A stretch of DNA of 59,194 nt from Verrucomicrobiota bacterium (lineage in GTDB: Bacteria; Verrucomicrobiota; Verrucomicrobiia; Limisphaerales; Fontisphaeraceae). The DNA lies in the NCBI GenBank assembly GCA_037139415.1, contig JBAXGN010000017.1, positions 1-59,194 of the forward strand, read 5' to 3'. A program made the translations under genes and the position numbers. Numbering within the stretch: position 1 is the first letter of the stretch; every line of letters starts with the position of its first letter. Below the pieces are notes generated by a model. That model had not been told where the DNA came from. It saw only the letters and a list, made by a program, of their open reading frames with translations, and did not search any database. Shown here one piece after another: positions 1-59,194 of the stretch.

Positions 1-54
1 CTCGTTGGCAAAGGCGATGGCGCGGTGTCGAATCTCATTCCACGAAAGTGGCAT
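1..54 (-). CDS. DNA methyltransferase, N-terminal end only (partial)
   Basis: Only 18 codons are inside the window, starting at an ATG at 54 and running off the left edge. They read MPLSWNEIRHRAIAFANE. This resembles the beginning of large stand-alone class I SAM-dependent DNA methyltransferases of the MmeI/type IIG kind, which usually open with a similar 'LSWNEI..RA..F' segment. No catalytic motif is inside the window, so the call rests on this N-terminal resemblance alone. The gene is divergent from the ATP-grasp operon, with about 500 bp between them. Confidence 0.5.
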   Translation of the reverse strand, partial: MPLSWNEIRHRAIAFANE

Positions 55-555
55 GTGCGAAGCATAGCAAACGCGGCGGCGTGGTCAATGGGAAGTCGTG
101 GGCCGTTAATTACGGCTACGGTGTTTAGTTGTCGCCGCGCTGTTGTTCAAGCTCGTTCTTCTACGCCTATCCAAGCATTGAATCCCTTTCGTTAACGACG
201 GTTCACGTTTGGCTTGTAACAGGATAAACCTGCTACAGGTCATTGCGCGCAATTATGCACAGGCTGGTCAAAAAACACCACCAACCTAATCTTTGGCACA
301 GCATGGTGAAAAATTTATCTACGAAAATGTGGGTTTTGTTTTTTCGGGTACGAATGGTAAATTGCGTCGTTTCTGCTTCAAACCCGTGGTTTTCCAAGTG
401 TTTCCGACATAATACTGTCATTCTGGATGGTTTTCTTAGCGCCATTTGAAAAGAAGTCTTCGTTAAGAATACCATAAAGGATGCTGTTGGCATCTTCCTT
501 GCTTAAGCCCTCATAGCCTGGTCAGTAGTGGCTGGGTTTTGCCCATTGCAAGGTT
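55..555. other. Intergenic region between divergent genes
   Basis: No convincing gene is visible; short open frames on both strands here look like chance. It is more A+T-rich than its surroundings. A small hairpin (GCCGT-TAATT-ACGGC, 102-116), a 10-bp palindrome TTGCGCGCAA (243-252) and a single TTATGCACA word (253-261) were noted. Promoters for both flanking genes presumably lie here, but I could not choose a clear one. Confidence 0.5.
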
Positions 556-2037
556 ATGAATTTGAACGAATATGACATTGGTGTCTTTCATGATGAGATG
601 TTCGGCGAGGACGGGACCCCCCGCGCCGCAGCAAAGCATCTGGCCAGGAATATCGCCTCCATGGAGGATGGCGAATTGGGCTTGCGGCAGCGCGCGGCGG
701 ATCGGGCGCTGATCCAGTCGGGTATCACGTTTAACGTCTATGGTGCTGCCCAAGGCGTGGAGAAAACATTACCGTTTGATCTGATCCCACGGATTTTACC
801 CGCCACCGAATGGAGCCGCATTGAGCGCGGCTTAAAGCAACGCATCGAGGCGCTCAATCTGTTCATTGACGATTTGTACCACGATCGCAAGATCATCAAG
901 GACAAGGTCGTTCCGGAAGAGATCATTGCCTCGTCCAAAGGGTACCGGCAGCAATGCATGGGCATGAACCCGCCCCACGGCATCTGGATGCACATTACCG
1001 GTACCGACCTCGTGCGTCACAGCGATGGAATTATTTACGTACTCGAAGACAACCTGCGCTGCCCCTCTGGCGTTTCCTATGTGCTGGAAAACCGGCGGCT
1101 CATGAAGAGTTTGTTTCCACAGGTCTTCGCGGCTTCCAAAATCCGGCCTGTATCCAGTTATCCCAACCAATTGCGGGACATGCTGGAGTACCTGGCACCG
1201 GAGGAGACCGCGCAGCCCCGGGTGGTGTTGCTGACGCCGGGCGTTTACAATTCCGCGTACTTTGAACACGCATTCCTGGCTCAACAAATGGGGGTGGAAC
1301 TGGTGGAAGGCAGCGACTTGGTGGTGGCGGATAATTACGTCTGGATGCGCACCACGAAGGGATTCGAGCGCGTGGATGTGATTTACCGCCGCATTGATGA
1401 TGACTTCCTGGACCCGGAAGCCTTCCGGGAGGATTCCATGATCGGCGTGCCGGGATTAATGAAGGTGTATCAAGCAGGCAACGTGGCGTTGGCCAACGCG
1501 CCGGGCACGGGGGTGGCGGATGATAAGGTGGTCTATGCCTATGTGCCACGAGTGATCAAGTATTACCTGGGCCAGGACGCGATTATCCCCAATGTGCCCA
1601 CCTACATTTGCGCGGAAGAGCCAGAACTGAAATACACGCTGGAACATCTGGATCAACTGGTGGTCAAGGCCGCCAATGAATCCGGCGGCTATGGCATGTT
1701 GGTGGGACCGCATTCCACCGCCGAACAACGTTCGGAATTTGCAACTCGAGTGACCGCCAATCCACGCAACTACATTGCCCAGCCCACGTTGGCACTTTCA
1801 CGGGTGCCCACCTTGTGCGATGGCAGGCTCGAAGGGCGGCATGTGGATTTACGCCCCTACATCCTTTATGGCAAAGGCATTTTCGTGCTGCCAGGCGGCT
1901 TGACCCGCGTGGCGCTCAAGAAAGGTTCCCTGGTGGTGAACTCCTCCCAGGGCGGAGGCAGCAAGGATACCTGGGTGCTGGCCGATTCACCGGTGGTGGA
2001 AAAGGAAGCGCTGGAACCGGAGGTGCTCCATGCTTAG
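556..2037 (+). CDS. Circularly permuted ATP-grasp protein (type 2)
   Basis: A 493-residue protein of the circularly permuted type 2 ATP-grasp family, predicted to ligate a carboxylate to an amine using ATP; the natural substrate is unknown. Conserved family blocks are visible: EDNLRCPSG near residue 163, YRRIDDDF near 277, the glycine-rich VKAANESGGYGM near 370, HVDLRPY near 429 and SQGGGSKDTWVL near 464. The lysine and the acidic and arginine residues of the ATP site are therefore intact, unlike in the paralogue at 6472. The ATG at 556 follows AAGG closely. The stop overlaps the alpha-E gene by 8 nt. The order ATP-grasp, alpha-E, transglutaminase is a known conserved neighbourhood thought to make or modify a peptide-like metabolite; that role is inference. 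Confidence 0.88.
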   Translation: MNLNEYDIGVFHDEMFGEDGTPRAAAKHLARNIASMEDGELGLRQRAADRALIQSGITFNVYGAAQGVEKTLPFDLIPRILPATEWSRIERGLKQRIEALNLFIDDLYHDRKIIKDKVVPEEIIASSKGYRQQCMGMNPPHGIWMHITGTDLVRHSDGIIYVLEDNLRCPSGVSYVLENRRLMKSLFPQVFAASKIRPVSSYPNQLRDMLEYLAPEETAQPRVVLLTPGVYNSAYFEHAFLAQQMGVELVEGSDLVVADNYVWMRTTKGFERVDVIYRRIDDDFLDPEAFREDSMIGVPGLMKVYQAGNVALANAPGTGVADDKVVYAYVPRVIKYYLGQDAIIPNVPTYICAEEPELKYTLEHLDQLVVKAANESGGYGMLVGPHSTAEQRSEFATRVTANPRNYIAQPTLALSRVPTLCDGRLEGRHVDLRPYILYGKGIFVLPGGLTRVALKKGSLVVNSSQGGGSKDTWVLADSPVVEKEALEPEVLHA

Positions 2038-3013
2038 TCGCGTCGCCGATAGTCTATACTGGATGAACCGCTACGTAGAACGCGCGGAAAGCGTGGCGCG
2101 GTTCGTGGATGTCAATTTGAACCTGATGCTGGACTCCCAGAGCGGTGAGGGACAGCAATGGCAGCCATTGGTCAACACCACGGGTGACCATGAAGAGTTC
2201 GCCAAGCGTTTTGGACAACCCACTGAAAAGACGGTCACTCAGTTTCTCACCTTTGACTCGGAGAATGGCAACTCCATCATGTCCTGCATCAGCAGCGCCC
2301 GGGAAAACGCGCGCTCGATCCGGGAAATCATCTCCTCGGAGATGTGGGAACAGCTCAACACGTTTTACCTGATGTTGCGGGACGCCGAAAATTACGGCAA
2401 GTGGCGCGCGAACCCGCACGATTTCTTCACGGCGGTGAAGCATCAGAGCCATCTCTTCTGCGGCATCACCGACGCCACCATGACCCATGGTGAGGCGTGG
2501 CATTTTGGCCGCCTGGGACGCAAGCTGGAGCGCGCGGATAAAACATCGCGCATGTTGGATGTCAAATATTTCATCCTCCTGCGCTCCGCAGCGGATGTGG
2601 GTTCGCCGTTTGACGATGTGCAGTGGGCGGCGGTGCTGCGCTCGGCCAGCGCGTTCGAAATGTATCGCAAGCGCCACGGACGGCTTTCGCCGCGTGGCAT
2701 CGTGGAGTTTTTGTTGCTGGATCATGAATTTCCACGGGCCATCCGTTTCTGCATGGACACCGCCCGCAACTCGCTGCATGCCATCTCCGGCACCCCCATG
2801 GGCAGCTTCCGCACCGCCCCGGAAAAACTGCTGGGGCAACTCACCTCGGATCTGGCGTACGCGCAGGTGGACGACATTATCAATAGTGGCCTGCACGAAT
2901 ATCTGGACGAATTACAAAGCAAAATTAACCGCGTGGACGTGGGGGTGTTTGAAACCTTCTTTGCCCGCAAAATGCCCGCCACCAATCGGCGGTCAGCCTT
3001 GGAAAAGAAATAA
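2030..3013 (+). CDS. Alpha-E domain protein
   Basis: A 327-residue, mostly helical protein of the alpha-E family. It opens with the typical MLSRVADSLYWMNRYVERAE block, in which conserved Arg and Glu residues recur. These proteins have no established catalytic activity. They nearly always sit beside or fused to circularly permuted ATP-grasp enzymes, so a partner or scaffold role is inferred. The ATG lies inside the end of the ATP-grasp gene (8-nt overlap), pointing to coupled translation, and the next gene starts 2 nt after its stop. The fused paralogue at 6472-9000 carries the same domain at its C-terminus, which supports a direct physical partnership with the ATP-grasp protein. Confidence 0.85.
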   Translation: MLSRVADSLYWMNRYVERAESVARFVDVNLNLMLDSQSGEGQQWQPLVNTTGDHEEFAKRFGQPTEKTVTQFLTFDSENGNSIMSCISSARENARSIREIISSEMWEQLNTFYLMLRDAENYGKWRANPHDFFTAVKHQSHLFCGITDATMTHGEAWHFGRLGRKLERADKTSRMLDVKYFILLRSAADVGSPFDDVQWAAVLRSASAFEMYRKRHGRLSPRGIVEFLLLDHEFPRAIRFCMDTARNSLHAISGTPMGSFRTAPEKLLGQLTSDLAYAQVDDIINSGLHEYLDELQSKINRVDVGVFETFFARKMPATNRRSALEKK

Positions 3014-3015
3014 TC

Positions 3016-6000
3016 ATGTCCATTCACGTTGCCCTGCATCACCGTTCGCGTTACAGCTATGACCGTCCGGTATCACTCTCGCCACATCTGATCCGGCTGC
3101 GGCCCGCGCCGCATTGCCGCACACCCATCTTGAGCTACTCGCTCAAATTGCAGCCGCAGGAGCACTTCCTGAACTGGCAGCAAGATCCGTTCAGCAATTA
3201 TCAGGCGCGCATGGTGATCCCGGAGAAAACCACGGAGCTGGTGGTGGAGGTGGACCTGGTCGCCGAAATGGCGATCTATAATCCGTTCGATTTCTTTGTC
3301 GAACCGGCGGCCGAGGCGTTTCCATTTACCTATGAGCCCGGTTTAAAGCGGGAGCTAACGCCCTTCCTCGCGTCGGCACCACCAGGCCCGTTGATGGAGC
3401 AATACCTGACGACGGTGAAACCCAACGGGCAGCATACTGTGGACTTCCTGGTCGGCCTAAATCAGCGCCTGTGGAGCGAGTTGAAATACCTGATTCGACT
3501 CGAACCCGGCGTGCAAACGCCGGAGGAAACGCTGGCCTCGAAATCAGGCGCTTGCCGCGACTCCGCCTGGCTGCTGGTGCAGATTCTGCGCCATCTTGGG
3601 CTGGCCGCGCGGTTTGCCTCCGGTTACCTGATCCAGTTGAAACCGGATGTTAAATCGCTGGATGGTCCTTCCGGCGCCGAGCAGGACTTCACCGACCTGC
3701 ATGCCTGGTGCGAAGTGTTTCTGCCCGGTGCCGGCTGGATCGGGCTGGACCCCACCTCTGGATTGCTGGCGGGTGAAGGCCACATTCCGCTGGCGTGCTC
3801 GCCGGAGCCCTCCAGCGCTGCCGCCATCACGGGGGCGGTGGATGAGTGCGAGTCCACCTTTGCGCATGAGATGAAAGTCACCCGCATTCATGAGTCCCCG
3901 CGGGTGACCAAGCCTTATACGGATGATCAATGGCGCGCGATCGAGTCGTTAGGACATGAAATTGACGCACAGTTGGTCCGCAATGATGTCCGGCTGACCA
4001 TGGGGGGAGAGCCCACCTTCATTTCAATTGATAACATGGATGGGGAGGAATGGAACTTTACCGCCGTAGGCCCGGAAAAGCGGAAACTCTCCGGCGGACT
4101 GATGCGTCGTTTGAAAGATCGCTTTGCGCCCGGCGGACTATTGCATTACGGGCAGGGCAAATGGTATCCCGGTGAATCCCTGCCGCGCTGGGCTTTGTCC
4201 TGTTACTGGCGCAAGGATGGCCGCCCCATCTGGCAGGATGACCGGCTGTTTGCTTTGGATGACAAATCGTACGGCCACTCGGCGACGGAAGCCCAGCACT
4301 TCATCGCCCACCTGGCAGGGGTACTGGAAGTGAAGTCGGATTACATCATGCCGGCGTATGAGGATGCCTGGTATTATCTATGGCGGGAGCGCCGGTTGCC
4401 TGCCAATGTGGACCCGTTAAAAGCGAATCTGGACGAACCGGAAGAGCGGGAGCGATTGGCCCGGATTTTCGGTCAGGGCCTGGGACACATTGTGGGCTAC
4501 GCGCTGCCGCTGCAACGCTGTGAATATACGGATTCCGGCTGGCTCTCCGGCCCGTGGTTTTTGCGGCGCGAGCATCTTTTCCTGACGCCGGGCGACTCCG
4601 CCATGGGGTTGCGGTTGCCCTTGGATTCCATTCCCTGGGTTGCCGCCGAGGATCTTCCGTACGTGATTCCGACCGACCCGACGGTGAAACTGCCGCCGCT
4701 GCCATCCATCGAGGAAATGCGGGCGCGCTATCGCCAACCGGAAGCCGTCAGCCACACCCAGGCGTTCCTCCGAAACAATTCGCACGGACGCGAGCACGGC
4801 AATCCCATGCTGGACTTCGCCACCCGTCCGCCGGCGCAGCAACAATCTGCCCATTGGATTGTGCGCACCGCCTTATGCGTTGAACCGCGCGAAGGGCGAC
4901 TCCACATTTTCATGCCGCCAGTCGACAATACGGAGACGTACCTGAACTTGATCAACGCCATCGAGCAGACCGCCTCAGAACTGCAACTGCCCGTGGTGAT
5001 CGAAGGTGAAAAGCCGCCGCATGATCAGCGTTTGAACCTGCTTCGGGTCACGCCGGATCCGGGGGTCATCGAGGTGAACCTGCACCCGGCGCGCAGTTGG
5101 GATGAACTGGTTTTTAACACCACCACCCTCTACGAGGAAGCCCGGCAATCGCGCTTGGGTACGGAAAAATTCATGATGGATGGCCGGCACGTGGGCACGG
5201 GCGGCGGCAACCACATCATTCTGGGCGGCCAGACGCCGATCGACAGCCCCATCCTGCGCCGGCCAGATCTGTTGCGCAGTCTGCTAGGATACTGGCAGAA
5301 CCATCCGTCGCTCTCGTATTTGTTCAGCGGATTATTCATCGGCCCCACCAGCCAGCATCCCCGGGTGGATGAGGCGCGCCACGATTCGCTCTATGAGCTG
5401 GAAGTCGCCTTCCAGCAGGTGCCGGAACACGGTGAGGTGCCGCCCTGGCTGGTGGACCGCCTATTTCGCAACCTGCTGATTGATGCCACCGGCAACACGC
5501 ACCGCACGGAGTTCTGCATTGATAAGCTGTACTCGCCGGAGTCATCCACGGGCCGGCTCGGGCTGGTGGAACTGCGCTCCTATGAAATGCCGCCGCACGC
5601 CCGCATGAGCCTGGCGCAGCACCTGTTGCTGCGTTCGCTGGTCGCCTGGTTCTGGCGGGAACCCTACACCCGGCCGCTGGTGCGCTGGGGCACCCAGTTG
5701 CATGACCGCTTCATGCTGCCGCACTTCGTGGCGGAAGATTTTCAGGATATCACCGCCGACCTGCAACGCGCGGGTTACCCGCTGCAACGGGCTTGGTTTG
5801 ATCCGCATTTTGAGTTTCGGTTTCCGCATTATGGCACGATCAACCGCCGGGGCGTTTCCCTGGAACTGCGCCAGGCGTTGGAGCCATGGCACGTGCTGGG
5901 GGAACAAGGCCAACCCGGCGGCACCGTTCGCTGCGTGGATTCCTCCCTCGAACGGCTGCAAATCAAAGTGCGCGGCATGACGGATTCCCGCCACGTGGTC

Positions 6001-6363
6001 GCCTGCAACGGCCGGCGCGTGCCGCTGCATCCCACCGGGACGGAGGGCGAATTTGTCGCCGGCATCCGTTTCCGTGCCTGGCAACCGCCCGAATGTTTGC
6101 AGCCCAACATCGGCGTGCATGCCCCGCTGGTCTTTGACTTGGTGGACACCTGGAATGACCGCTCTATTGGCGGCTGCACCTACCACGTGGCGCACCCGGC
6201 GGGACGGAATTACGTCCAACTGCCCGTCAACGCCTATGAGGCCGAGAGCCGCCGGCTGGCGCGCTTCTTCGCAATGGGACATACCCCCTCGACCATGAAA
6301 TTGCCACCGGGCGAAGCCAACAAGCTGTTCCCCTTCACACTCGATCTGCGCCGGGAGAGCTAA
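3016..6363 (+). CDS. Transglutaminase-like protein with C-terminal DUF2126
   Basis: A 1115-residue protein. Residues 1-90 form the bacterial transglutaminase N-terminal beta domain. Residues 130-260 form a transglutaminase/protease-like core with Cys180 (SGACRDSAW), His229 (DLHAWCEV) and Asp244 (GLDPTSG) as the apparent catalytic triad. The rest, from about residue 310, matches DUF2126. There is no signal peptide, so a cytoplasmic role is likely. It is the third gene of a tight operon, with the ATG 2 nt after the alpha-E stop. In this neighbourhood the enzyme is thought to cleave or transfer an amide bond made by the ATP-grasp partner. A shorter paralogue without DUF2126 lies at 8997-9902. 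Confidence 0.88.
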   Translation: MSIHVALHHRSRYSYDRPVSLSPHLIRLRPAPHCRTPILSYSLKLQPQEHFLNWQQDPFSNYQARMVIPEKTTELVVEVDLVAEMAIYNPFDFFVEPAAEAFPFTYEPGLKRELTPFLASAPPGPLMEQYLTTVKPNGQHTVDFLVGLNQRLWSELKYLIRLEPGVQTPEETLASKSGACRDSAWLLVQILRHLGLAARFASGYLIQLKPDVKSLDGPSGAEQDFTDLHAWCEVFLPGAGWIGLDPTSGLLAGEGHIPLACSPEPSSAAAITGAVDECESTFAHEMKVTRIHESPRVTKPYTDDQWRAIESLGHEIDAQLVRNDVRLTMGGEPTFISIDNMDGEEWNFTAVGPEKRKLSGGLMRRLKDRFAPGGLLHYGQGKWYPGESLPRWALSCYWRKDGRPIWQDDRLFALDDKSYGHSATEAQHFIAHLAGVLEVKSDYIMPAYEDAWYYLWRERRLPANVDPLKANLDEPEERERLARIFGQGLGHIVGYALPLQRCEYTDSGWLSGPWFLRREHLFLTPGDSAMGLRLPLDSIPWVAAEDLPYVIPTDPTVKLPPLPSIEEMRARYRQPEAVSHTQAFLRNNSHGREHGNPMLDFATRPPAQQQSAHWIVRTALCVEPREGRLHIFMPPVDNTETYLNLINAIEQTASELQLPVVIEGEKPPHDQRLNLLRVTPDPGVIEVNLHPARSWDELVFNTTTLYEEARQSRLGTEKFMMDGRHVGTGGGNHIILGGQTPIDSPILRRPDLLRSLLGYWQNHPSLSYLFSGLFIGPTSQHPRVDEARHDSLYELEVAFQQVPEHGEVPPWLVDRLFRNLLIDATGNTHRTEFCIDKLYSPESSTGRLGLVELRSYEMPPHARMSLAQHLLLRSLVAWFWREPYTRPLVRWGTQLHDRFMLPHFVAEDFQDITADLQRAGYPLQRAWFDPHFEFRFPHYGTINRRGVSLELRQALEPWHVLGEQGQPGGTVRCVDSSLERLQIKVRGMTDSRHVVACNGRRVPLHPTGTEGEFVAGIRFRAWQPPECLQPNIGVHAPLVFDLVDTWNDRSIGGCTYHVAHPAGRNYVQLPVNAYEAESRRLARFFAMGHTPSTMKLPPGEANKLFPFTLDLRRES

Positions 6364-6471
6364 CCACATGAGGATTAATCCCGAAATTCGGATGGCGGAT
6401 TTCGGAATTATTTCACCTCCGCCACGCTGGCGTTTTCCCCGTTCCCGGGCTATTTTGCCTCCGAACATTTG

Positions 6472-9000
6472 ATGAACGATTTTACCGCCAGTACCGAACC
6501 TTGCGCCGCGGAGTGCCCGGTGTGCCATTCCGGCCACTCCGGCGTGTTCGATGAAATGGTGGAGTCCGGCGGCCGCTTGCGTCCCCACTGGCAAAAGTTT
6601 GACATCTGGCTGAATCACCTGGGCCACGAGGAACTGACTGTGCGCTGGGAAAATGCCCGCCGCATTATCCGCGAGCACGGGATCACGTACAATGTTCATG
6701 GCGATCCGCAAGGCATGTCCCGCCCATGGGAACTGGATCTGGCTCCGCTAATCATCTCCGCTTCCGAATGGCAGCAACTGGAATCTGCGATCCTCCAGCG
6801 GGCGGTTCTGTTCAACCACATCCTGGCGGACCTGTACGACTTTCAGTGGCATCTGCGCGATGGTTTTTTCCCGCCGGCACTGGTGTACAATAATCCCGCG
6901 TATTTACGCCCCTGCCATGGCATGAAAGTGCCACGGGGTATGTTCATGCCCTTCTATGCGGCGGATCTCGCGCGTTCGGCGGATGGTCAGTGGTGGGTGC
7001 TGGCGGATCGCACCCAATCGCTGCTCGGGGCCGGCTACGCGCTGGAAAACCGGACCGTCCTGTCCCGGGTGATCCCGGAGGTCCTGCGGGATTGCGGGGT
7101 GCGTCCGCTAGGGGCGTTTTTCCGCGCCGAGCGGGATGCGCTGCGCAGCCTCGCGCCGCGCAACCAGGATAATCCCAACATCGTGTTGCTCAGTCCCGGT
7201 CCGCACAGCGCCGCCTATTTTGAACATGCGTTCCTCGCCCGGCACCTCGGGTTTCCGTTGGTGGAAGGGGGCGATCTGACGGTGCGCGACAGCCGGGTGT
7301 TCATCAAAACCCTCGAAGGGTTGCAACCGGTGGACGTGATCGTGCGCCGGGTGGATGACGCGTTCTGCGACCCACTCGAACTGCGCGACGACTCGTTCCT
7401 GGGGGTCTCCGGTCTGGTGCAGGCCGCGCGCGCGGGCAATGTGGCGCTGGCGAATCCCCTGGGCTCCGGCCTGCTGGAAAGCCCCGCGTTCATGGCCTTC
7501 TTGCCCACGCTCTGCCGCCATGTCATGGGGGCGGAACTGGCGTTGCCCTCGGTGGCCACCTGGTGGTGCGGTCAACCCCGGGAGCGCGCGTACGTGTTTG
7601 AACGGCTCGACCAGTTGATCATCAAACCCGCGTTTGGATCCCCCTCGCAAAAATCCTTCATCCCCGCCGAAATGAGCCGGCGGGAACGGGCCGCGCTGGA
7701 ACAGGCTTTGAAGGCGCGCCCCCACGACTTTGTAGCCCAGGAACTGGTGCGCCCCTCGCACGCCCCGGTGCTGGTGAACCAGCATTGTGAATCCCGCCCG
7801 GTGGTGATGCGTATCTTTGCGGTGGCCGGCCCGCAAGAGGGGCAGTTTGTGGTGCTGCCCGGCGGCCTGACGCGGGTGCCGAATTCCTTGAACGATGATC
7901 CGGTGGCCATGCATCAAGGGGGCGGCAGCAAAGACACCTGGGTGCTGGCGGATGCTCCCCTGCCGTTGTCGTCCTCGCCGGCGGTGCTGACGGGCGCGGA
8001 AGTCGCGGAGAAAACCTTCAGCGGCCTGCCCAGCCGCGTGGCGGACAACCTCTTTTGGCTGGGGCGTTACACCGAACGTCTGGAAAACCTGCTGCGCGTA
8101 CTGCGCAGTATGGCGAACCGGCTCACGGCGGAATCCTCGGGCGAAACGCGCACCGGCCAATCCTGCTTCGCACGGTTTCTGGCCGGTTATCATTTGGTCC
8201 CCACGGAACTGGCGGGCAACACGCCCGGCCACGCGCTGACCAATGAAGTCCTGCGCCTGATCTACGATCCCGAAACACCCGCCGGCGTGAAGCCGTTGCT
8301 GCAACACATCCAGACCACCGCCTGGATCGTGCGCGACCGGTTCTCCGCCGATACCTGGCGGATTCTCGCCCGGCTGCAAATGGACGCCAAGCCGCGCCCG
8401 GGCCGCCTGCCGCTGGTCAATGCGCAGGCGCAATTGGACACCCTCATTCTCGGCCTGGCCGCCCTCAGCGGCATGGAAATGGAAAACATGACGCGCGGCC
8501 ACGGCTGGCGGTTCCTGGATTTTGGCCGCCGCCTCGAACGCGGCGTCCACCTCGTCCGCCTGCTGCGCGCCGCCCTCGCTCCCGAGCTGCCGCTGCCGCC
8601 CATGCTGGAATTGCTGCTGGCCATTTCCGACAGCTCCATGACGTATCGCCGCCGCTATTATGCCGAGGCCCAACTGCCCGGCGTCCTGCACCTGCTGCTT
8701 TCCGACGAAACCAATCCGCGCTCGCTGGCGTTCCAACTCGAAGCCCTGCGCGACCACTGCGCCAACCTCCCCCACGAGACGGAGCACGGCACGGCTGGTT
8801 CGGAACTCACGCGGCTGGCGCAGCTCCGCTCCGCCATTGCCACCGTGGATTTCCGCCCGCTCGCCCACGCCCGGCAGGAGGCCATGATGGCGCCCTTGGA
8901 AGCGTTGTTGACGAATTGGGCCAGCCAACTCTCCGGCGTCTCCGACCAGCTCACCCACCATTACTTCAGCCACACCCAATCGCTGAGCAGCTCCGGATGA
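6472..9000 (+). CDS. Fused ATP-grasp / alpha-E protein
   Basis: An 842-residue fusion. Residues 1-495 form a circularly permuted ATP-grasp domain, and from about 518 (GLPSRVADNLFWLGRYTER) an alpha-E domain follows. It is a paralogue of the two separate genes at 556-3013. Several ATP-site motifs differ: the glycine-rich loop reads IIKPAFGSPSQKS near 383, the DLRP-like block is PVVMRIF near 443, and EDNLRCPSG is replaced by ADRTQSLLG near 178. QGGGSKDTWVL is kept. The catalytic chemistry may thus be altered or lost. The N-terminus has a CAAECPVCHSGH cluster that could bind metal. I prefer the ATG at 6472; a TTG lies one codon before it. The stop overlaps the next gene by 4 nt. Confidence 0.87.
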   Translation: MNDFTASTEPCAAECPVCHSGHSGVFDEMVESGGRLRPHWQKFDIWLNHLGHEELTVRWENARRIIREHGITYNVHGDPQGMSRPWELDLAPLIISASEWQQLESAILQRAVLFNHILADLYDFQWHLRDGFFPPALVYNNPAYLRPCHGMKVPRGMFMPFYAADLARSADGQWWVLADRTQSLLGAGYALENRTVLSRVIPEVLRDCGVRPLGAFFRAERDALRSLAPRNQDNPNIVLLSPGPHSAAYFEHAFLARHLGFPLVEGGDLTVRDSRVFIKTLEGLQPVDVIVRRVDDAFCDPLELRDDSFLGVSGLVQAARAGNVALANPLGSGLLESPAFMAFLPTLCRHVMGAELALPSVATWWCGQPRERAYVFERLDQLIIKPAFGSPSQKSFIPAEMSRRERAALEQALKARPHDFVAQELVRPSHAPVLVNQHCESRPVVMRIFAVAGPQEGQFVVLPGGLTRVPNSLNDDPVAMHQGGGSKDTWVLADAPLPLSSSPAVLTGAEVAEKTFSGLPSRVADNLFWLGRYTERLENLLRVLRSMANRLTAESSGETRTGQSCFARFLAGYHLVPTELAGNTPGHALTNEVLRLIYDPETPAGVKPLLQHIQTTAWIVRDRFSADTWRILARLQMDAKPRPGRLPLVNAQAQLDTLILGLAALSGMEMENMTRGHGWRFLDFGRRLERGVHLVRLLRAALAPELPLPPMLELLLAISDSSMTYRRRYYAEAQLPGVLHLLLSDETNPRSLAFQLEALRDHCANLPHETEHGTAGSELTRLAQLRSAIATVDFRPLAHARQEAMMAPLEALLTNWASQLSGVSDQLTHHYFSHTQSLSSSG

Positions 9001-9902
9001 AACAACAACTCTTCGAGATCAAGCACGTCACCACCTACCGTTACGAGGGCGCGGTGGCCCTGTCGCATCATCTCCTGCGCCTGACGCCGCGCGAACTCAA
9101 CCGCCAGCGCTGCCTCTCCCACTTCATCGAACTCGATCCCACCCCCACCGTCACCGCCACGCATACCGATTACTTTGGCAACCGCGTCACCTTCATCACG
9201 CAGGAAAGCGTCCATAGCGAATTCACCGTCATCGCCCAAAGCACCGTCGCCGTGGGCCCGGCCTCCATCCCAGACCCGGCGGAAACCCCTCCGTGGGAAA
9301 CCGTGCGCCGCCTCTGCAACGGCGACCATACCGGCCGCTCCCTGGAAGCCACCGAGTTCGTGTACAACTCGCCGCTGGTGCAGGTGCATCGCGGCTATGC
9401 GGACTATGCGGCGGCCTCCTTCACCCCGAACCGCCCGATGCTCGAAGCGGCGCTGGACCTGACCCGGCGCATTCATGCCGATTTCAAATTCGACGCCAAA
9501 GCCACCACCGTCGCCACCCCCCTCCAGCAAGTCTTCCAGCAGCGCCGGGGCGTCTGCCAGGACTTTGCCCACATCCAGATTGCCTGCTTCCGGGCCATGG
9601 GCATTCCCGCCCGCTACGTCAGCGGCTACCTGGAAACCCTGCCGCCGGTCAACCAACCGCGCCTCATCGGGGCGGATGCCTCCCACGCCTGGGTGGCCTT
9701 CTTCTGCCCCGGCCTTGGCTGGACGGATCTGGACCCCACCAACAACGTGCTGCCCAGCCTGCGCCACATCACCCTGGGCTGGGGCCGCGATTTCAGCGAC
9801 GTGAGCCCCATCCGCGGCGTCATCCTTGGAGGCGGCCATCACACCCTCAAAGTGGGCGTGGACGTCATCCCGCTCGACACCATCTCCTGGTCGAGTGGGT
9901 GA
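8997..9902 (+). CDS. Transglutaminase family protein (short form)
   Basis: A 301-residue transglutaminase-like protein with the N-terminal beta domain (residues 1-85) and a papain-fold core. The apparent triad is Cys187 (RRGVCQDFAH), His230 (DASHAWVAF) and Asp245 (TDLDPTNN). The ATG at 8997 overlaps the TGA of the fused ATP-grasp/alpha-E gene, so the two are probably co-translated. An open frame extends upstream to 8916 but would overlap deeply, and the family N-terminus (QLFEIKHVTTYRY) matches the 8997 start. It lacks the DUF2126 part of the larger paralogue. Together with its upstream partner it forms a second, more compact copy of the ATP-grasp/alpha-E/transglutaminase set. Confidence 0.88.
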   Translation: MKQQLFEIKHVTTYRYEGAVALSHHLLRLTPRELNRQRCLSHFIELDPTPTVTATHTDYFGNRVTFITQESVHSEFTVIAQSTVAVGPASIPDPAETPPWETVRRLCNGDHTGRSLEATEFVYNSPLVQVHRGYADYAAASFTPNRPMLEAALDLTRRIHADFKFDAKATTVATPLQQVFQQRRGVCQDFAHIQIACFRAMGIPARYVSGYLETLPPVNQPRLIGADASHAWVAFFCPGLGWTDLDPTNNVLPSLRHITLGWGRDFSDVSPIRGVILGGGHHTLKVGVDVIPLDTISWSSG

Positions 9903-9955
9903 GCGATAGACCCATCCCCGTTTCCCCCACGCAACCAACCCGGGCCTTCCATGCC

Positions 9956-9973
9956 GTTATCCTTTGGGATAAC
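9956..9973 (+). terminator. Possible weak terminator hairpin
   Basis: Arms GTTATCC and GGATAAC with loop TTTG lie 54 nt after the transglutaminase stop. No T-tract follows, so intrinsic termination is doubtful. Confidence 0.25.
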
Positions 9974-10126
9974 CCCGCAAGCAGCGCGCCAATCCTGAAC
10001 AGGATTGCGTCACCGGAGACCATGGTTGGTGCGGCAAGGGCCAATGGGGGCCGCGCCTACCATGGGAATCTCGCGCACCATGACTGGGCAACCCCGTAGG
10101 CGGTTGCGGCAATTGGGGACGGCGAA

Positions 10127-10190
10127 AAATTTTGGAGTGCGGTGGCAACTGCCGGGGGAAAAGGGGCGGCAGGCGACACCGCTTTGAATT
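10127..10190. repeat. Structured repeat, copy 1
   Basis: The element begins TTTTGGAGTGCGGTGGCAA and ends GCGACACCGCTTTG. It folds on itself: GCGGTG (10139-10144) pairs with CACCGC (10177-10182), and CTGCCG (10149-10154) with CGGCAG (10167-10172). An inverted, diverged copy lies about 120 bp away. It looks like a dispersed palindromic element rather than a gene. Confidence 0.5.
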
Positions 10191-10199
10191 TCAACCGGT

Positions 10200-10236
10200 A
10201 TTCCGCAATCCGCAATCCGCATTCCGAATTCGAGGG
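10200..10236. repeat. CCGCAATCCGCA repeat array, copy 1
   Basis: Short tandem units of CCGCAATCCGCA / CCGCATTCCG end at CCGAATTCGAGGGTTCCGC. The same arrangement returns at 10566-10618, and the core recurs inside the hsdS linker at 58501-58531. Confidence 0.6.
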
Positions 10237-10306
10237 TTCCGCCGCCGCCATGCGACACGGGTTCAGAAATGGTAGTTTGGGCTGCCACAGGCGGGTTGGC
10301 GCATCC

Positions 10307-10366
10307 ATCCAAAGCGGCGTCGCGGCCCCCCTCCACCCCCGCCTTGCCGCACGCACTCCAAAAAAC
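10307..10366. repeat. Structured repeat, copy 2 (inverted)
   Basis: On the minus strand this reads TTTTTTGGAGTGCG, then a G-rich centre, then GCGACGCCGCTTTGG. This matches the ends of the element at 10127-10190 in the opposite orientation. Confidence 0.45.
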
Positions 10367-10565
10367 GTCCCCCCGCCTAATCCAGCGCTGGATGGGATTC
10401 CCTCAATCCGAAAGGATTGACAGCTTGTAGTCGGTCGGTCGCGAGGGGCACGGGGCGCGACCACCGGAAAACCGCAGCATGCACGACGCACCCCGAAGCG
10501 GGTGCCAGCGCATCCCTGCCCTGCTTCTGGATGAAACTGCCGCGACGTCAAACCGCCTCACGGCC

Positions 10566-10618
10566 ATTCCGCAATCCGCATTCCGCATTCCGAATTCGGG
10601 GGTTCCGCAATCCGAAAT
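10566..10618. repeat. CCGCAATCCGCA repeat array, copy 2
   Basis: A second array of CCGCAATCCGCATTCCG units followed by CCGAATTCGG (10590-10599, a perfect palindrome) and GGGTTCCGC. It abuts the 3' end of the kinase gene and closely copies the array at 10200-10236. Confidence 0.6.
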
Positions 10619-12348
10619 TATGGTCCCGCCACCACCACCCGAAAACCGACATCGTAGTACCGATAAGCAGGCGTGAAGTTGATACGGCGCGAGGAGGGCA
10701 GATCGCCGGGACGCCTGCTAATCCACGACGCCCCACGCATCACCCGGGAGCCACTTTGGCCATTAGAATAATCCTCGCACCACTGCCAAACATTCCCTCC
10801 CATATCATACAGGCCAAATTGATTGGCTTGAAAGCTCCCGACTGGTGAGGTGTATTCAAAATCATCCACGTTCAACTTAGCATAGTTCCCCGCCCCCTTC
10901 GGCGGCGGCCATTGCGTCCCCCAAGGATAAATACTTGGGAGCCTACCGTCCTTGCTGCCCGGAGTACCGTTCTCTTCCTTATCCCCAATCCCCACCGCAT
11001 AGCTCCACTCTGCATCCGTCGGCAGCCGGTATTCCTGTCCCGCTGCCAACTTCCCTTCTCTTTGCTCCTTCTTGGTCAGCCAAGCACAAAATGCCTTGGC
11101 GTCGTTCCAGCTTACCTTCACCACCGGATGGATGCCATCCTGGGCAAAGCGGAGACTCTTCCACGAACTGTCCACACTTGGATTTGCCTCGGCATACTTT
11201 TGATAATCCTGCACCCGCACAACCCAGATGCCAAACAACACCTTCGTCCCCGGCACCGGCGCAAATGGCATGCCCAGGCTATTCGTCCAAGGATGATCTT
11301 TACTCGCCGACAGAAACGCTTTGGTCGGTTGATTAACACTATCGCCAAAATTTTTTTCCGAGGGTTGTGAAGATTTAAGCACACCCGCCAACCATGCCCC
11401 GACAATCAATAATGCCACCGCCACCAGGCCAACCTTCCAATTCCAAACTGACTTCCCGGCTTTGGCTTCATCTGGTGACAGTCCTTCCCATACCGCTTTG
11501 GCACTCGGCGGCCGCTTCCCCGGTTCCTTTTCCAAGCACGCCATCACCGTCTGTGTCACTGGCAAGGGCACCACTGCCTCCCGCTTCAACTCCCGCAACC
11601 GCTCCGGGATGGGCTTCACCACTTCTGTCTCCAGGATCGCCTTCATCGCTCCCGGATGCGCCGTGTAAGGCGTCTCACCAGTCAGTAGTTGGTACAACGT
11701 CGCCCCCAGGGAATAGATATCATCCACTGGTTCGGCGGGTTTTCCATCCAATTGCTGCGGGCTCATGTACCACGGGGTGCCGAGGATCTGCCGTCGCTCG
11801 GTCAGCCCGGTGGTGCCGCCACTGCCTTTGACGCCCGTGGCCGCGATCCCGAAATCCACCAGCTTGAGCGCGCCCGTGGCATCCACCAGCAGGTTTGCCG
11901 GTTTCAAGTCCCGGTGAACCACTCCTTGGCTGTGAGCGTGAGCAAGCCCATCGCACAACTGCTGCACCCAGGGGCGCAACTTCTCCCATGTAAACAATTC
12001 CTGTGGTTGTTCCACCAATAAGGCATGGAGGGATTTCCCCTCCACGTATTCCATAGAGATGAAACCGGTTTCACCCGCAGGCTTATGCAAATCATGGATC
12101 CGGACAATGTTGACATGGGTTAACGCTTGGGCTTTGGCTACTTCATTGCGCATACCGCGCAGCGCTTCCGGATTGTTGGAGACCTCGGCGGACAGGAACT
12201 TCAAGGCCACTTCCTTGCTCAACTCCTCATCCTGCGCCAGCCAGACCTGCCCCATGCCGCCTGCACCGAGGGGACGGATCAGGGTAAAGCGCCCCGCCCC
12301 GACCTTTTGGCCGGGCGCAATGTTTGAATTACCAATCTGGCTTGCCAT
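10618..12348 (-). CDS. Ser/Thr protein kinase with C-terminal FGE-sulfatase domain
   Basis: A 576-residue protein combining a Hanks-type kinase and a formylglycine-generating-enzyme-like domain. Kinase features: glycine loop GAGGMG (28-33), Lys50, catalytic HRDLKPAN (145-152), DFG (165-167) and the APE-equivalent TPWYMSPQQ. A membrane segment follows at about 304-324. Residues 350-575 match the FGE/SUMF1 fold: NSLGMPFAPVPG, RLPTDAEW, GGNVWQWCED, and the final YYDVGFRVV. The kinase would sit in the cytoplasm and the FGE-like domain outside or in the periplasm. Such fusions are typical of Planctomycetes and Verrucomicrobia; in most the FGE part is thought to act as a binding module rather than to oxidise cysteine. 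Target unknown. Confidence 0.9.
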   Translation of the reverse strand: MASQIGNSNIAPGQKVGAGRFTLIRPLGAGGMGQVWLAQDEELSKEVALKFLSAEVSNNPEALRGMRNEVAKAQALTHVNIVRIHDLHKPAGETGFISMEYVEGKSLHALLVEQPQELFTWEKLRPWVQQLCDGLAHAHSQGVVHRDLKPANLLVDATGALKLVDFGIAATGVKGSGGTTGLTERRQILGTPWYMSPQQLDGKPAEPVDDIYSLGATLYQLLTGETPYTAHPGAMKAILETEVVKPIPERLRELKREAVVPLPVTQTVMACLEKEPGKRPPSAKAVWEGLSPDEAKAGKSVWNWKVGLVAVALLIVGAWLAGVLKSSQPSEKNFGDSVNQPTKAFLSASKDHPWTNSLGMPFAPVPGTKVLFGIWVVRVQDYQKYAEANPSVDSSWKSLRFAQDGIHPVVKVSWNDAKAFCAWLTKKEQREGKLAAGQEYRLPTDAEWSYAVGIGDKEENGTPGSKDGRLPSIYPWGTQWPPPKGAGNYAKLNVDDFEYTSPVGSFQANQFGLYDMGGNVWQWCEDYSNGQSGSRVMRGASWISRRPGDLPSSRRINFTPAYRYYDVGFRVVVAGP

Positions 12349-12405
12349 GCCGGGAAGGTAAAGGCGGCGGCGGCAGGAGGGAAGGAAAAAGCGTGCCCGG
12401 ATGCC

Positions 12406-12660
12406 CTACACCCAAGTATTACCGGGGTATTTCTGCTGCAAGGCGCGGCGGGGCTTGGGGTATTGGTTGGCGCGGAAGGCGGGCCAACCGCGGGTGGCTT
12501 CCAGGCGTTTGCCGTCGGGGGTGCAGAGCCAGAGTTTCACCGGCACGCGGCCTTCGCCGAGGCACGGGTGATCCTTGCGCGCAAAGCATTCGTTCGCCTC
12601 GTCTGCCACCCGGTTTCCGTTCTAATCCCAAATCACAGATTTCAAAGGCACGGTGGCCAT
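12406..12660 (-). pseudogene. Small gene interrupted by an in-frame stop
   Basis: From an ATG at 12660 the frame reads MATVPLKSVIWD, then a TAG at 12622-12624, then NGNRVADEANECFARKDHPC and on to ...YPGNTWV, ending at 12406. The sequence on both sides of the TAG looks like one continuous polypeptide of about 84 residues. Only the part after the stop could be translated alone, from a GTG at 12609. I do not recognise the family. It lies directly downstream of the MFS gene (7-nt gap). It may be a decayed small gene or, less likely, a sequencing error. Confidence 0.4.
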
Positions 12661-12667
12661 CACCGCG

Positions 12668-14023
12668 TCAGCCTCTCGGCCATAGCCGGAACCAGACGCG
12701 TTGCGGGGATTGAATCAAGATTTCGCGCAGTAGCGCCTCCATATTCACCGCTTTCGGTTCCTCCAGCCGCCGAGATAGGATCAGGGCGATGAACATGACC
12801 ACGGCGATGGCGGCGAAAAAGAGGGTGAACCGGGTCCAATGCAGGTTCAGCCATAAGTAATCACGCTGGCCCAGGGCGTCAATCAGCATGCCCCATCCCA
12901 CTGGCGCGGTGCCCAGCGCCAGGCTGGTGGTTACGGAATAAATCGCAAAGAAATGGCTGCGCCCCATTACCGGGGATACCGCCATGGCGAGGCGCGTGTT
13001 GGACATTTGCACCAATGCGGAAAACAGGCCCATGAAGAAGTGCAACCCCAACAGCAGGGACCAAGTGGCTTTAAAGTAACCGCCCGCCAGGGCCACCCAG
13101 CCCGCCAGCAGCACCAGCCAGATCAGAAAGCTGAACGACAGCACCGGCTTGCTGCCCAGGGAATCCAGCCGCGAGCCCAGAAACCAGAGGCTGCCCAGGC
13201 CGCCACAGTAAAAGACTGCGCTGAGGAAAAGAATCTGGCCTTCGGCGAGCGCTGTCTCGGACTTCAGAAAAGCGACGGTGAACGCCTGGATGCCGCCATA
13301 GACCACGGCCCACGCCATGGCTTCCCAAAGCAGGCGGCGGAACGGCTGATGGCGGGACATTTCCAGCCACGGCACCTGGGTCTTGGATTGCCGGTCTTCC
13401 TCGGGGACCGGCACATCCGGCATGCGCTTAAGAAAGTTCAGGCTGGCAGCACCCGCGAGGCCGCTGAAGCCAAACAGCACGGCGAATTGCCAGGGACTGG
13501 GATTGGTTCCCAGGCAGAAAGCGGCCAACAGCGCGCACGCCACACTGGCCACACTGACGCACGCGGCATCCCGCGCCAGGTAACGGCCCCGCACCGCCTC
13601 GGGCACCAGCCCGGCAATCCAAGGCAACCATGCCGAACTCGAGATGCCGCGCGAGAGGTTGAACCCGAACAGTAACATGAGTATCAAGGCCAGGCGGGTG
13701 CCGGCGTCCAGGAATCCGCCGGTGAAGGGGACCAGCGCCATGGCGAAAATGAACATGACGCGGGTGCCCCAGCCGGCGAACACAAAGCGTTTGTAGCCCA
13801 CGCGCGCGACGTAGTGGGCGGCCGGGATTTGAAAGATCACCAGCAGCGGCATCATGCCCGCGATGATGCCCAGCACCGTGGCGCTGGCATTCAGCGTTTT
13901 GGCATACAACACCATGGGACTGCCCAACACGACCTGAAACGACAGCGCGTTAAACACAGCGAACAGGTACGCATTATGCAGGCCCGGCGGAAAGGTTGCC
14001 CGGGATGATGACTCAGTTGACAT
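12668..14023 (-). CDS. Major facilitator superfamily transporter
   Basis: A 451-residue membrane protein with about twelve hydrophobic segments and the general MFS layout: N-terminal half, a charged central loop near residues 200-225 (KRMPDVPVPEEDRQSKTQ), and C-terminal half. A loop with GYKRFVFAG lies after the second segment, where MFS proteins carry a basic motif. The substrate cannot be read from sequence. It is the last well-supported gene of a leftward run that includes two glycosidases and a TolB-like protein, so import of a released sugar or oligosaccharide is a reasonable guess. The start is the ATG at 14023, after a 204-nt gap from the glycosidase gene, so it may have its own promoter. 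Confidence 0.85.
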   Translation of the reverse strand: MSTESSSRATFPPGLHNAYLFAVFNALSFQVVLGSPMVLYAKTLNASATVLGIIAGMMPLLVIFQIPAAHYVARVGYKRFVFAGWGTRVMFIFAMALVPFTGGFLDAGTRLALILMLLFGFNLSRGISSSAWLPWIAGLVPEAVRGRYLARDAACVSVASVACALLAAFCLGTNPSPWQFAVLFGFSGLAGAASLNFLKRMPDVPVPEEDRQSKTQVPWLEMSRHQPFRRLLWEAMAWAVVYGGIQAFTVAFLKSETALAEGQILFLSAVFYCGGLGSLWFLGSRLDSLGSKPVLSFSFLIWLVLLAGWVALAGGYFKATWSLLLGLHFFMGLFSALVQMSNTRLAMAVSPVMGRSHFFAIYSVTTSLALGTAPVGWGMLIDALGQRDYLWLNLHWTRFTLFFAAIAVVMFIALILSRRLEEPKAVNMEALLREILIQSPQRVWFRLWPRG

Positions 14024-14227
14024 TCAAGCCGCCATGGTTCCGGCGGCAGGATACAAATGCCTCATTTTAGGGATAATTGCAAGGATGAGGAATGAATAGC
14101 CCGCGAATGCCGGGCAAAGCTGAAAGCCTTTTGCACCAGATTTATTGGCAGGTGCGTTGGGAGAAACAGGGTGTAGCCGAGGGTGAGTTCGTTCAGGGAA
14201 AGGGGGGCGGAGATTCCGGCAGTCCAA

Positions 14228-15196
14228 TTATTTCGGCGCTGTCCATTCGAGCCGTGCAAGCTGAATTCCTTTCAAACTTGGCAGCAGCGCCGCAATGTAA
14301 TACTGGCCTTCGTGCTTGATAATCTCCGGTGCCGCCACCGGCAACCGGCAGAGAAAATGGCCCTCGTCGTGGTTCACGCCAAAATCGAGCGGGTCCCGAG
14401 AATAATACACGCTGGTCTGCTGATTCGCGCCGTAGCGCTGCGTGCGGAACAGGTAGAATTGCCCCGGCTCCAGTTCGACCACGAACGGGCATTCGGCGGA
14501 GTAATTGGCGGAGCCGGATTGTCCGCCCGCCGCGACCATGCGCGCCGCGCTCCAGGTGCGGAGGTCTTTCGAGGTGCGGCAAAAGTCGGCGCCTTCCTTG
14601 CCGGTGTGCGCCGTGTAATAGCAGTACCAGAGTTCCCCGATGCGAAGGACCATGGGGTCGCGCGTTTGGGCGTAGGCATCCGGGGAGCGAAACAGGGTGA
14701 CTTTGCCCTCGGCGTTCAACTGGCGCGCGAAGGTTTTTCCATCTTGGCTCGTGGCGGAGCAGATGTCTTCCCAGCCGCCGTAGAACATGGCGTAGTGGCC
14801 ATCCGCCTTAAATACATAGGGCGCCTGCAAACCGCCCGCCAGTTCGCCGGTCTTCGGGTCAGCATGCAGGGCGACGCCCATCGGTTTCCAATTGGCGTCG
14901 GTCAATTTCGCGCCTTCCCAGCGGTAGAACAGCCGGGTATGGCCCGGCTCTTTGGTGCTGCGGATGCACGACCAAAGCTGCCAGGTGCCATCCGCCGCCG
15001 GCCAGACAGCGAAATCCACCGGCTGCTGTTTGGGGTTGGTCAGTTCGCCGAGGTCGGGATCGCCCGCGATCTGCCACCAATCCCCCACGATGCGCGGTTG
15101 CTTGGGCGCATCATCGGCCCACAGGGTTGAGGCAATGGCTCCGGCGAACAGGAGGCCAGCGATCCAGCGGCGAGCGTTTCGGCAGCAGGCAGGCAT
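14228..15196 (-). CDS. Secreted glycoside hydrolase of the five-bladed propeller type (GH43/GH32-like)
   Basis: A 322-residue protein with an N-terminal signal peptide (hydrophobic residues 12-26, then WADDAP). The body has the repeated short beta-blade pattern of GH43/GH32/GH117-like enzymes: QPVDFAVWPAADGTWQLW, GLQAPYVFKADGHYAMFYGG, TRDPMVLRIGELWYCYYTAH, and SAECPFVVELEPGQFYLFRT. Acidic residues in these blades (for example RDP and SAECP) are candidates for the active site, but I could not assign a family or substrate. It follows the GH26-like gene with only a 12-nt gap, so the two are almost certainly co-expressed and may act on one polysaccharide. Confidence 0.75.
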   Translation of the reverse strand: MPACCRNARRWIAGLLFAGAIASTLWADDAPKQPRIVGDWWQIAGDPDLGELTNPKQQPVDFAVWPAADGTWQLWSCIRSTKEPGHTRLFYRWEGAKLTDANWKPMGVALHADPKTGELAGGLQAPYVFKADGHYAMFYGGWEDICSATSQDGKTFARQLNAEGKVTLFRSPDAYAQTRDPMVLRIGELWYCYYTAHTGKEGADFCRTSKDLRTWSAARMVAAGGQSGSANYSAECPFVVELEPGQFYLFRTQRYGANQQTSVYYSRDPLDFGVNHDEGHFLCRLPVAAPEIIKHEGQYYIAALLPSLKGIQLARLEWTAPK

Positions 15197-15208
15197 GATG
15201 TTATTGGG

Positions 15209-16306
15209 TTATTTTTGTCGGTTAGCAGGCGCATTCGGTCCGCCAAAGAGTTCCTTGAACTTCGCGGCGGCGCGTGGGAAGTCCGTTTTGTACGTGCCCT
15301 TCTCGCCGGGCGAAATCTGGTGAAGGCCGTCCGGGGGTTCGCAATTGAAATCAAAGTAGCAATGGAAGGCGACGCGGTTGGCAGGGTCGTTGATGAACCG
15401 GTGCATCTGCTCGACAAAATACGGGTTGTCCCGGCCGCCATGACCGCTGGGCCGGTTCTTCACGCCCCACTCGCAAATGGCGAGCGGCTTGCCCTGTTCG
15501 CGGGCGAACTTGCTCCAGAACGCGAGCCCGTGATCGCCGCCGAAGATTTCCTTTTCCCAAACCTTCCGCTGGCGGGCCTCGATCTCGGACGCGCTGGCCT
15601 GGGCCGGCCACGGATACGTATCCGCCTGCCACGATTCATCATAAACATCCACGCCGATGAAATCCACGAACTCCGCGCCCGGCCAGGCTTTCTCCGCCGG
15701 GAATTGCTGGTAGCCGAGCGTGGGGTTCCAGCAGAATTTCAGGTTTCCGGTGCCCGGCACGGCGCGCATGGTTTTGACAATCTGGCGCCAATATTCCGCG
15801 AACGCCGCTTCCTTGCCCTTGGCCCGCCAGGTGTACCAGTCGCCGTTGAACTCCCAGCCCGGCCGCAGGATTGTGTCGCCGAGCTGGTGGGCGAGCAGGT
15901 TTTCCGCAAATTGTTTGAAGTGGTGGTTGTAAGCGCCGGTGGCGGCTTTTTCGAGTGACACCGGCTCCCCAACCCCGCTGTCGCCCTGCTTGGGTCCGCT
16001 GCCATCCACCGGTCCGGCGAGGAGTGGGACGGCAAAAACGAACCGGCGGCCGGGCTGGGCATGCACCCACGCGGACCAGGTTTTCAGCCACCAGACGGGC
16101 CAGCCCACATTGCTCCAGGATTCGGAGCCAATGAAATCCTCGCCCCAGATCACGGGCCGGCCCAGCCACGCGGCAAAGGCGTCCACCTTGGCGGTTTCAT
16201 TGACGCCGCGATACACGCCGATGGGCGGTTGGGATGGCGGTGGCTCCGCCGTCAGCCCGGTGAGCATACCTGCGGCGAGCCCAAGGATAAGGTTTTTGAT
16301 TTTCAT
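15209..16306 (-). CDS. Secreted GH26-like beta-mannanase
   Basis: A 365-residue protein with a signal peptide (MKIKNLILGLAAGMLTGLTA). It has a TIM-barrel glycosidase pattern of the GH26 type: RPGWEFNGDWYTW near residues 148-160 with Glu152 as likely acid/base, and AICEWG near 276-281 with Glu279 as likely nucleophile. GH26 members hydrolyse beta-1,4-mannans or related polymers; activity here is inferred from the motifs. The ATG at 16306 is chosen because it begins the signal peptide; upstream frame extension lacks coding character. The glycosidase gene at 14228-15196 follows after 12 nt. Confidence 0.8.
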   Translation of the reverse strand: MKIKNLILGLAAGMLTGLTAEPPPSQPPIGVYRGVNETAKVDAFAAWLGRPVIWGEDFIGSESWSNVGWPVWWLKTWSAWVHAQPGRRFVFAVPLLAGPVDGSGPKQGDSGVGEPVSLEKAATGAYNHHFKQFAENLLAHQLGDTILRPGWEFNGDWYTWRAKGKEAAFAEYWRQIVKTMRAVPGTGNLKFCWNPTLGYQQFPAEKAWPGAEFVDFIGVDVYDESWQADTYPWPAQASASEIEARQRKVWEKEIFGGDHGLAFWSKFAREQGKPLAICEWGVKNRPSGHGGRDNPYFVEQMHRFINDPANRVAFHCYFDFNCEPPDGLHQISPGEKGTYKTDFPRAAAKFKELFGGPNAPANRQK

Positions 16307-16398
16307 GTCTTGGAAGATACTTTCGCGCACGTGCAAAGCGAGCCTTTTCGGATGGGCCGGCGTCCTGCGAGTCTGTCGGTTCTGCCTTTGGATCGCCG

Positions 16399-18948
16399 CT
16401 AGAATTGGAATAGCGGATTCTTCTCCGTTTGGTAAATCACCCGGGTTTCGGGACCCGATCCTTCGGGAAAGAACTCGGGCTGGACGTGAGGGAACTCGCC
16501 TTTGGCGAGGAGAACCTTTTTCCGCCCGCTGCCATCCGGGCTCATGATATAAATGCCGACCCCGCGCGGGCCTTCCCGCGGCAGGGCGATATGGCGAAAG
16601 ATCAGCCATTTGCCGTCGCTGGACCACGCCGCGACGCCTTCGGCGGTTTGTTTCCTTTCGGGGAAAAGAGGTTCGGTCAAATCCGTTTCCTTGCCGGTTG
16701 CGATATCGAGCAGCACAATGTGGAAGGCCCCGCCCACATTCCGCAAAATGCTGACGCGGGAACCATCGGGCGACAGGCGAGGATCATAGTCTCCCTGGCC
16801 GACACTCTCGGCGGGTGCGTTCGGGGATTTTTTGGGAAAGGAAATCTGCCGGGCTTCGGAGCCATCCCGGTTCATCATCCATACGCCCTGCAGGCCGCCG
16901 TTGTCTCCGGGGTGCGCGGTGAAGATGATTTTGTCCTGCACCTCATGCGGGTCTGCCATTTGGTGCAACGCAGGCGGCGTGGGCACCTGGGTGGTCAACC
17001 CCGTTTCGAGGTCATACCAATAGAGGTAGGCGCCCTTGCCGGAGCGGGTGGACACAAAGATGATCCGCTTCCCGTCCGAGGAAAAACTGGCGTTGGCGTT
17101 GACTTCGCCAGGCACGGGGCCGGCGATGGTTTTGAGTTCGGTCCCGCCGAGCTTGAAAAGACGTATTTCCGCATTCAAATAATTGTTATCTTCCTTGGCG
17201 AACCCGTCTTTGCCGGGATTGTTATAGGTGGTGAACACGACCCATTTCAGATCCGGCGAGACCCGGGTGTGAGACAACTGCCGTTTGGGATCGCTCAGGA
17301 TCAGCTTTCGCGCGCTGCCGTCCATTTTGGAAATCCAGACGCTGAAATGGTCGGTCGGATCGGTTCTGATCTTCGCGGCAACCCGCTGGGGCGCCGCTTC
17401 GGCAGACTCAGCCGGTGCCGCGGTGCTCGCATTGCCGGGAGAGGCGGAAGCTGGGGCGCTCCCGTCCATCATCTTCAGAATGGCATCCGCAGTCTTCTCC
17501 ACTTCCAGCCAGTCCTTGGCCTGCATCTGCCCGTGCATTTTCTTCATGAGTGCCAGGGCCTCCTTATTACCGGTCTTCTGGAGCCAAGCGGGCAGTTCTC
17601 TCTGGATTTTCTGGATCTTGGGAGGCAGGCGCTCATGGAGGCTGGCCACGGTCATCCCTTCGATCAGCGGCTCACCTTTGAGAAACTTGCGATAGGCCTG
17701 CAAGGCCTCGTCGCTCTCCGTGCATACGCGATAACTCATGTTCTTCATGGCTTCGCCGCCGATGCCCCAGGAGAAGAGGTTGACCAGCGTGGCGCCGTGA
17801 TTGAACATCTTCGCGAGGTAGGTTTCCATGTTCATGCCGGTTTGGCCGGGACCGGTTCCGGGCTGCATGTTCGTCCCCTCGCTGGAGGACCATCCCACCT
17901 GCTGGTGCTTTTCCACCAGCTCGTAGATGTCCTCGAACAGGCCGGACTGCGGATAGGTCGAAAAACCAGGCCGATGGTGCTTTCCGAAGGCCACGGACGG
18001 CGGCGCAAAATGATTGTGCTGGGAATACGTGATCTCCCCTTGGCGTTTCATGTAGGTGATGCTCTTGTCGTCGCCGGTGAAAGCGCGGCGCGAGAGGAAC
18101 GCGGTGTGGGAGTAGATTTTCTGCGGGGCAACCCCGGCGTCGGTGAGTCCGGTCGTCCATAGCTCGATGAATTCCTGGACAACTTTTTCCAGCTCGACGT
18201 TCATGTCCTGCGGCGGGTGTTCGCGCGTGAAGCCACGATTGCGTAGCGCGCGATAGCCGAGATACTTGCCGGTCTTGAAATCCTGCCCGATCATGGTCTC
18301 CCAGCCGGCGATGACGCCGGCGAACAGCTCTGGCCTTTTGAGTTGCTGTAGCCGATTCACGCCCGCCTGGATCGCTTTGCCGATGACGGCCGAACGCTGC
18401 CGTACCTCGCGCTGGACGGCCTGGCTGTTGAAACACATCTGCGGAGGCGCGGAGGTCGGCTTCTTTGACCAGTCCAGGCGCCGGCTCGTATTCGGCGTCC
18501 CGTCCCAGTCGAGGGCCTCGACGTTCTGCGGATCGCTCCACAGATCCTTGCGACTCCGCCAGAACATGGAGTCATCAACATGAAAGCCGACGGCCATATT
18601 GGCTTCGAGGGCCAGATCAAATGCCCTTTCAACAAACTGGGCGATCTCAATGTTGCTCTGATCAAAACAAAGCGGCCCGAGCATCACCGCCAGCCGCGTC
18701 TGCGGATCGCCCACCGTGCCGATCCGCTGTTTGATATCCTCAACGTAGTTGCGAAGCGCCGCCGTGCCCGGCACGAGCGGTTCCCTCATCCCGCTGCTCA
18801 GCGCCTGAGCGTCGTTCGGATCGGGAGTGAAGCGGGTGAAGATCTGAAAGGCCAGATACCGGGTCTCCGACTCCGCTCCGGCATTCGCAAGACTGAGGGA
18901 GACGATGCCGAGCAGGCAAAGGAGGACGATTTTTAGTATCGTTTTCAC
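16399..18948 (-). CDS. Large secreted protein: glycosidase-like N-terminal domain plus TolB-like beta-propeller
   Basis: An 849-residue protein with a signal peptide (residues 1-25). Residues 28-420 resemble a TIM-barrel enzyme: blocks such as AVGFHVDDSMFWRSRKDLW, GVIAGWETMIGQDF and LFSWGIGGEAM suggest a carbohydrate-active or similar hydrolase, but I recognise no catalytic family with certainty. A linker rich in Ala, Pro and Ser follows near 500-525. From about 530 come TolB/WD40-like repeats (VWISKMDGSARKL, ASFSSDGKRIIFVS, VWMMNRDGSEARQISF, VAAWSSDGKWLIFRH, IYIMSPDGSGRKKV), which form a beta-propeller. It lies between the Spy-like gene and the GH26-like gene. Substrate or binding partner unknown. 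Confidence 0.7.
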   Translation of the reverse strand: MKTILKIVLLCLLGIVSLSLANAGAESETRYLAFQIFTRFTPDPNDAQALSSGMREPLVPGTAALRNYVEDIKQRIGTVGDPQTRLAVMLGPLCFDQSNIEIAQFVERAFDLALEANMAVGFHVDDSMFWRSRKDLWSDPQNVEALDWDGTPNTSRRLDWSKKPTSAPPQMCFNSQAVQREVRQRSAVIGKAIQAGVNRLQQLKRPELFAGVIAGWETMIGQDFKTGKYLGYRALRNRGFTREHPPQDMNVELEKVVQEFIELWTTGLTDAGVAPQKIYSHTAFLSRRAFTGDDKSITYMKRQGEITYSQHNHFAPPSVAFGKHHRPGFSTYPQSGLFEDIYELVEKHQQVGWSSSEGTNMQPGTGPGQTGMNMETYLAKMFNHGATLVNLFSWGIGGEAMKNMSYRVCTESDEALQAYRKFLKGEPLIEGMTVASLHERLPPKIQKIQRELPAWLQKTGNKEALALMKKMHGQMQAKDWLEVEKTADAILKMMDGSAPASASPGNASTAAPAESAEAAPQRVAAKIRTDPTDHFSVWISKMDGSARKLILSDPKRQLSHTRVSPDLKWVVFTTYNNPGKDGFAKEDNNYLNAEIRLFKLGGTELKTIAGPVPGEVNANASFSSDGKRIIFVSTRSGKGAYLYWYDLETGLTTQVPTPPALHQMADPHEVQDKIIFTAHPGDNGGLQGVWMMNRDGSEARQISFPKKSPNAPAESVGQGDYDPRLSPDGSRVSILRNVGGAFHIVLLDIATGKETDLTEPLFPERKQTAEGVAAWSSDGKWLIFRHIALPREGPRGVGIYIMSPDGSGRKKVLLAKGEFPHVQPEFFPEGSGPETRVIYQTEKNPLFQF

Positions 18949-19002
18949 GGGATGAATGGCGGGGACAATGAGGTTAGCGAAGCAACCGTGTACGGCACAC
19001 GC

Positions 19003-19638
19003 TCATTTCGTATCCTGCTGGAGTTGTTCGAGGAGCCGATCCAACTCTGCCTCAGCTTCCATGACTTTACCCGCTTCGATCAGGGGCTTGAACTTCTCTT
19101 CCATCGTCCTGGCGATGGCCGATGGATCGCGCCCGCTATCCGACCATTTTTTCGCGCCTTCTTGGACGCGCTGAACTTTTTCCGTGAGCCGTTTGCGCGC
19201 GTCCTCCGCGAGTTGTTTGCCGCCATCCTTCGCGATCTCGCGCAGCTTGGTCTGCTGTTCTGGCGTCAGCAGATTCTTGATCTCCACCAGCAATCCGATA
19301 TGGAGATGCTTCAGTTCACGTTCGGAATCAAGCACCTTGTCAAGTTGCACAACGAGCGCTGCCTCATCCACGCGTTCCCGTTTCGCGAGGGTCGCGAGCG
19401 CCGCCGTTTCGCGTTCCAGTTGTTTCCGCAATTCCTCGGAACGCGGTTGCGTCTTCTCCACGCGGGTCCGGAAGGCCTCCCGCTGGTCCTGAGTCAGGCC
19501 GATCTGGTCGCGTGCCAGCAGGACGAGTTCCGGCGGGAAAAAGGCGCCGGCAAAAGGATCTGCCGCCGCAGCGGATTTATCTGCTGATGGCAGCGTGCAG
19601 ATCGTGGTGAGGAATGCGATGAAGGTAATGAGTTTCAT
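19003..19638 (-). CDS. Periplasmic Spy/CpxP-like (LTxxQ) protein
   Basis: A 211-residue exported protein with a signal peptide (about 1-25). It is highly charged and helical, with two LTxxQ-type motifs: LTQDQREAF near 48 and LTPEQQTKL near 123. LTxxQ proteins of the Spy/CpxP/ZraP group are periplasmic helical chaperones or stress and metal sensors that feed back on envelope regulators. It sits directly after the anti-sigma gene (36-nt gap), so a role in the sigma/anti-sigma envelope response is plausible. No metal-binding histidine cluster is evident. Confidence 0.7.
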   Translation of the reverse strand: MKLITFIAFLTTICTLPSADKSAAAADPFAGAFFPPELVLLARDQIGLTQDQREAFRTRVEKTQPRSEELRKQLERETAALATLAKRERVDEAALVVQLDKVLDSERELKHLHIGLLVEIKNLLTPEQQTKLREIAKDGGKQLAEDARKRLTEKVQRVQEGAKKWSDSGRDPSAIARTMEEKFKPLIEAGKVMEAEAELDRLLEQLQQDTK

Positions 19639-19674
19639 AATAGGTATGTTGTTTTTGTGTCAATTGCGGGGATG

Positions 19675-20133
19675 TCACTGGGGAAAGTCAGGCTGATTGA
19701 GCAGCGAAGCGGTCGGCGACATCCACGCAGGCAGCGTTGAAGCCGTCTCGACGGACAGTCGTGCGATGGTGTTTTGGGTTGAAACGATGGTGGCAGCAAT
19801 ATCTGCGTGCTCCCGCGAAGCACCGCGCTGCCTTGGAAGCAACACCAGCATGACGAATGCCACACAGGCCGCGGTGGCAGCAAGCCAACGCCAATACGGT
19901 GGTGCCGGGCGGGCGAGTAATTCCGGGAAGGTCGCTGTTCTGCTGGTCCCGTTCTCCGTGATGGTCACCATCTCCGCCGCCGCATCCAGCGCCACGTCGA
20001 GGTTCATGTAATCGAGATACAAGGCGCGCAGGTCCGCGTCCTCCTTCAGCGCCGCTTGCAGCGCGGCCGCTTCCGCCGCACTCGCCTGCCCATTCACATA
20101 GCGCTGAATCTGTTCGTGCCAGTGGTCGTTCAT
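19675..20133 (-). CDS. Membrane anti-sigma factor
   Basis: A 152-residue protein starting MNDHWHEQIQRYVNGQASAA, the typical N-terminal helix of anti-sigma domains that clasp ECF sigma factors. It has one membrane segment at about 82-100 (WRWLAATAACVAFVMLVLLP) and a short periplasmic tail. The ATG at 20133 overlaps the TGA of the sigma gene (ATGA, 20130-20133), so sigma and anti-sigma are coupled. It probably holds the sigma factor at the membrane until a periplasmic signal releases it. The histidines of a ZAS zinc motif are not clearly present. Confidence 0.8.
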   Translation of the reverse strand: MNDHWHEQIQRYVNGQASAAEAAALQAALKEDADLRALYLDYMNLDVALDAAAEMVTITENGTSRTATFPELLARPAPPYWRWLAATAACVAFVMLVLLPRQRGASREHADIAATIVSTQNTIARLSVETASTLPAWMSPTASLLNQPDFPQ

Positions 20134-20663
20134 GTGAGTTCCTCCCGCGCGATGGTGCGGCGCACGCACTCCAGCAGCGCCTGCCGGATGCGATGCAGCA
20201 GCTTGTAAAGGGACATCGCCGTCTGCCCTCGTTGCGCAGCGAGTTCATCCATGCGTGTGCCTTTGGCGTAGGCTGAGAGCACCAGCTTGCGCTGTGGCTC
20301 CGGCAGCTTTTGCAGACAGGTCTCCAGCGCTTCCCGCTGTGCCTCATGGCTCTGGGTGGCCGCTGCTGCATCATCGGCCAGCCGGTTTACCAGTGCGTCA
20401 TCAAAAACATGCCGGTCGCGTCCCCGGTCGCGCAAGTGCGCCAGCACCTCATAGCGCGCGACCCCAAAAGCCCACTTCCGAAAATCCCGTGTGGCGTCAA
20501 ACGTCGCGAACTTCTGCCATAGCACCACCGCGACCTCTTGCATGACTTCCGAGGCATCGGCGCGCGACGGCAGCAGCGAGCGAACGAACGTGCGCAACGC
20601 CGGCTCATGCTCCGCGAAGAGGCGGAGAAACTGGTCGTGATGTTGGTCGTTCAAGTCGGGCAT
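20130..20663 (-). CDS. ECF-type RNA polymerase sigma factor
   Basis: A 177-residue sigma-70 family protein. Region 2 spans about 12-80 (EVMQEVAVVLWQKF, FRKWAFGVARYEVLAHLRDR) and region 4 about 110-170 (CLQKLPEPQRKLVLSAYAKG, a helix-turn-helix, then LYKLLHRIRQALLECVRRTI). It belongs to the group common in Rhodopirellula and Verrucomicrobium. I choose the ATG at 20663 (MPDLNDQHHDQF); an alternative start lies four codons upstream. It heads the leftward unit with the anti-sigma, Spy-like, TolB-like and glycosidase genes, and likely activates its own operon, but I could not define its promoter. Confidence 0.88.
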   Translation of the reverse strand: MPDLNDQHHDQFLRLFAEHEPALRTFVRSLLPSRADASEVMQEVAVVLWQKFATFDATRDFRKWAFGVARYEVLAHLRDRGRDRHVFDDALVNRLADDAAAATQSHEAQREALETCLQKLPEPQRKLVLSAYAKGTRMDELAAQRGQTAMSLYKLLHRIRQALLECVRRTIAREELT

Positions 20664-20988
20664 AGAGCACGTCACCAGTTATCTCCAAAAGGACATACCA
20701 GTTGCCGAAAAATCTTTTGCGAATCGCTGATAAGAATTTGTTTTCGGGTCGGTTTCACGACCAAAAAACAGTAACCGGGTGGCGGATACCCTGCAAATGA
20801 AAAGCAGATGTTTGAGTTAAGGCTGGAGGCATCCTGACAAACCGGATTGCGCTTGACGGGGTAGGGGTGAGGATTATGCTTACTGGCATGGAAGCATGCA
20901 CAGTATCAAGGCGTTACCATGATGCCGCCGGTTCTCGGCGGGGCGTGATGATTGTGCGCCAGCAAGGGATTTTCAACCGCACCTGAGC
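20664..20988. other. Divergent intergenic region before the type I RM locus
   Basis: These 325 bp separate the sigma gene (leftward) from hsdR (rightward). No coding sequence is supported. A sigma-70-like promoter for hsdR is proposed at 20853-20880; I found no clear ECF-type promoter on the other strand. Confidence 0.5.
20853..20880 (+). promoter_or_regulatory. Candidate sigma-70 promoter for hsdR
   Basis: TTGACG (20853-20858) and TATGCT (20875-20880) are separated by 16 nt, about 110 nt upstream of the hsdR ATG. Both boxes are near consensus, but no experiment or alignment supports the site. Confidence 0.4.
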
Positions 20989-23343
20989 ATGCCCAGCGAA
21001 GCTGATACCTGCCGAAAGTTTGTGCTGCCCAAGCTCTATGCGGCGGGGTGGAACGACGATCAGATTGTCGAGCAACGCTCGTTTACGGATGGGCGCATTG
21101 TGGTGTCCGGCCCGAAGGTATGGCGGCGGGCGCAAAAGCGCGCGGATTACTTATTGCGCTACCGCACAAACGTGACGCTGGCCGTGGTGGAAGCCAAGCC
21201 CGCGCACAAGACGCCCGGCGAAGGGCTCCAGCAGGCCAAGGAATACGCGCAAATCCTGGACCTGAAATTTGCCTACAGCACCAATGGGCATGGCATCGTG
21301 GAATTTGATTTCATCACCGGCAAGGAAACGGTCGCGGATCAATTCCCCACGCCGGAGGCACTCTGGCAGCGGCTGCATGGGCACCTGGGGCTGAACTCCG
21401 CCGCGCAACAGGAACAGTACCTGGCGCCCGGCCCGGCGTCGTCCGGCAAGCTACTCCGCTATTACCAGGAGATCGCCGTGAACCGCATCATCCGGGCCAT
21501 CCTCAACGGGCAGACCCGCGTGCTGATTACGATGGCCACGGGCACCGGGAAAACGATGGTCGCCTTCTACATCTGCTGGCGGTTATGGGCCTCGCGCTGG
21601 AATCGCAAGCACGACCCGACGCGCAAACCGCGCATCCTGTACCTGGCGGATCGGAATTTCCTGGTGGATGATCCCAAGGATAAAACGTTTGCGGCGTTCG
21701 GCGATGCCCGGCACAAGATTGAGGGCGGGGTGACGGTGCTCAGCCGGGAGTTGTATTTTGCGACGTACCAATCCATTGCCAAGGACGAGCGCCGACCCGG
21801 CCTGTATAAAGAGTTTCCCAGGGATTTCTTCGACCTCATCATCGTGGATGAATGCCATCGCGGCAGCGCGCGGGATGACTCGAACTGGCGGGAAATCCTC
21901 GATTACTTTGAGCCCGCGTACAAGCTGGGCATGACCGCCACGCCGCAGCGCGAGGAGAACAAGGATACCTACCTGTATTTTGGCAACCCGGTCTATACCT
22001 ACAGCCTGAAGCAGGGGATTGATGACGGGTTCCTCGCGCCGTACCGGGTGCACCGGGTGGTCACGCAATGGGATGCCGTCGGATGGCGGCCCAGCAAGGC
22101 CGAACTGGACCGGTATGGCCGGGAAATCCCGGATGAGGTGTACCAGACCGCCGATTTTGAGCGTCGCGTGGCGCTGCGCGCCCGCACGGAGGCGGTGGCC
22201 CGGCACCTGACGGATTTTCTGAAAAAGACCGACCGCTTCGCCAAGACCATCGTGTTTTGCGTGGACCAGGAACACGCGTTGGAAATGAAGACGGCGCTCA
22301 ACAACCTGAATGCGGACCTGGTGCGGAATTATCCGAACTACGTATGCCGCGTGACTTCCGATGAAGGGGACGTCGGGCGCGGGCACATGCAAAAGTTCCA
22401 GGATGTGGAGACGGACCCGCAATCCCCCATCATCCTCACCACCTCGCAACTGCTGACGACGGGACTGGACGCGCCGACCTGCCGGAACGTGGTGCTGCTG
22501 CGGCTGGTGAATTCCATGGTGGAGTTCAAGCAGATCATCGGGCGCGGCACCCGGGTGCGGGATGAGTACGGCAAGCTCTGGTTCAACATCCTGGATTACA
22601 CCGGCTCGGCCACGCGCAATTTTGCCGATCCCAAGTTTGATGGGGATCCGGCCTTTGCCACGCAGGAGGAGATTGACAAACAGGGCAAAGTGAAAGCGAC
22701 CGAGGTACTCACGCCGGAGGAACCTGAAGACGCCACCGGCGAAATCAACGAAACCCCTTCACTACAGCCTTCCAGGAAGTATTACGTTGACGGTGGGCGG
22801 GTGGAGATTGCGGCGGACCTAGTCTATGAACTGGACGCCCATGGCAAGCAACTGCGGGTAGTCAAGCTGACGGATTACACCGCGGAGAACGTGCGCACGC
22901 TGGCGGCGAACCCAGAGGAACTGCGCGCCTGCTGGACAGATACGGAGCGCCGGGCGGAGATCATCGCCCAACTGGCGGATCGGGGCATAGACTTTCAGAC
23001 AGTGGCAACCCAGGCAGGCAAGCCGGAGGCAGACCCGTTTGATCTGCTGTGTCACCTGGCGTACAACGCGCCACTGCTGACGCGGCGGCAACGGGCGGAC
23101 CGGGTGAAAAAGCAGGAAACGGCGTTCTTCAAGTTCTTCGGTCCGGAGGCGCGGGAAATTTTGAATGATCTGCTGGAGAAGTATGCGACGGATGGGGAAT
23201 TGCAGTTCACCCTGCCGGATGTGTTGAAAGTCCGGCCCATCTCCGATCACGGTAATGTGAATGAGATTATCGGGAAATTTGGCGGGACGGAGAAGCTGAG
23301 GAATGCGGTAAACCAGTTGCAGGAACTGATCTATTCGGCTTGA
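20989..23343 (+). CDS. hsdR: Type I restriction endonuclease subunit R (EcoEI-like)
   Basis: A 784-residue restriction/translocase subunit of the shorter, EcoEI-like class. The N-terminal nuclease has the PD-(D/E)xK pattern, with Asp53 (RADYLL) and Glu68-x-Lys70 (VVEAK). The SF2 helicase motor has MATGTGKT (182-189), DECH (287-290), GMTATPQR and the late motif QIIGRGTRVRD. The C-terminus (about 600-784) is the helical HsdM/HsdS-contact region. The gene seems intact even though the companion hsdM is frameshifted. The start MPSEADTCRKFVLPKL is the usual family N-terminus. It is followed by dispersed repeats rather than directly by hsdM. Confidence 0.93.
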   Translation: MPSEADTCRKFVLPKLYAAGWNDDQIVEQRSFTDGRIVVSGPKVWRRAQKRADYLLRYRTNVTLAVVEAKPAHKTPGEGLQQAKEYAQILDLKFAYSTNGHGIVEFDFITGKETVADQFPTPEALWQRLHGHLGLNSAAQQEQYLAPGPASSGKLLRYYQEIAVNRIIRAILNGQTRVLITMATGTGKTMVAFYICWRLWASRWNRKHDPTRKPRILYLADRNFLVDDPKDKTFAAFGDARHKIEGGVTVLSRELYFATYQSIAKDERRPGLYKEFPRDFFDLIIVDECHRGSARDDSNWREILDYFEPAYKLGMTATPQREENKDTYLYFGNPVYTYSLKQGIDDGFLAPYRVHRVVTQWDAVGWRPSKAELDRYGREIPDEVYQTADFERRVALRARTEAVARHLTDFLKKTDRFAKTIVFCVDQEHALEMKTALNNLNADLVRNYPNYVCRVTSDEGDVGRGHMQKFQDVETDPQSPIILTTSQLLTTGLDAPTCRNVVLLRLVNSMVEFKQIIGRGTRVRDEYGKLWFNILDYTGSATRNFADPKFDGDPAFATQEEIDKQGKVKATEVLTPEEPEDATGEINETPSLQPSRKYYVDGGRVEIAADLVYELDAHGKQLRVVKLTDYTAENVRTLAANPEELRACWTDTERRAEIIAQLADRGIDFQTVATQAGKPEADPFDLLCHLAYNAPLLTRRQRADRVKKQETAFFKFFGPEAREILNDLLEKYATDGELQFTLPDVLKVRPISDHGNVNEIIGKFGGTEKLRNAVNQLQELIYSA

Positions 23344-23349
23344 AACGAA

Positions 23350-23437
23350 GACAGGATGAACAGGATTTACAGGATACCAAAACTCAGCAGATAAGGGAGT
23401 TTGGATTTTCATCCTGTTCATCTTGTTAATCCTGTCT
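23350..23437. repeat. ACAGGATGAACAGGATT repeat unit 1 (inverted pair)
   Basis: A left arm ACAGGATGAACAGGATT... (23351-23375) and an inverted right arm CATCCTGTTCATCTTG... (23411-23437) enclose about 35 nt, so the unit can fold into a long imperfect hairpin. It begins 7 nt after the hsdR stop. Confidence 0.75.
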
Positions 23438-23462
23438 CACACTTCGCATGAGGCATGATGAC

Positions 23463-23488
23463 GACAGGATGAACAGGATTTACAGGAT
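23463..23488. repeat. ACAGGATGAACAGGATT repeat, single arm
   Basis: A single left-arm copy immediately before the GxxExxY gene (ATG at 23495). A linker with GCATGAGGCATGATGA separates it from unit 1; a related linker precedes unit 3. Confidence 0.7.
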
Positions 23489-23494
23489 ACCAAA

Positions 23495-23905
23495 ATGGAA
23501 GACCAGGAATTAACTGAAAAAATCATCGGGTGTGCCATGAAAGTACACTCCACGCTGGGACCAGGCTTTCTGGAATCGGTGTACCACAAGGCTTTGGCTC
23601 ATGAATTGCGCAAGGCTGGCTTGAAAGTCGAATGCGAAAAACCCATTACCGTTTATTACGACGGCGTTCCGGTCGGTGATTTTTCAGCCGACATGCTGGT
23701 TGAGGATCGGGTGATGCTGGAACTCAAAGCCAACCAAACGTTGGTGCCCGGCAACGAAGTCCAATTGGTGAATTATTTGACGGCAACCGGCACCGAAATT
23801 GGGTTGCTGTTAAATTTTGGCGCGGAACGATTGGAGTTCAAACGGAAATCACGAACCTATCGTCCCAAAAAGCCAGGACAGGGTTTGATGGATTCCAAAT
23901 TGTGA
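23495..23905 (+). CDS. GxxExxY family protein
   Basis: A 136-residue protein with the naming motif GFLESVY at residues 24-30. A PD-(D/E)xK-like core is visible: Asp66 (FSADMLVED) and Glu76-Leu-Lys78 (VMLELKA), followed by QLVNYLTATG. Proteins of this family are widespread, often found among mobile or defence genes, and resemble small nucleases, but no function has been firmly shown to my knowledge. The gene is flanked on both sides by ACAGGATGAACAGGATT repeats, as if it had moved as a cassette between hsdR and hsdM. The ATG is only 6 nt from a repeat arm and no good ribosome-binding site is visible. Confidence 0.8.
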   Translation: MEDQELTEKIIGCAMKVHSTLGPGFLESVYHKALAHELRKAGLKVECEKPITVYYDGVPVGDFSADMLVEDRVMLELKANQTLVPGNEVQLVNYLTATGTEIGLLLNFGAERLEFKRKSRTYRPKKPGQGLMDSKL

Positions 23906-23926
23906 CCCTGATATGGATTTTATTAT

Positions 23927-24010
23927 GACAGGATGAACAGGATTTACAGGATGGCTAAATTCGGTTGATAGTATTCGGAATTTCATCTTGTTCATCTTGT
24001 TAATCCTGTC
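23927..24010. repeat. ACAGGATGAACAGGATT repeat unit 2 (inverted pair)
   Basis: Left arm 23927-23952 and inverted right arm 23984-24010 enclose a loop with GGCTAAATTCGGTTGATAG. It has the same architecture as unit 1 and starts 22 nt after the GxxExxY stop. Confidence 0.75.
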
Positions 24011-24036
24011 GCACCCCGCATGCGAGGCATGATTAT

Positions 24037-24124
24037 GACAGGATGAACAGGATTTACAGGATAGTTAAATTTAGCAGATAAGAGAATTCTGTTTTTTCAT
24101 CCTGTTAATCCTGTTAATCCTGTC
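24037..24124. repeat. ACAGGATGAACAGGATT repeat unit 3 (inverted pair)
   Basis: Left arm 24037-24062 and inverted right arm 24098-24124 enclose a loop with AGTTAAATTTAGCAGATAAG. It is preceded by a GCATGCGAGGCATGATTATGA linker (partly shared with the linker before 23463). Confidence 0.75.
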
Positions 24125-24150
24125 CTCAAAATAAATATCCGGGTTGTTTT

Positions 24151-24176
24151 ATCCTGTTCATCCTGTTAATCCTGTC
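24151..24176. repeat. ACAGGATGAACAGGATT repeat, single inverted arm
   Basis: One right-arm copy 12 nt before the hsdM ATG. It occupies the position where a ribosome-binding site and leader would lie. Confidence 0.7.
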
Positions 24177-24188
24177 TTTAACAAATTT

Positions 24189-25768
24189 ATGTCGTCACCA
24201 ACCACAGCACAGTCGCTCGGGTCGTTGCTCAAGTCCGCGCGTGATATCATGCGCAAGGACAAGGGGCTCAACGGCGACCTTGACCGTCTGCCGATGCTGA
24301 CCTGGATCATGTTCCTCAAGTTCCTGGATGATCTGGAGCAGCAACGGGAGGAGGAAGCCAAGCTGGCCGGGAAGAAGTTCCGCGCCGCCATCGAGCCGCC
24401 GTACCGTTGGCGGGATTGGGCCGCCAAATCCGACGGCATCACCGGGGATGAGTTGCTGGCTTTTATCAATAACGAGGAGGCCACGCGGCCCGATGGCAAG
24501 AAGGGGCCGGGCCTGTTCCGGTATCTGCGCACGCTCACCAGCGCCAACGGGGATGACCGCCGGGAGGTGGTGGCCACGGTGTTCAAGGGCGTGGATAACC
24601 GGATGAAAAGCGGGTATCTGTTGCGCGATGTCATCAACAAGGTCGCCGGCATCCATTTCACCTCCAGCGATGAGCTGCATACGCTGGGTTCCCTGTATGA
24701 ATCCATGCTGCGGGAGATGCGGGATGCCGCCGGGGATTCGGGCGAGTTCTACACGCCGCGCGCGGTGGTGCGGCTCATGGTCACGGTGACTGATCCGCGC
24801 CTGGGCGAGACGGTGCTGGACCCGGCGTCAGGCACGGGCGGGTTCCTGGTCGAGGCGTACAATCACTTGTCCAAACAGGTCAAGACGGTGGCGGATCGCC
24901 GGGTGTTGCAGGAGAAGAGTCTGCTGGGGTGCGAGCCGAAGCAGTTGCCGTATCTGCTCTGCCAGATGAACCTGTTGCTGCACGGGCTGGATGCGCCGCA
25001 GATTGATCCCGGCAACGCCCTCCGGTTCAAGTTGACCGATATCGGCGAGCGGGAACGCGTGGATGTGATCCTGACGAACCCGCCGTTCGGCGGCGAGGAG
25101 GAGAAGGGCATCCAGGGGAATTTCCCGGAGGATAAACAGACGGCGGAAACGGCCATGTTGTTTTGCAGTTGATCATGCGGAAGCTGCGGCGTAATCCAAG
25201 TGGCAGCGCCGTCTCGGCGCTGAACAGCGGAAAACCAAGCGGCGGGACGCCGCTTCCACATTTCGCGCGGGCGGCGGTGGTGGTGCCGAATGGGACGTTG
25301 TTCGGGGATGGGGTATGCGCGCGGATCAAGGAGGAGTTGCTCAAGGAGTTCAACCTGCACACGATTGTGCGGCTGCCCAACGGGGTGTTTGCGCCGTACA
25401 CCAGCATCCCGACCAATGTTTTTTTCTTTGACCGGTCCGGGCCGACTCAGGAGGTGTGGTATTATGAGCAGCCGCTGCCCGAGGGGCGGAAGAATTACAC
25501 GAAGACGGCACCGATCCAGTTTGAGGAATTCGCGTCGCTCGTCGCCTGGTGGACCGACCGGAAGGAAACCGGACAGGCCTGGAAGGTGCCTGCCGCGGAA
25601 CTGCTGGCCAACGGGTGCAACCTGGACCGCAAGAACCCGAGCGCCAAGGAAGACATTACGCATCTGCCGCCGGAACAGTTGGCGGCGGATATCTTGAAGA
25701 AGGAACAGCGGATTGCGGAGATCATGGGGAAGATCAATAAACTTCTCAGCATGCAGAAGCATGGCTAA
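24189..25768 (+). pseudogene. hsdM: Type I modification subunit M with one frameshift
   Basis: Two overlapping frames together make one HsdM of about 525 residues. Part 1 (24189-25172) has the helical N-terminal domain, the SAM-binding motif DPASGTGGFLVEAY (near 210) and catalytic NPPFGG (near 296), ending ETAMLFCS. Part 2 resumes at QLIMRKL and continues through RAAVVVPNGTLFGDGV to the C-terminus. The break is at TTTT (25161-25164): one more T would restore LFLQLIMRKL. It could be a real inactivating or phase-variable change, or a homopolymer sequencing error. An in-frame palindromic insertion (25198-25260) adds about 24 residues near the break. The ATG at 24189 gives the normal family N-terminus. 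Confidence 0.85.
25198..25260. repeat. Double-hairpin palindromic element inserted inside hsdM
   Basis: Two perfect 8-bp stems lie next to each other: CAGCGCCG-TCT-CGGCGCTG (25204-25222) and AAGCGGCG-GGA-CGCCGCTT (25237-25255). Outer bases AAGTGG and CCACAT nearly pair as well. In the HsdM frame the element encodes about 24 residues (SGSAVSALNSGKPSGG within it) that interrupt the normal RKL...RAAVVVPNG sequence. Its length preserves the frame. Confidence 0.7.
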
Positions 25769-25779
25769 CCTCCTGACGA

Positions 25780-26052
25780 ATGAGCACCCACATTCAAACT
25801 CAAGTGCCGTTTCGACTGGTGATCGCAGATAAACGCACCAACTCGGAGGGGCTACAACTTGCCGATATGGTGGCGCGGCCGGTGGCGCTGTCGGTGCTCC
25901 GCCCTGGCCAACCGAATCAAGCCTTTGAGATTCTGCGTTCCAAATTGTGGCAGGGACCGGATGCCAGTGTGGAAGGATATGGGTTGAAATGTTTTCCCGT
26001 AAAAAACGAAAGGCCACCGGGAAGTCCCAGTGACCCTACGCCGAACGGGTAG
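25780..26052 (+). pseudogene. C-terminal remnant of a DUF3800 protein
   Basis: The 90-residue frame matches only the C-terminal part of DUF3800 proteins: FRLVIADKRTNSEGLQLAD, MVARPVALSVLRPGQPN, FEILRSKLW, GYGLKCFP. The N-terminal two-thirds, including the family's acidic residues, is absent. DUF3800 genes are often found between hsdM and hsdS in type I loci, so this is probably the decayed remainder of such a gene. It begins 11 nt after the hsdM stop. Whether the fragment is translated is unknown. Confidence 0.65.
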
Positions 26053-26137
26053 TCCCATTCCAAATCTGATCGAAACCTACTCATGCAAACCAGAAAATTC
26101 AAGTCCAATTCGCATAAAAATGAACACGATGGAAAAA

Positions 26138-26164
26138 GACAGGATGAACAGGATGGACAGGATG
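26138..26164. repeat. ACAGGATGAACAGGAT repeat copy before hsdS
   Basis: A left-arm-like copy ending in GGACAGGATG, 43 nt before the hsdS ATG. No paired inverted arm is present. Confidence 0.65.
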
Positions 26165-26207
26165 AAAACCGCCGGATGTGGATGGGATTTACACCGAATT
26201 TATTAGC

Positions 26208-27395
26208 ATGAGCAAAACGTGGCCAAAGGTGAGGTTGGGTGAGGTGTTGAGGCACCGCAAGGAATTCATCACCATTGATGACCTTAAAAATTATCGGCGC
26301 CCGCGTGTTCAGCTTCATGTTCAAGGCATTGTCCTCCGCGATGAGGTGCCCGGCGCACTCATTAAGACAAAAACTCAACAAGTTTGCCAGGCAGGCGAAT
26401 TTCTCGTCGCCGAAATTGATGCAAAGGTTGGTGGTTTTGGCATCGTGCCCATGTTCCTTGATGGCTCAATTGTCAGCAGTCATTATTTTCTGTTTGTCGT
26501 AGATGAGTCCAAGCTTGACCGACGATTTTTAGACTTCTTTATCCGCACGCCTACGTTTTGCGAACAAGTTGCTGCACAAGGCTCAACCAATTACGCGGCC
26601 ATACGCCCAACCCATGTTCTTGGCTACGAAATCCCGTTGCCGCCGTTGGCGGAGCAGCGGCGGGTGGTGGCGCGGATTGAGGAACTGGCCGCCCAAATTC
26701 AGGAAGCCCAATCCCTCCGACAACAGGCCGTGCAGGAGGCGGAGGCGATTGTTGCCAATCAAATCAAAGCATTATTTGACGATGGCCAAGAGTCTGGATG
26801 GAAATACGGTTGCCTTGGCGATTACGTCGTTGATGACTGCTACGGCACATCGGAAAAGACTCACGACGACAGTTCGGCCACGCCGGTTCTTCGGATGGGA
26901 AACATTCAGAACGGTCGGCTTGACACACGCTGCTTGAAATATCTTCACATAGCAGAGAAGGAGCGGGCGAAGTTGCTCCTTACACGTGGCGACATCGTGG
27001 TGAATCGAACGAACAGCGCAGAGTTGGTTGGGAAATGTGCAGTGTTTGATCTGGACCGTGATTTTGCTTTTGCTTCTTACCTTATTCGCCTTCGTCTTGA
27101 CTCCGACAAAGCCGACTCGCGCTTGGTTGCGTCATACATCAATTCGCCTGCTGGCCGTGCATATATGTTCAGCGAACGAAAACAGATGACAGGGCAGGCA
27201 AACGTCAACGCGACGAAATTGAAAGCGTTGCCAATCGCTTTGCCGCCACTTCCCCAACAACGCCGGATCGTAGCCGAACTGGACGCACTACAGGCGGAGG
27301 TGGATGCCTTGAAACGGTTGCAAGGCGAGACCGAAGTGGAATTGGATGCATTGCTGCCCGCTATTTTAGACCGGGCATTTAAAGGAGAATTATGA
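26208..27395 (+). CDS. hsdS: Type I specificity subunit S
   Basis: A 395-residue HsdS with two target-recognition domains. TRD1 starts at MSKTWPKVRLGEVLRHRKEF, the first conserved helix region is PLPPLAEQRRVVARIEELAA near 145-170, TRD2 follows, and the second helix region is LPPLPQQRRIVAELDALQAE near 345-365. It ends LLPAILDRAFKGEL, the normal terminus. It determines the DNA sequence recognised by the RM complex. The ATG at 26208 is preferred; an upstream ATG at 26178 would add ten residues with no family match. The next gene overlaps its stop by 4 nt. Remnants of a second hsdS lie about 550 bp downstream. Confidence 0.9.
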   Translation: MSKTWPKVRLGEVLRHRKEFITIDDLKNYRRPRVQLHVQGIVLRDEVPGALIKTKTQQVCQAGEFLVAEIDAKVGGFGIVPMFLDGSIVSSHYFLFVVDESKLDRRFLDFFIRTPTFCEQVAAQGSTNYAAIRPTHVLGYEIPLPPLAEQRRVVARIEELAAQIQEAQSLRQQAVQEAEAIVANQIKALFDDGQESGWKYGCLGDYVVDDCYGTSEKTHDDSSATPVLRMGNIQNGRLDTRCLKYLHIAEKERAKLLLTRGDIVVNRTNSAELVGKCAVFDLDRDFAFASYLIRLRLDSDKADSRLVASYINSPAGRAYMFSERKQMTGQANVNATKLKALPIALPPLPQQRRIVAELDALQAEVDALKRLQGETEVELDALLPAILDRAFKGEL

Positions 27396-27916
27396 GTTAT
27401 CCCGAATCTGAAATGCCCATCCGCCGCGAACTTGGCGAGGCGCTGATGGCGTTTATCAAGAAGTTGACGGCGACGCGGCTGGGGAATGACCAGGAGGATT
27501 CGGTGATGCGGCAGGTGGCGACCGAGGAATATCGTCAGGCCGTACTCAAGGCGGCGGCGCAAAATATTGAGGTTTCGCTTTGCTGGCATACGCTGGCGGT
27601 CTGGACGGAGGAAGGCAAGGAGCGCATCGGGTATTTTGCGCGGGCGCTGGATTGCTGCCGGGCGGAAGCCAAGGCCAAGCCGCCGGAGACGTTTCGGGAA
27701 ATCTGGTGCTGGATTCACACGCAGGCGGATTGCCTGTTTGAAATCGGGCGGGTGCATTTCCACGAAGGCGCGCCGGAAGTGGCGCGGGAGTTTTTGACGG
27801 AAGCGCTGCCGCTGGCGCGCCAGGCCGATGCGTTGCAGGCGAAGGCCGATGTAACGGATGACCGGCTGGAAGGCCGGATCGCGGAATTGCTGTTGCAATT
27901 GCCGGAGGAAGAATAA
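27392..27916 (+). CDS. Hypothetical helical protein coupled to hsdS
   Basis: A 174-residue soluble protein that I do not recognise. It is rich in helices, Trp and Cys (CWHTLAVW, ALDCCRAEAKAK, FREIWCWIHTQADCLFEIG) and ends in helical stretches resembling TPR repeats (EFLTEALPLARQADALQAKA). There are no membrane segments and no signal peptide. Its ATG overlaps the hsdS stop (ATGA, 27392-27395), so it is translated with HsdS and may accompany the RM complex. The reading frame is long and codon use fits the neighbours, so I regard it as a real gene. Confidence 0.6.
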   Translation: MSYPESEMPIRRELGEALMAFIKKLTATRLGNDQEDSVMRQVATEEYRQAVLKAAAQNIEVSLCWHTLAVWTEEGKERIGYFARALDCCRAEAKAKPPETFREIWCWIHTQADCLFEIGRVHFHEGAPEVAREFLTEALPLARQADALQAKADVTDDRLEGRIAELLLQLPEEE

Positions 27917-27942
27917 CGGCATCCTGTCAAAGCCTGTCGTGC

Positions 27943-28041
27943 CTGCAAGCCGAAACCGATGTGGGATTGGAGGCGTTGCAGCCGGCGATTTTGGATAAGG
28001 CGTTTAAGGGAGTGACATCTGAGGAAGGCCGAATTTTTTAG
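27943..28041 (+). pseudogene. Remnant of the C-terminus of a second hsdS
   Basis: In frame the DNA reads LQAETDVGLEALQPAILD, then KAFKG and a short tail to a stop. This closely matches the end of the intact HsdS (LQGETEVELDALLPAILDRAFKG). No start or upstream domain is present. It marks a lost second specificity gene. Confidence 0.7.
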
Positions 28042-28046
28042 AAAAA

Positions 28047-28121
28047 GTGAATCATTCATCCAGCACCGCTCATTCCCTTGGTGCGCTTCTGAAATCCGAG
28101 CGCGACATCATGCGTGAGGGT
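28047..28121 (+). pseudogene. Remnant of the N-terminus of a second hsdM
   Basis: The frame reads MNHSSSTAHSLGALLKSERD followed by IMREG, close to the start of the hsdM at 24189 (TTAQSLGSLLKSARDIMRKD). It then runs into unrelated repeat DNA. Together with the hsdS remnant just before it, this is a footprint of a duplicated M/S cassette mostly deleted or overwritten. Confidence 0.7.
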
Positions 28122-28177
28122 GAGGCCGATGTGCCGCCCTTACAGGGCGGAGGGGATTTATTTGGGTGTGGTTTCCT

Positions 28178-28232
28178 GGGGCTTCGCTCGGCGCTTCACC
28201 CCAGGCTATCACATGAACGGGCCTTCAGCCCT
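28178..28232. repeat. GCTCGGCGCT-CACCCCAGG repeat, copy 1
   Basis: It begins GGGGCTTCGCTCGGCGCTTC, runs through CACCCCAGGCTATCACATG and ends GGGCCTTCAGCCCT. A second copy starts 92 bp later in the same orientation. Confidence 0.7.
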
Positions 28233-28269
28233 CAAACAACGGCATGAATGTTTTGAAACCATATTTCGA

Positions 28270-28324
28270 GGGGCTCCGCTCGGCGCTCCACCCCAGGCTA
28301 TCACATGAACAGGCCTTCGGCCCT
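28270..28324. repeat. GCTCGGCGCT-CACCCCAGG repeat, copy 2
   Basis: It begins GGGGCTCCGCTCGGCGCTCC and ends AGGCCTTCGGCCCT, differing from copy 1 at only a few positions over 55 bp. Confidence 0.7.
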
Positions 28325-28354
28325 TGTTAAATTCGTTTGATAGGATTCGTTTTT

Positions 28355-28382
28355 CATCCTGTCCATCCTGTTCATCCTGTCC
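28355..28382. repeat. ACAGGATGAACAGGAT repeat, inverted arm, distal copy
   Basis: The sequence reads CATCCTGTCCATCCTGTTC and continues in the same pattern. It is preceded by GTTAAATTCGTTTGATAGG, which matches the loop of unit 2, so the right half of a unit is preserved. It ends 22 nt before the YjbQ-like gene. Confidence 0.65.
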
Positions 28383-28404
28383 TTTTTATCTTAAGATACT
28401 CATC

Positions 28405-28830
28405 ATGTTGCGACAATTCGTTCATACGTTGAACATTTCCGCGCGCGGGCGCGGGTTCTATGAAATTACCGATGAGGTCAACGCGCTGGTGCGCCAGAGC
28501 GGTTTCCAGACCGGGCTGTGTACCCTCCATGTCCGGCACACCAGCGTTTCGTTGTTGATCCAGGAAAATGCCGATCCGGAAGTGCGGCTTGATCTGGAAC
28601 GCTTCTTTAGCCGGTTGATCCCGGATGGCGATCCGTTGTTCCGCCACACCTGCGAGGGAGACGATGATATGCCCGCTCATGTGCGCACCGCGCTGACGTG
28701 CGTCAATCTCAGCATTCCGATTACCCAGGGAAAACTGGTACTCGGCACGTGGCAGGGGCTTTACTTATGGGAACATCGCACGGCCTCGCATCGGCGCGAG
28801 GTGGTGGTGCATTTAATCGGGGAAACGTGA
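28405..28830 (+). CDS. YjbQ/UPF0047 family protein
   Basis: A 141-residue protein of the YjbQ family. The conserved core is visible: GLCTLHVRHTSVSLLIQENA (with the family His and Asn), DPEVRLDLERFF, GDDDMPAHVRTALTCVNLSI, and LGTWQGLYLWEHR near the end. Members of the family can show weak thiamine-phosphate synthase activity in vitro; the real role is uncertain. The length is normal for the family. The ATG at 28405 is preceded by repeat DNA, not by a clear ribosome-binding site. It is separated from the MglA-type cluster, which runs the other way. Confidence 0.88.
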   Translation: MLRQFVHTLNISARGRGFYEITDEVNALVRQSGFQTGLCTLHVRHTSVSLLIQENADPEVRLDLERFFSRLIPDGDPLFRHTCEGDDDMPAHVRTALTCVNLSIPITQGKLVLGTWQGLYLWEHRTASHRREVVVHLIGET

Positions 28831-28911
28831 ACCAACAACCGTTCTGACCACGGATTTCACGAATGATACGGATTCACTGCGGCTTGCGCCGGGCACCCTG
28901 ACGACGTGAGT

Positions 28912-29763
28912 TCAGGAATCGAGCGTGGAATGCGTTCCATCGCAGAAGGGCGGGTTTTTGGTATGCTTGCAGCCGCACCAAGTCACGCGGCGGGGATTAA
29001 AAATTTCAAAGGTTTTGGGCGCGAGGCCGGTGCCTTGATGGGAGCCGTCGCAATAGGGCTGGCTTTGGGAGCGTCCGCAGGAGCACCAATAGTAAACCCC
29101 TGGCATCATTTGGTCCACGTAGGGACCACGGCTGGCCACCACTGGGGCGGCGGGTTCCGCCGGTTCGGAGGCTAGCGCGGGTTCAAGGGCTTCCATCACC
29201 GGTACAGCGGGCGGCTCGGGCGTTGGCGTGGGAACAACGGGTGGTTCGAACGACGGTGCCGAGGCTTCCGAGGTAGGTTCCACCGGTTGAGGTTTGCGAC
29301 CGAACAAACCCTGCACGTCAGTCACGTTGAGGTCCGTGAGATCAAAACAGATATTGGTTCCGCGTTTCTCGGCAATCGCGATTTGATCCGCCAGCACCTT
29401 GGTGGTTTTGCTGGCGTAGAAACGAACGGCGCCCACACTGAGATGAGCGCCAAAAATAACCATCAGGATACAGTGCTCGTCCACGTTGAGCATGAGGGTG
29501 CTGAATCGCTCGCCCTGCTGGTACATGCCGGGGAATTTGTCTTCATTCAACAAGCCGGCCATGAACTGCACGGCGTTGAAGGAGTTCGAGGCCAAGGTGG
29601 CCAGCACATCCGGCGGATACTGATCCTGTCCGCCGCATTGCTGAATCAAGTGCCCGGCCTTCTCCACCAAAAGAACATGATTGGCCTCGGTTTTGGCCAT
29701 CAGTTCTTTCAGGGCGGCATCAATCCGCTGAAAGTCATCCTCGATCAGTTGAGGAAAATCCAT
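28912..29763 (-). CDS. Roadblock/LC7 (MglB-like) protein with two CDGSH iron-sulfur motifs
   Basis: A 283-residue protein. Residues 1-140 have the roadblock/LC7 fold typical of MglB-type partners of small GTPases (IDAALKELMAKTEANHVLLV, ERFSTLMLNVDEHCILMVIF). A Pro/Glu/Ala-rich linker covers about 155-220. The C-terminus holds two CDGSH-type sites: Cys227, Cys229, Cys238, His242 (CSCGRSQSQPYCDGSH) and Cys263, Cys265, Cys274, His278 (CGCKHTKNPPFCDGTH). Each has the full C-x-C-x8-C-x3-H pattern that binds a [2Fe-2S] cluster in known CDGSH proteins. The gene lies 2 nt after the MglA-type GTPase gene, so it is probably its regulator. A redox-responsive GTPase switch is inference. I know of no described protein with this domain pair. 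Confidence 0.87.
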   Translation of the reverse strand: MDFPQLIEDDFQRIDAALKELMAKTEANHVLLVEKAGHLIQQCGGQDQYPPDVLATLASNSFNAVQFMAGLLNEDKFPGMYQQGERFSTLMLNVDEHCILMVIFGAHLSVGAVRFYASKTTKVLADQIAIAEKRGTNICFDLTDLNVTDVQGLFGRKPQPVEPTSEASAPSFEPPVVPTPTPEPPAVPVMEALEPALASEPAEPAAPVVASRGPYVDQMMPGVYYWCSCGRSQSQPYCDGSHQGTGLAPKTFEIFNPRRVTWCGCKHTKNPPFCDGTHSTLDS

Positions 29764-29765
29764 AA

Positions 29766-30389
29766 TCAGGTGGTGGAAATCCGGCGACCGCCCTCGTTGA
29801 TGAACTTGTGCAACAACATGCGCGTAATCATATTGAGGGTTTCAAACACGCCTTCGCATTTGGGGGCGGTGGCGGTAAACGAGGGGACCTGGACATCACG
29901 ATTATTAAGCAAGAACTCCATGTATTCGACGGGCGCGAGATTGGGCAGATCGCGTTTGTTGTACTGAAGCACGTAGGGGATGTCGTCAATGTTCATTTTC
30001 AGCCCCTTGAGGTTATCCGCCAGGTTTTGAAAACTCTCGACGTTTTCCTGCATCTTGTCGTATTGCGAATCGGCCACAAAGACAATGCCATCCACCCCGC
30101 GCAGCACGAGTTGGCGGGTGGTGTTGTAGATGACCTGGCCGGGTACGGTGTAGAGTTGGAACTTGGTCTTGAAGCCCTTGATGGCCATGGCCTCCAGGGG
30201 CATAAAGTCGAAGAACAGGGTGCGATCCGAGCTGGTGGCCAGCGATACCATTTTGCCCTTGGCATCCGCATTACCCACCTGCACGTTGGCGTGAACCTGC
30301 TCGAGGTTGGTGGTTTTACCGCATTTGGCAGGCCCGTAATAAACGATCTTGACCTGCAATTCTTTGGTTGCCGCATTAATGATTGCCAT
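29766..30389 (-). CDS. MglA-type small Ras-like GTPase
   Basis: A 207-residue GTPase. Motifs: P-loop GPAKCGKTT (19-27), switch region SDRTLFFDFMPLE, TVPGQVIYNTTRQ with the Gln of the DxxG-equivalent (PGQ, 83-85), and base-recognition YNKRDLP (143-149). This fits the MglA group, which sets cell polarity and motility in bacteria and is normally controlled by MglB roadblock proteins; here roadblock proteins are encoded on both sides. I choose the ATG at 30389 (MAIINAATKELQVKIVYYG), the usual family N-terminus; a frame extension upstream would run into the end of the previous gene. The spacing is 22 nt to that gene and 2 nt to the next. Confidence 0.92.
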   Translation of the reverse strand: MAIINAATKELQVKIVYYGPAKCGKTTNLEQVHANVQVGNADAKGKMVSLATSSDRTLFFDFMPLEAMAIKGFKTKFQLYTVPGQVIYNTTRQLVLRGVDGIVFVADSQYDKMQENVESFQNLADNLKGLKMNIDDIPYVLQYNKRDLPNLAPVEYMEFLLNNRDVQVPSFTATAPKCEGVFETLNMITRMLLHKFINEGGRRISTT

Positions 30390-30411
30390 AAGTATTTGTC
30401 GTTTGTGGATT

Positions 30412-32259
30412 TTACTTTTGCTTTTGCAGTTCTTCTGCCACCAAATTGATATGGGCGGCGGGCAGGCATTCGCCCGGCCGGCTGACCGCCGCAAAAAAGA
30501 CCGCGCCAGACTGGCAAATCTGCCATTGGCATTTGCCCGCCTTAAGGGTCAGGGCGGTCACGTCGCCCATGCCGATGTCTCGGGCATACTGGTTCATCCG
30601 ATTGAAAATTTGCGGAATAAAGGCAGCCACCGTGTCGCTCTTGAAATCCGGCGGCAATTGGGCTGCGACCAGCATCCCATCCTCAAAGGCCAACAGCGTA
30701 CCCGCAACCCCGGGCAAGGCCGCCGTGTGCTGCACAATATCGTTCAGTTCCCAGTTGGTGCGTCCGGGCTGCCCAAACAATTCGCCCAAGGTCGTGGGCA
30801 GCTTGACCGCCGCCGGAGTGGCGGCGGGGACTTGAATGGGGACGACCGGCGTGGATGATGCCGCAACGGGGGGCGGCGGAACCACCGGCACCGGCGCTGG
30901 AGCGGGGGGGGGCGGTGCGGCCGCCGTCTTGCCACCGAACATGTCGGGAATCTTGCTATCAATCGCCAGCTTTTTCTGGGCTTGTTGCGGCTTGTGCTGG
31001 CTTAAATATAGCGGCGCGACCACTTTTAATGGCAGATCCACGGAGGCGCTACCTTGCGCGGAGGCGCCCGAGGGAGCGGGCTTGACCCAGCCCAACAGTT
31101 GCTGCCAAGTGAACGCCACTTTGCCAAATTTAAGACCACGGCCCACTTCTTCAGTCGGAATGAAAATGAAACCACCATCGAGGCCGAGCTTGGCAATCTC
31201 TTGTTTGATCGCTTCCGGCCAATTGGCACTCACCTCGTTTACCGGGACGGTGATCATGCCCGCCACCACGGGGCCGGCAGGAACCGCCGGAGCCGGAGCG
31301 GGGGTGGAAACAGCGGGCGCAGGCGTCACCGGAGCGGCGGGTTTGGCCGGTGCCATGGACGGCAATCCGGCCGGTTTCGGTGCGGGAGCCGCCGGTTTCG
31401 TCCCACCAATCATGGTCGGCGCGGAAGCTGGTTTGGCCGCTGGCGCGCTGGATGCCGCCATCATTTCACGTAACGCGGGAGAGACTGACAGCGGAGCGGT
31501 TGGCGCTGGCGGTGGGGGCGGTACGCTGACTTGGGGGGGCTCAGGTTCAGGGGGCGATACCGGTTTTGGTGGTTCGGGTTCAGGGGCGGGTGCCGGTTTG
31601 AGAGGCGCTGGCGCTGGAACTGGAGCCGACTCGGATCTACTGCGGGCCGCCTCCATCGAGGCAACCCCGATGACGGTTGCCTTGTCCGCGCCGCCGGGTT
31701 TGCCTTTGGGGCCAAACAAACCACCGATATCGTTGGGAAGGGCGACCCGTTTTTGGTCGCTGCGCTTTGGCAGCGCGGCAGCGCCGACAATGGCAATAAT
31801 CTCGCCCAGAGGAATTTCCACCTGGGTGTGATCCAGATCGCCGCCCGCCGCCAACAGCCCAGAAGCCCCTGACCGTAATTCGGCATAGGTGACCTTGACC
31901 ACGCCGGTGGACAGTTGCGTCAGCGTTGCTTGCCGGGAGATTTTGACCACATCTTTTGCCCCGACGGCGCGCGTCAGTTTGTCGTGAAGCTCTTTGGGCA
32001 GCTTGGCGATGATGGGCTTGAGGGGCAGTTCCAAAACATCCGCAGGGTCCAGCAGGGGAACTGGCGACGGTTCCTCCATCGGAGCCGAGTGCGGAGCTGG
32101 CGCCGGGGCGGCCGAGGGTGGTTTGGCAGGTCTGGCAGGCTGCTGGACCTGAGGTTTGGGAGTGGCTGTGCCGGCGGGTGCCGGATTGGCTGGCTGGACC
32201 GGAGCCTGGGACTTCTCCTCCGGTTTGCCACCGAATAATTTTTTAAAGATGCCGAACAT
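30412..32259 (-). CDS. Pro/Ala-rich protein with C-terminal roadblock domain
   Basis: A 615-residue protein. It opens MFGIFKKLFGGKPEEKSQAP, then has long Pro/Ala/Glu-rich linkers (much of 15-75, 210-340 and 440-490). Two related folded segments lie between: one near 75-135 (LPLKPIIAKLPKELHDKL ... KVTYAELRSG) and one near 335-395 (VPVNEVSANWPEAIKQEI ... KVAFTWQQLLGW). A third, shorter one contains VEIPLGEIIAIVG. The C-terminal 120 residues form a roadblock/LC7-like domain (LNDIVQHTAALPGVAGTLLA, DGMLVAAQLP). It heads the operon with the MglA-type GTPase. The linkers suggest a flexible scaffold with several binding sites for the GTPase or the roadblock partner. Low-complexity codons explain the open frames on the other strand. 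Confidence 0.83.
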   Translation of the reverse strand: MFGIFKKLFGGKPEEKSQAPVQPANPAPAGTATPKPQVQQPARPAKPPSAAPAPAPHSAPMEEPSPVPLLDPADVLELPLKPIIAKLPKELHDKLTRAVGAKDVVKISRQATLTQLSTGVVKVTYAELRSGASGLLAAGGDLDHTQVEIPLGEIIAIVGAAALPKRSDQKRVALPNDIGGLFGPKGKPGGADKATVIGVASMEAARSRSESAPVPAPAPLKPAPAPEPEPPKPVSPPEPEPPQVSVPPPPPAPTAPLSVSPALREMMAASSAPAAKPASAPTMIGGTKPAAPAPKPAGLPSMAPAKPAAPVTPAPAVSTPAPAPAVPAGPVVAGMITVPVNEVSANWPEAIKQEIAKLGLDGGFIFIPTEEVGRGLKFGKVAFTWQQLLGWVKPAPSGASAQGSASVDLPLKVVAPLYLSQHKPQQAQKKLAIDSKIPDMFGGKTAAAPPPPAPAPVPVVPPPPVAASSTPVVPIQVPAATPAAVKLPTTLGELFGQPGRTNWELNDIVQHTAALPGVAGTLLAFEDGMLVAAQLPPDFKSDTVAAFIPQIFNRMNQYARDIGMGDVTALTLKAGKCQWQICQSGAVFFAAVSRPGECLPAAHINLVAEELQKQK

Positions 32260-32543
32260 TAGGATACCTTTAGGGACGAGTCTGGCATGAATCCGGAAAT
32301 AAATCCATAAAAATCGTCATAATTCATGGGACTTGCTTTTAGGCGGGGAATGGTCTTTAATGGTACGGGTGCCGGGTTGGTACGGCGGTTTTCATTTTGA
32401 CCATCGGTTGCGCCATAAACCGGCTAAAGCCGGGATTCCGAACTGGGTGAGGCGCGACTTTGAGCGGTTGGGATCCTCCCGGCTTTAGCCGGGCGAGATC
32501 AGAATGAGAATGGCCTGGGACGGAAACGGCGACGTGGATAAGC
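32260..32543. other. Divergent promoter region with an inverted repeat
   Basis: These 284 bp separate the leftward GTPase operon from the rightward response-regulator operon. The only strong structure is a 16-bp inverted repeat (32420-32492). Promoters for both directions must lie here, but I could not pin them down. Confidence 0.5.
32420..32492. repeat. Perfect 16-bp inverted repeat (REP-like)
   Basis: CCGGCTAAAGCCGGGA (32420-32435) and its exact reverse complement (32477-32492) flank 41 nt. Each arm is itself nearly palindromic (CCGGCT-AGCCGG). It resembles paired REP elements; a regulatory role for the downstream response regulator is possible but not shown. Confidence 0.6.
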
Positions 32544-33626
32544 ATGGCAGAAAAATATAAGATTTTGTTGCTGGATGACGAGTTGGATCTGCTGGAACTG
32601 TACCAGGAGATGATGAAGCAACTCCCCAGTCAACCGGAAGTGCATACCTGCGATTCGGGTGCCAAGGCAATTGCATTGCTTGATTCCGAGCCGTTCAACC
32701 TGATGATTTCCGACCTGAACATGCCCCGCATGGACGGTTTGCAGGTGCTGTCCATTGTGCGCCGGAAATATCCCAAGCTGCGCGTCGTGGTCATCACTTC
32801 CATCATGGATGAACAGTTCCGTGCCCGCGCGTATGCGTTGGGGGTGGATTTGTTCTGGCAAAAACCCGGTAATGAGCAGGAGACCAAGCTGTTCCTGGAA
32901 AGCATTGAAGCGCTGATGGCCAAGGAGGAACAGGGTGGCTTTCGCGGGGTACAAAGCAAGAGCTTGGTGGACATCATTCAGCTTGAATGCATGTCCCAAA
33001 GTTCGGCGGTACTAAAAATCACCAACGGGGTGCTCGAGGGGCGCATTTGGATTATTAATGGCGAAATCATTGACGCTACCATTGGCGATCTTACGGGCGA
33101 GGATGCCTTCAAGAAAATCCTCTGCTGGAAGGCGGGTAATTTTGAAAGTCTGCCACCGGAGCCCACCCGCACGCGTACCGTGTTTAATTCGTATCAGGGT
33201 TTACTGTTGGATTCGGCGCAGAACATGGATGAGGCCCAGGCCATCGCCGATGGGAACGCGCCAGCGTCGGAAATTCATGAGGAAGCGAGCCAGCGCGTCA
33301 CGCCGCTGCAAGCCAGCGCGAAGGTCAGCGGGGTGGATTTCCTGCTGTCGGTGCCCTTGGATGAAAGCAAGCCGTTCGAGCAGTGGGGGGTGGAAAGCCC
33401 CGAGACCATGCTCAAGTTCACCCGCTGGATGTTCCACACGTTTCATGAACTTGGGGAGCGTTTTGTGGCTGGGCAGGTGCGGGAGGTGGCGGGCCGCGGG
33501 ATGCAGCGGCATGTGTCCATGGTGCGGGCGGGCGACCGATATTTGTGCGTCGGTCTCAAACGCAACCTGAATGCCGAGCAGCGGCGCGAAACTGTTAAAA
33601 CCGTCATTTCCAAATGGGTATCCTGA
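32544..33626 (+). CDS. Response regulator with DUF4388 (PATAN) domain
   Basis: A 360-residue protein. Residues 1-125 form a receiver domain with Asp11 and Asp12, phospho-acceptor Asp57 (MISDLNMP), Thr85 and Lys107 (WQKPG). Residues 135-235 match the DUF4388/PATAN domain (SLVDIIQLECMSQSSAVLKI, GEIIDATIGDLTGEDAFKKI, FESLPPEP). The last 110 residues are a further alpha/beta region. In other bacteria PATAN response regulators act in surface motility and light or chemical sensing. The divergent position next to the MglA-type operon suggests this regulator feeds the GTPase system. The ATG at 32544 is well defined. The next gene overlaps its 3' end by 13 nt. Confidence 0.9.
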   Translation: MAEKYKILLLDDELDLLELYQEMMKQLPSQPEVHTCDSGAKAIALLDSEPFNLMISDLNMPRMDGLQVLSIVRRKYPKLRVVVITSIMDEQFRARAYALGVDLFWQKPGNEQETKLFLESIEALMAKEEQGGFRGVQSKSLVDIIQLECMSQSSAVLKITNGVLEGRIWIINGEIIDATIGDLTGEDAFKKILCWKAGNFESLPPEPTRTRTVFNSYQGLLLDSAQNMDEAQAIADGNAPASEIHEEASQRVTPLQASAKVSGVDFLLSVPLDESKPFEQWGVESPETMLKFTRWMFHTFHELGERFVAGQVREVAGRGMQRHVSMVRAGDRYLCVGLKRNLNAEQRRETVKTVISKWVS

Positions 33627-33913
33627 ATTTTTTTTCCAAGGCCAAACCGGAGCTATTACAACTGCCCAGCGGCAGTTTTACGGTGGATCCACAGGGGCGG
33701 GTGGTGAGTTCGACGTTGCCGCATAACTTTCCCGAGGAGCAGACGCGCCACATCGCCGGGGTGGTGCTGCAGGCCTTCAAACAGGCGCAAGCGGCCAACG
33801 TGCCGCTCCTGGAACTGGCCATTGAATTTTCCGCGTTGAAAATCACCGCCAAGGAAATGCGCGGTGGCGCCATGATTTTCCTCGCCCCGCACGGTCCCTC
33901 CACCCAAGGATAA
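33614..33913 (+). CDS. Small protein, possibly roadblock-like
   Basis: A 99-residue protein of unknown family. FTVDPQGRVVSSTLPHNF and the following helix (HIAGVVLQAFKQAQAANV) and strand resemble the beta-beta-alpha-beta pattern of a minimal roadblock/LC7 domain, but this is structural impression only. No membrane segment or metal motif. It overlaps the response-regulator gene by 13 nt and precedes the helical protein at 33934 by 20 nt, so it is translated with them. The conserved linkage with a PATAN regulator suggests an accessory role in the same polarity or signalling pathway. Confidence 0.6.
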   Translation: MGILNFFSKAKPELLQLPSGSFTVDPQGRVVSSTLPHNFPEEQTRHIAGVVLQAFKQAQAANVPLLELAIEFSALKITAKEMRGGAMIFLAPHGPSTQG

Positions 33914-33933
33914 CCCGAACCATCCGCACGCCT

Positions 33934-34341
33934 ATGAGCGACAAACAGAAAATTGAAAATGTAATTATCCAGTTGGAGACATACCTGGAAAGCTGGAAAC
34001 AGTTCAAGACGTTCATTGAATTGGCGCGCGCCAAGAAATTTTCCCCGGAGGATGAGGCACAGTTCATGGAGGTGAAGAGCGCCGTGGCGCAACAGTTGGA
34101 AATGATCCTGGCCGCCTTTGAACAACCGGTGGTGGATCGCAATGAAATCCATGCGCTGCTCTCGGACGCCTCCTCGATCCGCAACCTGAGCGAGAAGACG
34201 GAAAACGCCCTGCGCAATGACGAGAACAAATGGAATAAAATTTACATCACCCTGCAGGCGGCGGTCGGCCAGCTTAAGGCGCAGCAGAAACAACTGGAGG
34301 GGAAATCGTTCTGGTCCGGGCTGTTTGGCGGCAAGAAATGA
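33934..34341 (+). CDS. Small helical protein of the regulator operon
   Basis: A 135-residue, almost wholly helical, charged protein with heptad-like stretches (KIENVIIQLETYLESWKQF, SAVAQQLEMILAAF, LQAAVGQLKAQQKQLEG). It ends with FWSGLFGGKK, reminiscent of the FGIFKKLFGGK start of the roadblock protein at 32259. It probably forms a coiled coil. No enzyme motif, no signal peptide. It is the third gene of the operon. Function unknown. Confidence 0.6.
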   Translation: MSDKQKIENVIIQLETYLESWKQFKTFIELARAKKFSPEDEAQFMEVKSAVAQQLEMILAAFEQPVVDRNEIHALLSDASSIRNLSEKTENALRNDENKWNKIYITLQAAVGQLKAQQKQLEGKSFWSGLFGGKK

Positions 34342-34444
34342 CCACCAAGGTTAGTCGAGAGGTGTGCGCGGGCATTTTTCCCGCGTAAATTTACCACCAT
34401 AAAAGCATTGTTTTTCATCGCTGCCCGGCGTAGGCTGGCAACGG

Positions 34445-35164
34445 ATGATGAAGACATTCGCCGAAATGAATTTTCCGGGTCGCCTGATCGCCGTTGAGGG
34501 CCTCGACGGCTCGGGCAAGACCACCCAGCTTTACTTGCTCAAGCGCTGGCTTGAGGCGCAGAATCTCCGGGTGTTTCATAGTGAATGGAATTCCTCGGAG
34601 CTGGTCAAATCCGCCACCAGCCGGGGAAAAAAGAGTGAACTCCTCACCCCCACCACCTTCAGCCTGATTCACGCGACGGATTTTGCGGATCGCTATGAGC
34701 GCCAGTTGGTGCCGCTGTTGCGCGCCGGTTACCTGGTCTTGTGCGACCGGTATGCGTTCACCGCGTTTGCCCGGGATACGGTGCGCGGCTGCCCCGCCGA
34801 ATGGGTGCGCGGAATCTATAGCTTCGCCTGCCAGCCGGACATCACCTTCTTTTTCCGGGCCAATTTGGACGTGTCGTTGCAGCGGATTCTGGATGGCCGC
34901 CCGCAATTGAAATATTTTGAGGCGGGCATGGACCTGCATCTTTCCAACGATCCGCAGGAGAGCTTCAAGATTTTCCAGGGGCGCTTGCTCGAACGCTATC
35001 TGGCGATGAGTTCCGAGTACCAATTCACCGTGATTGACGCCAACCAGGCCATTGAAACGCAGCAATCCCTGGTGCGTCGGCTGGTGGCCGCCCGAATCAA
35101 CCTGGCGGACTATCCGCGCGTGCGCGCCACCCCCCAGAACCCCACTATTCCCGCCGCTGTATGA
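34445..35164 (+). CDS. tmk: Thymidylate-kinase-like protein, copy 1
   Basis: A 239-residue P-loop kinase of the thymidylate kinase family: EGLDGSGKTT (18-27) with Lys25, the DRY block LCDRYAFTAFARD near 100, and a C-terminal helix. The canonical family would phosphorylate dTMP to dTDP. It differs from classical enzymes in the region after DRY, where the usual YQGxxR is replaced by ARDTVRG, so the nucleotide substrate is not certain. Its last 4 nt overlap the start of a second, related gene. The pair lies after the response-regulator genes. This copy keeps all Walker A residues. Confidence 0.82.
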   Translation: MMKTFAEMNFPGRLIAVEGLDGSGKTTQLYLLKRWLEAQNLRVFHSEWNSSELVKSATSRGKKSELLTPTTFSLIHATDFADRYERQLVPLLRAGYLVLCDRYAFTAFARDTVRGCPAEWVRGIYSFACQPDITFFFRANLDVSLQRILDGRPQLKYFEAGMDLHLSNDPQESFKIFQGRLLERYLAMSSEYQFTVIDANQAIETQQSLVRRLVAARINLADYPRVRATPQNPTIPAAV

Positions 35165-35931
35165 AAGCCAAAAACAAGCCTCGAACCACACCAGGAACCC
35201 CGCCGCCGGCCATCCAGGTGCCGCGTCCCACCCGTAAACGCTTTTACGGGCATGGGTTGCCGGGCGTCAACGTGGAACAACTGTTGGGGCGGCTGATTGT
35301 GGTGGAGGGAGCGGATGGCTCGGGGCGTTCCACGCAAATCCGCAAGCTGGTGGATTGGCTTGAAGGGACGGGACACGCCACCGCCCAGGTGGGGTTGAAA
35401 CGTTCCACCCTTGTCAGCGAGGAACTGGACCAAGCCAAACGCGGCAATATTCTGAGCCGCACCACGTTCAGCCTGTTCTACGCGACGGATTTTGCGGACC
35501 AACTCGAAAACTCAATCATCCCGGCGCTCAAGGCCGGGTTCATTGTGCTGGCGGATCGTTATATTTACACGCTGATGGCGCGGGACCTGGTGCGCGGGCT
35601 GGACCCGGAATGGGTGGAAAACCTGTATGGCATGGCGCTGATTCCCGACGTGGTGTTTTATGTCGAGGTCTCGCCGGAAAACCTGGTGCAACGCAATTTC
35701 GCCAAGGATTACACGCTGGATTATTGGGAAAGCGGCATGGACATGGGCCTTTCCCGAGATATGTTCGACAGTTTTCTCAAATACCAGGGGCTGGTGGCCG
35801 AGCAGTTCCGCCAATTGCAAAAAACGTACGGTTTCACCATCCTGGATGGCAACCGGCCCGCCGAGGAAATTTATGCGGAATTACAATCCAACATGGAAAC
35901 GGTGCTCCGTGGCAAAGGTCCGGCTGCCTGA
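35161..35931 (+). CDS. Thymidylate-kinase-like protein, copy 2 (Walker lysine replaced)
   Basis: A 256-residue paralogue of the preceding protein, with a 40-residue N-terminal extension rich in Lys, Arg and Pro. The P-loop reads EGADGSGRST (49-58): the lysine that normally contacts ATP phosphates is Arg56 (codon CGT). The DRY block is kept (LADRYIYTLMARDLVRG). It also has a distinctive EVSPENLVQRNFAKDYTLDY segment. It may be a weak or inactive kinase acting as partner of copy 1, or an enzyme with altered chemistry. The ATG overlaps the copy-1 stop by 4 nt, so both are made together, which suits a heteromer. Confidence 0.8.
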   Translation: MKAKNKPRTTPGTPPPAIQVPRPTRKRFYGHGLPGVNVEQLLGRLIVVEGADGSGRSTQIRKLVDWLEGTGHATAQVGLKRSTLVSEELDQAKRGNILSRTTFSLFYATDFADQLENSIIPALKAGFIVLADRYIYTLMARDLVRGLDPEWVENLYGMALIPDVVFYVEVSPENLVQRNFAKDYTLDYWESGMDMGLSRDMFDSFLKYQGLVAEQFRQLQKTYGFTILDGNRPAEEIYAELQSNMETVLRGKGPAA

Positions 35932-35996
35932 GACGTACCCGAACTGCCCCCCAACCAACCAGTAATCATCAAACCTCAAATCTCGAAAGGCGCGCT

Positions 35997-36989
35997 ATGG
36001 CTGATAATGTCAAACCTGAATATCTCATCGGAGTGGATCTGGGCGGCACCAAAATCATGGCCGGGGTGTTTACCCCAAGCCTGAACTGTATCAGCACCAC
36101 CAAGATCAGCACCAAGGCCCAGCGCGGACCGGAGTCCGTGATTGAGCGCATTGCCCGGTGTGTGCGTGATGCCGTGGATGAATGCGATCTGGACCTGAAA
36201 CAGGTTCGCGCGGTGGGGGTGGGTGCGCCTGGGTCCGTTAATCCCGAGGCGGGCAAGGTGATTTTCTCGCCAAACCTGCCCGGCTGGAAGGAGGTGGCAC
36301 TTAAAAAGGAGCTGGAAAAACATTTAGGATTGCCCGTGTTTGTGGAGAACGATTGCAACGTATGCACGCTGGGCGTGTATGAGTACGAGTTGAAAGCCAA
36401 ACCCAAAAGCATGATCGGCATTTTTCTCGGCACGGGTATCGGGGGGGGGATCGTCCTGGATGGAAAAATGTTTTCCGGTTTCAACCGCACGGCGGGGGAG
36501 TTGGGCCACATGGTGTTGGAGATCAACGGGCCAAAATGCTCCTGTGGCAACAAGGGCTGTTTTGAGGCGCTGGCCAGCCGGGGAGCCATTTTCAAAAGAA
36601 TCCAGGCCGCCGTAAAGGACGGCCAGAAAACCCTGCTGACAGAAATGCTGGGAGATGAATTGGAGGACTTGCGGAGTGGCGACCTGCGCAAAGCGATCCG
36701 GCGCGGGGATAAGTTTGTGGAACAAGTGATCGAGGAAGCCGCCGAGTACACGGGCATTGCCGTAGCCAACCTGATCAACCTGATCAATCCCGAAGTGATC
36801 GTGCTGGGCGGGGGCGTGATTGACGCGCTGGAAGACGAAATGATGGCCATCATTGTGGAAACCGCCCACGAATATGCGCTCACGGGAACCGACGCTGGCA
36901 TTGAGATTATCCCCTCCAAATTGGGTGACGACGCTGGCATTACCGGCGCGGCGGTGCTGGCCCGGCGCGAGTTCAAGGCGACGCAATAA
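35997..36989 (+). CDS. ROK-family sugar kinase (glucokinase-like)
   Basis: A 330-residue ROK protein. Motifs: GVDLGGTKIMAGVF (phosphate-binding loop, about 11-24), VENDCNVCTLG with the catalytic Asp, and the ROK zinc site CSCGNKGCFEALAS. ROK kinases phosphorylate glucose or related sugars with ATP; the exact sugar cannot be read from sequence. There is no helix-turn-helix, so it is an enzyme, not a repressor. The ATG at 35997 has GAAAGG 6 nt upstream. The Ppx/GppA gene starts 2 nt after the stop. The link with thymidylate-kinase-like genes is probably just operon housekeeping. Confidence 0.9.
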   Translation: MADNVKPEYLIGVDLGGTKIMAGVFTPSLNCISTTKISTKAQRGPESVIERIARCVRDAVDECDLDLKQVRAVGVGAPGSVNPEAGKVIFSPNLPGWKEVALKKELEKHLGLPVFVENDCNVCTLGVYEYELKAKPKSMIGIFLGTGIGGGIVLDGKMFSGFNRTAGELGHMVLEINGPKCSCGNKGCFEALASRGAIFKRIQAAVKDGQKTLLTEMLGDELEDLRSGDLRKAIRRGDKFVEQVIEEAAEYTGIAVANLINLINPEVIVLGGGVIDALEDEMMAIIVETAHEYALTGTDAGIEIIPSKLGDDAGITGAAVLARREFKATQ

Positions 36990-36991
36990 AC

Positions 36992-38020
36992 ATGGACCCC
37001 GCCCGCAACCGGGCTGAAGTGTGCTCCTCAGCTCCAGTGAACACGCCGCATGAATTTGCCGGACGAATGGACACCGCGAGCCCGGCTGGACCGCGTCGCG
37101 CCGTGGTGGATATTGGCACCAATTCGGTCAAGCTGCTGGTGGTGGAACTGGGGCCCGAGGGGCCGATGCCAATTCTGGAACAGAGCCGGCAAACCCGGTT
37201 GGGCGAAGGTTTCTATGCGGCACATCGGTTGCAACCCGGCCCCATCGCTCTGACCGCCACCGCAGTGGCCGAGTTTGCCGCCTTGGCGCGCACACATGGC
37301 GCGCCCGGCATCCGCGTCATCGCCACCAGTGCTGCGCGAGACGCGCGAAATCAAGAAGAGCTATTGCAGGCCATCACGCTTGCCTCCGGTTTAAAGGTGG
37401 AAATCATTTCGGGCGATCAGGAAGCGGAGTGGGCCTTTCAAGGAGTGACCAGTTCCCCCCTCCTGGCGGGACAACGGCTCTTGATTCTGGATTTGGGCGG
37501 CGGCAGCGCGGAATTTATTTTGGGGGAACACGGTCACCGTCAGTTCAGTCGTAGTTACCAATTGGGCTGCGTGCGATTGCTGGAACGGCTGGCACCACCC
37601 GACGCACCGACACCCGCTGATTTGGCGCAATGCCGTGATTATGTGTACCAGTTTTTGGCAACGCATGTGAGTGCCGATCTGCGGTCGCTCTGGTCAAGCC
37701 AAGCCACGGCACCCTTGCTGGTGGGCACCGGCGGCACGGTCACCATCCTTGGGCGGCTGGAAAACCGGATGACGGATTTTGACCGTACACGCCTTGAAAC
37801 CACCGAGCTTACGGTGGATTCCGTGCGCAATTGGGTGGACCGGCTATGGTCGCTGCCCCTGATGGATCGGCGTCGGCTGACCGGGCTGCCGGCCAATCGT
37901 GCCGATGTCATCCTGATGGGCAGCGTGGTGTACGAACAGGTCATGGAAACCTTTCATTTGCCCGCCTTGCGGCTCAGCACCCGCGGGCTGCGCTTCGCCG
38001 CTGCCATGGCAGGAGTGTGA
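36992..38020 (+). CDS. ppx: Exopolyphosphatase / pppGpp phosphohydrolase family protein
   Basis: A protein of the Ppx/GppA family, 342 residues from the ATG at 36992 or 317 from the ATG at 37067 (MDTASPAGPRRAVVDIGTNS). The core is complete: VVDIGTNSVKLLVVELG, VIATSAARDARN, LDLGGGSAEFILG and TGGTVTILG. These proteins hydrolyse polyphosphate or pppGpp; which one cannot be told. The first 25 residues of the longer form look unconserved, so the second start is plausible. A stem-loop lies about 40 nt after the stop (38062-38094). It ends the rightward operon. Confidence 0.87.
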   Translation: MDPARNRAEVCSSAPVNTPHEFAGRMDTASPAGPRRAVVDIGTNSVKLLVVELGPEGPMPILEQSRQTRLGEGFYAAHRLQPGPIALTATAVAEFAALARTHGAPGIRVIATSAARDARNQEELLQAITLASGLKVEIISGDQEAEWAFQGVTSSPLLAGQRLLILDLGGGSAEFILGEHGHRQFSRSYQLGCVRLLERLAPPDAPTPADLAQCRDYVYQFLATHVSADLRSLWSSQATAPLLVGTGGTVTILGRLENRMTDFDRTRLETTELTVDSVRNWVDRLWSLPLMDRRRLTGLPANRADVILMGSVVYEQVMETFHLPALRLSTRGLRFAAAMAGV

Positions 38021-38042
38021 GTTTGAATTGTCAACCGTCCTT

Positions 38043-38693
38043 TCAATCCAGGCATAACAAAACCTCCGCCAGATCGGAAGATCGCGGCGGAGGTGAGTTG
38101 GTTTTGATAATTATTTCCGGTACTTCCGGTGCGGGGGGAACGATGACAACCTGTGCTTGGGCGGGCACGGCGGGCGCGGCGGGAACATAGACAAAACTCG
38201 GCGTCGCCACGTTGACGGATGGCCCCAGCACCAGCGCCTGCGGATTCGCGGGGGCTTGCATTAGCCAGTTGTACTTGACGAGACTTGGAGCGCGGGAATA
38301 CCCCACCCCGAAATGTTCTCCCCCGCGATTGACCGTCGGATCAGTGAAGGCGTGGCCACCCGTGGGCCCCAGCGGATGCAACGGGTCCTGCGGATTGGTC
38401 CAGGAACCGGCGGCAAAGCTGCCATCCGGGTTCTTCTTGGGTTCGTAGCGGACATACACCTTGGAATGCGCCGGGTCCGTTTTGTCCTCGGTGATTTTGG
38501 GGACGCCGTAATGGTTGTAGTCGTACGTATAGGTGATATCGGTGCTGTGAATATCATCCAGTTCAATGCAGAAACCGTAATTGGTATGCCCGGTGTCATT
38601 GACCACATCGAAATTATTCAGGGAACCATACGCGACCGCATGGGCGGCGACCGGCATGACCAGCAAGGATAATGACAGAAAAAGTTGTTTCAT
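38043..38693 (-). CDS. Secreted protein of unknown function
   Basis: A 216-residue exported protein with a signal peptide (MKQLFLSLSLLVMPVAAHA). The mature part has VAYGSLNNFDVVNDTGHTNY, GFCIELDDIHSTDITYTYDY and a Pro/Ala/Val-rich tail. I do not recognise a named domain. The final 17 or so codons read through the stem-loop at 38062-38094, which looks like this gene's own terminator; the natural stop may have been lost by a frameshift in the C6 run near 38134-38139, since a shifted frame meets a TAA soon after. The C-terminus given is thus uncertain. Confidence 0.6.
   Translation of the reverse strand: MKQLFLSLSLLVMPVAAHAVAYGSLNNFDVVNDTGHTNYGFCIELDDIHSTDITYTYDYNHYGVPKITEDKTDPAHSKVYVRYEPKKNPDGSFAAGSWTNPQDPLHPLGPTGGHAFTDPTVNRGGEHFGVGYSRAPSLVKYNWLMQAPANPQALVLGPSVNVATPSFVYVPAAPAVPAQAQVVIVPPAPEVPEIIIKTNSPPPRSSDLAEVLLCLD
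38051..38094 (-). terminator. Stem-loop terminator
   Basis: ACCTCCGCC (38062-38070) pairs with GGCGGAGGT (38086-38094), a perfect 9-bp stem with 15-nt loop. On the minus strand it is followed by TTTGTTATGCC, a good intrinsic-terminator tail. It may also stop transcription coming from ppx. Confidence 0.65.
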
Positions 38694-38984
38694 ATTTGAA
38701 CGTTTAGTTTCTGATTTGAATGGTGGATCATTTAACCGATAAACATTTGCTACATGACACCGCTCCTCAAATCATCACGGATTAATGTAGCACTGAATTG
38801 TCAGGGGGCAAATAGCGACAGACTGCAAGCAGTCGGGCAGTCATTTGAAGGACGCAATCATGCCCAAACGATGTTGGCCAGCATGGGCGTCCATTCGGAA
38901 ATACCGTAATCCGCAGAAAGACCTTTTGCAGAAAAATTTCCGGGTGAAAAATATGAAAGCAGGGAAAATTTTGGAGTCCCGACT
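38694..38984. other. Intergenic region
   Basis: About 290 bp with no supported gene. It should carry the promoter of the secreted-protein gene. No strong repeat seen. Confidence 0.4.
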
Positions 38985-39416
38985 TCAGCCGGCGGGAGCG
39001 GAAGTTACCTGGTGAAATGGGACAAGCATTTGCCGGATGGCCTCGCTCATCCGGCGGGGCCGTTCATCCAACCCGGCGCAGACATGCAGGCTTTCGGCCT
39101 CCAGAATCAGCCGGTCCGATTGGTTCACGATCCGATAGCCGAATTCCACCCGCAACCGGCTGAGATCGCGCAGCCACACTTCCACGCGCAACCCATCGTC
39201 ATAACGGGCCGGGGCCTTGTAACGGAGGCGGCATTCGATGACGGGAAAGGCGAACCCCTCCGCCTGCAACTGCGACAGGGACAGCCCGCCCTGGCGAAAG
39301 AGTTCCCCCCGCGCGGCCTCAAGGATATCCAGGTAGCGCGCGTAATAGACATGATTCCCCACGGTACAATCCCCGTAAGTCACGCGATATTGATAAGTAA
39401 AAATGCCGTTCGCCAT
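38985..39416 (-). CDS. Acyl-CoA thioesterase of the 4HBT/YbgC type
   Basis: A 143-residue hotdog-fold protein. The N-terminus YQYRVTYGDCTVGNHVYYAR is the 4-hydroxybenzoyl-CoA thioesterase motif, with Asp16 as the likely catalytic acid. The following YLDILEAARGELF helix is typical, and later blocks (FPVIECRLRYKAPARYDDGL) match YbgC-like proteins. It would hydrolyse acyl-CoA or related thioesters. The ATG at 39416 gives the family start; an upstream start would add fifteen unconserved residues. It stands alone, transcribed leftward. Confidence 0.85.
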   Translation of the reverse strand: MANGIFTYQYRVTYGDCTVGNHVYYARYLDILEAARGELFRQGGLSLSQLQAEGFAFPVIECRLRYKAPARYDDGLRVEVWLRDLSRLRVEFGYRIVNQSDRLILEAESLHVCAGLDERPRRMSEAIRQMLVPFHQVTSAPAG

Positions 39417-40055
39417 GCCGTCACCCTGCCGCAAAACTCCCGGGCTGTCATGCTTTTTCACTCGCGCTTAGCGGTGCCACAGGCTGCCTCAAGCTCGGTT
39501 TGGTTCAAGCTGGAAGCGGCGGTTCGGAGGTTCCCATGGCCGCGGAATTACCCGAAAGAAAGTGAAGCGATTAAGCTGATTCCCTCAGCCGGATAATGAA
39601 AATCCTCTCCCCGAGGGAGAGGAAACAGGTGAGGGGGTACGGAACCACAGACCCTGCCCACCTCGTATTTTTCGTAACACCCCAATGCGCTTGATGCAGC
39701 CCTGGCGGTGCCAGCCGGCCCAAGGTAAGGGAGAGAAGAAAACTAGTACAAAACTAGTACGCCGTTTAAATTTTGGACGTTAGTAATTGTTTGGTTTTTG
39801 TGTTGAAAATGACTCTAACACACAAATCGTTTACCACGGATGCCACGGATGAGGGTAAAGGCTTGCCCGCGAATGAACACGAATGGAAAGACGCAAAACC
39901 TTTGCAGGAACCTTCCAAGGCATAACAATGGCAGGTAAAAGATGCCAAGCAGGGGATAGAAGCTGGGAGCGGGAAGCGCGGTGTTGCAAATCCGAAGACC
40001 GAAAAGCGAGGTCCGAAAGAAATCCGAACCTCGCAAATTGAGAAACGGGGGGACT
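39417..40055. other. Intergenic region with hairpins and repeats
   Basis: About 640 bp without a supported gene. It contains the hairpin CCTCTCCC-CGA-GGGAGAGG (39604-39622), a tandem 11-mer AAAACTAGTAC twice (39739-39760), ACCACGGATGCCACGGAT and GCGAATGAACACGAAT-type dispersed repeat sequence around 39833-39890, and the terminator of the metallo-hydrolase gene. The open frames here are made of repeat sequence. Confidence 0.55.
40002..40034 (-). terminator. Intrinsic terminator of the metallo-hydrolase gene
   Basis: GCGAGGT (40006-40012) pairs with ACCTCGC (40028-40034), with a 15-nt loop. On the minus strand the stem is followed by TTTT (complement of 40002-40005). It begins 21 nt after the stop of the gene at 40056. 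Confidence 0.65.
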
Positions 40056-40919
40056 TTACACGGTCAGTTCCATGCCTTCGGCGCAGGCGAAGCATTCCAT
40101 GGTTTTACCGGATTCAGCAATCCATTGGCGACAGCGTTCCACTTGGCGGTCCAGATCCACATCCTCCCGGTCCGGGTCATGATGAAACAGGCCGAGTCGT
40201 TTCACCCCGGCTTCGAGGGCGATTTTTACCACGGCCTGATAGGTGGAGTGACCCCAACCCCGGGTTTTTCGGTACTCCGCCTCGGTGTACTGGGCGTCAT
40301 GGAATAATAAGTCCGCCCCCGCAATGAAACGCACGAATTCCTCCCGGCTCGGTCCTCCCTCATGGTGAAACCCGATCTCGTTATCCGGCACGAACACAAA
40401 GCTGCGATCCGCCTCCATGAGTTTAAACCCATAGCCGCCATTGGGATGACTGAGCGGGATGGAACCACAGCATAATTGGCCGTCGGTGTGAGTGGGGTTA
40501 CCGGAGCATTTTGTTGAACCGCAATGGCAACCATAACGAATGTTGGCTTTCAATTGGGCAAAGGCGATGGGAAAATACGGTGGTTCCATCTGATGCGCCA
40601 AAAACTGCCGGATGGATTGCTGCGTGGCCGGGCCCCCGCAAATGGCGATCTCAAAATCAGGTGAATAGGCCGGACCAAAAAAGGGAAATCCTTGAAGATG
40701 GTCCCAATGCGCATGGGAAAACAAAAAAGTGATTTTATGCGGCCCTTTTTCTCGGAGGAGATGTTTTCCAAGATTGCGCACCCCGGTGCCGGCATCCAGA
40801 ATGATCCTATTCCGCCCCCTGTCCCGCACTTCCACGCACGTGGTATTGCCGCCATAGCGGTCCACTTTCGGACCGGACACGGGCAACGAGCCCCGGCATC
40901 CCCAAATCTTGATTCGCAT
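40056..40919 (-). CDS. MBL-fold metallo-hydrolase with Cys-rich insertion
   Basis: A 287-residue metallo-beta-lactamase-fold protein. It starts MRIKIWGCRGSLPVSGP and has YGGNTTCVEV, the metal motif FSHAHWDHLQGFP (HxHxDH), a later Asp in LLFHDAQYTEAEY and the final His in LFHHDPDRED. Such proteins are phosphodiesterases or similar hydrolases; the substrate is unknown. A Cys-rich loop in the middle (YGCHCGSTKCSG ... QLCCGS) has five or more Cys and some His and could bind an additional metal; I do not know it as a standard feature of this family. Transcribed leftward with its own terminator. Confidence 0.85.
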   Translation of the reverse strand: MRIKIWGCRGSLPVSGPKVDRYGGNTTCVEVRDRGRNRIILDAGTGVRNLGKHLLREKGPHKITFLFSHAHWDHLQGFPFFGPAYSPDFEIAICGGPATQQSIRQFLAHQMEPPYFPIAFAQLKANIRYGCHCGSTKCSGNPTHTDGQLCCGSIPLSHPNGGYGFKLMEADRSFVFVPDNEIGFHHEGGPSREEFVRFIAGADLLFHDAQYTEAEYRKTRGWGHSTYQAVVKIALEAGVKRLGLFHHDPDREDVDLDRQVERCRQWIAESGKTMECFACAEGMELTV

Positions 40920-41078
40920 AAAGGTTGCCTATGTCAGATGGCCTCAAAAGTCAAGCTGCAAACATTCTTGAAATATTTATCAAAGGAGATTAACCATTGC
41001 AAGAATCACTTTTTTCGTTTTATCCATCGCCGCTTGGCTGCGCTCCAAACCATGTGCCACACTGGAACGCATTTGCCC

Positions 41079-41450
41079 TCAATGCCGGATTCGCAGGATG
41101 CGTGATATCCCCTGGCGGTGTTGCGCCACCCAGTGATAAGACCGCTCCGCGAGCCACATCGTGCCGGGCACCCATAATAGCAAGGCGGGCAAGGAGGTCA
41201 ACGGGCAGCGAAGCGCAATAAACCGCACCGCCCGCGCGGAGCGGTTCACGACTCCGCTAACGGAAACGCAATGCATGGCCTGGGTCAATGCCGGTTCAGA
41301 CAACTTCACGCAACATGGATCGGACGCGGCTTGCTGCCAGGGGATGCAGGCAAAGCGGTCAAACCAATCCAACGCACGCAGCAGGCGGATGGAACCCCGG
41401 CAAAAGCCGCAGTCGCCATCGTAAATCACCCAATGTCTTTGCCGTGGCAT
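41079..41450 (-). CDS. DCC-family thiol-disulfide oxidoreductase-like protein (DUF393)
   Basis: A 123-residue protein with the DCC motif YDGDCGFCRGSIRLLRALDW near residues 9-28, including the CxxC-like Cys14 and Cys17. The rest follows the DUF393 pattern (RFACIPWQ, ARAVRFIALRCP, LPALLLWVPG). Members have a thioredoxin-like fold but their role is not well established. The start is the ATG at 41450. Gaps on both sides are short and no partner gene is obvious. Confidence 0.82.
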   Translation of the reverse strand: MPRQRHWVIYDGDCGFCRGSIRLLRALDWFDRFACIPWQQAASDPCCVKLSEPALTQAMHCVSVSGVVNRSARAVRFIALRCPLTSLPALLLWVPGTMWLAERSYHWVAQHRQGISRILRIRH

Positions 41451-41539
41451 TTTAGGTACGCGCCACTTGGAAAGTGGTTGGCAAAGCCAGAGCGGGTTTT
41501 GAACATGGTCTCTCTTCCAGACAATACGCCATGGCTGCC

Positions 41540-41597
41540 TTGAGATTTCGGAATTCGGAATAATCCGTCTCCTTAACTCGACGGCTACGAGCGGGAG
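41540..41597. repeat. Dispersed repeat (TTCCGAAATCTC / CGTAGCCGTCGAG), copy 1
   Basis: On the minus strand it reads CTCGTAGCCGTCGAGTTAAGG, then TTCCGAAATCTCAAGG. A diverged copy in plus orientation follows the non-ribosomal synthetase gene at 48289-48345. It fills the gap between the DCC and UPF0126 genes. Confidence 0.55.
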
Positions 41598-41633
41598 CGA
41601 GGGAGCAATGCGGCCGCAGGTTCGCGCGCATAT

Positions 41634-42266
41634 TCACGAGGGATTGGCATTCTCATCCGTCCCAAACACTGGCAGTCCCACTTTCCAGCGAATGGCCACC
41701 AGGCGCAGGACCAGCACGATGCTGATGCCGATGAGCGCGTTCGACGGGTTGAGCGGAAAGAGGGTTACCAAGCCGACAAACACGGCCGCCCCAGCGAGGG
41801 AGGCCGTAGCATACAGGTAAATCTGCGGGCGAAACACCAGGGGGATTTCCCCCGTGAGCACATCGCGCAACATGCCGCCCACCACGCCGGTGATTACGCC
41901 CAAGGCGATCGCGCTGGCGGGGGACACTTGGAAATTCAACGCCTTTTCCGCGCCTACGATGGTGAACAGTGCCAGGGAAAACGCGTCGGCCAGCACCAGA
42001 AGGTTGCGCCGTGATTCAAAAATTTGGGCCAGGAAAAAGGTGACTAGCGCCGTCGTGGCGGCATTGAGGAGATAGCTGGCATGCCGAATCCAAGTCACTG
42101 GGACATCTCCCAGCATCAAATCCCGCACTGTGCCGCCACCGAAGGCCGTCACCAGCGCCAGCACCAGCACGCCAAACATATCCACCTGTTTGCCACGCGC
42201 CGCCAGCACGCCGGTGATGGCGGCCACCGCGACGGCGAAATGCTCAAGAAGAAATTGCAGTTTCAT
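41634..42266 (-). CDS. UPF0126/TRIC-like membrane protein
   Basis: A 210-residue membrane protein with about seven hydrophobic segments and two repeated signature blocks: AFGGGTVRDLMLGDVP and GVVGGMLRDVLTGEIP. This duplicated GG..RD..(L/T)G motif is diagnostic of the UPF0126 (YicG-like) family, related in fold to TRIC channels; some members move glycine or small cations. The ATG at 42266 begins the first membrane segment (MKLQFLLEHFAVAVAAITGV); a longer upstream frame overlaps the next gene and is not supported. The gap to the DUF3472 gene is 13 nt. Confidence 0.87.
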   Translation of the reverse strand: MKLQFLLEHFAVAVAAITGVLAARGKQVDMFGVLVLALVTAFGGGTVRDLMLGDVPVTWIRHASYLLNAATTALVTFFLAQIFESRRNLLVLADAFSLALFTIVGAEKALNFQVSPASAIALGVITGVVGGMLRDVLTGEIPLVFRPQIYLYATASLAGAAVFVGLVTLFPLNPSNALIGISIVLVLRLVAIRWKVGLPVFGTDENANPS

Positions 42267-42279
42267 GAGACCGCAGTGA

Positions 42280-43545
42280 TCATAAACCGAAATCCTTGGG
42301 TGCCTGGCTGGTGACTGGCCGGGTAAATTTTTCGCCGTACTTGGTGAAGCCGGGAATGAACCCGCCTTGCGACAGGAAGAACTGGCCGTTCTCCACCCCC
42401 ATGAAGCGATCCAGGCGGTCTTCCTTGCCGGTGGCGTCATGGCTGAATTTGGCCTCGGTGATCTCAGTCCATTGGCCTTCCGCCGTGCGAATCCATTGGT
42501 TGCCGTAAAGCACCTTGCGGTGCAAGTGCCCATTGCTGCCGCCAAAGTTTTCACTGAAACTGTAGAGCCCGTGCAGGTACCCGCCATCCTTCGGCGTTTT
42601 CCAACTGGAAATCAGCAGCCACGCTTTTTTATCCGGATGAAAATAATATCCGGCGAAGACGGTGTGCGTGGCATCCACCGGTTTAGCGGTGACGATGAAG
42701 CGCTGTTTCTCGCCGGTTTTCCAGAGATACGTCAGATGGCTGTGGCCGCCGGTCCCCTCGTTGCCAAAGTCCCCGGTGGAGACTCCTTCGCCCTTGGCAA
42801 CCAGCCGCACGCGATCTTCATCGCCCACTTTTTTCCGGTCCACCGCTTCGCCGCCACTGTCCCATACGCTGAAGATGATCCGCCGTTCGGTGGCGCTGTT
42901 GATCTGCATGCCAAAGTATCCGCGATGCCAGCCGCACGCCTCATAATATGTCCAGAGCGGTTCCTCAACGCCGGTCATTTCACAATAGAATGCCGCTACT
43001 TTGGTCTCCTTGGGTACCGGGTAGGCCAGGTGGACCGAGGCGGCATTGCGGCGCGGCTTGAGGTTGAAGTGCGCGTCCCGGATCGCCGGGCCATCCAGCA
43101 CCAAAGCCGCCAAGTCCCCGGCGGGTTGGCCCGGCGCATTGAGCGATTCCAGTTTGAAGCATTGGTAACCCGCCTGTTTGATTTGGACGGTGCCGAATTT
43201 GGCCTGAACAACGGTGTCCCCCTGGCCATTCACAGTGGCCTCATGCGCCTGTCCCGCCACGGTCAGGCGCAATTTGGAAAGTTTGCCTGCCGCCAGCCGC
43301 AGGGACAACGCGCATTGCAATTCACCAGTGGATTTCAGCTCGCCATACCACAGCACGCTGAGCGCGGGATTGGTCCAGCCGGAAATTCCCGCTTTGGCGG
43401 AGACGCGCGCGCCATCCGCGATGGGGTCCAGATAGGCGGTAAACGCGGGCACTTGCAGCTCAGCGCGGGCAATCCCCGCAAGCAAACCAAGGCTGGCACA
43501 TACTGCCGGGAGGGCGGTGGCGAATTTTATGCGTTTCCGTTTCAT
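42280..43545 (-). CDS. Secreted DUF3472-domain protein
   Basis: A 421-residue exported protein with a signal peptide (residues 1-28, ending GIARA). After it, residues 29-150 have a beta-sandwich-like carbohydrate-binding look (YLDPIADGARVSAKAGISGW). The DUF3472 part follows with YYEACGWHRGYFGMQINSAT, RIIFSVWDSGGEAVDRKK, GTGGHSHLTYLWKTGEKQRF and LHGLYSFSENFGGSNGHLHR. Such proteins are extracellular in Bacteroidetes and Verrucomicrobia and are probably involved in glycan binding or breakdown; activity unknown. I use the ATG at 43545; a TTG four codons before is less likely. Confidence 0.82.
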   Translation of the reverse strand: MKRKRIKFATALPAVCASLGLLAGIARAELQVPAFTAYLDPIADGARVSAKAGISGWTNPALSVLWYGELKSTGELQCALSLRLAAGKLSKLRLTVAGQAHEATVNGQGDTVVQAKFGTVQIKQAGYQCFKLESLNAPGQPAGDLAALVLDGPAIRDAHFNLKPRRNAASVHLAYPVPKETKVAAFYCEMTGVEEPLWTYYEACGWHRGYFGMQINSATERRIIFSVWDSGGEAVDRKKVGDEDRVRLVAKGEGVSTGDFGNEGTGGHSHLTYLWKTGEKQRFIVTAKPVDATHTVFAGYYFHPDKKAWLLISSWKTPKDGGYLHGLYSFSENFGGSNGHLHRKVLYGNQWIRTAEGQWTEITEAKFSHDATGKEDRLDRFMGVENGQFFLSQGGFIPGFTKYGEKFTRPVTSQAPKDFGL

Positions 43546-43635
43546 ACTGTTATTCAATTTCCAAGAAACCTAGCCGAACCAGCGCAATAAATCCAGCACA
43601 ATGGTTTGCGCGAAAACCCGCTTGTAGCGCCGGCT

Positions 43636-44085
43636 CTACCCTAGAATGATGGAGATTCCGACACCAGCAAATACCAGTCCGAAAAAGCCTAAGAACGCCG
43701 CTGGCAACCAGAGCGTGGAAAATGCCCTCAATTCGACGTGATCGGGATTGGCGGGATCCACGAGCACCTTGACCTCTGCCCCAACCCGATACCCCTTGCG
43801 ATTTGACCCGGTGGAGGCGGCGAACACAATGGTGCGGCCATCGCGCGCGGTGAACGCGACCTGCGGATGATAATAGCACTTGCCGGACTGCGCCGACTCT
43901 TGGTAGCCGACGATGCGACCGGGAGCCGAGCCCCAATCGCGCAGGCGCCGCAATGACTGGTGGCTGATTAGCGCTGCCAGAAACAAGAACAGCAATCCGC
44001 CCAACGTGAACACTATGCCAACGACGATTTCCACACCCGAGCGATACCACCAACGCTGGCGGAGCGCAACGGCCAAAACACGCAC
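43636..44085 (-). CDS. DUF3592-domain membrane protein
   Basis: A 149-residue protein with one membrane segment near 18-43, a central DUF3592 beta domain (APGRIVGYQESAQSGKCYYH, PQVAFTARDGRTIVFAAS, YRVGAEVKVLVDPANPDHVE) and a second hydrophobic segment near the C-terminus. The family's function is unknown. The listed start is a GTG at 44085; an internal GTG in front of EIVVGIVF at about 44034 is also possible. It is likely an isolated gene. Confidence 0.72.
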   Translation of the reverse strand: MRVLAVALRQRWWYRSGVEIVVGIVFTLGGLLFLFLAALISHQSLRRLRDWGSAPGRIVGYQESAQSGKCYYHPQVAFTARDGRTIVFAASTGSNRKGYRVGAEVKVLVDPANPDHVELRAFSTLWLPAAFLGFFGLVFAGVGISIILG

Positions 44086-44270
44086 AGGGACGCCGTGAAT
44101 TCTACTTTGCTTCCGCCGGCGGCAGAGGGCGATGCGCTAAAAATGATCCTATCAATTTTGTAACGTTTTCGGGCATTCAGGCGTCTAAGTTGGCAACTTG
44201 ATATGGGATTGAAAGTCGTACAGCGTGGAGTGTGCGTGTTTTGCATGGCAAAACACGGTCGGTTTATTGA

Positions 44271-47200
44271 ATGAGTGTCGCCCGCCAAACTGACGGAGCA
44301 GCCGCGCTGGTTGCTCCGGCAACGGTCCCCGAGCTGTTGCGTCCGGAATTGTTGCACGAACTCTTCGAGGAAACCGCCCGTACCTATCCCGGGCGCATGG
44401 CCCTGATGTGCCGTGACGAGCGGATGACGTATGGGGAACTGGATGCCAAAGCCAACCAATTGGCGCACTTTCTGCGCTCCCGGAACATTGGCCGCGGTGC
44501 GTTGGTCGGTTTGCTGCTCCCCCGGTCCATGGATGTTTTCCCGGGGCTGTTGGCCATCTTAAAAGCCGGGGCCGCGTATGTGCCGCTTGATCCGGACTAT
44601 CCGGCGGATCGTGTTCAATACATCCTGGCCGATTGTGCGGTAGCCGCCATTATCACCGTATCCGCGCTGAAGGAAAAGCTGGGGCCACTGGCGGATCGCG
44701 CCGTATGCTTGGATACAGACGGGAAAGATTTTAACCCGCAGCCGGCGACCCGGCTGGAGCGCGATGACCGCAGCGCCACGCCGGAAGACGTGTGCTACGT
44801 CATCTACACCTCGGGCTCCACTGGGCGGCCTAAAGGCGTGCAGATCGAGCATCGCAGCGCGTGCCACCTGGTACGCGCCGAAGGCATGATTTTCCACGTC
44901 CGCCCGGAGGACCGGGTTTATCAAGGGTTCTCGATCGCATTCGACGCCTCCGTGGAGGAAGTATGGCTGGCCTTTTATTCGGGAGCGACGCTGGTGGTGG
45001 GCACCCGGGACATGACTTTTTCCGGTCCCGCCCTGTCGCAAAAACTGACGGAGGCCGGGGTGACGGTTTTCTCAACCGTACCAACCCAGTTGGCGATGAT
45101 GGTGGAAGAGGTGCCCACGGTGCGACTCCTGATCGTGGGTGGTGAGGCGTGTCCGGCGGATTTGGTGCGGCGTTGGGCGCGCACCGGGCGTCGGATGGTG
45201 AACACCTACGGCCCCACCGAGGCAACGGTCATTGCCACTTGGGGCGACGTGCGACCGGACGAACCGGTCACCATCGGGCGGGCGGTGCCAAATTATCACC
45301 TGGTGGTGCTCAACGAGCAACTTCAGCCAGTATCGGATGGGCAGACGGGAGAACTGTGCATTGGCGGCATCGGGTTGGCGCGCGGATACATCGGGCGCGC
45401 GGACTTGACGGCTGAAAAATTCATTCCCAACCCGGTGCCGTCTGGGCCATCCCGGTTGTACCGGACCGGTGACTTGGTGCGGCGGTTGCCCAGCGGTGAC
45501 TTTGAGTTTTTGGGCCGGATTGATTCCCAGGTGAAACTGCGCGGCTACCGGATTGAACTTTCGGAAATTGAATCCGTGCTGCTGACGTGTCCGGGCGTTC
45601 AGGCGGCGGCAGTGACCGTGCGCGAGGATGTGCCCGGAGTGCCACAATTGGTGGGCTACATTGTCTCCAACCAGCAACCGCCGCCGGCCGAGGCAGACTT
45701 GAAGCGGGCGTTGAAAACGCGCCTCGCTGCGTATATGGTGCCGGCCTGCATCGAAACGCTCGACCGGTTGCCGATGTTGCCCAGCGGCAAGGTGGACCGC
45801 AAATCCCTGCCCGCGCCGCGCCCCCGGCAGGCGGAAATAGAAGCGGGCTTCGTGGCGCCGCGCAACCCGCTCGAAGAAAAGCTGGCGCGCGTTTGGGAGG
45901 AATTTTTCCGGCCCATGAAAATCAGTGTCACGGCCGACTTTTTCCACGATCTGGGCGGCCACTCTCTGCTGGCGGCCCAGGTGGTCAGCGAGTTGCGGCA
46001 GGCGGCGGAATTTCGCACGCTTTCCATTCTCGATTTGTACCAGCAGCCAACGATTGAAAAATTGGCGGCGCACCTGGCGCAAACCGGCAGCCCGACCGGG
46101 ACGTCCGCAACGACGGGGAAATCGGAGCCGAAGACTCGCGTCCCGCGCATCCCCAAGCTGCGCCATTTCCTGTGCGGCACCGCGCAATTTTTCAGCTTTT
46201 ACCTGGTGCTGGCGATTTTCTCGATGCAGTGGGTGGCCCCCTACTTCACCTATGCCTGGATGAATGAACAGGGCTATGAGCGCTGGCAATCCATCTTGGG
46301 GGCATTCACCGCGCTGGTGGCGCTCTATCCGGGGTTGCTGCTGCTGGCAATTCTGGTCAAGTGGCTGGTCATCGGCAAAATTCGTCCCGGGGAATACCCG
46401 CTCTGGGGAGGGTACTATTTCCGGTTCTGGTTTGTGAACACCATCCAATCCTCCGTGCCGGTGAATTACCTGGAGGGAACGCCACTACTGAATTTGTACT
46501 ATCGCCTCATGGGCGCGCGGATCGGACGGAATGTCCACCTGGCCTCGCCCTGTTTTGTTTGTCATGACTTGGTGGAGGTGGGCGATGACACCAGCGTGGG
46601 CACCGAGGCCTCATTCAGCGGACATCACATCGAAAACGGTAAACTGGTCATCGGCAAGGTGCGCCTCGGACGCGATTGTTTTGTGGGTACCCGGGCTTTG
46701 GCGCGGGAGAACACCGTGCTGGAAGATGGCGCCGCGCTGGAGGACCTTTCGCTGTTGCCGTCCGGCATGACGATTCCCGCCGGCGAACGGTGGGCCGGAT
46801 CGCCCGCCCGCAAGGTGGCGGCAGATCGCCCGGCGCAAAACCGCGACACGCCGCAGGTTGGACCGCTGAAGCGCGCAGCGTTTGTGGGGCTGCATTTGCT
46901 GGGTGTCGTGCTGTTCCCGGCCTGCGTGCTGGCGGCCGTCCTACCCGGCATGATTGTCATGAACACCCTGAATTATAATGATAATTATGCGTGGTATCTG
47001 ATGGTCGCGCCAATTATCGCGCTCTCGTTTGTGGTGCTGCTCGCGCTGGAAATCGCCGCCGTGAAATGGCTGTTGCTCGGGCGCGTGAAGCCGGGCCGCT
47101 ACCCGGTGCATAGCTGGTTCTATGTGCGCAAATGGTTTGTGGATCAATTGCTCGAGCTGAGCCTGGATTTTCTCGGGCCATTGTATGCCTCGATTTACCT

Positions 47201-48272
47201 GGCACCCTGGTACAAGTTGATGGGCGCGAAACTGGGTGATCGTGCGGAGATTTCCACCGCGTCTTTTATCTCGCCAGACCTGCTGGAATTGGGGGAGGAA
47301 ACGTTTATTGCCGATAGTGTCTCCCTCGGGGCGGCGCGGGTGGAACGGGATTACATCACGTTGGGTGTTAACCGGGTGGGCAAGCGCAGTTTCATTGGCA
47401 ACAGCGCGCTGATGCCGCCGGGTACGCACGTGGGTGATAATTCACTGGTCGGCTGCCTCTCGATGCCGCCCGACAAACCGGAGGAGGCCGCCCGTGACGG
47501 GGCGACTTGGCTGGGCGTGCCACCCATCTTGCTGCCGCAACGCCAGACCAGTTCCTCGTTTTCCGCTGAAAACACGTTTCAGCCCAATGCCAGTTTGCGC
47601 GCGCAACGCGCGGCCATTGAGTTCATCCGCGTCATTCTGCCCGTGACGGGATTCGTCGCGCTCACCAGCCTGATGTTCACCGCGCTGGTGTGGCTGGAGC
47701 AGGATTATAATTTGTGGCAGATATTGCTGATTTTTCCGTTGATTTACGCGGCTTGCGGAGTGCTGGCCATCGGGTTGCTCACGGTGTTCAAATGGCTCCT
47801 GGTTGGACGCTACCGTCCCGGGGAACGTCCCTTATGGAATCATTTCGTCTGGCGCAACGAACTGCTCAACGCGGTGCATGATCACTGCGTGATCGCGTTT
47901 ATCGCCTGCATTTTCCTGGGTACGCCGTTTATCTGCTGGTTCTTCCGCCTGCTCGGGGCAAACATTGGGCGGCGGGTGTACCTGGATACAACGGACATCA
48001 CTGAATTTGATCTTGTCCGCATCGGCGACGAGGCTGAGATCAACGCGGATGCCACGCTGCAAACGCATCTCTTCGAGGATCGCGTGATGAAGATGTCGCA
48101 CGTGGACATCGGTGAACAATGCACCGTGGGCAGCGCGACCCTGGTGCTGTACGACACGCGGATGGAGCCGGGCGCACAACTGAACGATTTATCGCTGCTC
48201 ATGAAAGGCGAAACCCTGACCGCCGATACGTTCTGGGAGGGCATCCCCGCCCGGCCACCCGCCGGCAGGTAA
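44271..48272 (+). CDS. Pls/PosA-like non-ribosomal peptide synthetase
   Basis: A 1333-residue single-module synthetase. Adenylation domain, about 20-530: YTSGSTGRPKG (A3), NTYGPTEATVI (A5), YRTGD (A7), GRIDSQVKLRGYRIELSEIE (A8) and LPSGKVDRKSL (A10). Carrier domain about 535-610 with the attachment Ser in LGGHSLLAAQVV (near 564). There is no condensation or thioesterase domain. The C-terminal half has about six membrane segments alternating with left-handed beta-helix (hexapeptide) segments (VHLASPCFVCHDLVEVGDDT, ISTASFISPDLLELGEE, VYLDTTDITEFDLVRIGDEA). This layout is that of Pls/PosA proteins, which make homo-poly(amino acids) such as epsilon-poly-lysine. The amino acid used cannot be read safely here. 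Confidence 0.9.
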   Translation: MSVARQTDGAAALVAPATVPELLRPELLHELFEETARTYPGRMALMCRDERMTYGELDAKANQLAHFLRSRNIGRGALVGLLLPRSMDVFPGLLAILKAGAAYVPLDPDYPADRVQYILADCAVAAIITVSALKEKLGPLADRAVCLDTDGKDFNPQPATRLERDDRSATPEDVCYVIYTSGSTGRPKGVQIEHRSACHLVRAEGMIFHVRPEDRVYQGFSIAFDASVEEVWLAFYSGATLVVGTRDMTFSGPALSQKLTEAGVTVFSTVPTQLAMMVEEVPTVRLLIVGGEACPADLVRRWARTGRRMVNTYGPTEATVIATWGDVRPDEPVTIGRAVPNYHLVVLNEQLQPVSDGQTGELCIGGIGLARGYIGRADLTAEKFIPNPVPSGPSRLYRTGDLVRRLPSGDFEFLGRIDSQVKLRGYRIELSEIESVLLTCPGVQAAAVTVREDVPGVPQLVGYIVSNQQPPPAEADLKRALKTRLAAYMVPACIETLDRLPMLPSGKVDRKSLPAPRPRQAEIEAGFVAPRNPLEEKLARVWEEFFRPMKISVTADFFHDLGGHSLLAAQVVSELRQAAEFRTLSILDLYQQPTIEKLAAHLAQTGSPTGTSATTGKSEPKTRVPRIPKLRHFLCGTAQFFSFYLVLAIFSMQWVAPYFTYAWMNEQGYERWQSILGAFTALVALYPGLLLLAILVKWLVIGKIRPGEYPLWGGYYFRFWFVNTIQSSVPVNYLEGTPLLNLYYRLMGARIGRNVHLASPCFVCHDLVEVGDDTSVGTEASFSGHHIENGKLVIGKVRLGRDCFVGTRALARENTVLEDGAALEDLSLLPSGMTIPAGERWAGSPARKVAADRPAQNRDTPQVGPLKRAAFVGLHLLGVVLFPACVLAAVLPGMIVMNTLNYNDNYAWYLMVAPIIALSFVVLLALEIAAVKWLLLGRVKPGRYPVHSWFYVRKWFVDQLLELSLDFLGPLYASIYLAPWYKLMGAKLGDRAEISTASFISPDLLELGEETFIADSVSLGAARVERDYITLGVNRVGKRSFIGNSALMPPGTHVGDNSLVGCLSMPPDKPEEAARDGATWLGVPPILLPQRQTSSSFSAENTFQPNASLRAQRAAIEFIRVILPVTGFVALTSLMFTALVWLEQDYNLWQILLIFPLIYAACGVLAIGLLTVFKWLLVGRYRPGERPLWNHFVWRNELLNAVHDHCVIAFIACIFLGTPFICWFFRLLGANIGRRVYLDTTDITEFDLVRIGDEAEINADATLQTHLFEDRVMKMSHVDIGEQCTVGSATLVLYDTRMEPGAQLNDLSLLMKGETLTADTFWEGIPARPPAGR

Positions 48273-48288
48273 AGAGGTTGAGCCCACT

Positions 48289-48345
48289 TTTCGTAGCCGT
48301 TGAGGCAAGGAAAAGGACAATTCCGAAATCTCCGGGCTGAGACAG
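48289..48345. repeat. Dispersed repeat (CGTAGCCGTTGAG / TTCCGAAATCTC), copy 2
   Basis: It contains TCGTAGCCGTTGAGGCAAGG, then ATTCCGAAATCTCC, matching the minus-strand reading of 41540-41597 with small differences. Confidence 0.5.
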
Positions 48346-48377
48346 TCACTGGGTGCAGCGCTAAACAGTATCGTTTC

Positions 48378-48420
48378 CCGGCGATTGTAAATGCAATTGA
48401 CAATCGCCGGAAAGTATTTT
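48378..48420. terminator. Perfect 11-bp inverted repeat, possible terminator
   Basis: CCGGCGATTGT (48378-48388) and ACAATCGCCGG (48400-48410) flank 11 nt and are followed by AAAGTATTTT. It lies 105 nt after the synthetase stop and 21 nt before the next ATG, so it may end the synthetase transcript or act as an operator for the AAA gene. Confidence 0.4.
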
Positions 48421-48431
48421 AGCGTCCTAAC

Positions 48432-49598
48432 ATGATTCAACGGCATATCGCAGCTTACGTACGGAAAGTGGCCAAGGGGTATCCCGCCGTAGCCATTACG
48501 GGACCCCGCCAGGCAGGCAAGACCACCCTGGCGCGCGCCTTGTTTCCCGACCATCCTTATGTTTCCTTGGAAAATCTGGATGATCGGGAGTTCGCCTTGA
48601 CCGATCCCCGCGGTTTTCTTGCCAAATATGAACAGGGGGCGATCTTTGACGAAATACAGCATTGCCCGGATTTATGTTCGTACCTGCAAGGCGTTCTGGA
48701 TGCGCGGTCAACCCGGGGCCGGTTCATTCTCACCGGCTCGCAGCAGTTTGGGGTGATGTCGAGGATTACCCAGTCGCTGGCCGGTCGCGTTGCCCTGGTG
48801 CATTTGTTGCCATTTGCGTACGATGAGGTGTATGCCGCAGCGCCATCGCTCAACCAAGTGTTGTTTGCCGGTTTGTATCCGCCGGTTCATGACCGCCAGC
48901 TTGATCCAGGCGATTGGCTGGCTCACTACGTTCAAACATACGTCGAGCGTGATGTGCGCCAGTTGCTTGGGGTTCGTGATTTGAACACGTTCCAAAAGTT
49001 TGTCCGTTTGTGCGCCGGACGCACCGGTCAATTACTCAACCTTTCGCAGTTGGGCACCGATGCCGGCATCACCCACAATACCGCCAAGGCCTGGCTCTCC
49101 ATCCTGGAGGCCAGTTACCTCGTGTTTCTCCTGCCACCTCATCACGCGAATTTCAACAAACGGCTGATCAAAAGCCCCAAGTTGTATTTTTACGATACCG
49201 GCTTGGCGGCTTATCTGCTAGGGATCCGTGAACCGGAACAGCTCGAGACGCATCCGCTGCGTGGAGCGCTCTTTGAAACCTGGGTGCAGGCTGAACTGCG
49301 CAAAATGCGCTTTAACCACGGGCACGCATCCGATTGGTATTTTTGGCGGGACCAAGAGGGATTAGAGGTGGACGCGCTTTTTGATCGCGGCGGCGACCTC
49401 ATTCCGGTTGAAATCAAAACTGGAACGACCCTCAATGCGGATTTCTTCAAGGGTTTGACGGCCTGGATCAAGCTGGCCCAACCATCCAAGCCGCTAGCTT
49501 ACTTGATATACGGCGGAACCGGCAACCAAGTGCGTCAAGGGATACAAGTTCTGGGCTGGAAGGATCTGAATCAAATCAACCCGCACCTGGCCAAATAA
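48432..49598 (+). CDS. AAA ATPase with DUF4143 domain
   Basis: A 388-residue protein. The N-terminal AAA_14 ATPase has Walker A GPRQAGKTTLAR (24-35) and Walker B AIFDEIQ (70-76), with a sensor-like ILTGSQQF. The C-terminal DUF4143 domain contains YDTGLAAYLLGI, GALFETWVQAELRK and a PD-(D/E)xK-like end (WRDQEGLEVDALFDRG, LIPVEIKTG). The family is very common in bacteria and archaea but its biological role is unclear. The ATG at 48432 immediately follows the inverted repeat at 48378-48410. It stands alone between the synthetase and the hydrolase genes. Confidence 0.9.
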   Translation: MIQRHIAAYVRKVAKGYPAVAITGPRQAGKTTLARALFPDHPYVSLENLDDREFALTDPRGFLAKYEQGAIFDEIQHCPDLCSYLQGVLDARSTRGRFILTGSQQFGVMSRITQSLAGRVALVHLLPFAYDEVYAAAPSLNQVLFAGLYPPVHDRQLDPGDWLAHYVQTYVERDVRQLLGVRDLNTFQKFVRLCAGRTGQLLNLSQLGTDAGITHNTAKAWLSILEASYLVFLLPPHHANFNKRLIKSPKLYFYDTGLAAYLLGIREPEQLETHPLRGALFETWVQAELRKMRFNHGHASDWYFWRDQEGLEVDALFDRGGDLIPVEIKTGTTLNADFFKGLTAWIKLAQPSKPLAYLIYGGTGNQVRQGIQVLGWKDLNQINPHLAK

Positions 49599-49759
49599 TG
49601 AAGTTGTTGCCTATGGAACAGGTCCTGATGATTTGCACAAAAAGCTTTCGTTGAATTACTTATGTCGGCAACATGAAAATCCAGCGATGTCCACTGGGTT
49701 TTCATTAATCCTGATTTAAGTCCCAGTTCCCCTGTTGATTTGGGCGTTCGGCCTTTTCC

Positions 49760-50299
49760 TTACTTCAACAACCGCGCGACATCCCTGAACTTGGGGGCTT
49801 CCGACGTGCGCAGCAACTCGAAAAGAACAGTCTCGACGCAGGTGATGCCGGCACCGGCAGCACGCATGCGGTCCAGACCGATTTGACGATTCTCCGGAAC
49901 ACGGGAGGTTACGACGTCCGCCACAGTCTCCACCTGATACCCGGCCTGGAGCAAATCCAGCGCGGTCTGGTACACGCAGACATGCGCCTCGATGCCAGAC
50001 AGCAGCACCTGGGTGCGGCCACTGGCCTTCAGCGCCAGCATGAATTCCGCGTTGCCACAGCCGCTAAAACTCATTTTGGCGATGGGCTTTTGGTTGGGCA
50101 GCAGCGCCGCGATTTCCGGCGCGGTCGGGCCCAGACCAGCGGGATTCTGCTCCAGCCAAAGGATGGGCACGTCGAGGAGTTGCAACCCTTTCACCAGAAT
50201 TTGCAGGTTTTTGAACAGGGCGTCTTTCTGGTGCATGACCTGCGCCAGCTTGCCTTGAACATCAATGATCACCAATATGGATTTGTCAGTCGTCAACAT
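49760..50299 (-). CDS. Isochorismatase-family hydrolase
   Basis: A 179-residue cysteine hydrolase. The catalytic triad is visible: Asp13 (LVIIDVQGKL), Lys75 (IAKMSFSG) and Cys108 (SGIEAHVCVYQTALDLL). The length and lack of extra domains fit the YcaC-like subgroup. Substrate unknown. The ATG at 50299 is unambiguous. The gap to vapC upstream is 57 nt, so co-transcription is possible but not needed. Confidence 0.87.
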   Translation of the reverse strand: MLTTDKSILVIIDVQGKLAQVMHQKDALFKNLQILVKGLQLLDVPILWLEQNPAGLGPTAPEIAALLPNQKPIAKMSFSGCGNAEFMLALKASGRTQVLLSGIEAHVCVYQTALDLLQAGYQVETVADVVTSRVPENRQIGLDRMRAAGAGITCVETVLFELLRTSEAPKFRDVARLLK

Positions 50300-50356
50300 A
50301 CGCGGGTTTGGGTGTACGGTTTTTTGTGGTGAATCGCAAGCATGGAGGATTTTCGA

Positions 50357-50755
50357 TCAGTGATCCTCCGGGAAAATAAAGTCCACTTGGGGAAAATCCG
50401 AAAGACGGCGCCGGTCGTTAGTGAGGTGTTTCCAACCGAGATGCTGGGCCTGCGCCCGGATCATATAATCCGGCAACACCAAGCTGCCTTTTTCCTTTCG
50501 CACGGGATTCCTCATGAAATGTTGGCCTGCAATCCATGCCGGAGGAAAGTCAAAGTCCACCCTGTGCATACCTAAAAGATCCTCATCCACCTGTTCCTGA
50601 GTGCGGCCACCAGCCGCCAGTTCCGCATAAGTAACAGAACTTACCGCTAGTTTTTCTTTGCCCGCCCAATAAACCAAACCATCACGACAGATGACATGGT
50701 CACGATGTTGTCTATCCAGCCAGGCAACGATTACGGAAGTATCCACCAAAATCAT
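50357..50755 (-). CDS. vapC: VapC-type PIN-domain toxin
   Basis: A 132-residue PIN-domain ribonuclease. Acidic active-site residues are visible: Asp5 (MILVDTSVIVAWLD), Glu45 (VTYAELAAGG), Asp96 (LPDYMIRAQA) and Asp114 (LTNDRRRLSDF). Such toxins cut specific RNAs, often tRNA, unless bound by the antitoxin. The start codon overlaps the antitoxin stop (ATGA, 50752-50755), the usual arrangement for coupled translation. The toxin seems full length. Confidence 0.88.
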   Translation of the reverse strand: MILVDTSVIVAWLDRQHRDHVICRDGLVYWAGKEKLAVSSVTYAELAAGGRTQEQVDEDLLGMHRVDFDFPPAWIAGQHFMRNPVRKEKGSLVLPDYMIRAQAQHLGWKHLTNDRRRLSDFPQVDFIFPEDH

Positions 50756-50997
50756 TCAAGTCCCCGGGTTTGTTTCAAGAGATCAGTTCCTGAAATCTTT
50801 CCGCTCCATGTTCCTGCCCGCGCGGCCAACCTCTGTTGCATGGAGTTCAGATTGTTTTTATTGGGAGCACGCCCGACCACCGCACACCCTTTATCCAATG
50901 ACCAGACCAAGGTGGTGCCTGGCAACAAGTTCAGCTTATCCCGGATTTCTTGCGGGATGGTGGTCGTGCCTTTGGACGTTAACGTAGTCTCAATCAT
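50752..50997 (-). CDS. vapB: VapB-type AbrB-fold antitoxin
   Basis: An 81-residue protein with an N-terminal AbrB/SpoVT swapped-hairpin DNA-binding domain (TTLTSKGTTTIPQEIRDKLN, LPGTTLVWSLDKGCAVV) and a C-terminal tail that would bind and inhibit VapC (LAARAGTWSGKISGTDLLKQ). It should also repress its own promoter. A fitting operator with arms ATTCTTAC and GTAAGAAT lies just upstream. The ATG at 50997 is only 6 nt from a predicted -10 box, so the mRNA may be leaderless. Confidence 0.87.
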   Translation of the reverse strand: MIETTLTSKGTTTIPQEIRDKLNLLPGTTLVWSLDKGCAVVGRAPNKNNLNSMQQRLAARAGTWSGKISGTDLLKQTRGLE

Positions 50998-51003
50998 GTA
51001 TAT

Positions 51004-51042
51004 ATCATACCATAATTATTCTTACGATCAACCGGTAAGAAT
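51004..51042 (-). promoter_or_regulatory. vapBC promoter and operator
   Basis: On the minus strand, TTGATC (51026-51031) and TATGAT (51004-51009) are 16 nt apart, a good sigma-70 spacing. An inverted repeat, ATTCTTAC (51018-51025) and GTAAGAAT (51035-51042) with a 9-nt spacer, overlaps the -35 box and spacer, as expected for an autoregulating antitoxin. Confidence 0.6.
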
Positions 51043-51081
51043 TACTTTTGAATTATGTTCGCACCGCCACTTGACTGCGGC

Positions 51082-51825
51082 TCAACGCCGCACGAGGGTC
51101 TTGCGGGTTGCCGCTGCAAGGAACTGCCGCCGCTCCTCAGGGAGCGAGGAACCGAATTTGATGAGTTTTCCGTCGTTCAACTCAATGAGGATGTTTGTCT
51201 TGTCCTGTCGCCGCCCGGATCTATCGTACGAGGAGGCGTCTTCCATTCGCACCGCTTTGACTTCCCCGATTTTAAAGCGCCGGGACCAGCCAATCACGCT
51301 GAGACCGGTGAAGACCGCGCCTTCGTTTCCTTGGAGGCGTACTTCGGTGCGGCCCATCAGGCTGGAAAGGAACGCGCCAATCATGGCTGCGCCAATGACC
51401 ATGAACGGTGTGAGAAAGAGCCAGAGAAACAGTGTCATGCCCACGGTCATGGGCCCACCGTTCATCTTGGGGATCGGAAACCAATCCGGGGCGGTAATAC
51501 CGAGATGCTTCAGAGTGGCGCTGATGGCCAGCAGCACGAAGACGGACACAATCCCATTCCAGAAAAGCGAGATTCCCAGTGCTCCCAGCGCGGTGCCCAA
51601 CGCCCGATGGGACGCCCCGATGATCTGCTGCATACCATCCTTCCGGTACCACGTCCCCGCTGGGGGATGCGCCATATCCACCTGCGGGTCAAAGCCCGGG
51701 TCGCACACCATCTCCGAGAGTGGGTGCGCCAGGTTGCAGGCACGGCAATAGGCGACATTTCGGGCGACATTCACATCCTCAGCCGGGATCGTCTGCCCGC
51801 ATTGGGAACAGGTTGGTGTTGTCAT
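51082..51825 (-). CDS. Zinc-ribbon membrane protein coupled to hsdM
   Basis: A 247-residue protein with an N-terminal zinc ribbon (Cys6-x2-Cys9 and Cys27-x2-Cys30), two membrane segments near 78-105 and 125-150, and a C-terminal soluble beta-rich part (VRLQGNEGAVFTGLSVIGW, SYDRSGRRQDKTNILIELND). I do not recognise a named family. Its ATG overlaps the hsdM stop by 4 nt (51822-51825), placing it in the defence operon. A role as membrane sensor or effector of that system is possible but unproven; it could equally be a passenger. Confidence 0.65.
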   Translation of the reverse strand: MTTPTCSQCGQTIPAEDVNVARNVAYCRACNLAHPLSEMVCDPGFDPQVDMAHPPAGTWYRKDGMQQIIGASHRALGTALGALGISLFWNGIVSVFVLLAISATLKHLGITAPDWFPIPKMNGGPMTVGMTLFLWLFLTPFMVIGAAMIGAFLSSLMGRTEVRLQGNEGAVFTGLSVIGWSRRFKIGEVKAVRMEDASSYDRSGRRQDKTNILIELNDGKLIKFGSSLPEERRQFLAAATRKTLVRR

Positions 51826-53285
51826 GTTGAACTTGGAGTATTCAATTCCTCTTCGACGGCTTTGAACTCTTCCAGCGCTTCTTCCAAATCTTCGATGATC
51901 TCGGCCGCAAGCACAGCGGGCTTCGGCAAATTCTCCGTGTCCGCCAGGGTGTCGTCTTTGAGCCAGAAGATGTCGAGGTTGGCCTTATCACGAGCCATCA
52001 GGGTCTCGTAGGTGAAACGCTTGAACCGTTCGGATTCCACGCGTTTGGCGCGCTTGGTGGTTTGATAGCACTGGACGAAATCCTTAAGGTCTTCATCGGC
52101 AATCGGGTTCTGGCGCAGGGTGAAATTCTGATTGGTGCGCAGGTCATAGACCCATAGTTCCTTGGTCCACGGCGTTCTGGCGGCGGGTTTCTTGTCGAAA
52201 AACAGCACGTTGGCCTTTACGCCGGGGGAATACCAGATGCCAGTGGGCAGGCGCAGCAGGGTATGAACATCGCAGCGTTCCAGCAGGGCGCGGCGGATTT
52301 TTTCACCGGCCCCGGCCTCGAACAGCACGTTGTCCGGCACGACCACCGCCGCCGTGCCGCTATCGGTAAGCATCGAGCAGACGTTTTGCACAAAGTTGAG
52401 CTGCTTGTTGCTCGTCGTGGCCCAGAAATCCTGGCGTTCGTAGTAGATTTTTTCGGTCTCCCGCTTCCCGTCGTCGTTGATGACGGTGATGCTGCTTTTT
52501 TTGCCGAAGGGCGGATTCGTCAGCACCATGTCCACCGGGGCGGGCTTCTTGGCGAGGCTGTCGGCGGTCTCAACAATAGTGTTGTCGCTGCCACCCATGC
52601 CGTGCAGGTACAGGTTCATCGCGCAGAGGCGCGTGACGCTCGGCACAATGTCGGTGCCGCGGATGGCTTCCTCGTTCAGAAAGCGCTGGGCCTTGCGATC
52701 CAGACCGGGATTTGACTTTACCAGGTACTCATAGGCGGCCAAAAGGAAGCCGCCGGTGCCGCAGGCCGGATCGGCGATGCGCATCGTCGGCGCAGGGCGC
52801 ATGACTTGCACAATGGCGCGGATGATGGGGCGCGGCGTGAAGTATTGGCCCGCGCCGCCGCGCACGTCCTCGGCGTTACGGGCGAGCAGGCCCTCGTAAA
52901 TCTCGCCTTTCACATCCATGTCCAGCCCGGCCCAATTCTCCGAATCCATCAGGGAGATGAGCCGCTCCAGTTTGGCGGGGTCGGTGATCTTGTTCTGGGC
53001 TTTGGCAAAGATGATGCCGAGCAGTCCGGGCAGCTTTCCCAGCTCACGCAACGTGGCGGAATACTGGAGTTCCAACGGGTCGCCGGACTCTTTTTTGAGC
53101 GCGGCCCAGTTGTATTTCTTGGGGATAACATTCTCCAGGCCGAGCAACTCGCGCTCATGGGCCATCTTGAGAAAGAGCAGAAACGTGATCTGCTCGGTGT
53201 AATCCATGAACGCCAGCCCGTCGTCCTTGAGGACGTGGGCGTAATTCCAGACTTTTTGAACGAGGGCGGAGGCGGTTGCGGACAT
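51822..53285 (-). CDS. hsdM: Type I modification subunit M (second locus)
   Basis: A 487-residue N6-adenine methyltransferase. Helical HsdM N-terminal domain about 1-120, QYFTPRPIIRAIVQVM, SAM motif ADPACGTGGFLLAAYEY (171-187) and catalytic NPPFGKK (257-263). It appears complete, ending in an acidic tail. It would methylate sites chosen by HsdS. It belongs to a different subgroup from the hsdM at 24189. The ATG at 53285 (MSATASALVQKVWNY) fits; a TTG two codons before is less likely. It is the penultimate gene of the operon and lies 27 nt after the DUF1016 nuclease gene. A partial copy of its first 45 codons lies upstream at 54578-54766. Confidence 0.93.
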   Translation of the reverse strand: MSATASALVQKVWNYAHVLKDDGLAFMDYTEQITFLLFLKMAHERELLGLENVIPKKYNWAALKKESGDPLELQYSATLRELGKLPGLLGIIFAKAQNKITDPAKLERLISLMDSENWAGLDMDVKGEIYEGLLARNAEDVRGGAGQYFTPRPIIRAIVQVMRPAPTMRIADPACGTGGFLLAAYEYLVKSNPGLDRKAQRFLNEEAIRGTDIVPSVTRLCAMNLYLHGMGGSDNTIVETADSLAKKPAPVDMVLTNPPFGKKSSITVINDDGKRETEKIYYERQDFWATTSNKQLNFVQNVCSMLTDSGTAAVVVPDNVLFEAGAGEKIRRALLERCDVHTLLRLPTGIWYSPGVKANVLFFDKKPAARTPWTKELWVYDLRTNQNFTLRQNPIADEDLKDFVQCYQTTKRAKRVESERFKRFTYETLMARDKANLDIFWLKDDTLADTENLPKPAVLAAEIIEDLEEALEEFKAVEEELNTPSST

Positions 53286-53312
53286 AAGCAATAATGGTTG
53301 GTGTAATCGAAA

Positions 53313-54581
53313 TTATTTTTTGCGGCGTGCGCGGCCGGGGGCTTTGCTCCTGGCCGTGGTTTTGGGAACCGATGGCGGCAACAGCGCTTCCACTTGGTCG
53401 CGATCCCGTTCCAGAAACACCCGCAGTTGCTCCTCGGAAGGCAGCGCAGTCAGATAACGGGAGACAAAGAGCCGGTTGGCAATGCCTGCCGTGGCAAATT
53501 CCACCTCCACCCGGTCGCGGTCGCTGCACAGAATGATGCCCACCGGAGGATTATCTCCCGGTTCCATTCCATGCGCTTTCCACCAGTTTAAATAAAAGTT
53601 CATCTGGCCGGCGTCGCCATGTTGGAAGGCGCGAATTTTCAGGTCCAGCAGGACATGGCAGCGCAACCGCCGCTGGTAAAATACCAGGTCAATGTAATCG
53701 TGCTTGTTGCCCACCGTGATGCGCTTCTGGCGGGCCTCAAAACAAAAGCCGGTTCCCAATTCCAGCAGGAATGCCTGCAAATGATCCAGCAACGCCTTTT
53801 CCAAATCGGATTCCAGATACTCCATCCGCTGGGCCAGCCCGGTGAACTCCAACACATAAGGATCGCGAATCAAGTCTTCAATGGTCTCCTGCCGTTCCTG
53901 CCGATTTCCTCGGCGAATGACGGCCTCCTTGTTTTTCGACAACGCGGTGCGCTCGTACAACAGCGATCCAATCTGCCGCTGCAACTGGCGCTTGGACCAG
54001 TTACCCTTGAGGCACTCGTTTTCGTAAAACGCGCGCTTGAGCGGATCGTCGAGCCGGATGAGTTCCAGAATTTTGGTCCAAGAGAAGCGAAGCGCCAGAT
54101 GCGGCGCGAGCGGTGTTATGCCGATCGGTTTGCCGATTTCCTCACCACTGGTGGGGAAATTGTCTTTGTGCCCGGACGCCACTATGGAAATAGATTCGGC
54201 AACTGCTGCTTGGCCCATTCGGCAACCAGTGGTTGGAAAATCTTCGAGCGCTTTGAATTCCTGATCGAAACCCAATTTCCTCACCACCGGTGAGGAAATT
54301 ATCGAGCCGATCTGTGGATAGATCAGATAGAATTGCCGTGTTCGCTCAAGCATCTGCACGCTCAATCCGGTGAGACCTCTCTTCCGTAGGTCTCCCGCGA
54401 GCCGCTGGAGCAGTTTCGTCCCATACTTCGCCCGGTCCTCTCCCTGCTGCTCGAACTCCACAATATACGCGCCAACCAGCCAGTTGCGAATCACCAGGGC
54501 CTGGTTGACGGCCGTCACCGCGCGCCGTTGCAATTGCTGGCTGGCCGAATCAATCGCTTTGATCAGGTGGGTGTATTTCAT
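53313..54581 (-). CDS. DUF1016 PD-(D/E)xK nuclease (YhcG-like)
   Basis: A 422-residue protein. The N-terminal DUF1016 helical domain begins MKYTHLIKAIDSASQQLQRR and includes VNQALVIRNWLVGAYIVEFE. The C-terminal PD-(D/E)xK nuclease has YIDLVFYQRRLRCHVLLDLK (Asp...Asp-x-Lys) and GDAGQMNFYLNWW. These nucleases are often found inside type I RM loci; their exact role is unclear. The ATG at 54581 overlaps the stop of a small hsdM-derived frame (ATGA), which itself overlaps the HNH gene, so translation passes through the fragment. The gene appears intact and full length. It separates the fragment from the intact hsdM. Confidence 0.85.
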   Translation of the reverse strand: MKYTHLIKAIDSASQQLQRRAVTAVNQALVIRNWLVGAYIVEFEQQGEDRAKYGTKLLQRLAGDLRKRGLTGLSVQMLERTRQFYLIYPQIGSIISSPVVRKLGFDQEFKALEDFPTTGCRMGQAAVAESISIVASGHKDNFPTSGEEIGKPIGITPLAPHLALRFSWTKILELIRLDDPLKRAFYENECLKGNWSKRQLQRQIGSLLYERTALSKNKEAVIRRGNRQERQETIEDLIRDPYVLEFTGLAQRMEYLESDLEKALLDHLQAFLLELGTGFCFEARQKRITVGNKHDYIDLVFYQRRLRCHVLLDLKIRAFQHGDAGQMNFYLNWWKAHGMEPGDNPPVGIILCSDRDRVEVEFATAGIANRLFVSRYLTALPSEEQLRVFLERDRDQVEALLPPSVPKTTARSKAPGRARRKK

Positions 54582-54766
54582 GACATGGCATCCCGTTCGC
54601 AAATTTTGTTCGCCGACATATTGCACCCAGAAACCATTTTGAGGAAGTGCAGAAACGCGATCTGCTCGGCGCAATCCATGAACGCCAGCCCGTCGTCCTT
54701 GAGGACGTGGGCGTAGTTCCAGACTTTTTGAACGAGAGCCGAGGCTATTTGTTGATTGCTGCTCAT
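54578..54766 (-). pseudogene. Duplicated 5' fragment of hsdM acting as a linking frame
   Basis: A 62-codon frame, MSSNQQIASALVQKVWNYAH and on to FLHFLKM, then unrelated residues to a stop. From LVQKVWNYAH to FLKM it copies the start of the intact hsdM (53285 leftward), about 93% identical in DNA over roughly 100 bp. Its ATG overlaps the HNH gene stop (54763-54766) and its TGA overlaps the DUF1016 start (54578-54581). The original operon probably ran directly from the HNH gene into hsdM, and the nuclease gene entered here. Confidence 0.8.
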
Positions 54767-55689
54767 GGATTTGAATTCAAAAAATCTTCAAGCCAATCCC
54801 GTTTTATTTGGTGGCCTGCTTCTGTCTTGTAAATCTCGGCACGCGCGTATGCCAAGGAAGCTGCTGAATACTCAGTGTCTTTGTGGATCGCTCGAAGGAG
54901 TTCTTTTTGCTCTTCCTTGTAAAGGACACGCATTGTCGGGTCGGCAATTCTAGGCCTAAGGCGCTCCATATTTTGAACGAGTCGTTGAATCCGTCCAGCC
55001 AGAGGGCGACGGTCGTCAACCAGCTCCTTGCAGTGAAGATGATAGACCTCAATTGTAGTCGCTGCCCGATCATGCTCAGGTGTGCCTGCTGGCTTCGCGG
55101 GGGTTGGATGTCCGTCAGGCCTAAAAGTCAGAAGCTTCCAGTCGTCCGGATCAATCGGGTCGAGCAATTCAACTTCTTCCTGCTCGTAATCGTCTGTCTC
55201 CAACCGCGCCCGAAAGCTTCCGGGGCGAAGTGGGAAGTGATCCCACTTTCCACCACTGGTCTTGCTGACTTTGTCATTGCGGCGTTGGTTGCACCATTGA
55301 CTCGAAAGTCGGTAGTTTCGCCAATTGAACGCGAGCCACCAATACCCCTCGTGGTCGGGGTCTTCCTGCACACGGTTTTTCGGACGAAAGTGATCCACGT
55401 TCTTGTCTGAAGCCGGATTTTTGCTCTCGGAATACCAGCATTTCTCGTTGCGGAGAGCTTTCAAATGAACTGCCAAATCTCCCCAAATCTTTGGGCGACC
55501 CGTCGCGTTGGCAAATCCCGCAGAGATGGCATCTTTTCGTGCCTTGGCAATTCCGGCGGCGTTCTTGCCGGCGGCCCTTGCCGCAGCTTCCGCTAGCTGA
55601 ATCTCAGTTCGCAGGTCATTTAGCGCTGCGTCGGCACGCGCTTGCCAGCCGTTTGGCAACTGAAGTTGGTCAATGTCAATGTAACGCAT
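54763..55689 (-). CDS. ptuB: PtuB-like HNH endonuclease
   Basis: A 308-residue HNH protein of the TIGR02646 type, the nuclease partner of Septu and of some retron systems. The motif region shows EKCWYSESKN (Cys84), VDHFRPKNRV (Asp99, His100) and YRLSSQWCNQRR (Cys133). It should cut DNA or RNA when its ATPase partner is triggered. The ATG at 55689 has a perfect ribosome-binding site, AAGGAGGT (55698-55705), inside the end of the upstream gene and overlaps that gene by 14 nt. An upstream frame extension is not needed. PtuB normally stands next to PtuA; here PtuA is the C-terminal half of the HsdS fusion. Confidence 0.87.
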   Translation of the reverse strand: MRYIDIDQLQLPNGWQARADAALNDLRTEIQLAEAAARAAGKNAAGIAKARKDAISAGFANATGRPKIWGDLAVHLKALRNEKCWYSESKNPASDKNVDHFRPKNRVQEDPDHEGYWWLAFNWRNYRLSSQWCNQRRNDKVSKTSGGKWDHFPLRPGSFRARLETDDYEQEEVELLDPIDPDDWKLLTFRPDGHPTPAKPAGTPEHDRAATTIEVYHLHCKELVDDRRPLAGRIQRLVQNMERLRPRIADPTMRVLYKEEQKELLRAIHKDTEYSAASLAYARAEIYKTEAGHQIKRDWLEDFLNSNP

Positions 55690-58600
55690 GCGCTTCGACC
55701 TCCTTCTCAACTTCAGCGACTGCCTCGGCCAGAACCTCCTTGGCAATGCGGTCAATTTCCTCGGTGTCCTTCTTGGTTAAAACTTCCTTCCCAGCCATTT
55801 GCTCCGCATACCGCCTACCCCACGCCCGGACGAAGGCGGCGTAGTATGGATCGCTGAAAGCTTTCGAGAAACCGGCCTCCACCAATCGCTTGTCGATTTC
55901 CTCCAACATTTTCTTTTCTGGGCCGGACAGCTCCGTTTCTTTGGCAATCAAACGGACTCGGTTGTCGAGGTCAGCGAGAGTTTCAGGGTCAAGGTCGCTT
56001 CGGAAGCCAAACATCTCGCTCGTCAATATTCCAGTGAAGCCAAGTCCCTTCGGATTAACCGAGGCCTGCTCCCAGTGGCACACGAGAGTTTCCTGGTCGC
56101 GTTTGAGAAGATGAACTTGGTCTTTGAGCAAGCTCGCGATCACGAGCGGGTCGTGTGTCGCCATCAGAAGCTGACTTGTCTGCTGCTCAGGCGACGGGTT
56201 ACTGTCATCGCTTACGACTGAGGCCAAGTCCTTGAGGTATTCAACGCTCCAGTGCGGGTTCAAGTGCGTGTCCGGCTCGTCCAGCAGAATGAGGGATTGA
56301 TGCGACTTCGTGAACCGCATCAGGCCAAGGACCATGAGCAACTGCTGTTCGCCTTCGCTCAATTCCCGAAAAGTGATGGGAATATCTTGATTATCGGCGG
56401 ATTTGACGCGCACCTGAATCTTCACATCGTGAATTAGTTCACTGAAGTCAGTACTTTCCAGCGCGAGGAAGAACGAGCGCGCATCGGCATACTCCGCAGC
56501 GAACTCGTGCAAACTCTTCAGGTCGGGCAAGAAAAAATAATAAAGTTCCTCGCTTGGCAGCCGGTAGCCATCGCTGACCTTCTGCTTCAACACCATCGGC
56601 GCGACAGCGTAGCGCTTCAGCTTCTCCATCACCCGCCGCATGATCCCGGTTGCACCCCAAAAGTCTTCTGGTTTGCCTTTTGCCCAGCGCGGTTTGCGGA
56701 TCACGAAAAGCGCCGACTCAAAGCCAACAATCCGCAGTCGTTCTTCCAAGAAACGCCATATCTTTGGGTCTTCCTTATAGGAGAAGGCCAACAGCACATA
56801 TTTCGCGTGGTGTGTCTCGGCGCAAAAGAAGCGCCTTTGTTCTAGCAACCACGCGAGCGTCTTTGGGTCATCCGAACTTGCCGTTCGCAACCGATCATAG
56901 TGGTCACGTTTCATCGGCAAGAAATGTTCCGCCAGACGATTCGTCGGACCGGAGTAATAGCCGAATACGAACTTCGGCAGCAAAATGTTTTCCCGTTTGA
57001 CGGGCCTGAAAGCCTCGCCTTTGAACCCAGTCGGAAACTTTGCTTGGTGCACTTCAGGTCGTTTCATGGCCTGGGGATTCCAGTCCACCTTCACGATGTG
57101 ACCTTCAATTTCATACTCCAGGCGATAGCCAGCCATCGGCTCGTCGGTCCAATTGTTCTTCTCCCACCAGTAGTGCAGGTCGCGGAAGATGATGACGAGC
57201 GATTCAAACAGGTTGGATTTTCCCGTCCCGTTCCAGCCAAGAACAATGTCCAGCCCGTGCGCTGAATTGAAATCGATTTTGTAGTTTTTGAGATTCTTGA
57301 AATCCTCAAGCCAAAGACTCACAAGGCGAAATCGCCCCGGCTTCTGTTTGGTCTGCTTCGGCTGGACAGCGGAAACCTTCGACACAGCTTTCCCGCCTTT
57401 GGAGGCTGCCTTGAAAACCTCTACGATGTCGCGCGCCGTCCGCAGCAACCCGTAGAAACTCACCACTTGGTCGAGCGCAAAGCCGGCAGCTTGGAACAAC
57501 TTTTTAGCGTCAGGCGTTTTCCCGATTTTCTGCCACGCCTTCTGCAAAGCATCGTTTGTTGGAACGGATTGGTTCATATCGGAGGTCTCCTTCGTTCGTT
57601 TGGATGTGGTTTTGCCACGGGCCTTCCTAGCTTGCTTTTGTACCTCGGTGTCGGCGATTCGTGCGGCACGGATGCAGTCGAGAAGTGTTGAAGCGGGTTC
57701 ATCTTTTGAGTTTTGCGGAACGAGCTTGCCGGTGAAGGCTTCCCGCAAGAGCGATTGGCGCGTTGCGCGTGCGCGGTCAAGCTGGCGGTTGAGCGTGGTG
57801 GCCAATCGGTTAGCAGCGGCGAGACGACGATCAACTTCACGACTGATTTCGGACTGTTCGTCAACTGATGGCAAGGGAATGGGCAGGTTGCCAACCTTGC
57901 CCACGCTCAACGTGTAAAGACCCGTGGTTGAACTGGCAACCTTTTCGACATGATGCCTGCCGGGCGGCGAACATAACCAAGAGAGAATCCAAGCTCCCAG
58001 CGAATTCTCAATGAGTCGAACTTTGATAATGTGGTTTTGGTGGACGCATTTCTCAATCGATCCATCCCAAATAGCCAGCCTTCCAATTTGATCTTTACTG
58101 CCGTTGCCTTCGACAATGAGCAGGTCGCCCTTTTCCAAAAGCAGCTTATCGAATTCCTCCTTTTCCACACCGATTGTTTTGATCTCATCAAGGCGAAGCT
58201 CGTTGGCGTAAACATTCCCCACTCGCAGGTAAGGCAGCTTGGTGCGAAGCATTGAACGCTTCGGATTTTTCGTTAGCCCTCCCATGATGAAACCAAGCTG
58301 CTGTAAACCAGCCCATGCCCACCCTCTAGGCAACTGTGGCAAATCACCGCTATCAAGTTCCGCTGGCTCTTGATATCGCTTCTTCCACTTGTCGTCTTTG
58401 GGTGGTTTGCCGGCGGCGTGGAGGCGTTTGAGTTCGGCTGCTTCCCAGCGGGCGCGGCGCTCGATTAAAAGACGATCGAGGAGTTGTGCGCCAGTTTCAA
58501 ATTGGGATTGCGGATTGCGGATTGCGGATTGTTTCTTGCGCCAGTCGCGGGTGAGTTCGCCGGTGACGGCGGCGTGGAGGACGGTGGCGCGGTAACGTTT

Positions 58601-59134
58601 GAGCCGTTCCAAAGCCCGGCGCGCGGCGGCTTCGCCCGCAGCCACCCGTGACAGCAATGCGTCCAGCTTCGCCACAATCCGTTCCTGCTCTCGGGAGGGG
58701 GGAAGCAGATAAGGAAACATCGCCAACTTTTCAAAGTCCACGCGCGGTCGGTCGCCGCTAACTTGGTGGTTCGCGAAGTTCACGAAATCCTGTGAGTTAA
58801 GTCGGTAAGCAAAAAGTTGGCCGTTGAGTCCGTCCGTCTTTGGGAAGACGAGGAACTCCGCGGAGCACAGCCCATCGAACTCAGCGAGCCACACCTTGTT
58901 GAGGTAGGGACGCATCTTGCCGTAAAGCACGTCGCCTTGGTTGAACCTCACGGACGAACTTTTCAGACCGCTCGCAGAGCCCTGACCCAGCAGCTTCATC
59001 GTCTGGGCTTCGACATGCTCCATGCCCACATAGGGCAATTCGGGTACGTCGCTTGGCAGAGCACGCGCACGCGGCGGCACGTTGACTTCACCCAGCGTCG
59101 TCTTCACCCATCCTTTTGGCAGTTTATCAAGCAC
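55676..59134 (-). CDS. HsdS specificity subunit fused to a PtuA-like ABC ATPase
   Basis: A 1152-residue fusion. Residues 1-519 form a complete HsdS: TRD1 (LPKGWVKTTLGEVNVPPR), conserved helix (PSREQERIVAKLDALLSRV), linker, TRD2 (LPRGWAWAGLQQLGFIMGGL), second helix and the usual end (SLLREAFTGKLVPQ). Residues 520-1152 form an ABC/SMC-like ATPase of the Septu PtuA type: Walker A GWNGTGKSN (633-641), signature LSEGEQQLL (near 924), Walker B LILLDEPDTH (near 948) and His switch MATHDPLVI (near 988). HsdS reads DNA; PtuA hydrolyses ATP and controls the HNH nuclease. The start is a GTG at 59134 without a clear ribosome-binding site. The ATPase half has its own strong internal start at 57577. I know of no described natural fusion of these two proteins. 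Confidence 0.88.
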   Translation of the reverse strand: MLDKLPKGWVKTTLGEVNVPPRARALPSDVPELPYVGMEHVEAQTMKLLGQGSASGLKSSSVRFNQGDVLYGKMRPYLNKVWLAEFDGLCSAEFLVFPKTDGLNGQLFAYRLNSQDFVNFANHQVSGDRPRVDFEKLAMFPYLLPPSREQERIVAKLDALLSRVAAGEAAARRALERLKRYRATVLHAAVTGELTRDWRKKQSAIRNPQSQFETGAQLLDRLLIERRARWEAAELKRLHAAGKPPKDDKWKKRYQEPAELDSGDLPQLPRGWAWAGLQQLGFIMGGLTKNPKRSMLRTKLPYLRVGNVYANELRLDEIKTIGVEKEEFDKLLLEKGDLLIVEGNGSKDQIGRLAIWDGSIEKCVHQNHIIKVRLIENSLGAWILSWLCSPPGRHHVEKVASSTTGLYTLSVGKVGNLPIPLPSVDEQSEISREVDRRLAAANRLATTLNRQLDRARATRQSLLREAFTGKLVPQNSKDEPASTLLDCIRAARIADTEVQKQARKARGKTTSKRTKETSDMNQSVPTNDALQKAWQKIGKTPDAKKLFQAAGFALDQVVSFYGLLRTARDIVEVFKAASKGGKAVSKVSAVQPKQTKQKPGRFRLVSLWLEDFKNLKNYKIDFNSAHGLDIVLGWNGTGKSNLFESLVIIFRDLHYWWEKNNWTDEPMAGYRLEYEIEGHIVKVDWNPQAMKRPEVHQAKFPTGFKGEAFRPVKRENILLPKFVFGYYSGPTNRLAEHFLPMKRDHYDRLRTASSDDPKTLAWLLEQRRFFCAETHHAKYVLLAFSYKEDPKIWRFLEERLRIVGFESALFVIRKPRWAKGKPEDFWGATGIMRRVMEKLKRYAVAPMVLKQKVSDGYRLPSEELYYFFLPDLKSLHEFAAEYADARSFFLALESTDFSELIHDVKIQVRVKSADNQDIPITFRELSEGEQQLLMVLGLMRFTKSHQSLILLDEPDTHLNPHWSVEYLKDLASVVSDDSNPSPEQQTSQLLMATHDPLVIASLLKDQVHLLKRDQETLVCHWEQASVNPKGLGFTGILTSEMFGFRSDLDPETLADLDNRVRLIAKETELSGPEKKMLEEIDKRLVEAGFSKAFSDPYYAAFVRAWGRRYAEQMAGKEVLTKKDTEEIDRIAKEVLAEAVAEVEKEVEAHALH
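57575..57592 (-). promoter_or_regulatory. Internal ribosome-binding site and start for the ATPase half
   Basis: On the minus strand AAGGAG (57592-57587) lies 9 nt before an in-frame ATG (57577-57575). It encodes K-E-T-S-D-M at residues 515-520. It would yield a free 633-residue PtuA-like protein alongside the fusion. Confidence 0.6.
58501..58531. repeat. CCGCAATCCGCA repeat inserted in the hsdS linker
   Basis: On the minus strand it reads CAATCCGCAATCCGCAATC. It encodes QSAIRNPQS in the spacer between the two recognition domains. The same repeat occurs in intergenic DNA at 10200-10236 and 10566-10618. Confidence 0.6.
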
Positions 59135-59194
59135 AGGAAAAAAGTATAAAGCCAGGACCCCCGATAGGGGCTGATGCAGGAAGAAACTCTGGTG
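59135..59194. other. Window edge upstream of the HsdS fusion
   Basis: Sixty bases are visible upstream of the GTG start. No ribosome-binding site or clear end of an upstream gene was found, so whether hsdR lies further upstream cannot be judged. Confidence 0.3.

Follow-up and report, generated by a model that had tools for sequence, protein, structure and literature searches.

An in-frame fusion of a type I specificity subunit and a Septu PtuA ATPase in a Verrucomicrobiota bacterium, within a wider hsdS-ptuA-ptuB family

Septu type I is a two-gene system in which an ABC ATPase, PtuA, is followed by an HNH nuclease, PtuB. The targets of PtuAB vary between nicked phage DNA and tRNA-Tyr, the latter being cut by the PtuAB of Eco7 and of one Septu system (PMC11555353, PMC13096335). 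In retron type I-A, which is also Septu type II (Ec78, Ec83), PtuAB is encoded with a separate sensing module. The RT-msDNA of the retron restrains PtuAB, and loss of the msDNA releases it (PMC12948488). PrrC-EcoprrI and RloC place an ABC-ATPase nuclease system within a type I hsd locus. A single anticodon nuclease, PrrC is kept silent by the type I enzyme to which it is linked until Stp releases it (PMC2610378, PMC12707154). Type I restriction-modification (R-M) systems, such as EcoKI and EcoR124, contain an HsdM with N6-methyltransferase motifs and an HsdS with two recognition domains (TRDs) and two helical spacers. TIGR04435 is a hypothetical family called "restriction system-associated AAA family ATPase", a name indicating that ATPases of this kind had already been noticed in association with restriction systems; it is named in no paper found in the open-licence literature.

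The window analyzed here is a whole contig of 59,194 bp, and it carries an operon that can be compared with each of these systems. As in Septu type I, a PtuA ABC ATPase is followed by a PtuB HNH nuclease, and the motifs of both are intact (PADLOC E 1e-161 and 1e-76, respectively), but here PtuA is fused to HsdS and HsdM is encoded in the operon. HsdM and HsdS have the motifs and domains of a type I R-M system, but no adjacent HsdR was found in the fused relatives, and HsdS is extended at its C-terminus by an additional domain and by an ATPase head. As in retron type I-A, PtuAB is encoded with a separate module, but the partner is a DNA methyltransferase complex, and no reverse transcriptase was seen among the operon genes up to the contig end, 60 bp upstream of hsdS. 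PrrC is unfused to HsdS, whereas here the ATPase is fused to it and the HNH nuclease is a separate protein. TIGR04435 is the best NCBIfam model for the PtuA part, but the match lies below the cutoff (124.7 bits against 300). No account of an HsdS-PtuA fusion was found in open-licence papers, in agreement with the earlier note, which knew of none. A preprint on embedded defences (doi 10.1101/2024.01.29.577857), as cited by PMC12255303, may bear on the fusion. Both parent systems are known, and it is their joining that appears new, with an unusually testable sensor.

The fusion gene is a single frame that begins with GTG and contains no internal stop. From the N- to the C-terminus, it encodes a complete HsdS, a basic linker, a helical adaptor of about 80 residues, and a complete PtuA ATPase (Table 1). 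PADLOC assigned residues 3-526 to Specificity_I (E 4e-119) and residues 603-1143 to PtuA1, and Pfam found Methylase_S and AAA_21 in the same protein. The AlphaFold model of the fusion (mean pLDDT 82) agrees with this, and the coordinates and description in the earlier note proved correct. The HsdS half is modelled with an ordinary HsdS fold of two TRDs and two long helical spacers, and residues 2-471 align with the solved HsdS 5ybb_D (Z 22.5, rmsd 2.9, 371 residues). Residues 596-1046 align with solved PtuA of retron Ec83 (9o4a_A, Z 21.0) and of E. coli Septu (8ee4_D, Z 17.8); PARIS AriA and Rad50 score below these (Z about 15). Walker A (GWNGTGKS, residues 633-640), the signature LSEGEQQLL, and Walker B (LILLDEPD) are all intact in the PtuA part. 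The roughly 100 residues between the two cores are more than a plain linker. The model shows disorder in a basic stretch (507-522, pLDDT below 50), then an adaptor of four helices (527-579), and then disorder again (582-596). The adaptor gave weak and inconsistent matches against Pfam.

Table 1. Features of the fusion gene and its operon neighbours in the window.
Feature	Coordinates	Strand	Evidence or remark
HsdS-adaptor-PtuA fusion gene	55676..59134	-	1152 codons; ORF, Pfam, PADLOC, AlphaFold model
HsdS part, aa 1-506	57617..59134	-	PADLOC profile, structure alignment, region identities
HsdS sub-regions			TRD1 ~aa 1-145; central helices 146-268; TRD2 ~269-422; distal helices 423-506
Shine-Dalgarno AAGGAG, 9 nt before in-frame ATG at 57577	57587..57592	-	possible internal start
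Basic disordered linker, aa 507-519	57578..57616	-	low pLDDT and alignment
Helical adaptor domain, aa 520-582	57389..57577	-	related to C-terminal HsdS tail of separate-gene relatives
PtuA part, aa 602-1152, SMC/Rad50-type ABC ATPase	55676..57331	-	PADLOC, structure alignment, motifs
PtuB HNH nuclease, 308 aa	54763..55689	-	PADLOC PtuB1 E 1e-76
Duplicated 5' hsdM fragment	54640..54766	-	92% identity to 53162-53273
DUF1016/YhcG PDDEXK protein, PADLOC candidate PDC-S02	53313..54581	-	inserted between ptuB and hsdM
HsdM, N6-adenine methyltransferase subunit	51822..53291	-	N6_Mtase E 2e-62 (Pfam); MTase_I E 1e-183 (PADLOC)

The fusion gene is followed on the same strand by ptuB, a DUF1016 gene, and hsdM. 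As the earlier note had described, ptuB overlaps the end of the fusion gene (14 bp, 55676-55689). The HNH residues of PtuB (KCWY.E, DHxRPK, and N) are intact, the H and N being invariant in an alignment of 19 PtuB, and HsdM retains DPACGTGGF and NPPF. The position of the hsdM 5' fragment, with ptuB on one side and the DUF1016 gene on the other, looks as though the DUF1016 gene had arrived along with a duplicated hsdM start. DUF1016 is missing from the corresponding position in two fused relatives (L013 and L014), and it stands between hsdM and hsdS in L028, L034, and L036. Some 10 bp upstream of the GTG of hsdS, positions 59145-59194 form the end of a dispersed repeat that is common to the starts of contigs C28 and C208 and may be one end of an insertion sequence. 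At 58497-58531, hsdS contains a short dispersed repeat, ATCCGCAATCCGCAATCCC; it lies between both TRDs, is translated, and occurs at several dozen genomic sites. A second type I R-M locus at 20989-27395 may be broken, its HsdM being split over two frames (24144-25172 and 25163-25768). A gene pair for a PIN-domain toxin and an AbrB/MazE-type antitoxin is located near the defence operon at 50357-50997.

Relatives were sought in a scan of 84,980 genomes and in a search of Cyanobacteria (the phylum of L015). The scan returned six relatives whose PtuA part is 61-71% identical to that of the window, and the cyanobacterial search added one more. In all seven, a single uninterrupted frame of 1079-1158 codons encodes both HsdS and PtuA; two belong to Acidobacteriota and five to Cyanobacteria. 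The genome of the window looks like a third phylum carrying the fusion, and no second fused copy was found in 388 genomes of its phylum or 245 of its order. Phages and viral contigs yielded no fused or close relative; a phage record gave a single remote PtuA-like match, 23.5% identical. The eight fused PtuA group together in a tree of 39 such domains, in one clade with support of 100/100, every member of which is fused in frame, suggesting a single fusion event followed by transfer between phyla as the simplest history. HsdM is co-encoded in all eight. The ratio pN/pS was 0.29-0.71 across the linker and 0.34-0.63 across the adaptor. This deficit of amino acid changes relative to silent ones is the mark of purifying selection, and it indicates that the junction is translated in this frame and has been retained.

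The recognition domains of the fused proteins follow a different course from the ATPase. L013 and L014 share 92% identity in PtuA but 29% in TRD1 and 18% in TRD2. L016 and L072 share 25% in TRD1 against 86% in TRD2, while the window and L013 share 66% and 39%, respectively. Within the fused clade, both TRDs have been swapped independently of the remaining protein. Such an exchange is the pattern that would be expected of systems in which the target sequence matters. With the single fusion clade, the selection on the junction, and the adjacency of hsdS and ptuA in relatives, the swapped TRDs give good support to the proposal of the earlier note that recognition is physically tied to a Septu effector.

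The fusion is part of a wider hsdS-ptuA-ptuB family, which no paper found in the open-licence literature describes. In all 34 separate-gene relatives with readable upstream sequence, hsdS stands directly before ptuA, with ptuB after it, and the overlap of hsdS and ptuA is usually 4-14 bp. An HMM of the adaptor found weak matches outside the fused proteins in C-terminal HsdS tails (L060, L019, and L061; E 0.003-0.6). By eye and alignment, most of these HsdS tails consist of a basic linker followed by the pattern LF..A/S....V..FY..L, which is absent in the most distant members, L040 and L041. The tail domain is also absent in L086, whose HsdS has no ptuA beside it. The HsdS tail of L060 was modelled as a winged helix. 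Its structure matches are generic winged helices (Z 9-10), including the C-terminal winged helix of the kleisin ScpA (5h66_C, Z 9.1, rmsd 2.7, 66 residues). The ScpA winged helix binds SMC ATPase heads. As PtuA is a head of the SMC type, HsdS may dock to it through the tail domain, which is a reasonable hypothesis; the kleisin comparison is only a lead, winged-helix matches being generic. In L020-L039, the HsdS of many Pseudomonadota has an extra C-terminal domain of about 70 residues (MTKSRQDDDV...). This domain begins at an in-frame ATG that is conserved and frequently preceded by AAGGA, and this HsdS tail could possibly be made as a small separate product.

HsdR was examined around both groups of loci. 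The flanks of the seven fused relatives, covering about 8-20 kb on either side for six of them and 3.6 kb upstream for L018, contained no HsdR-like ORF. Of the 29 separate-gene loci that could be assessed, about 20 have HsdR as a neighbour. These counts are not independent, as the fused loci form one clade. The window is outside this count, its contig ending so close to hsdS. In the fused genome G691, a single contig of 4.75 Mb, neither an HSDR_N match nor a match to an HsdR protein was found genome-wide; in the L020 genome, the HSDR_N search did recover the HsdR that neighbours ptuA. Several HsdR genes are present elsewhere in the genome of the window, and most fused genomes also encode HsdR proteins elsewhere. 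The HsdR genes beside separate-gene loci indicate that PtuAB is not simply a replacement for HsdR across the family.

From the operon and its relatives, the locus is read, with close to even confidence, as a type I-like R-M module with a Septu effector in the chain of the sequence-reading subunit. Most likely, PtuAB serves the HsdM-HsdS complex as an effector of its own where HsdR would otherwise act. In the scheme that we infer for complex formation, docking, and the licensing and target of PtuB, two HsdM would bind the HsdS part and methylate the target sites of the host, while the adaptor and linker would tether the ATPase head of PtuA to the complex. Once HsdS meets an unmethylated, foreign site, PtuA would change state with ATP, and this change would license the HNH nuclease PtuB to cut nucleic acid. 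PtuAB would thereby take over the job of HsdR, and the separate-gene relatives would achieve the same docking non-covalently via the extra C-terminal domain of HsdS. The trigger suggested in the earlier note, unmodified DNA or blocking of HsdS, may be what sets the system in motion. The stronger form of this reading is held a little more tentatively: that PtuAB replaces the HsdR motor-nuclease, a methyltransferase complex with exchangeable target domains and an in-chain ATPase head licensing its HNH nuclease on unmodified DNA. The fully fused and well-supported PtuA clade, the selected junction codons, and the retention of PtuA during TRD exchange speak for an effector, as do the missing HsdR in the flanks of the fused relatives and throughout G691. 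So do the relatedness of the separate-gene HsdS tail to the adaptor, its absence where ptuA is absent, and the resemblance of the L060 winged helix to ScpA beside an SMC/Rad50-type head. Against it stand the HsdR retained beside most separate-gene loci and the HsdR genes elsewhere in the genome of the window, whose contig end hides the region before hsdS. A relative of the same order (L091, 4260-9030) also keeps an HsdM 86% identical to that of the window in an ordinary hsdR-hsdS-hsdM operon, which has no ptuA and whose HsdS carries a stop. The case is built from sequence and models, and its winged-helix matches are generic.

The main rival, which is doubtful but serious, is a guard comparable with PrrC-EcoprrI or the retron-Septu systems. 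HsdM-HsdS would keep PtuAB silent, and phage anti-restriction proteins or damage to the complex would free PtuAB to cut tRNA or DNA, so that the infection is stopped. The precedents of PrrC and of retron-Septu favour a guard, the cleavage of tRNA-Tyr by PtuAB fits it, and most separate-gene relatives retain next door the HsdR that a guard would need. However, the fused relatives have no nearby HsdR to guard, and their TRDs are exchanged as in target-selecting systems. The absence of HsdR and the exchanged TRDs favour a restriction effector, and it is mainly because of the exchange that an effector acting on unmodified DNA is preferred over a pure decoy or guard. It is improbable that HsdM and HsdS make up an ordinary type I core that relies on a distant HsdR, with PtuAB added as a second effector. 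The HsdR genes elsewhere in most fused genomes and the R-S-M operon holding a near relative of the HsdM would suit such service in trans, but none is detectable in G691 and the fused clade never keeps HsdR nearby. The earlier note had named a sequencing error and the lack of homologous fusions as grounds for refutation. An assembly or sequencing artefact or a one-off read-through is practically ruled out, because seven other independent assemblies, one of them a single contig, contain the same unbroken fusion, which is thus neither an error nor unique.

A further proposal concerns the products of the gene and is additive to the readings above. Besides the full fusion, free PtuA might be made from the ATG at 57577 and feed a PtuA-rich oligomer, which is possible although somewhat doubtful. 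This ATG is the best placed of 19 in-frame ATGs, given its Shine-Dalgarno sequence, and at this boundary most HsdS of the separate-gene relatives likewise carry an ATG, which AAGGA often precedes. The PtuA:PtuB stoichiometry of 6:2 in Septu (PMC12948488) would also suit an extra supply of PtuA. In contrast, none of the five cyanobacterial fusions has a good ribosome site at this ATG, and the boundary ATG is missing in L046, L060, and L061. Internal initiation yielding extra PtuA is possible in some members only, and as a general rule it is unsupported in Cyanobacteria. The ATG at 57577 is not favoured as the former start of PtuA, since the adaptor that follows it belongs to the HsdS tail in the relatives and separate PtuA begins at the ATPase core.

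The trigger of Septu is largely open, and in this fusion the likely sensor lies in the ATPase's own chain. The DNA sequence that this likely sensor reads is defined and exchangeable, and its methylation is open to control, which makes the switch directly testable. The HsdS adaptor domain, related to a winged helix in the relatives, offers a concrete docking hypothesis for the hsdS-ptuA-ptuB family, and an HsdS tail with an adjoining ptuA is a simple mark by which further members can be found. Action of PtuAB on unmodified DNA would make the locus a type I-like system that lacks the HsdR motor, and action as a guard would link Septu to PrrC and the retrons.
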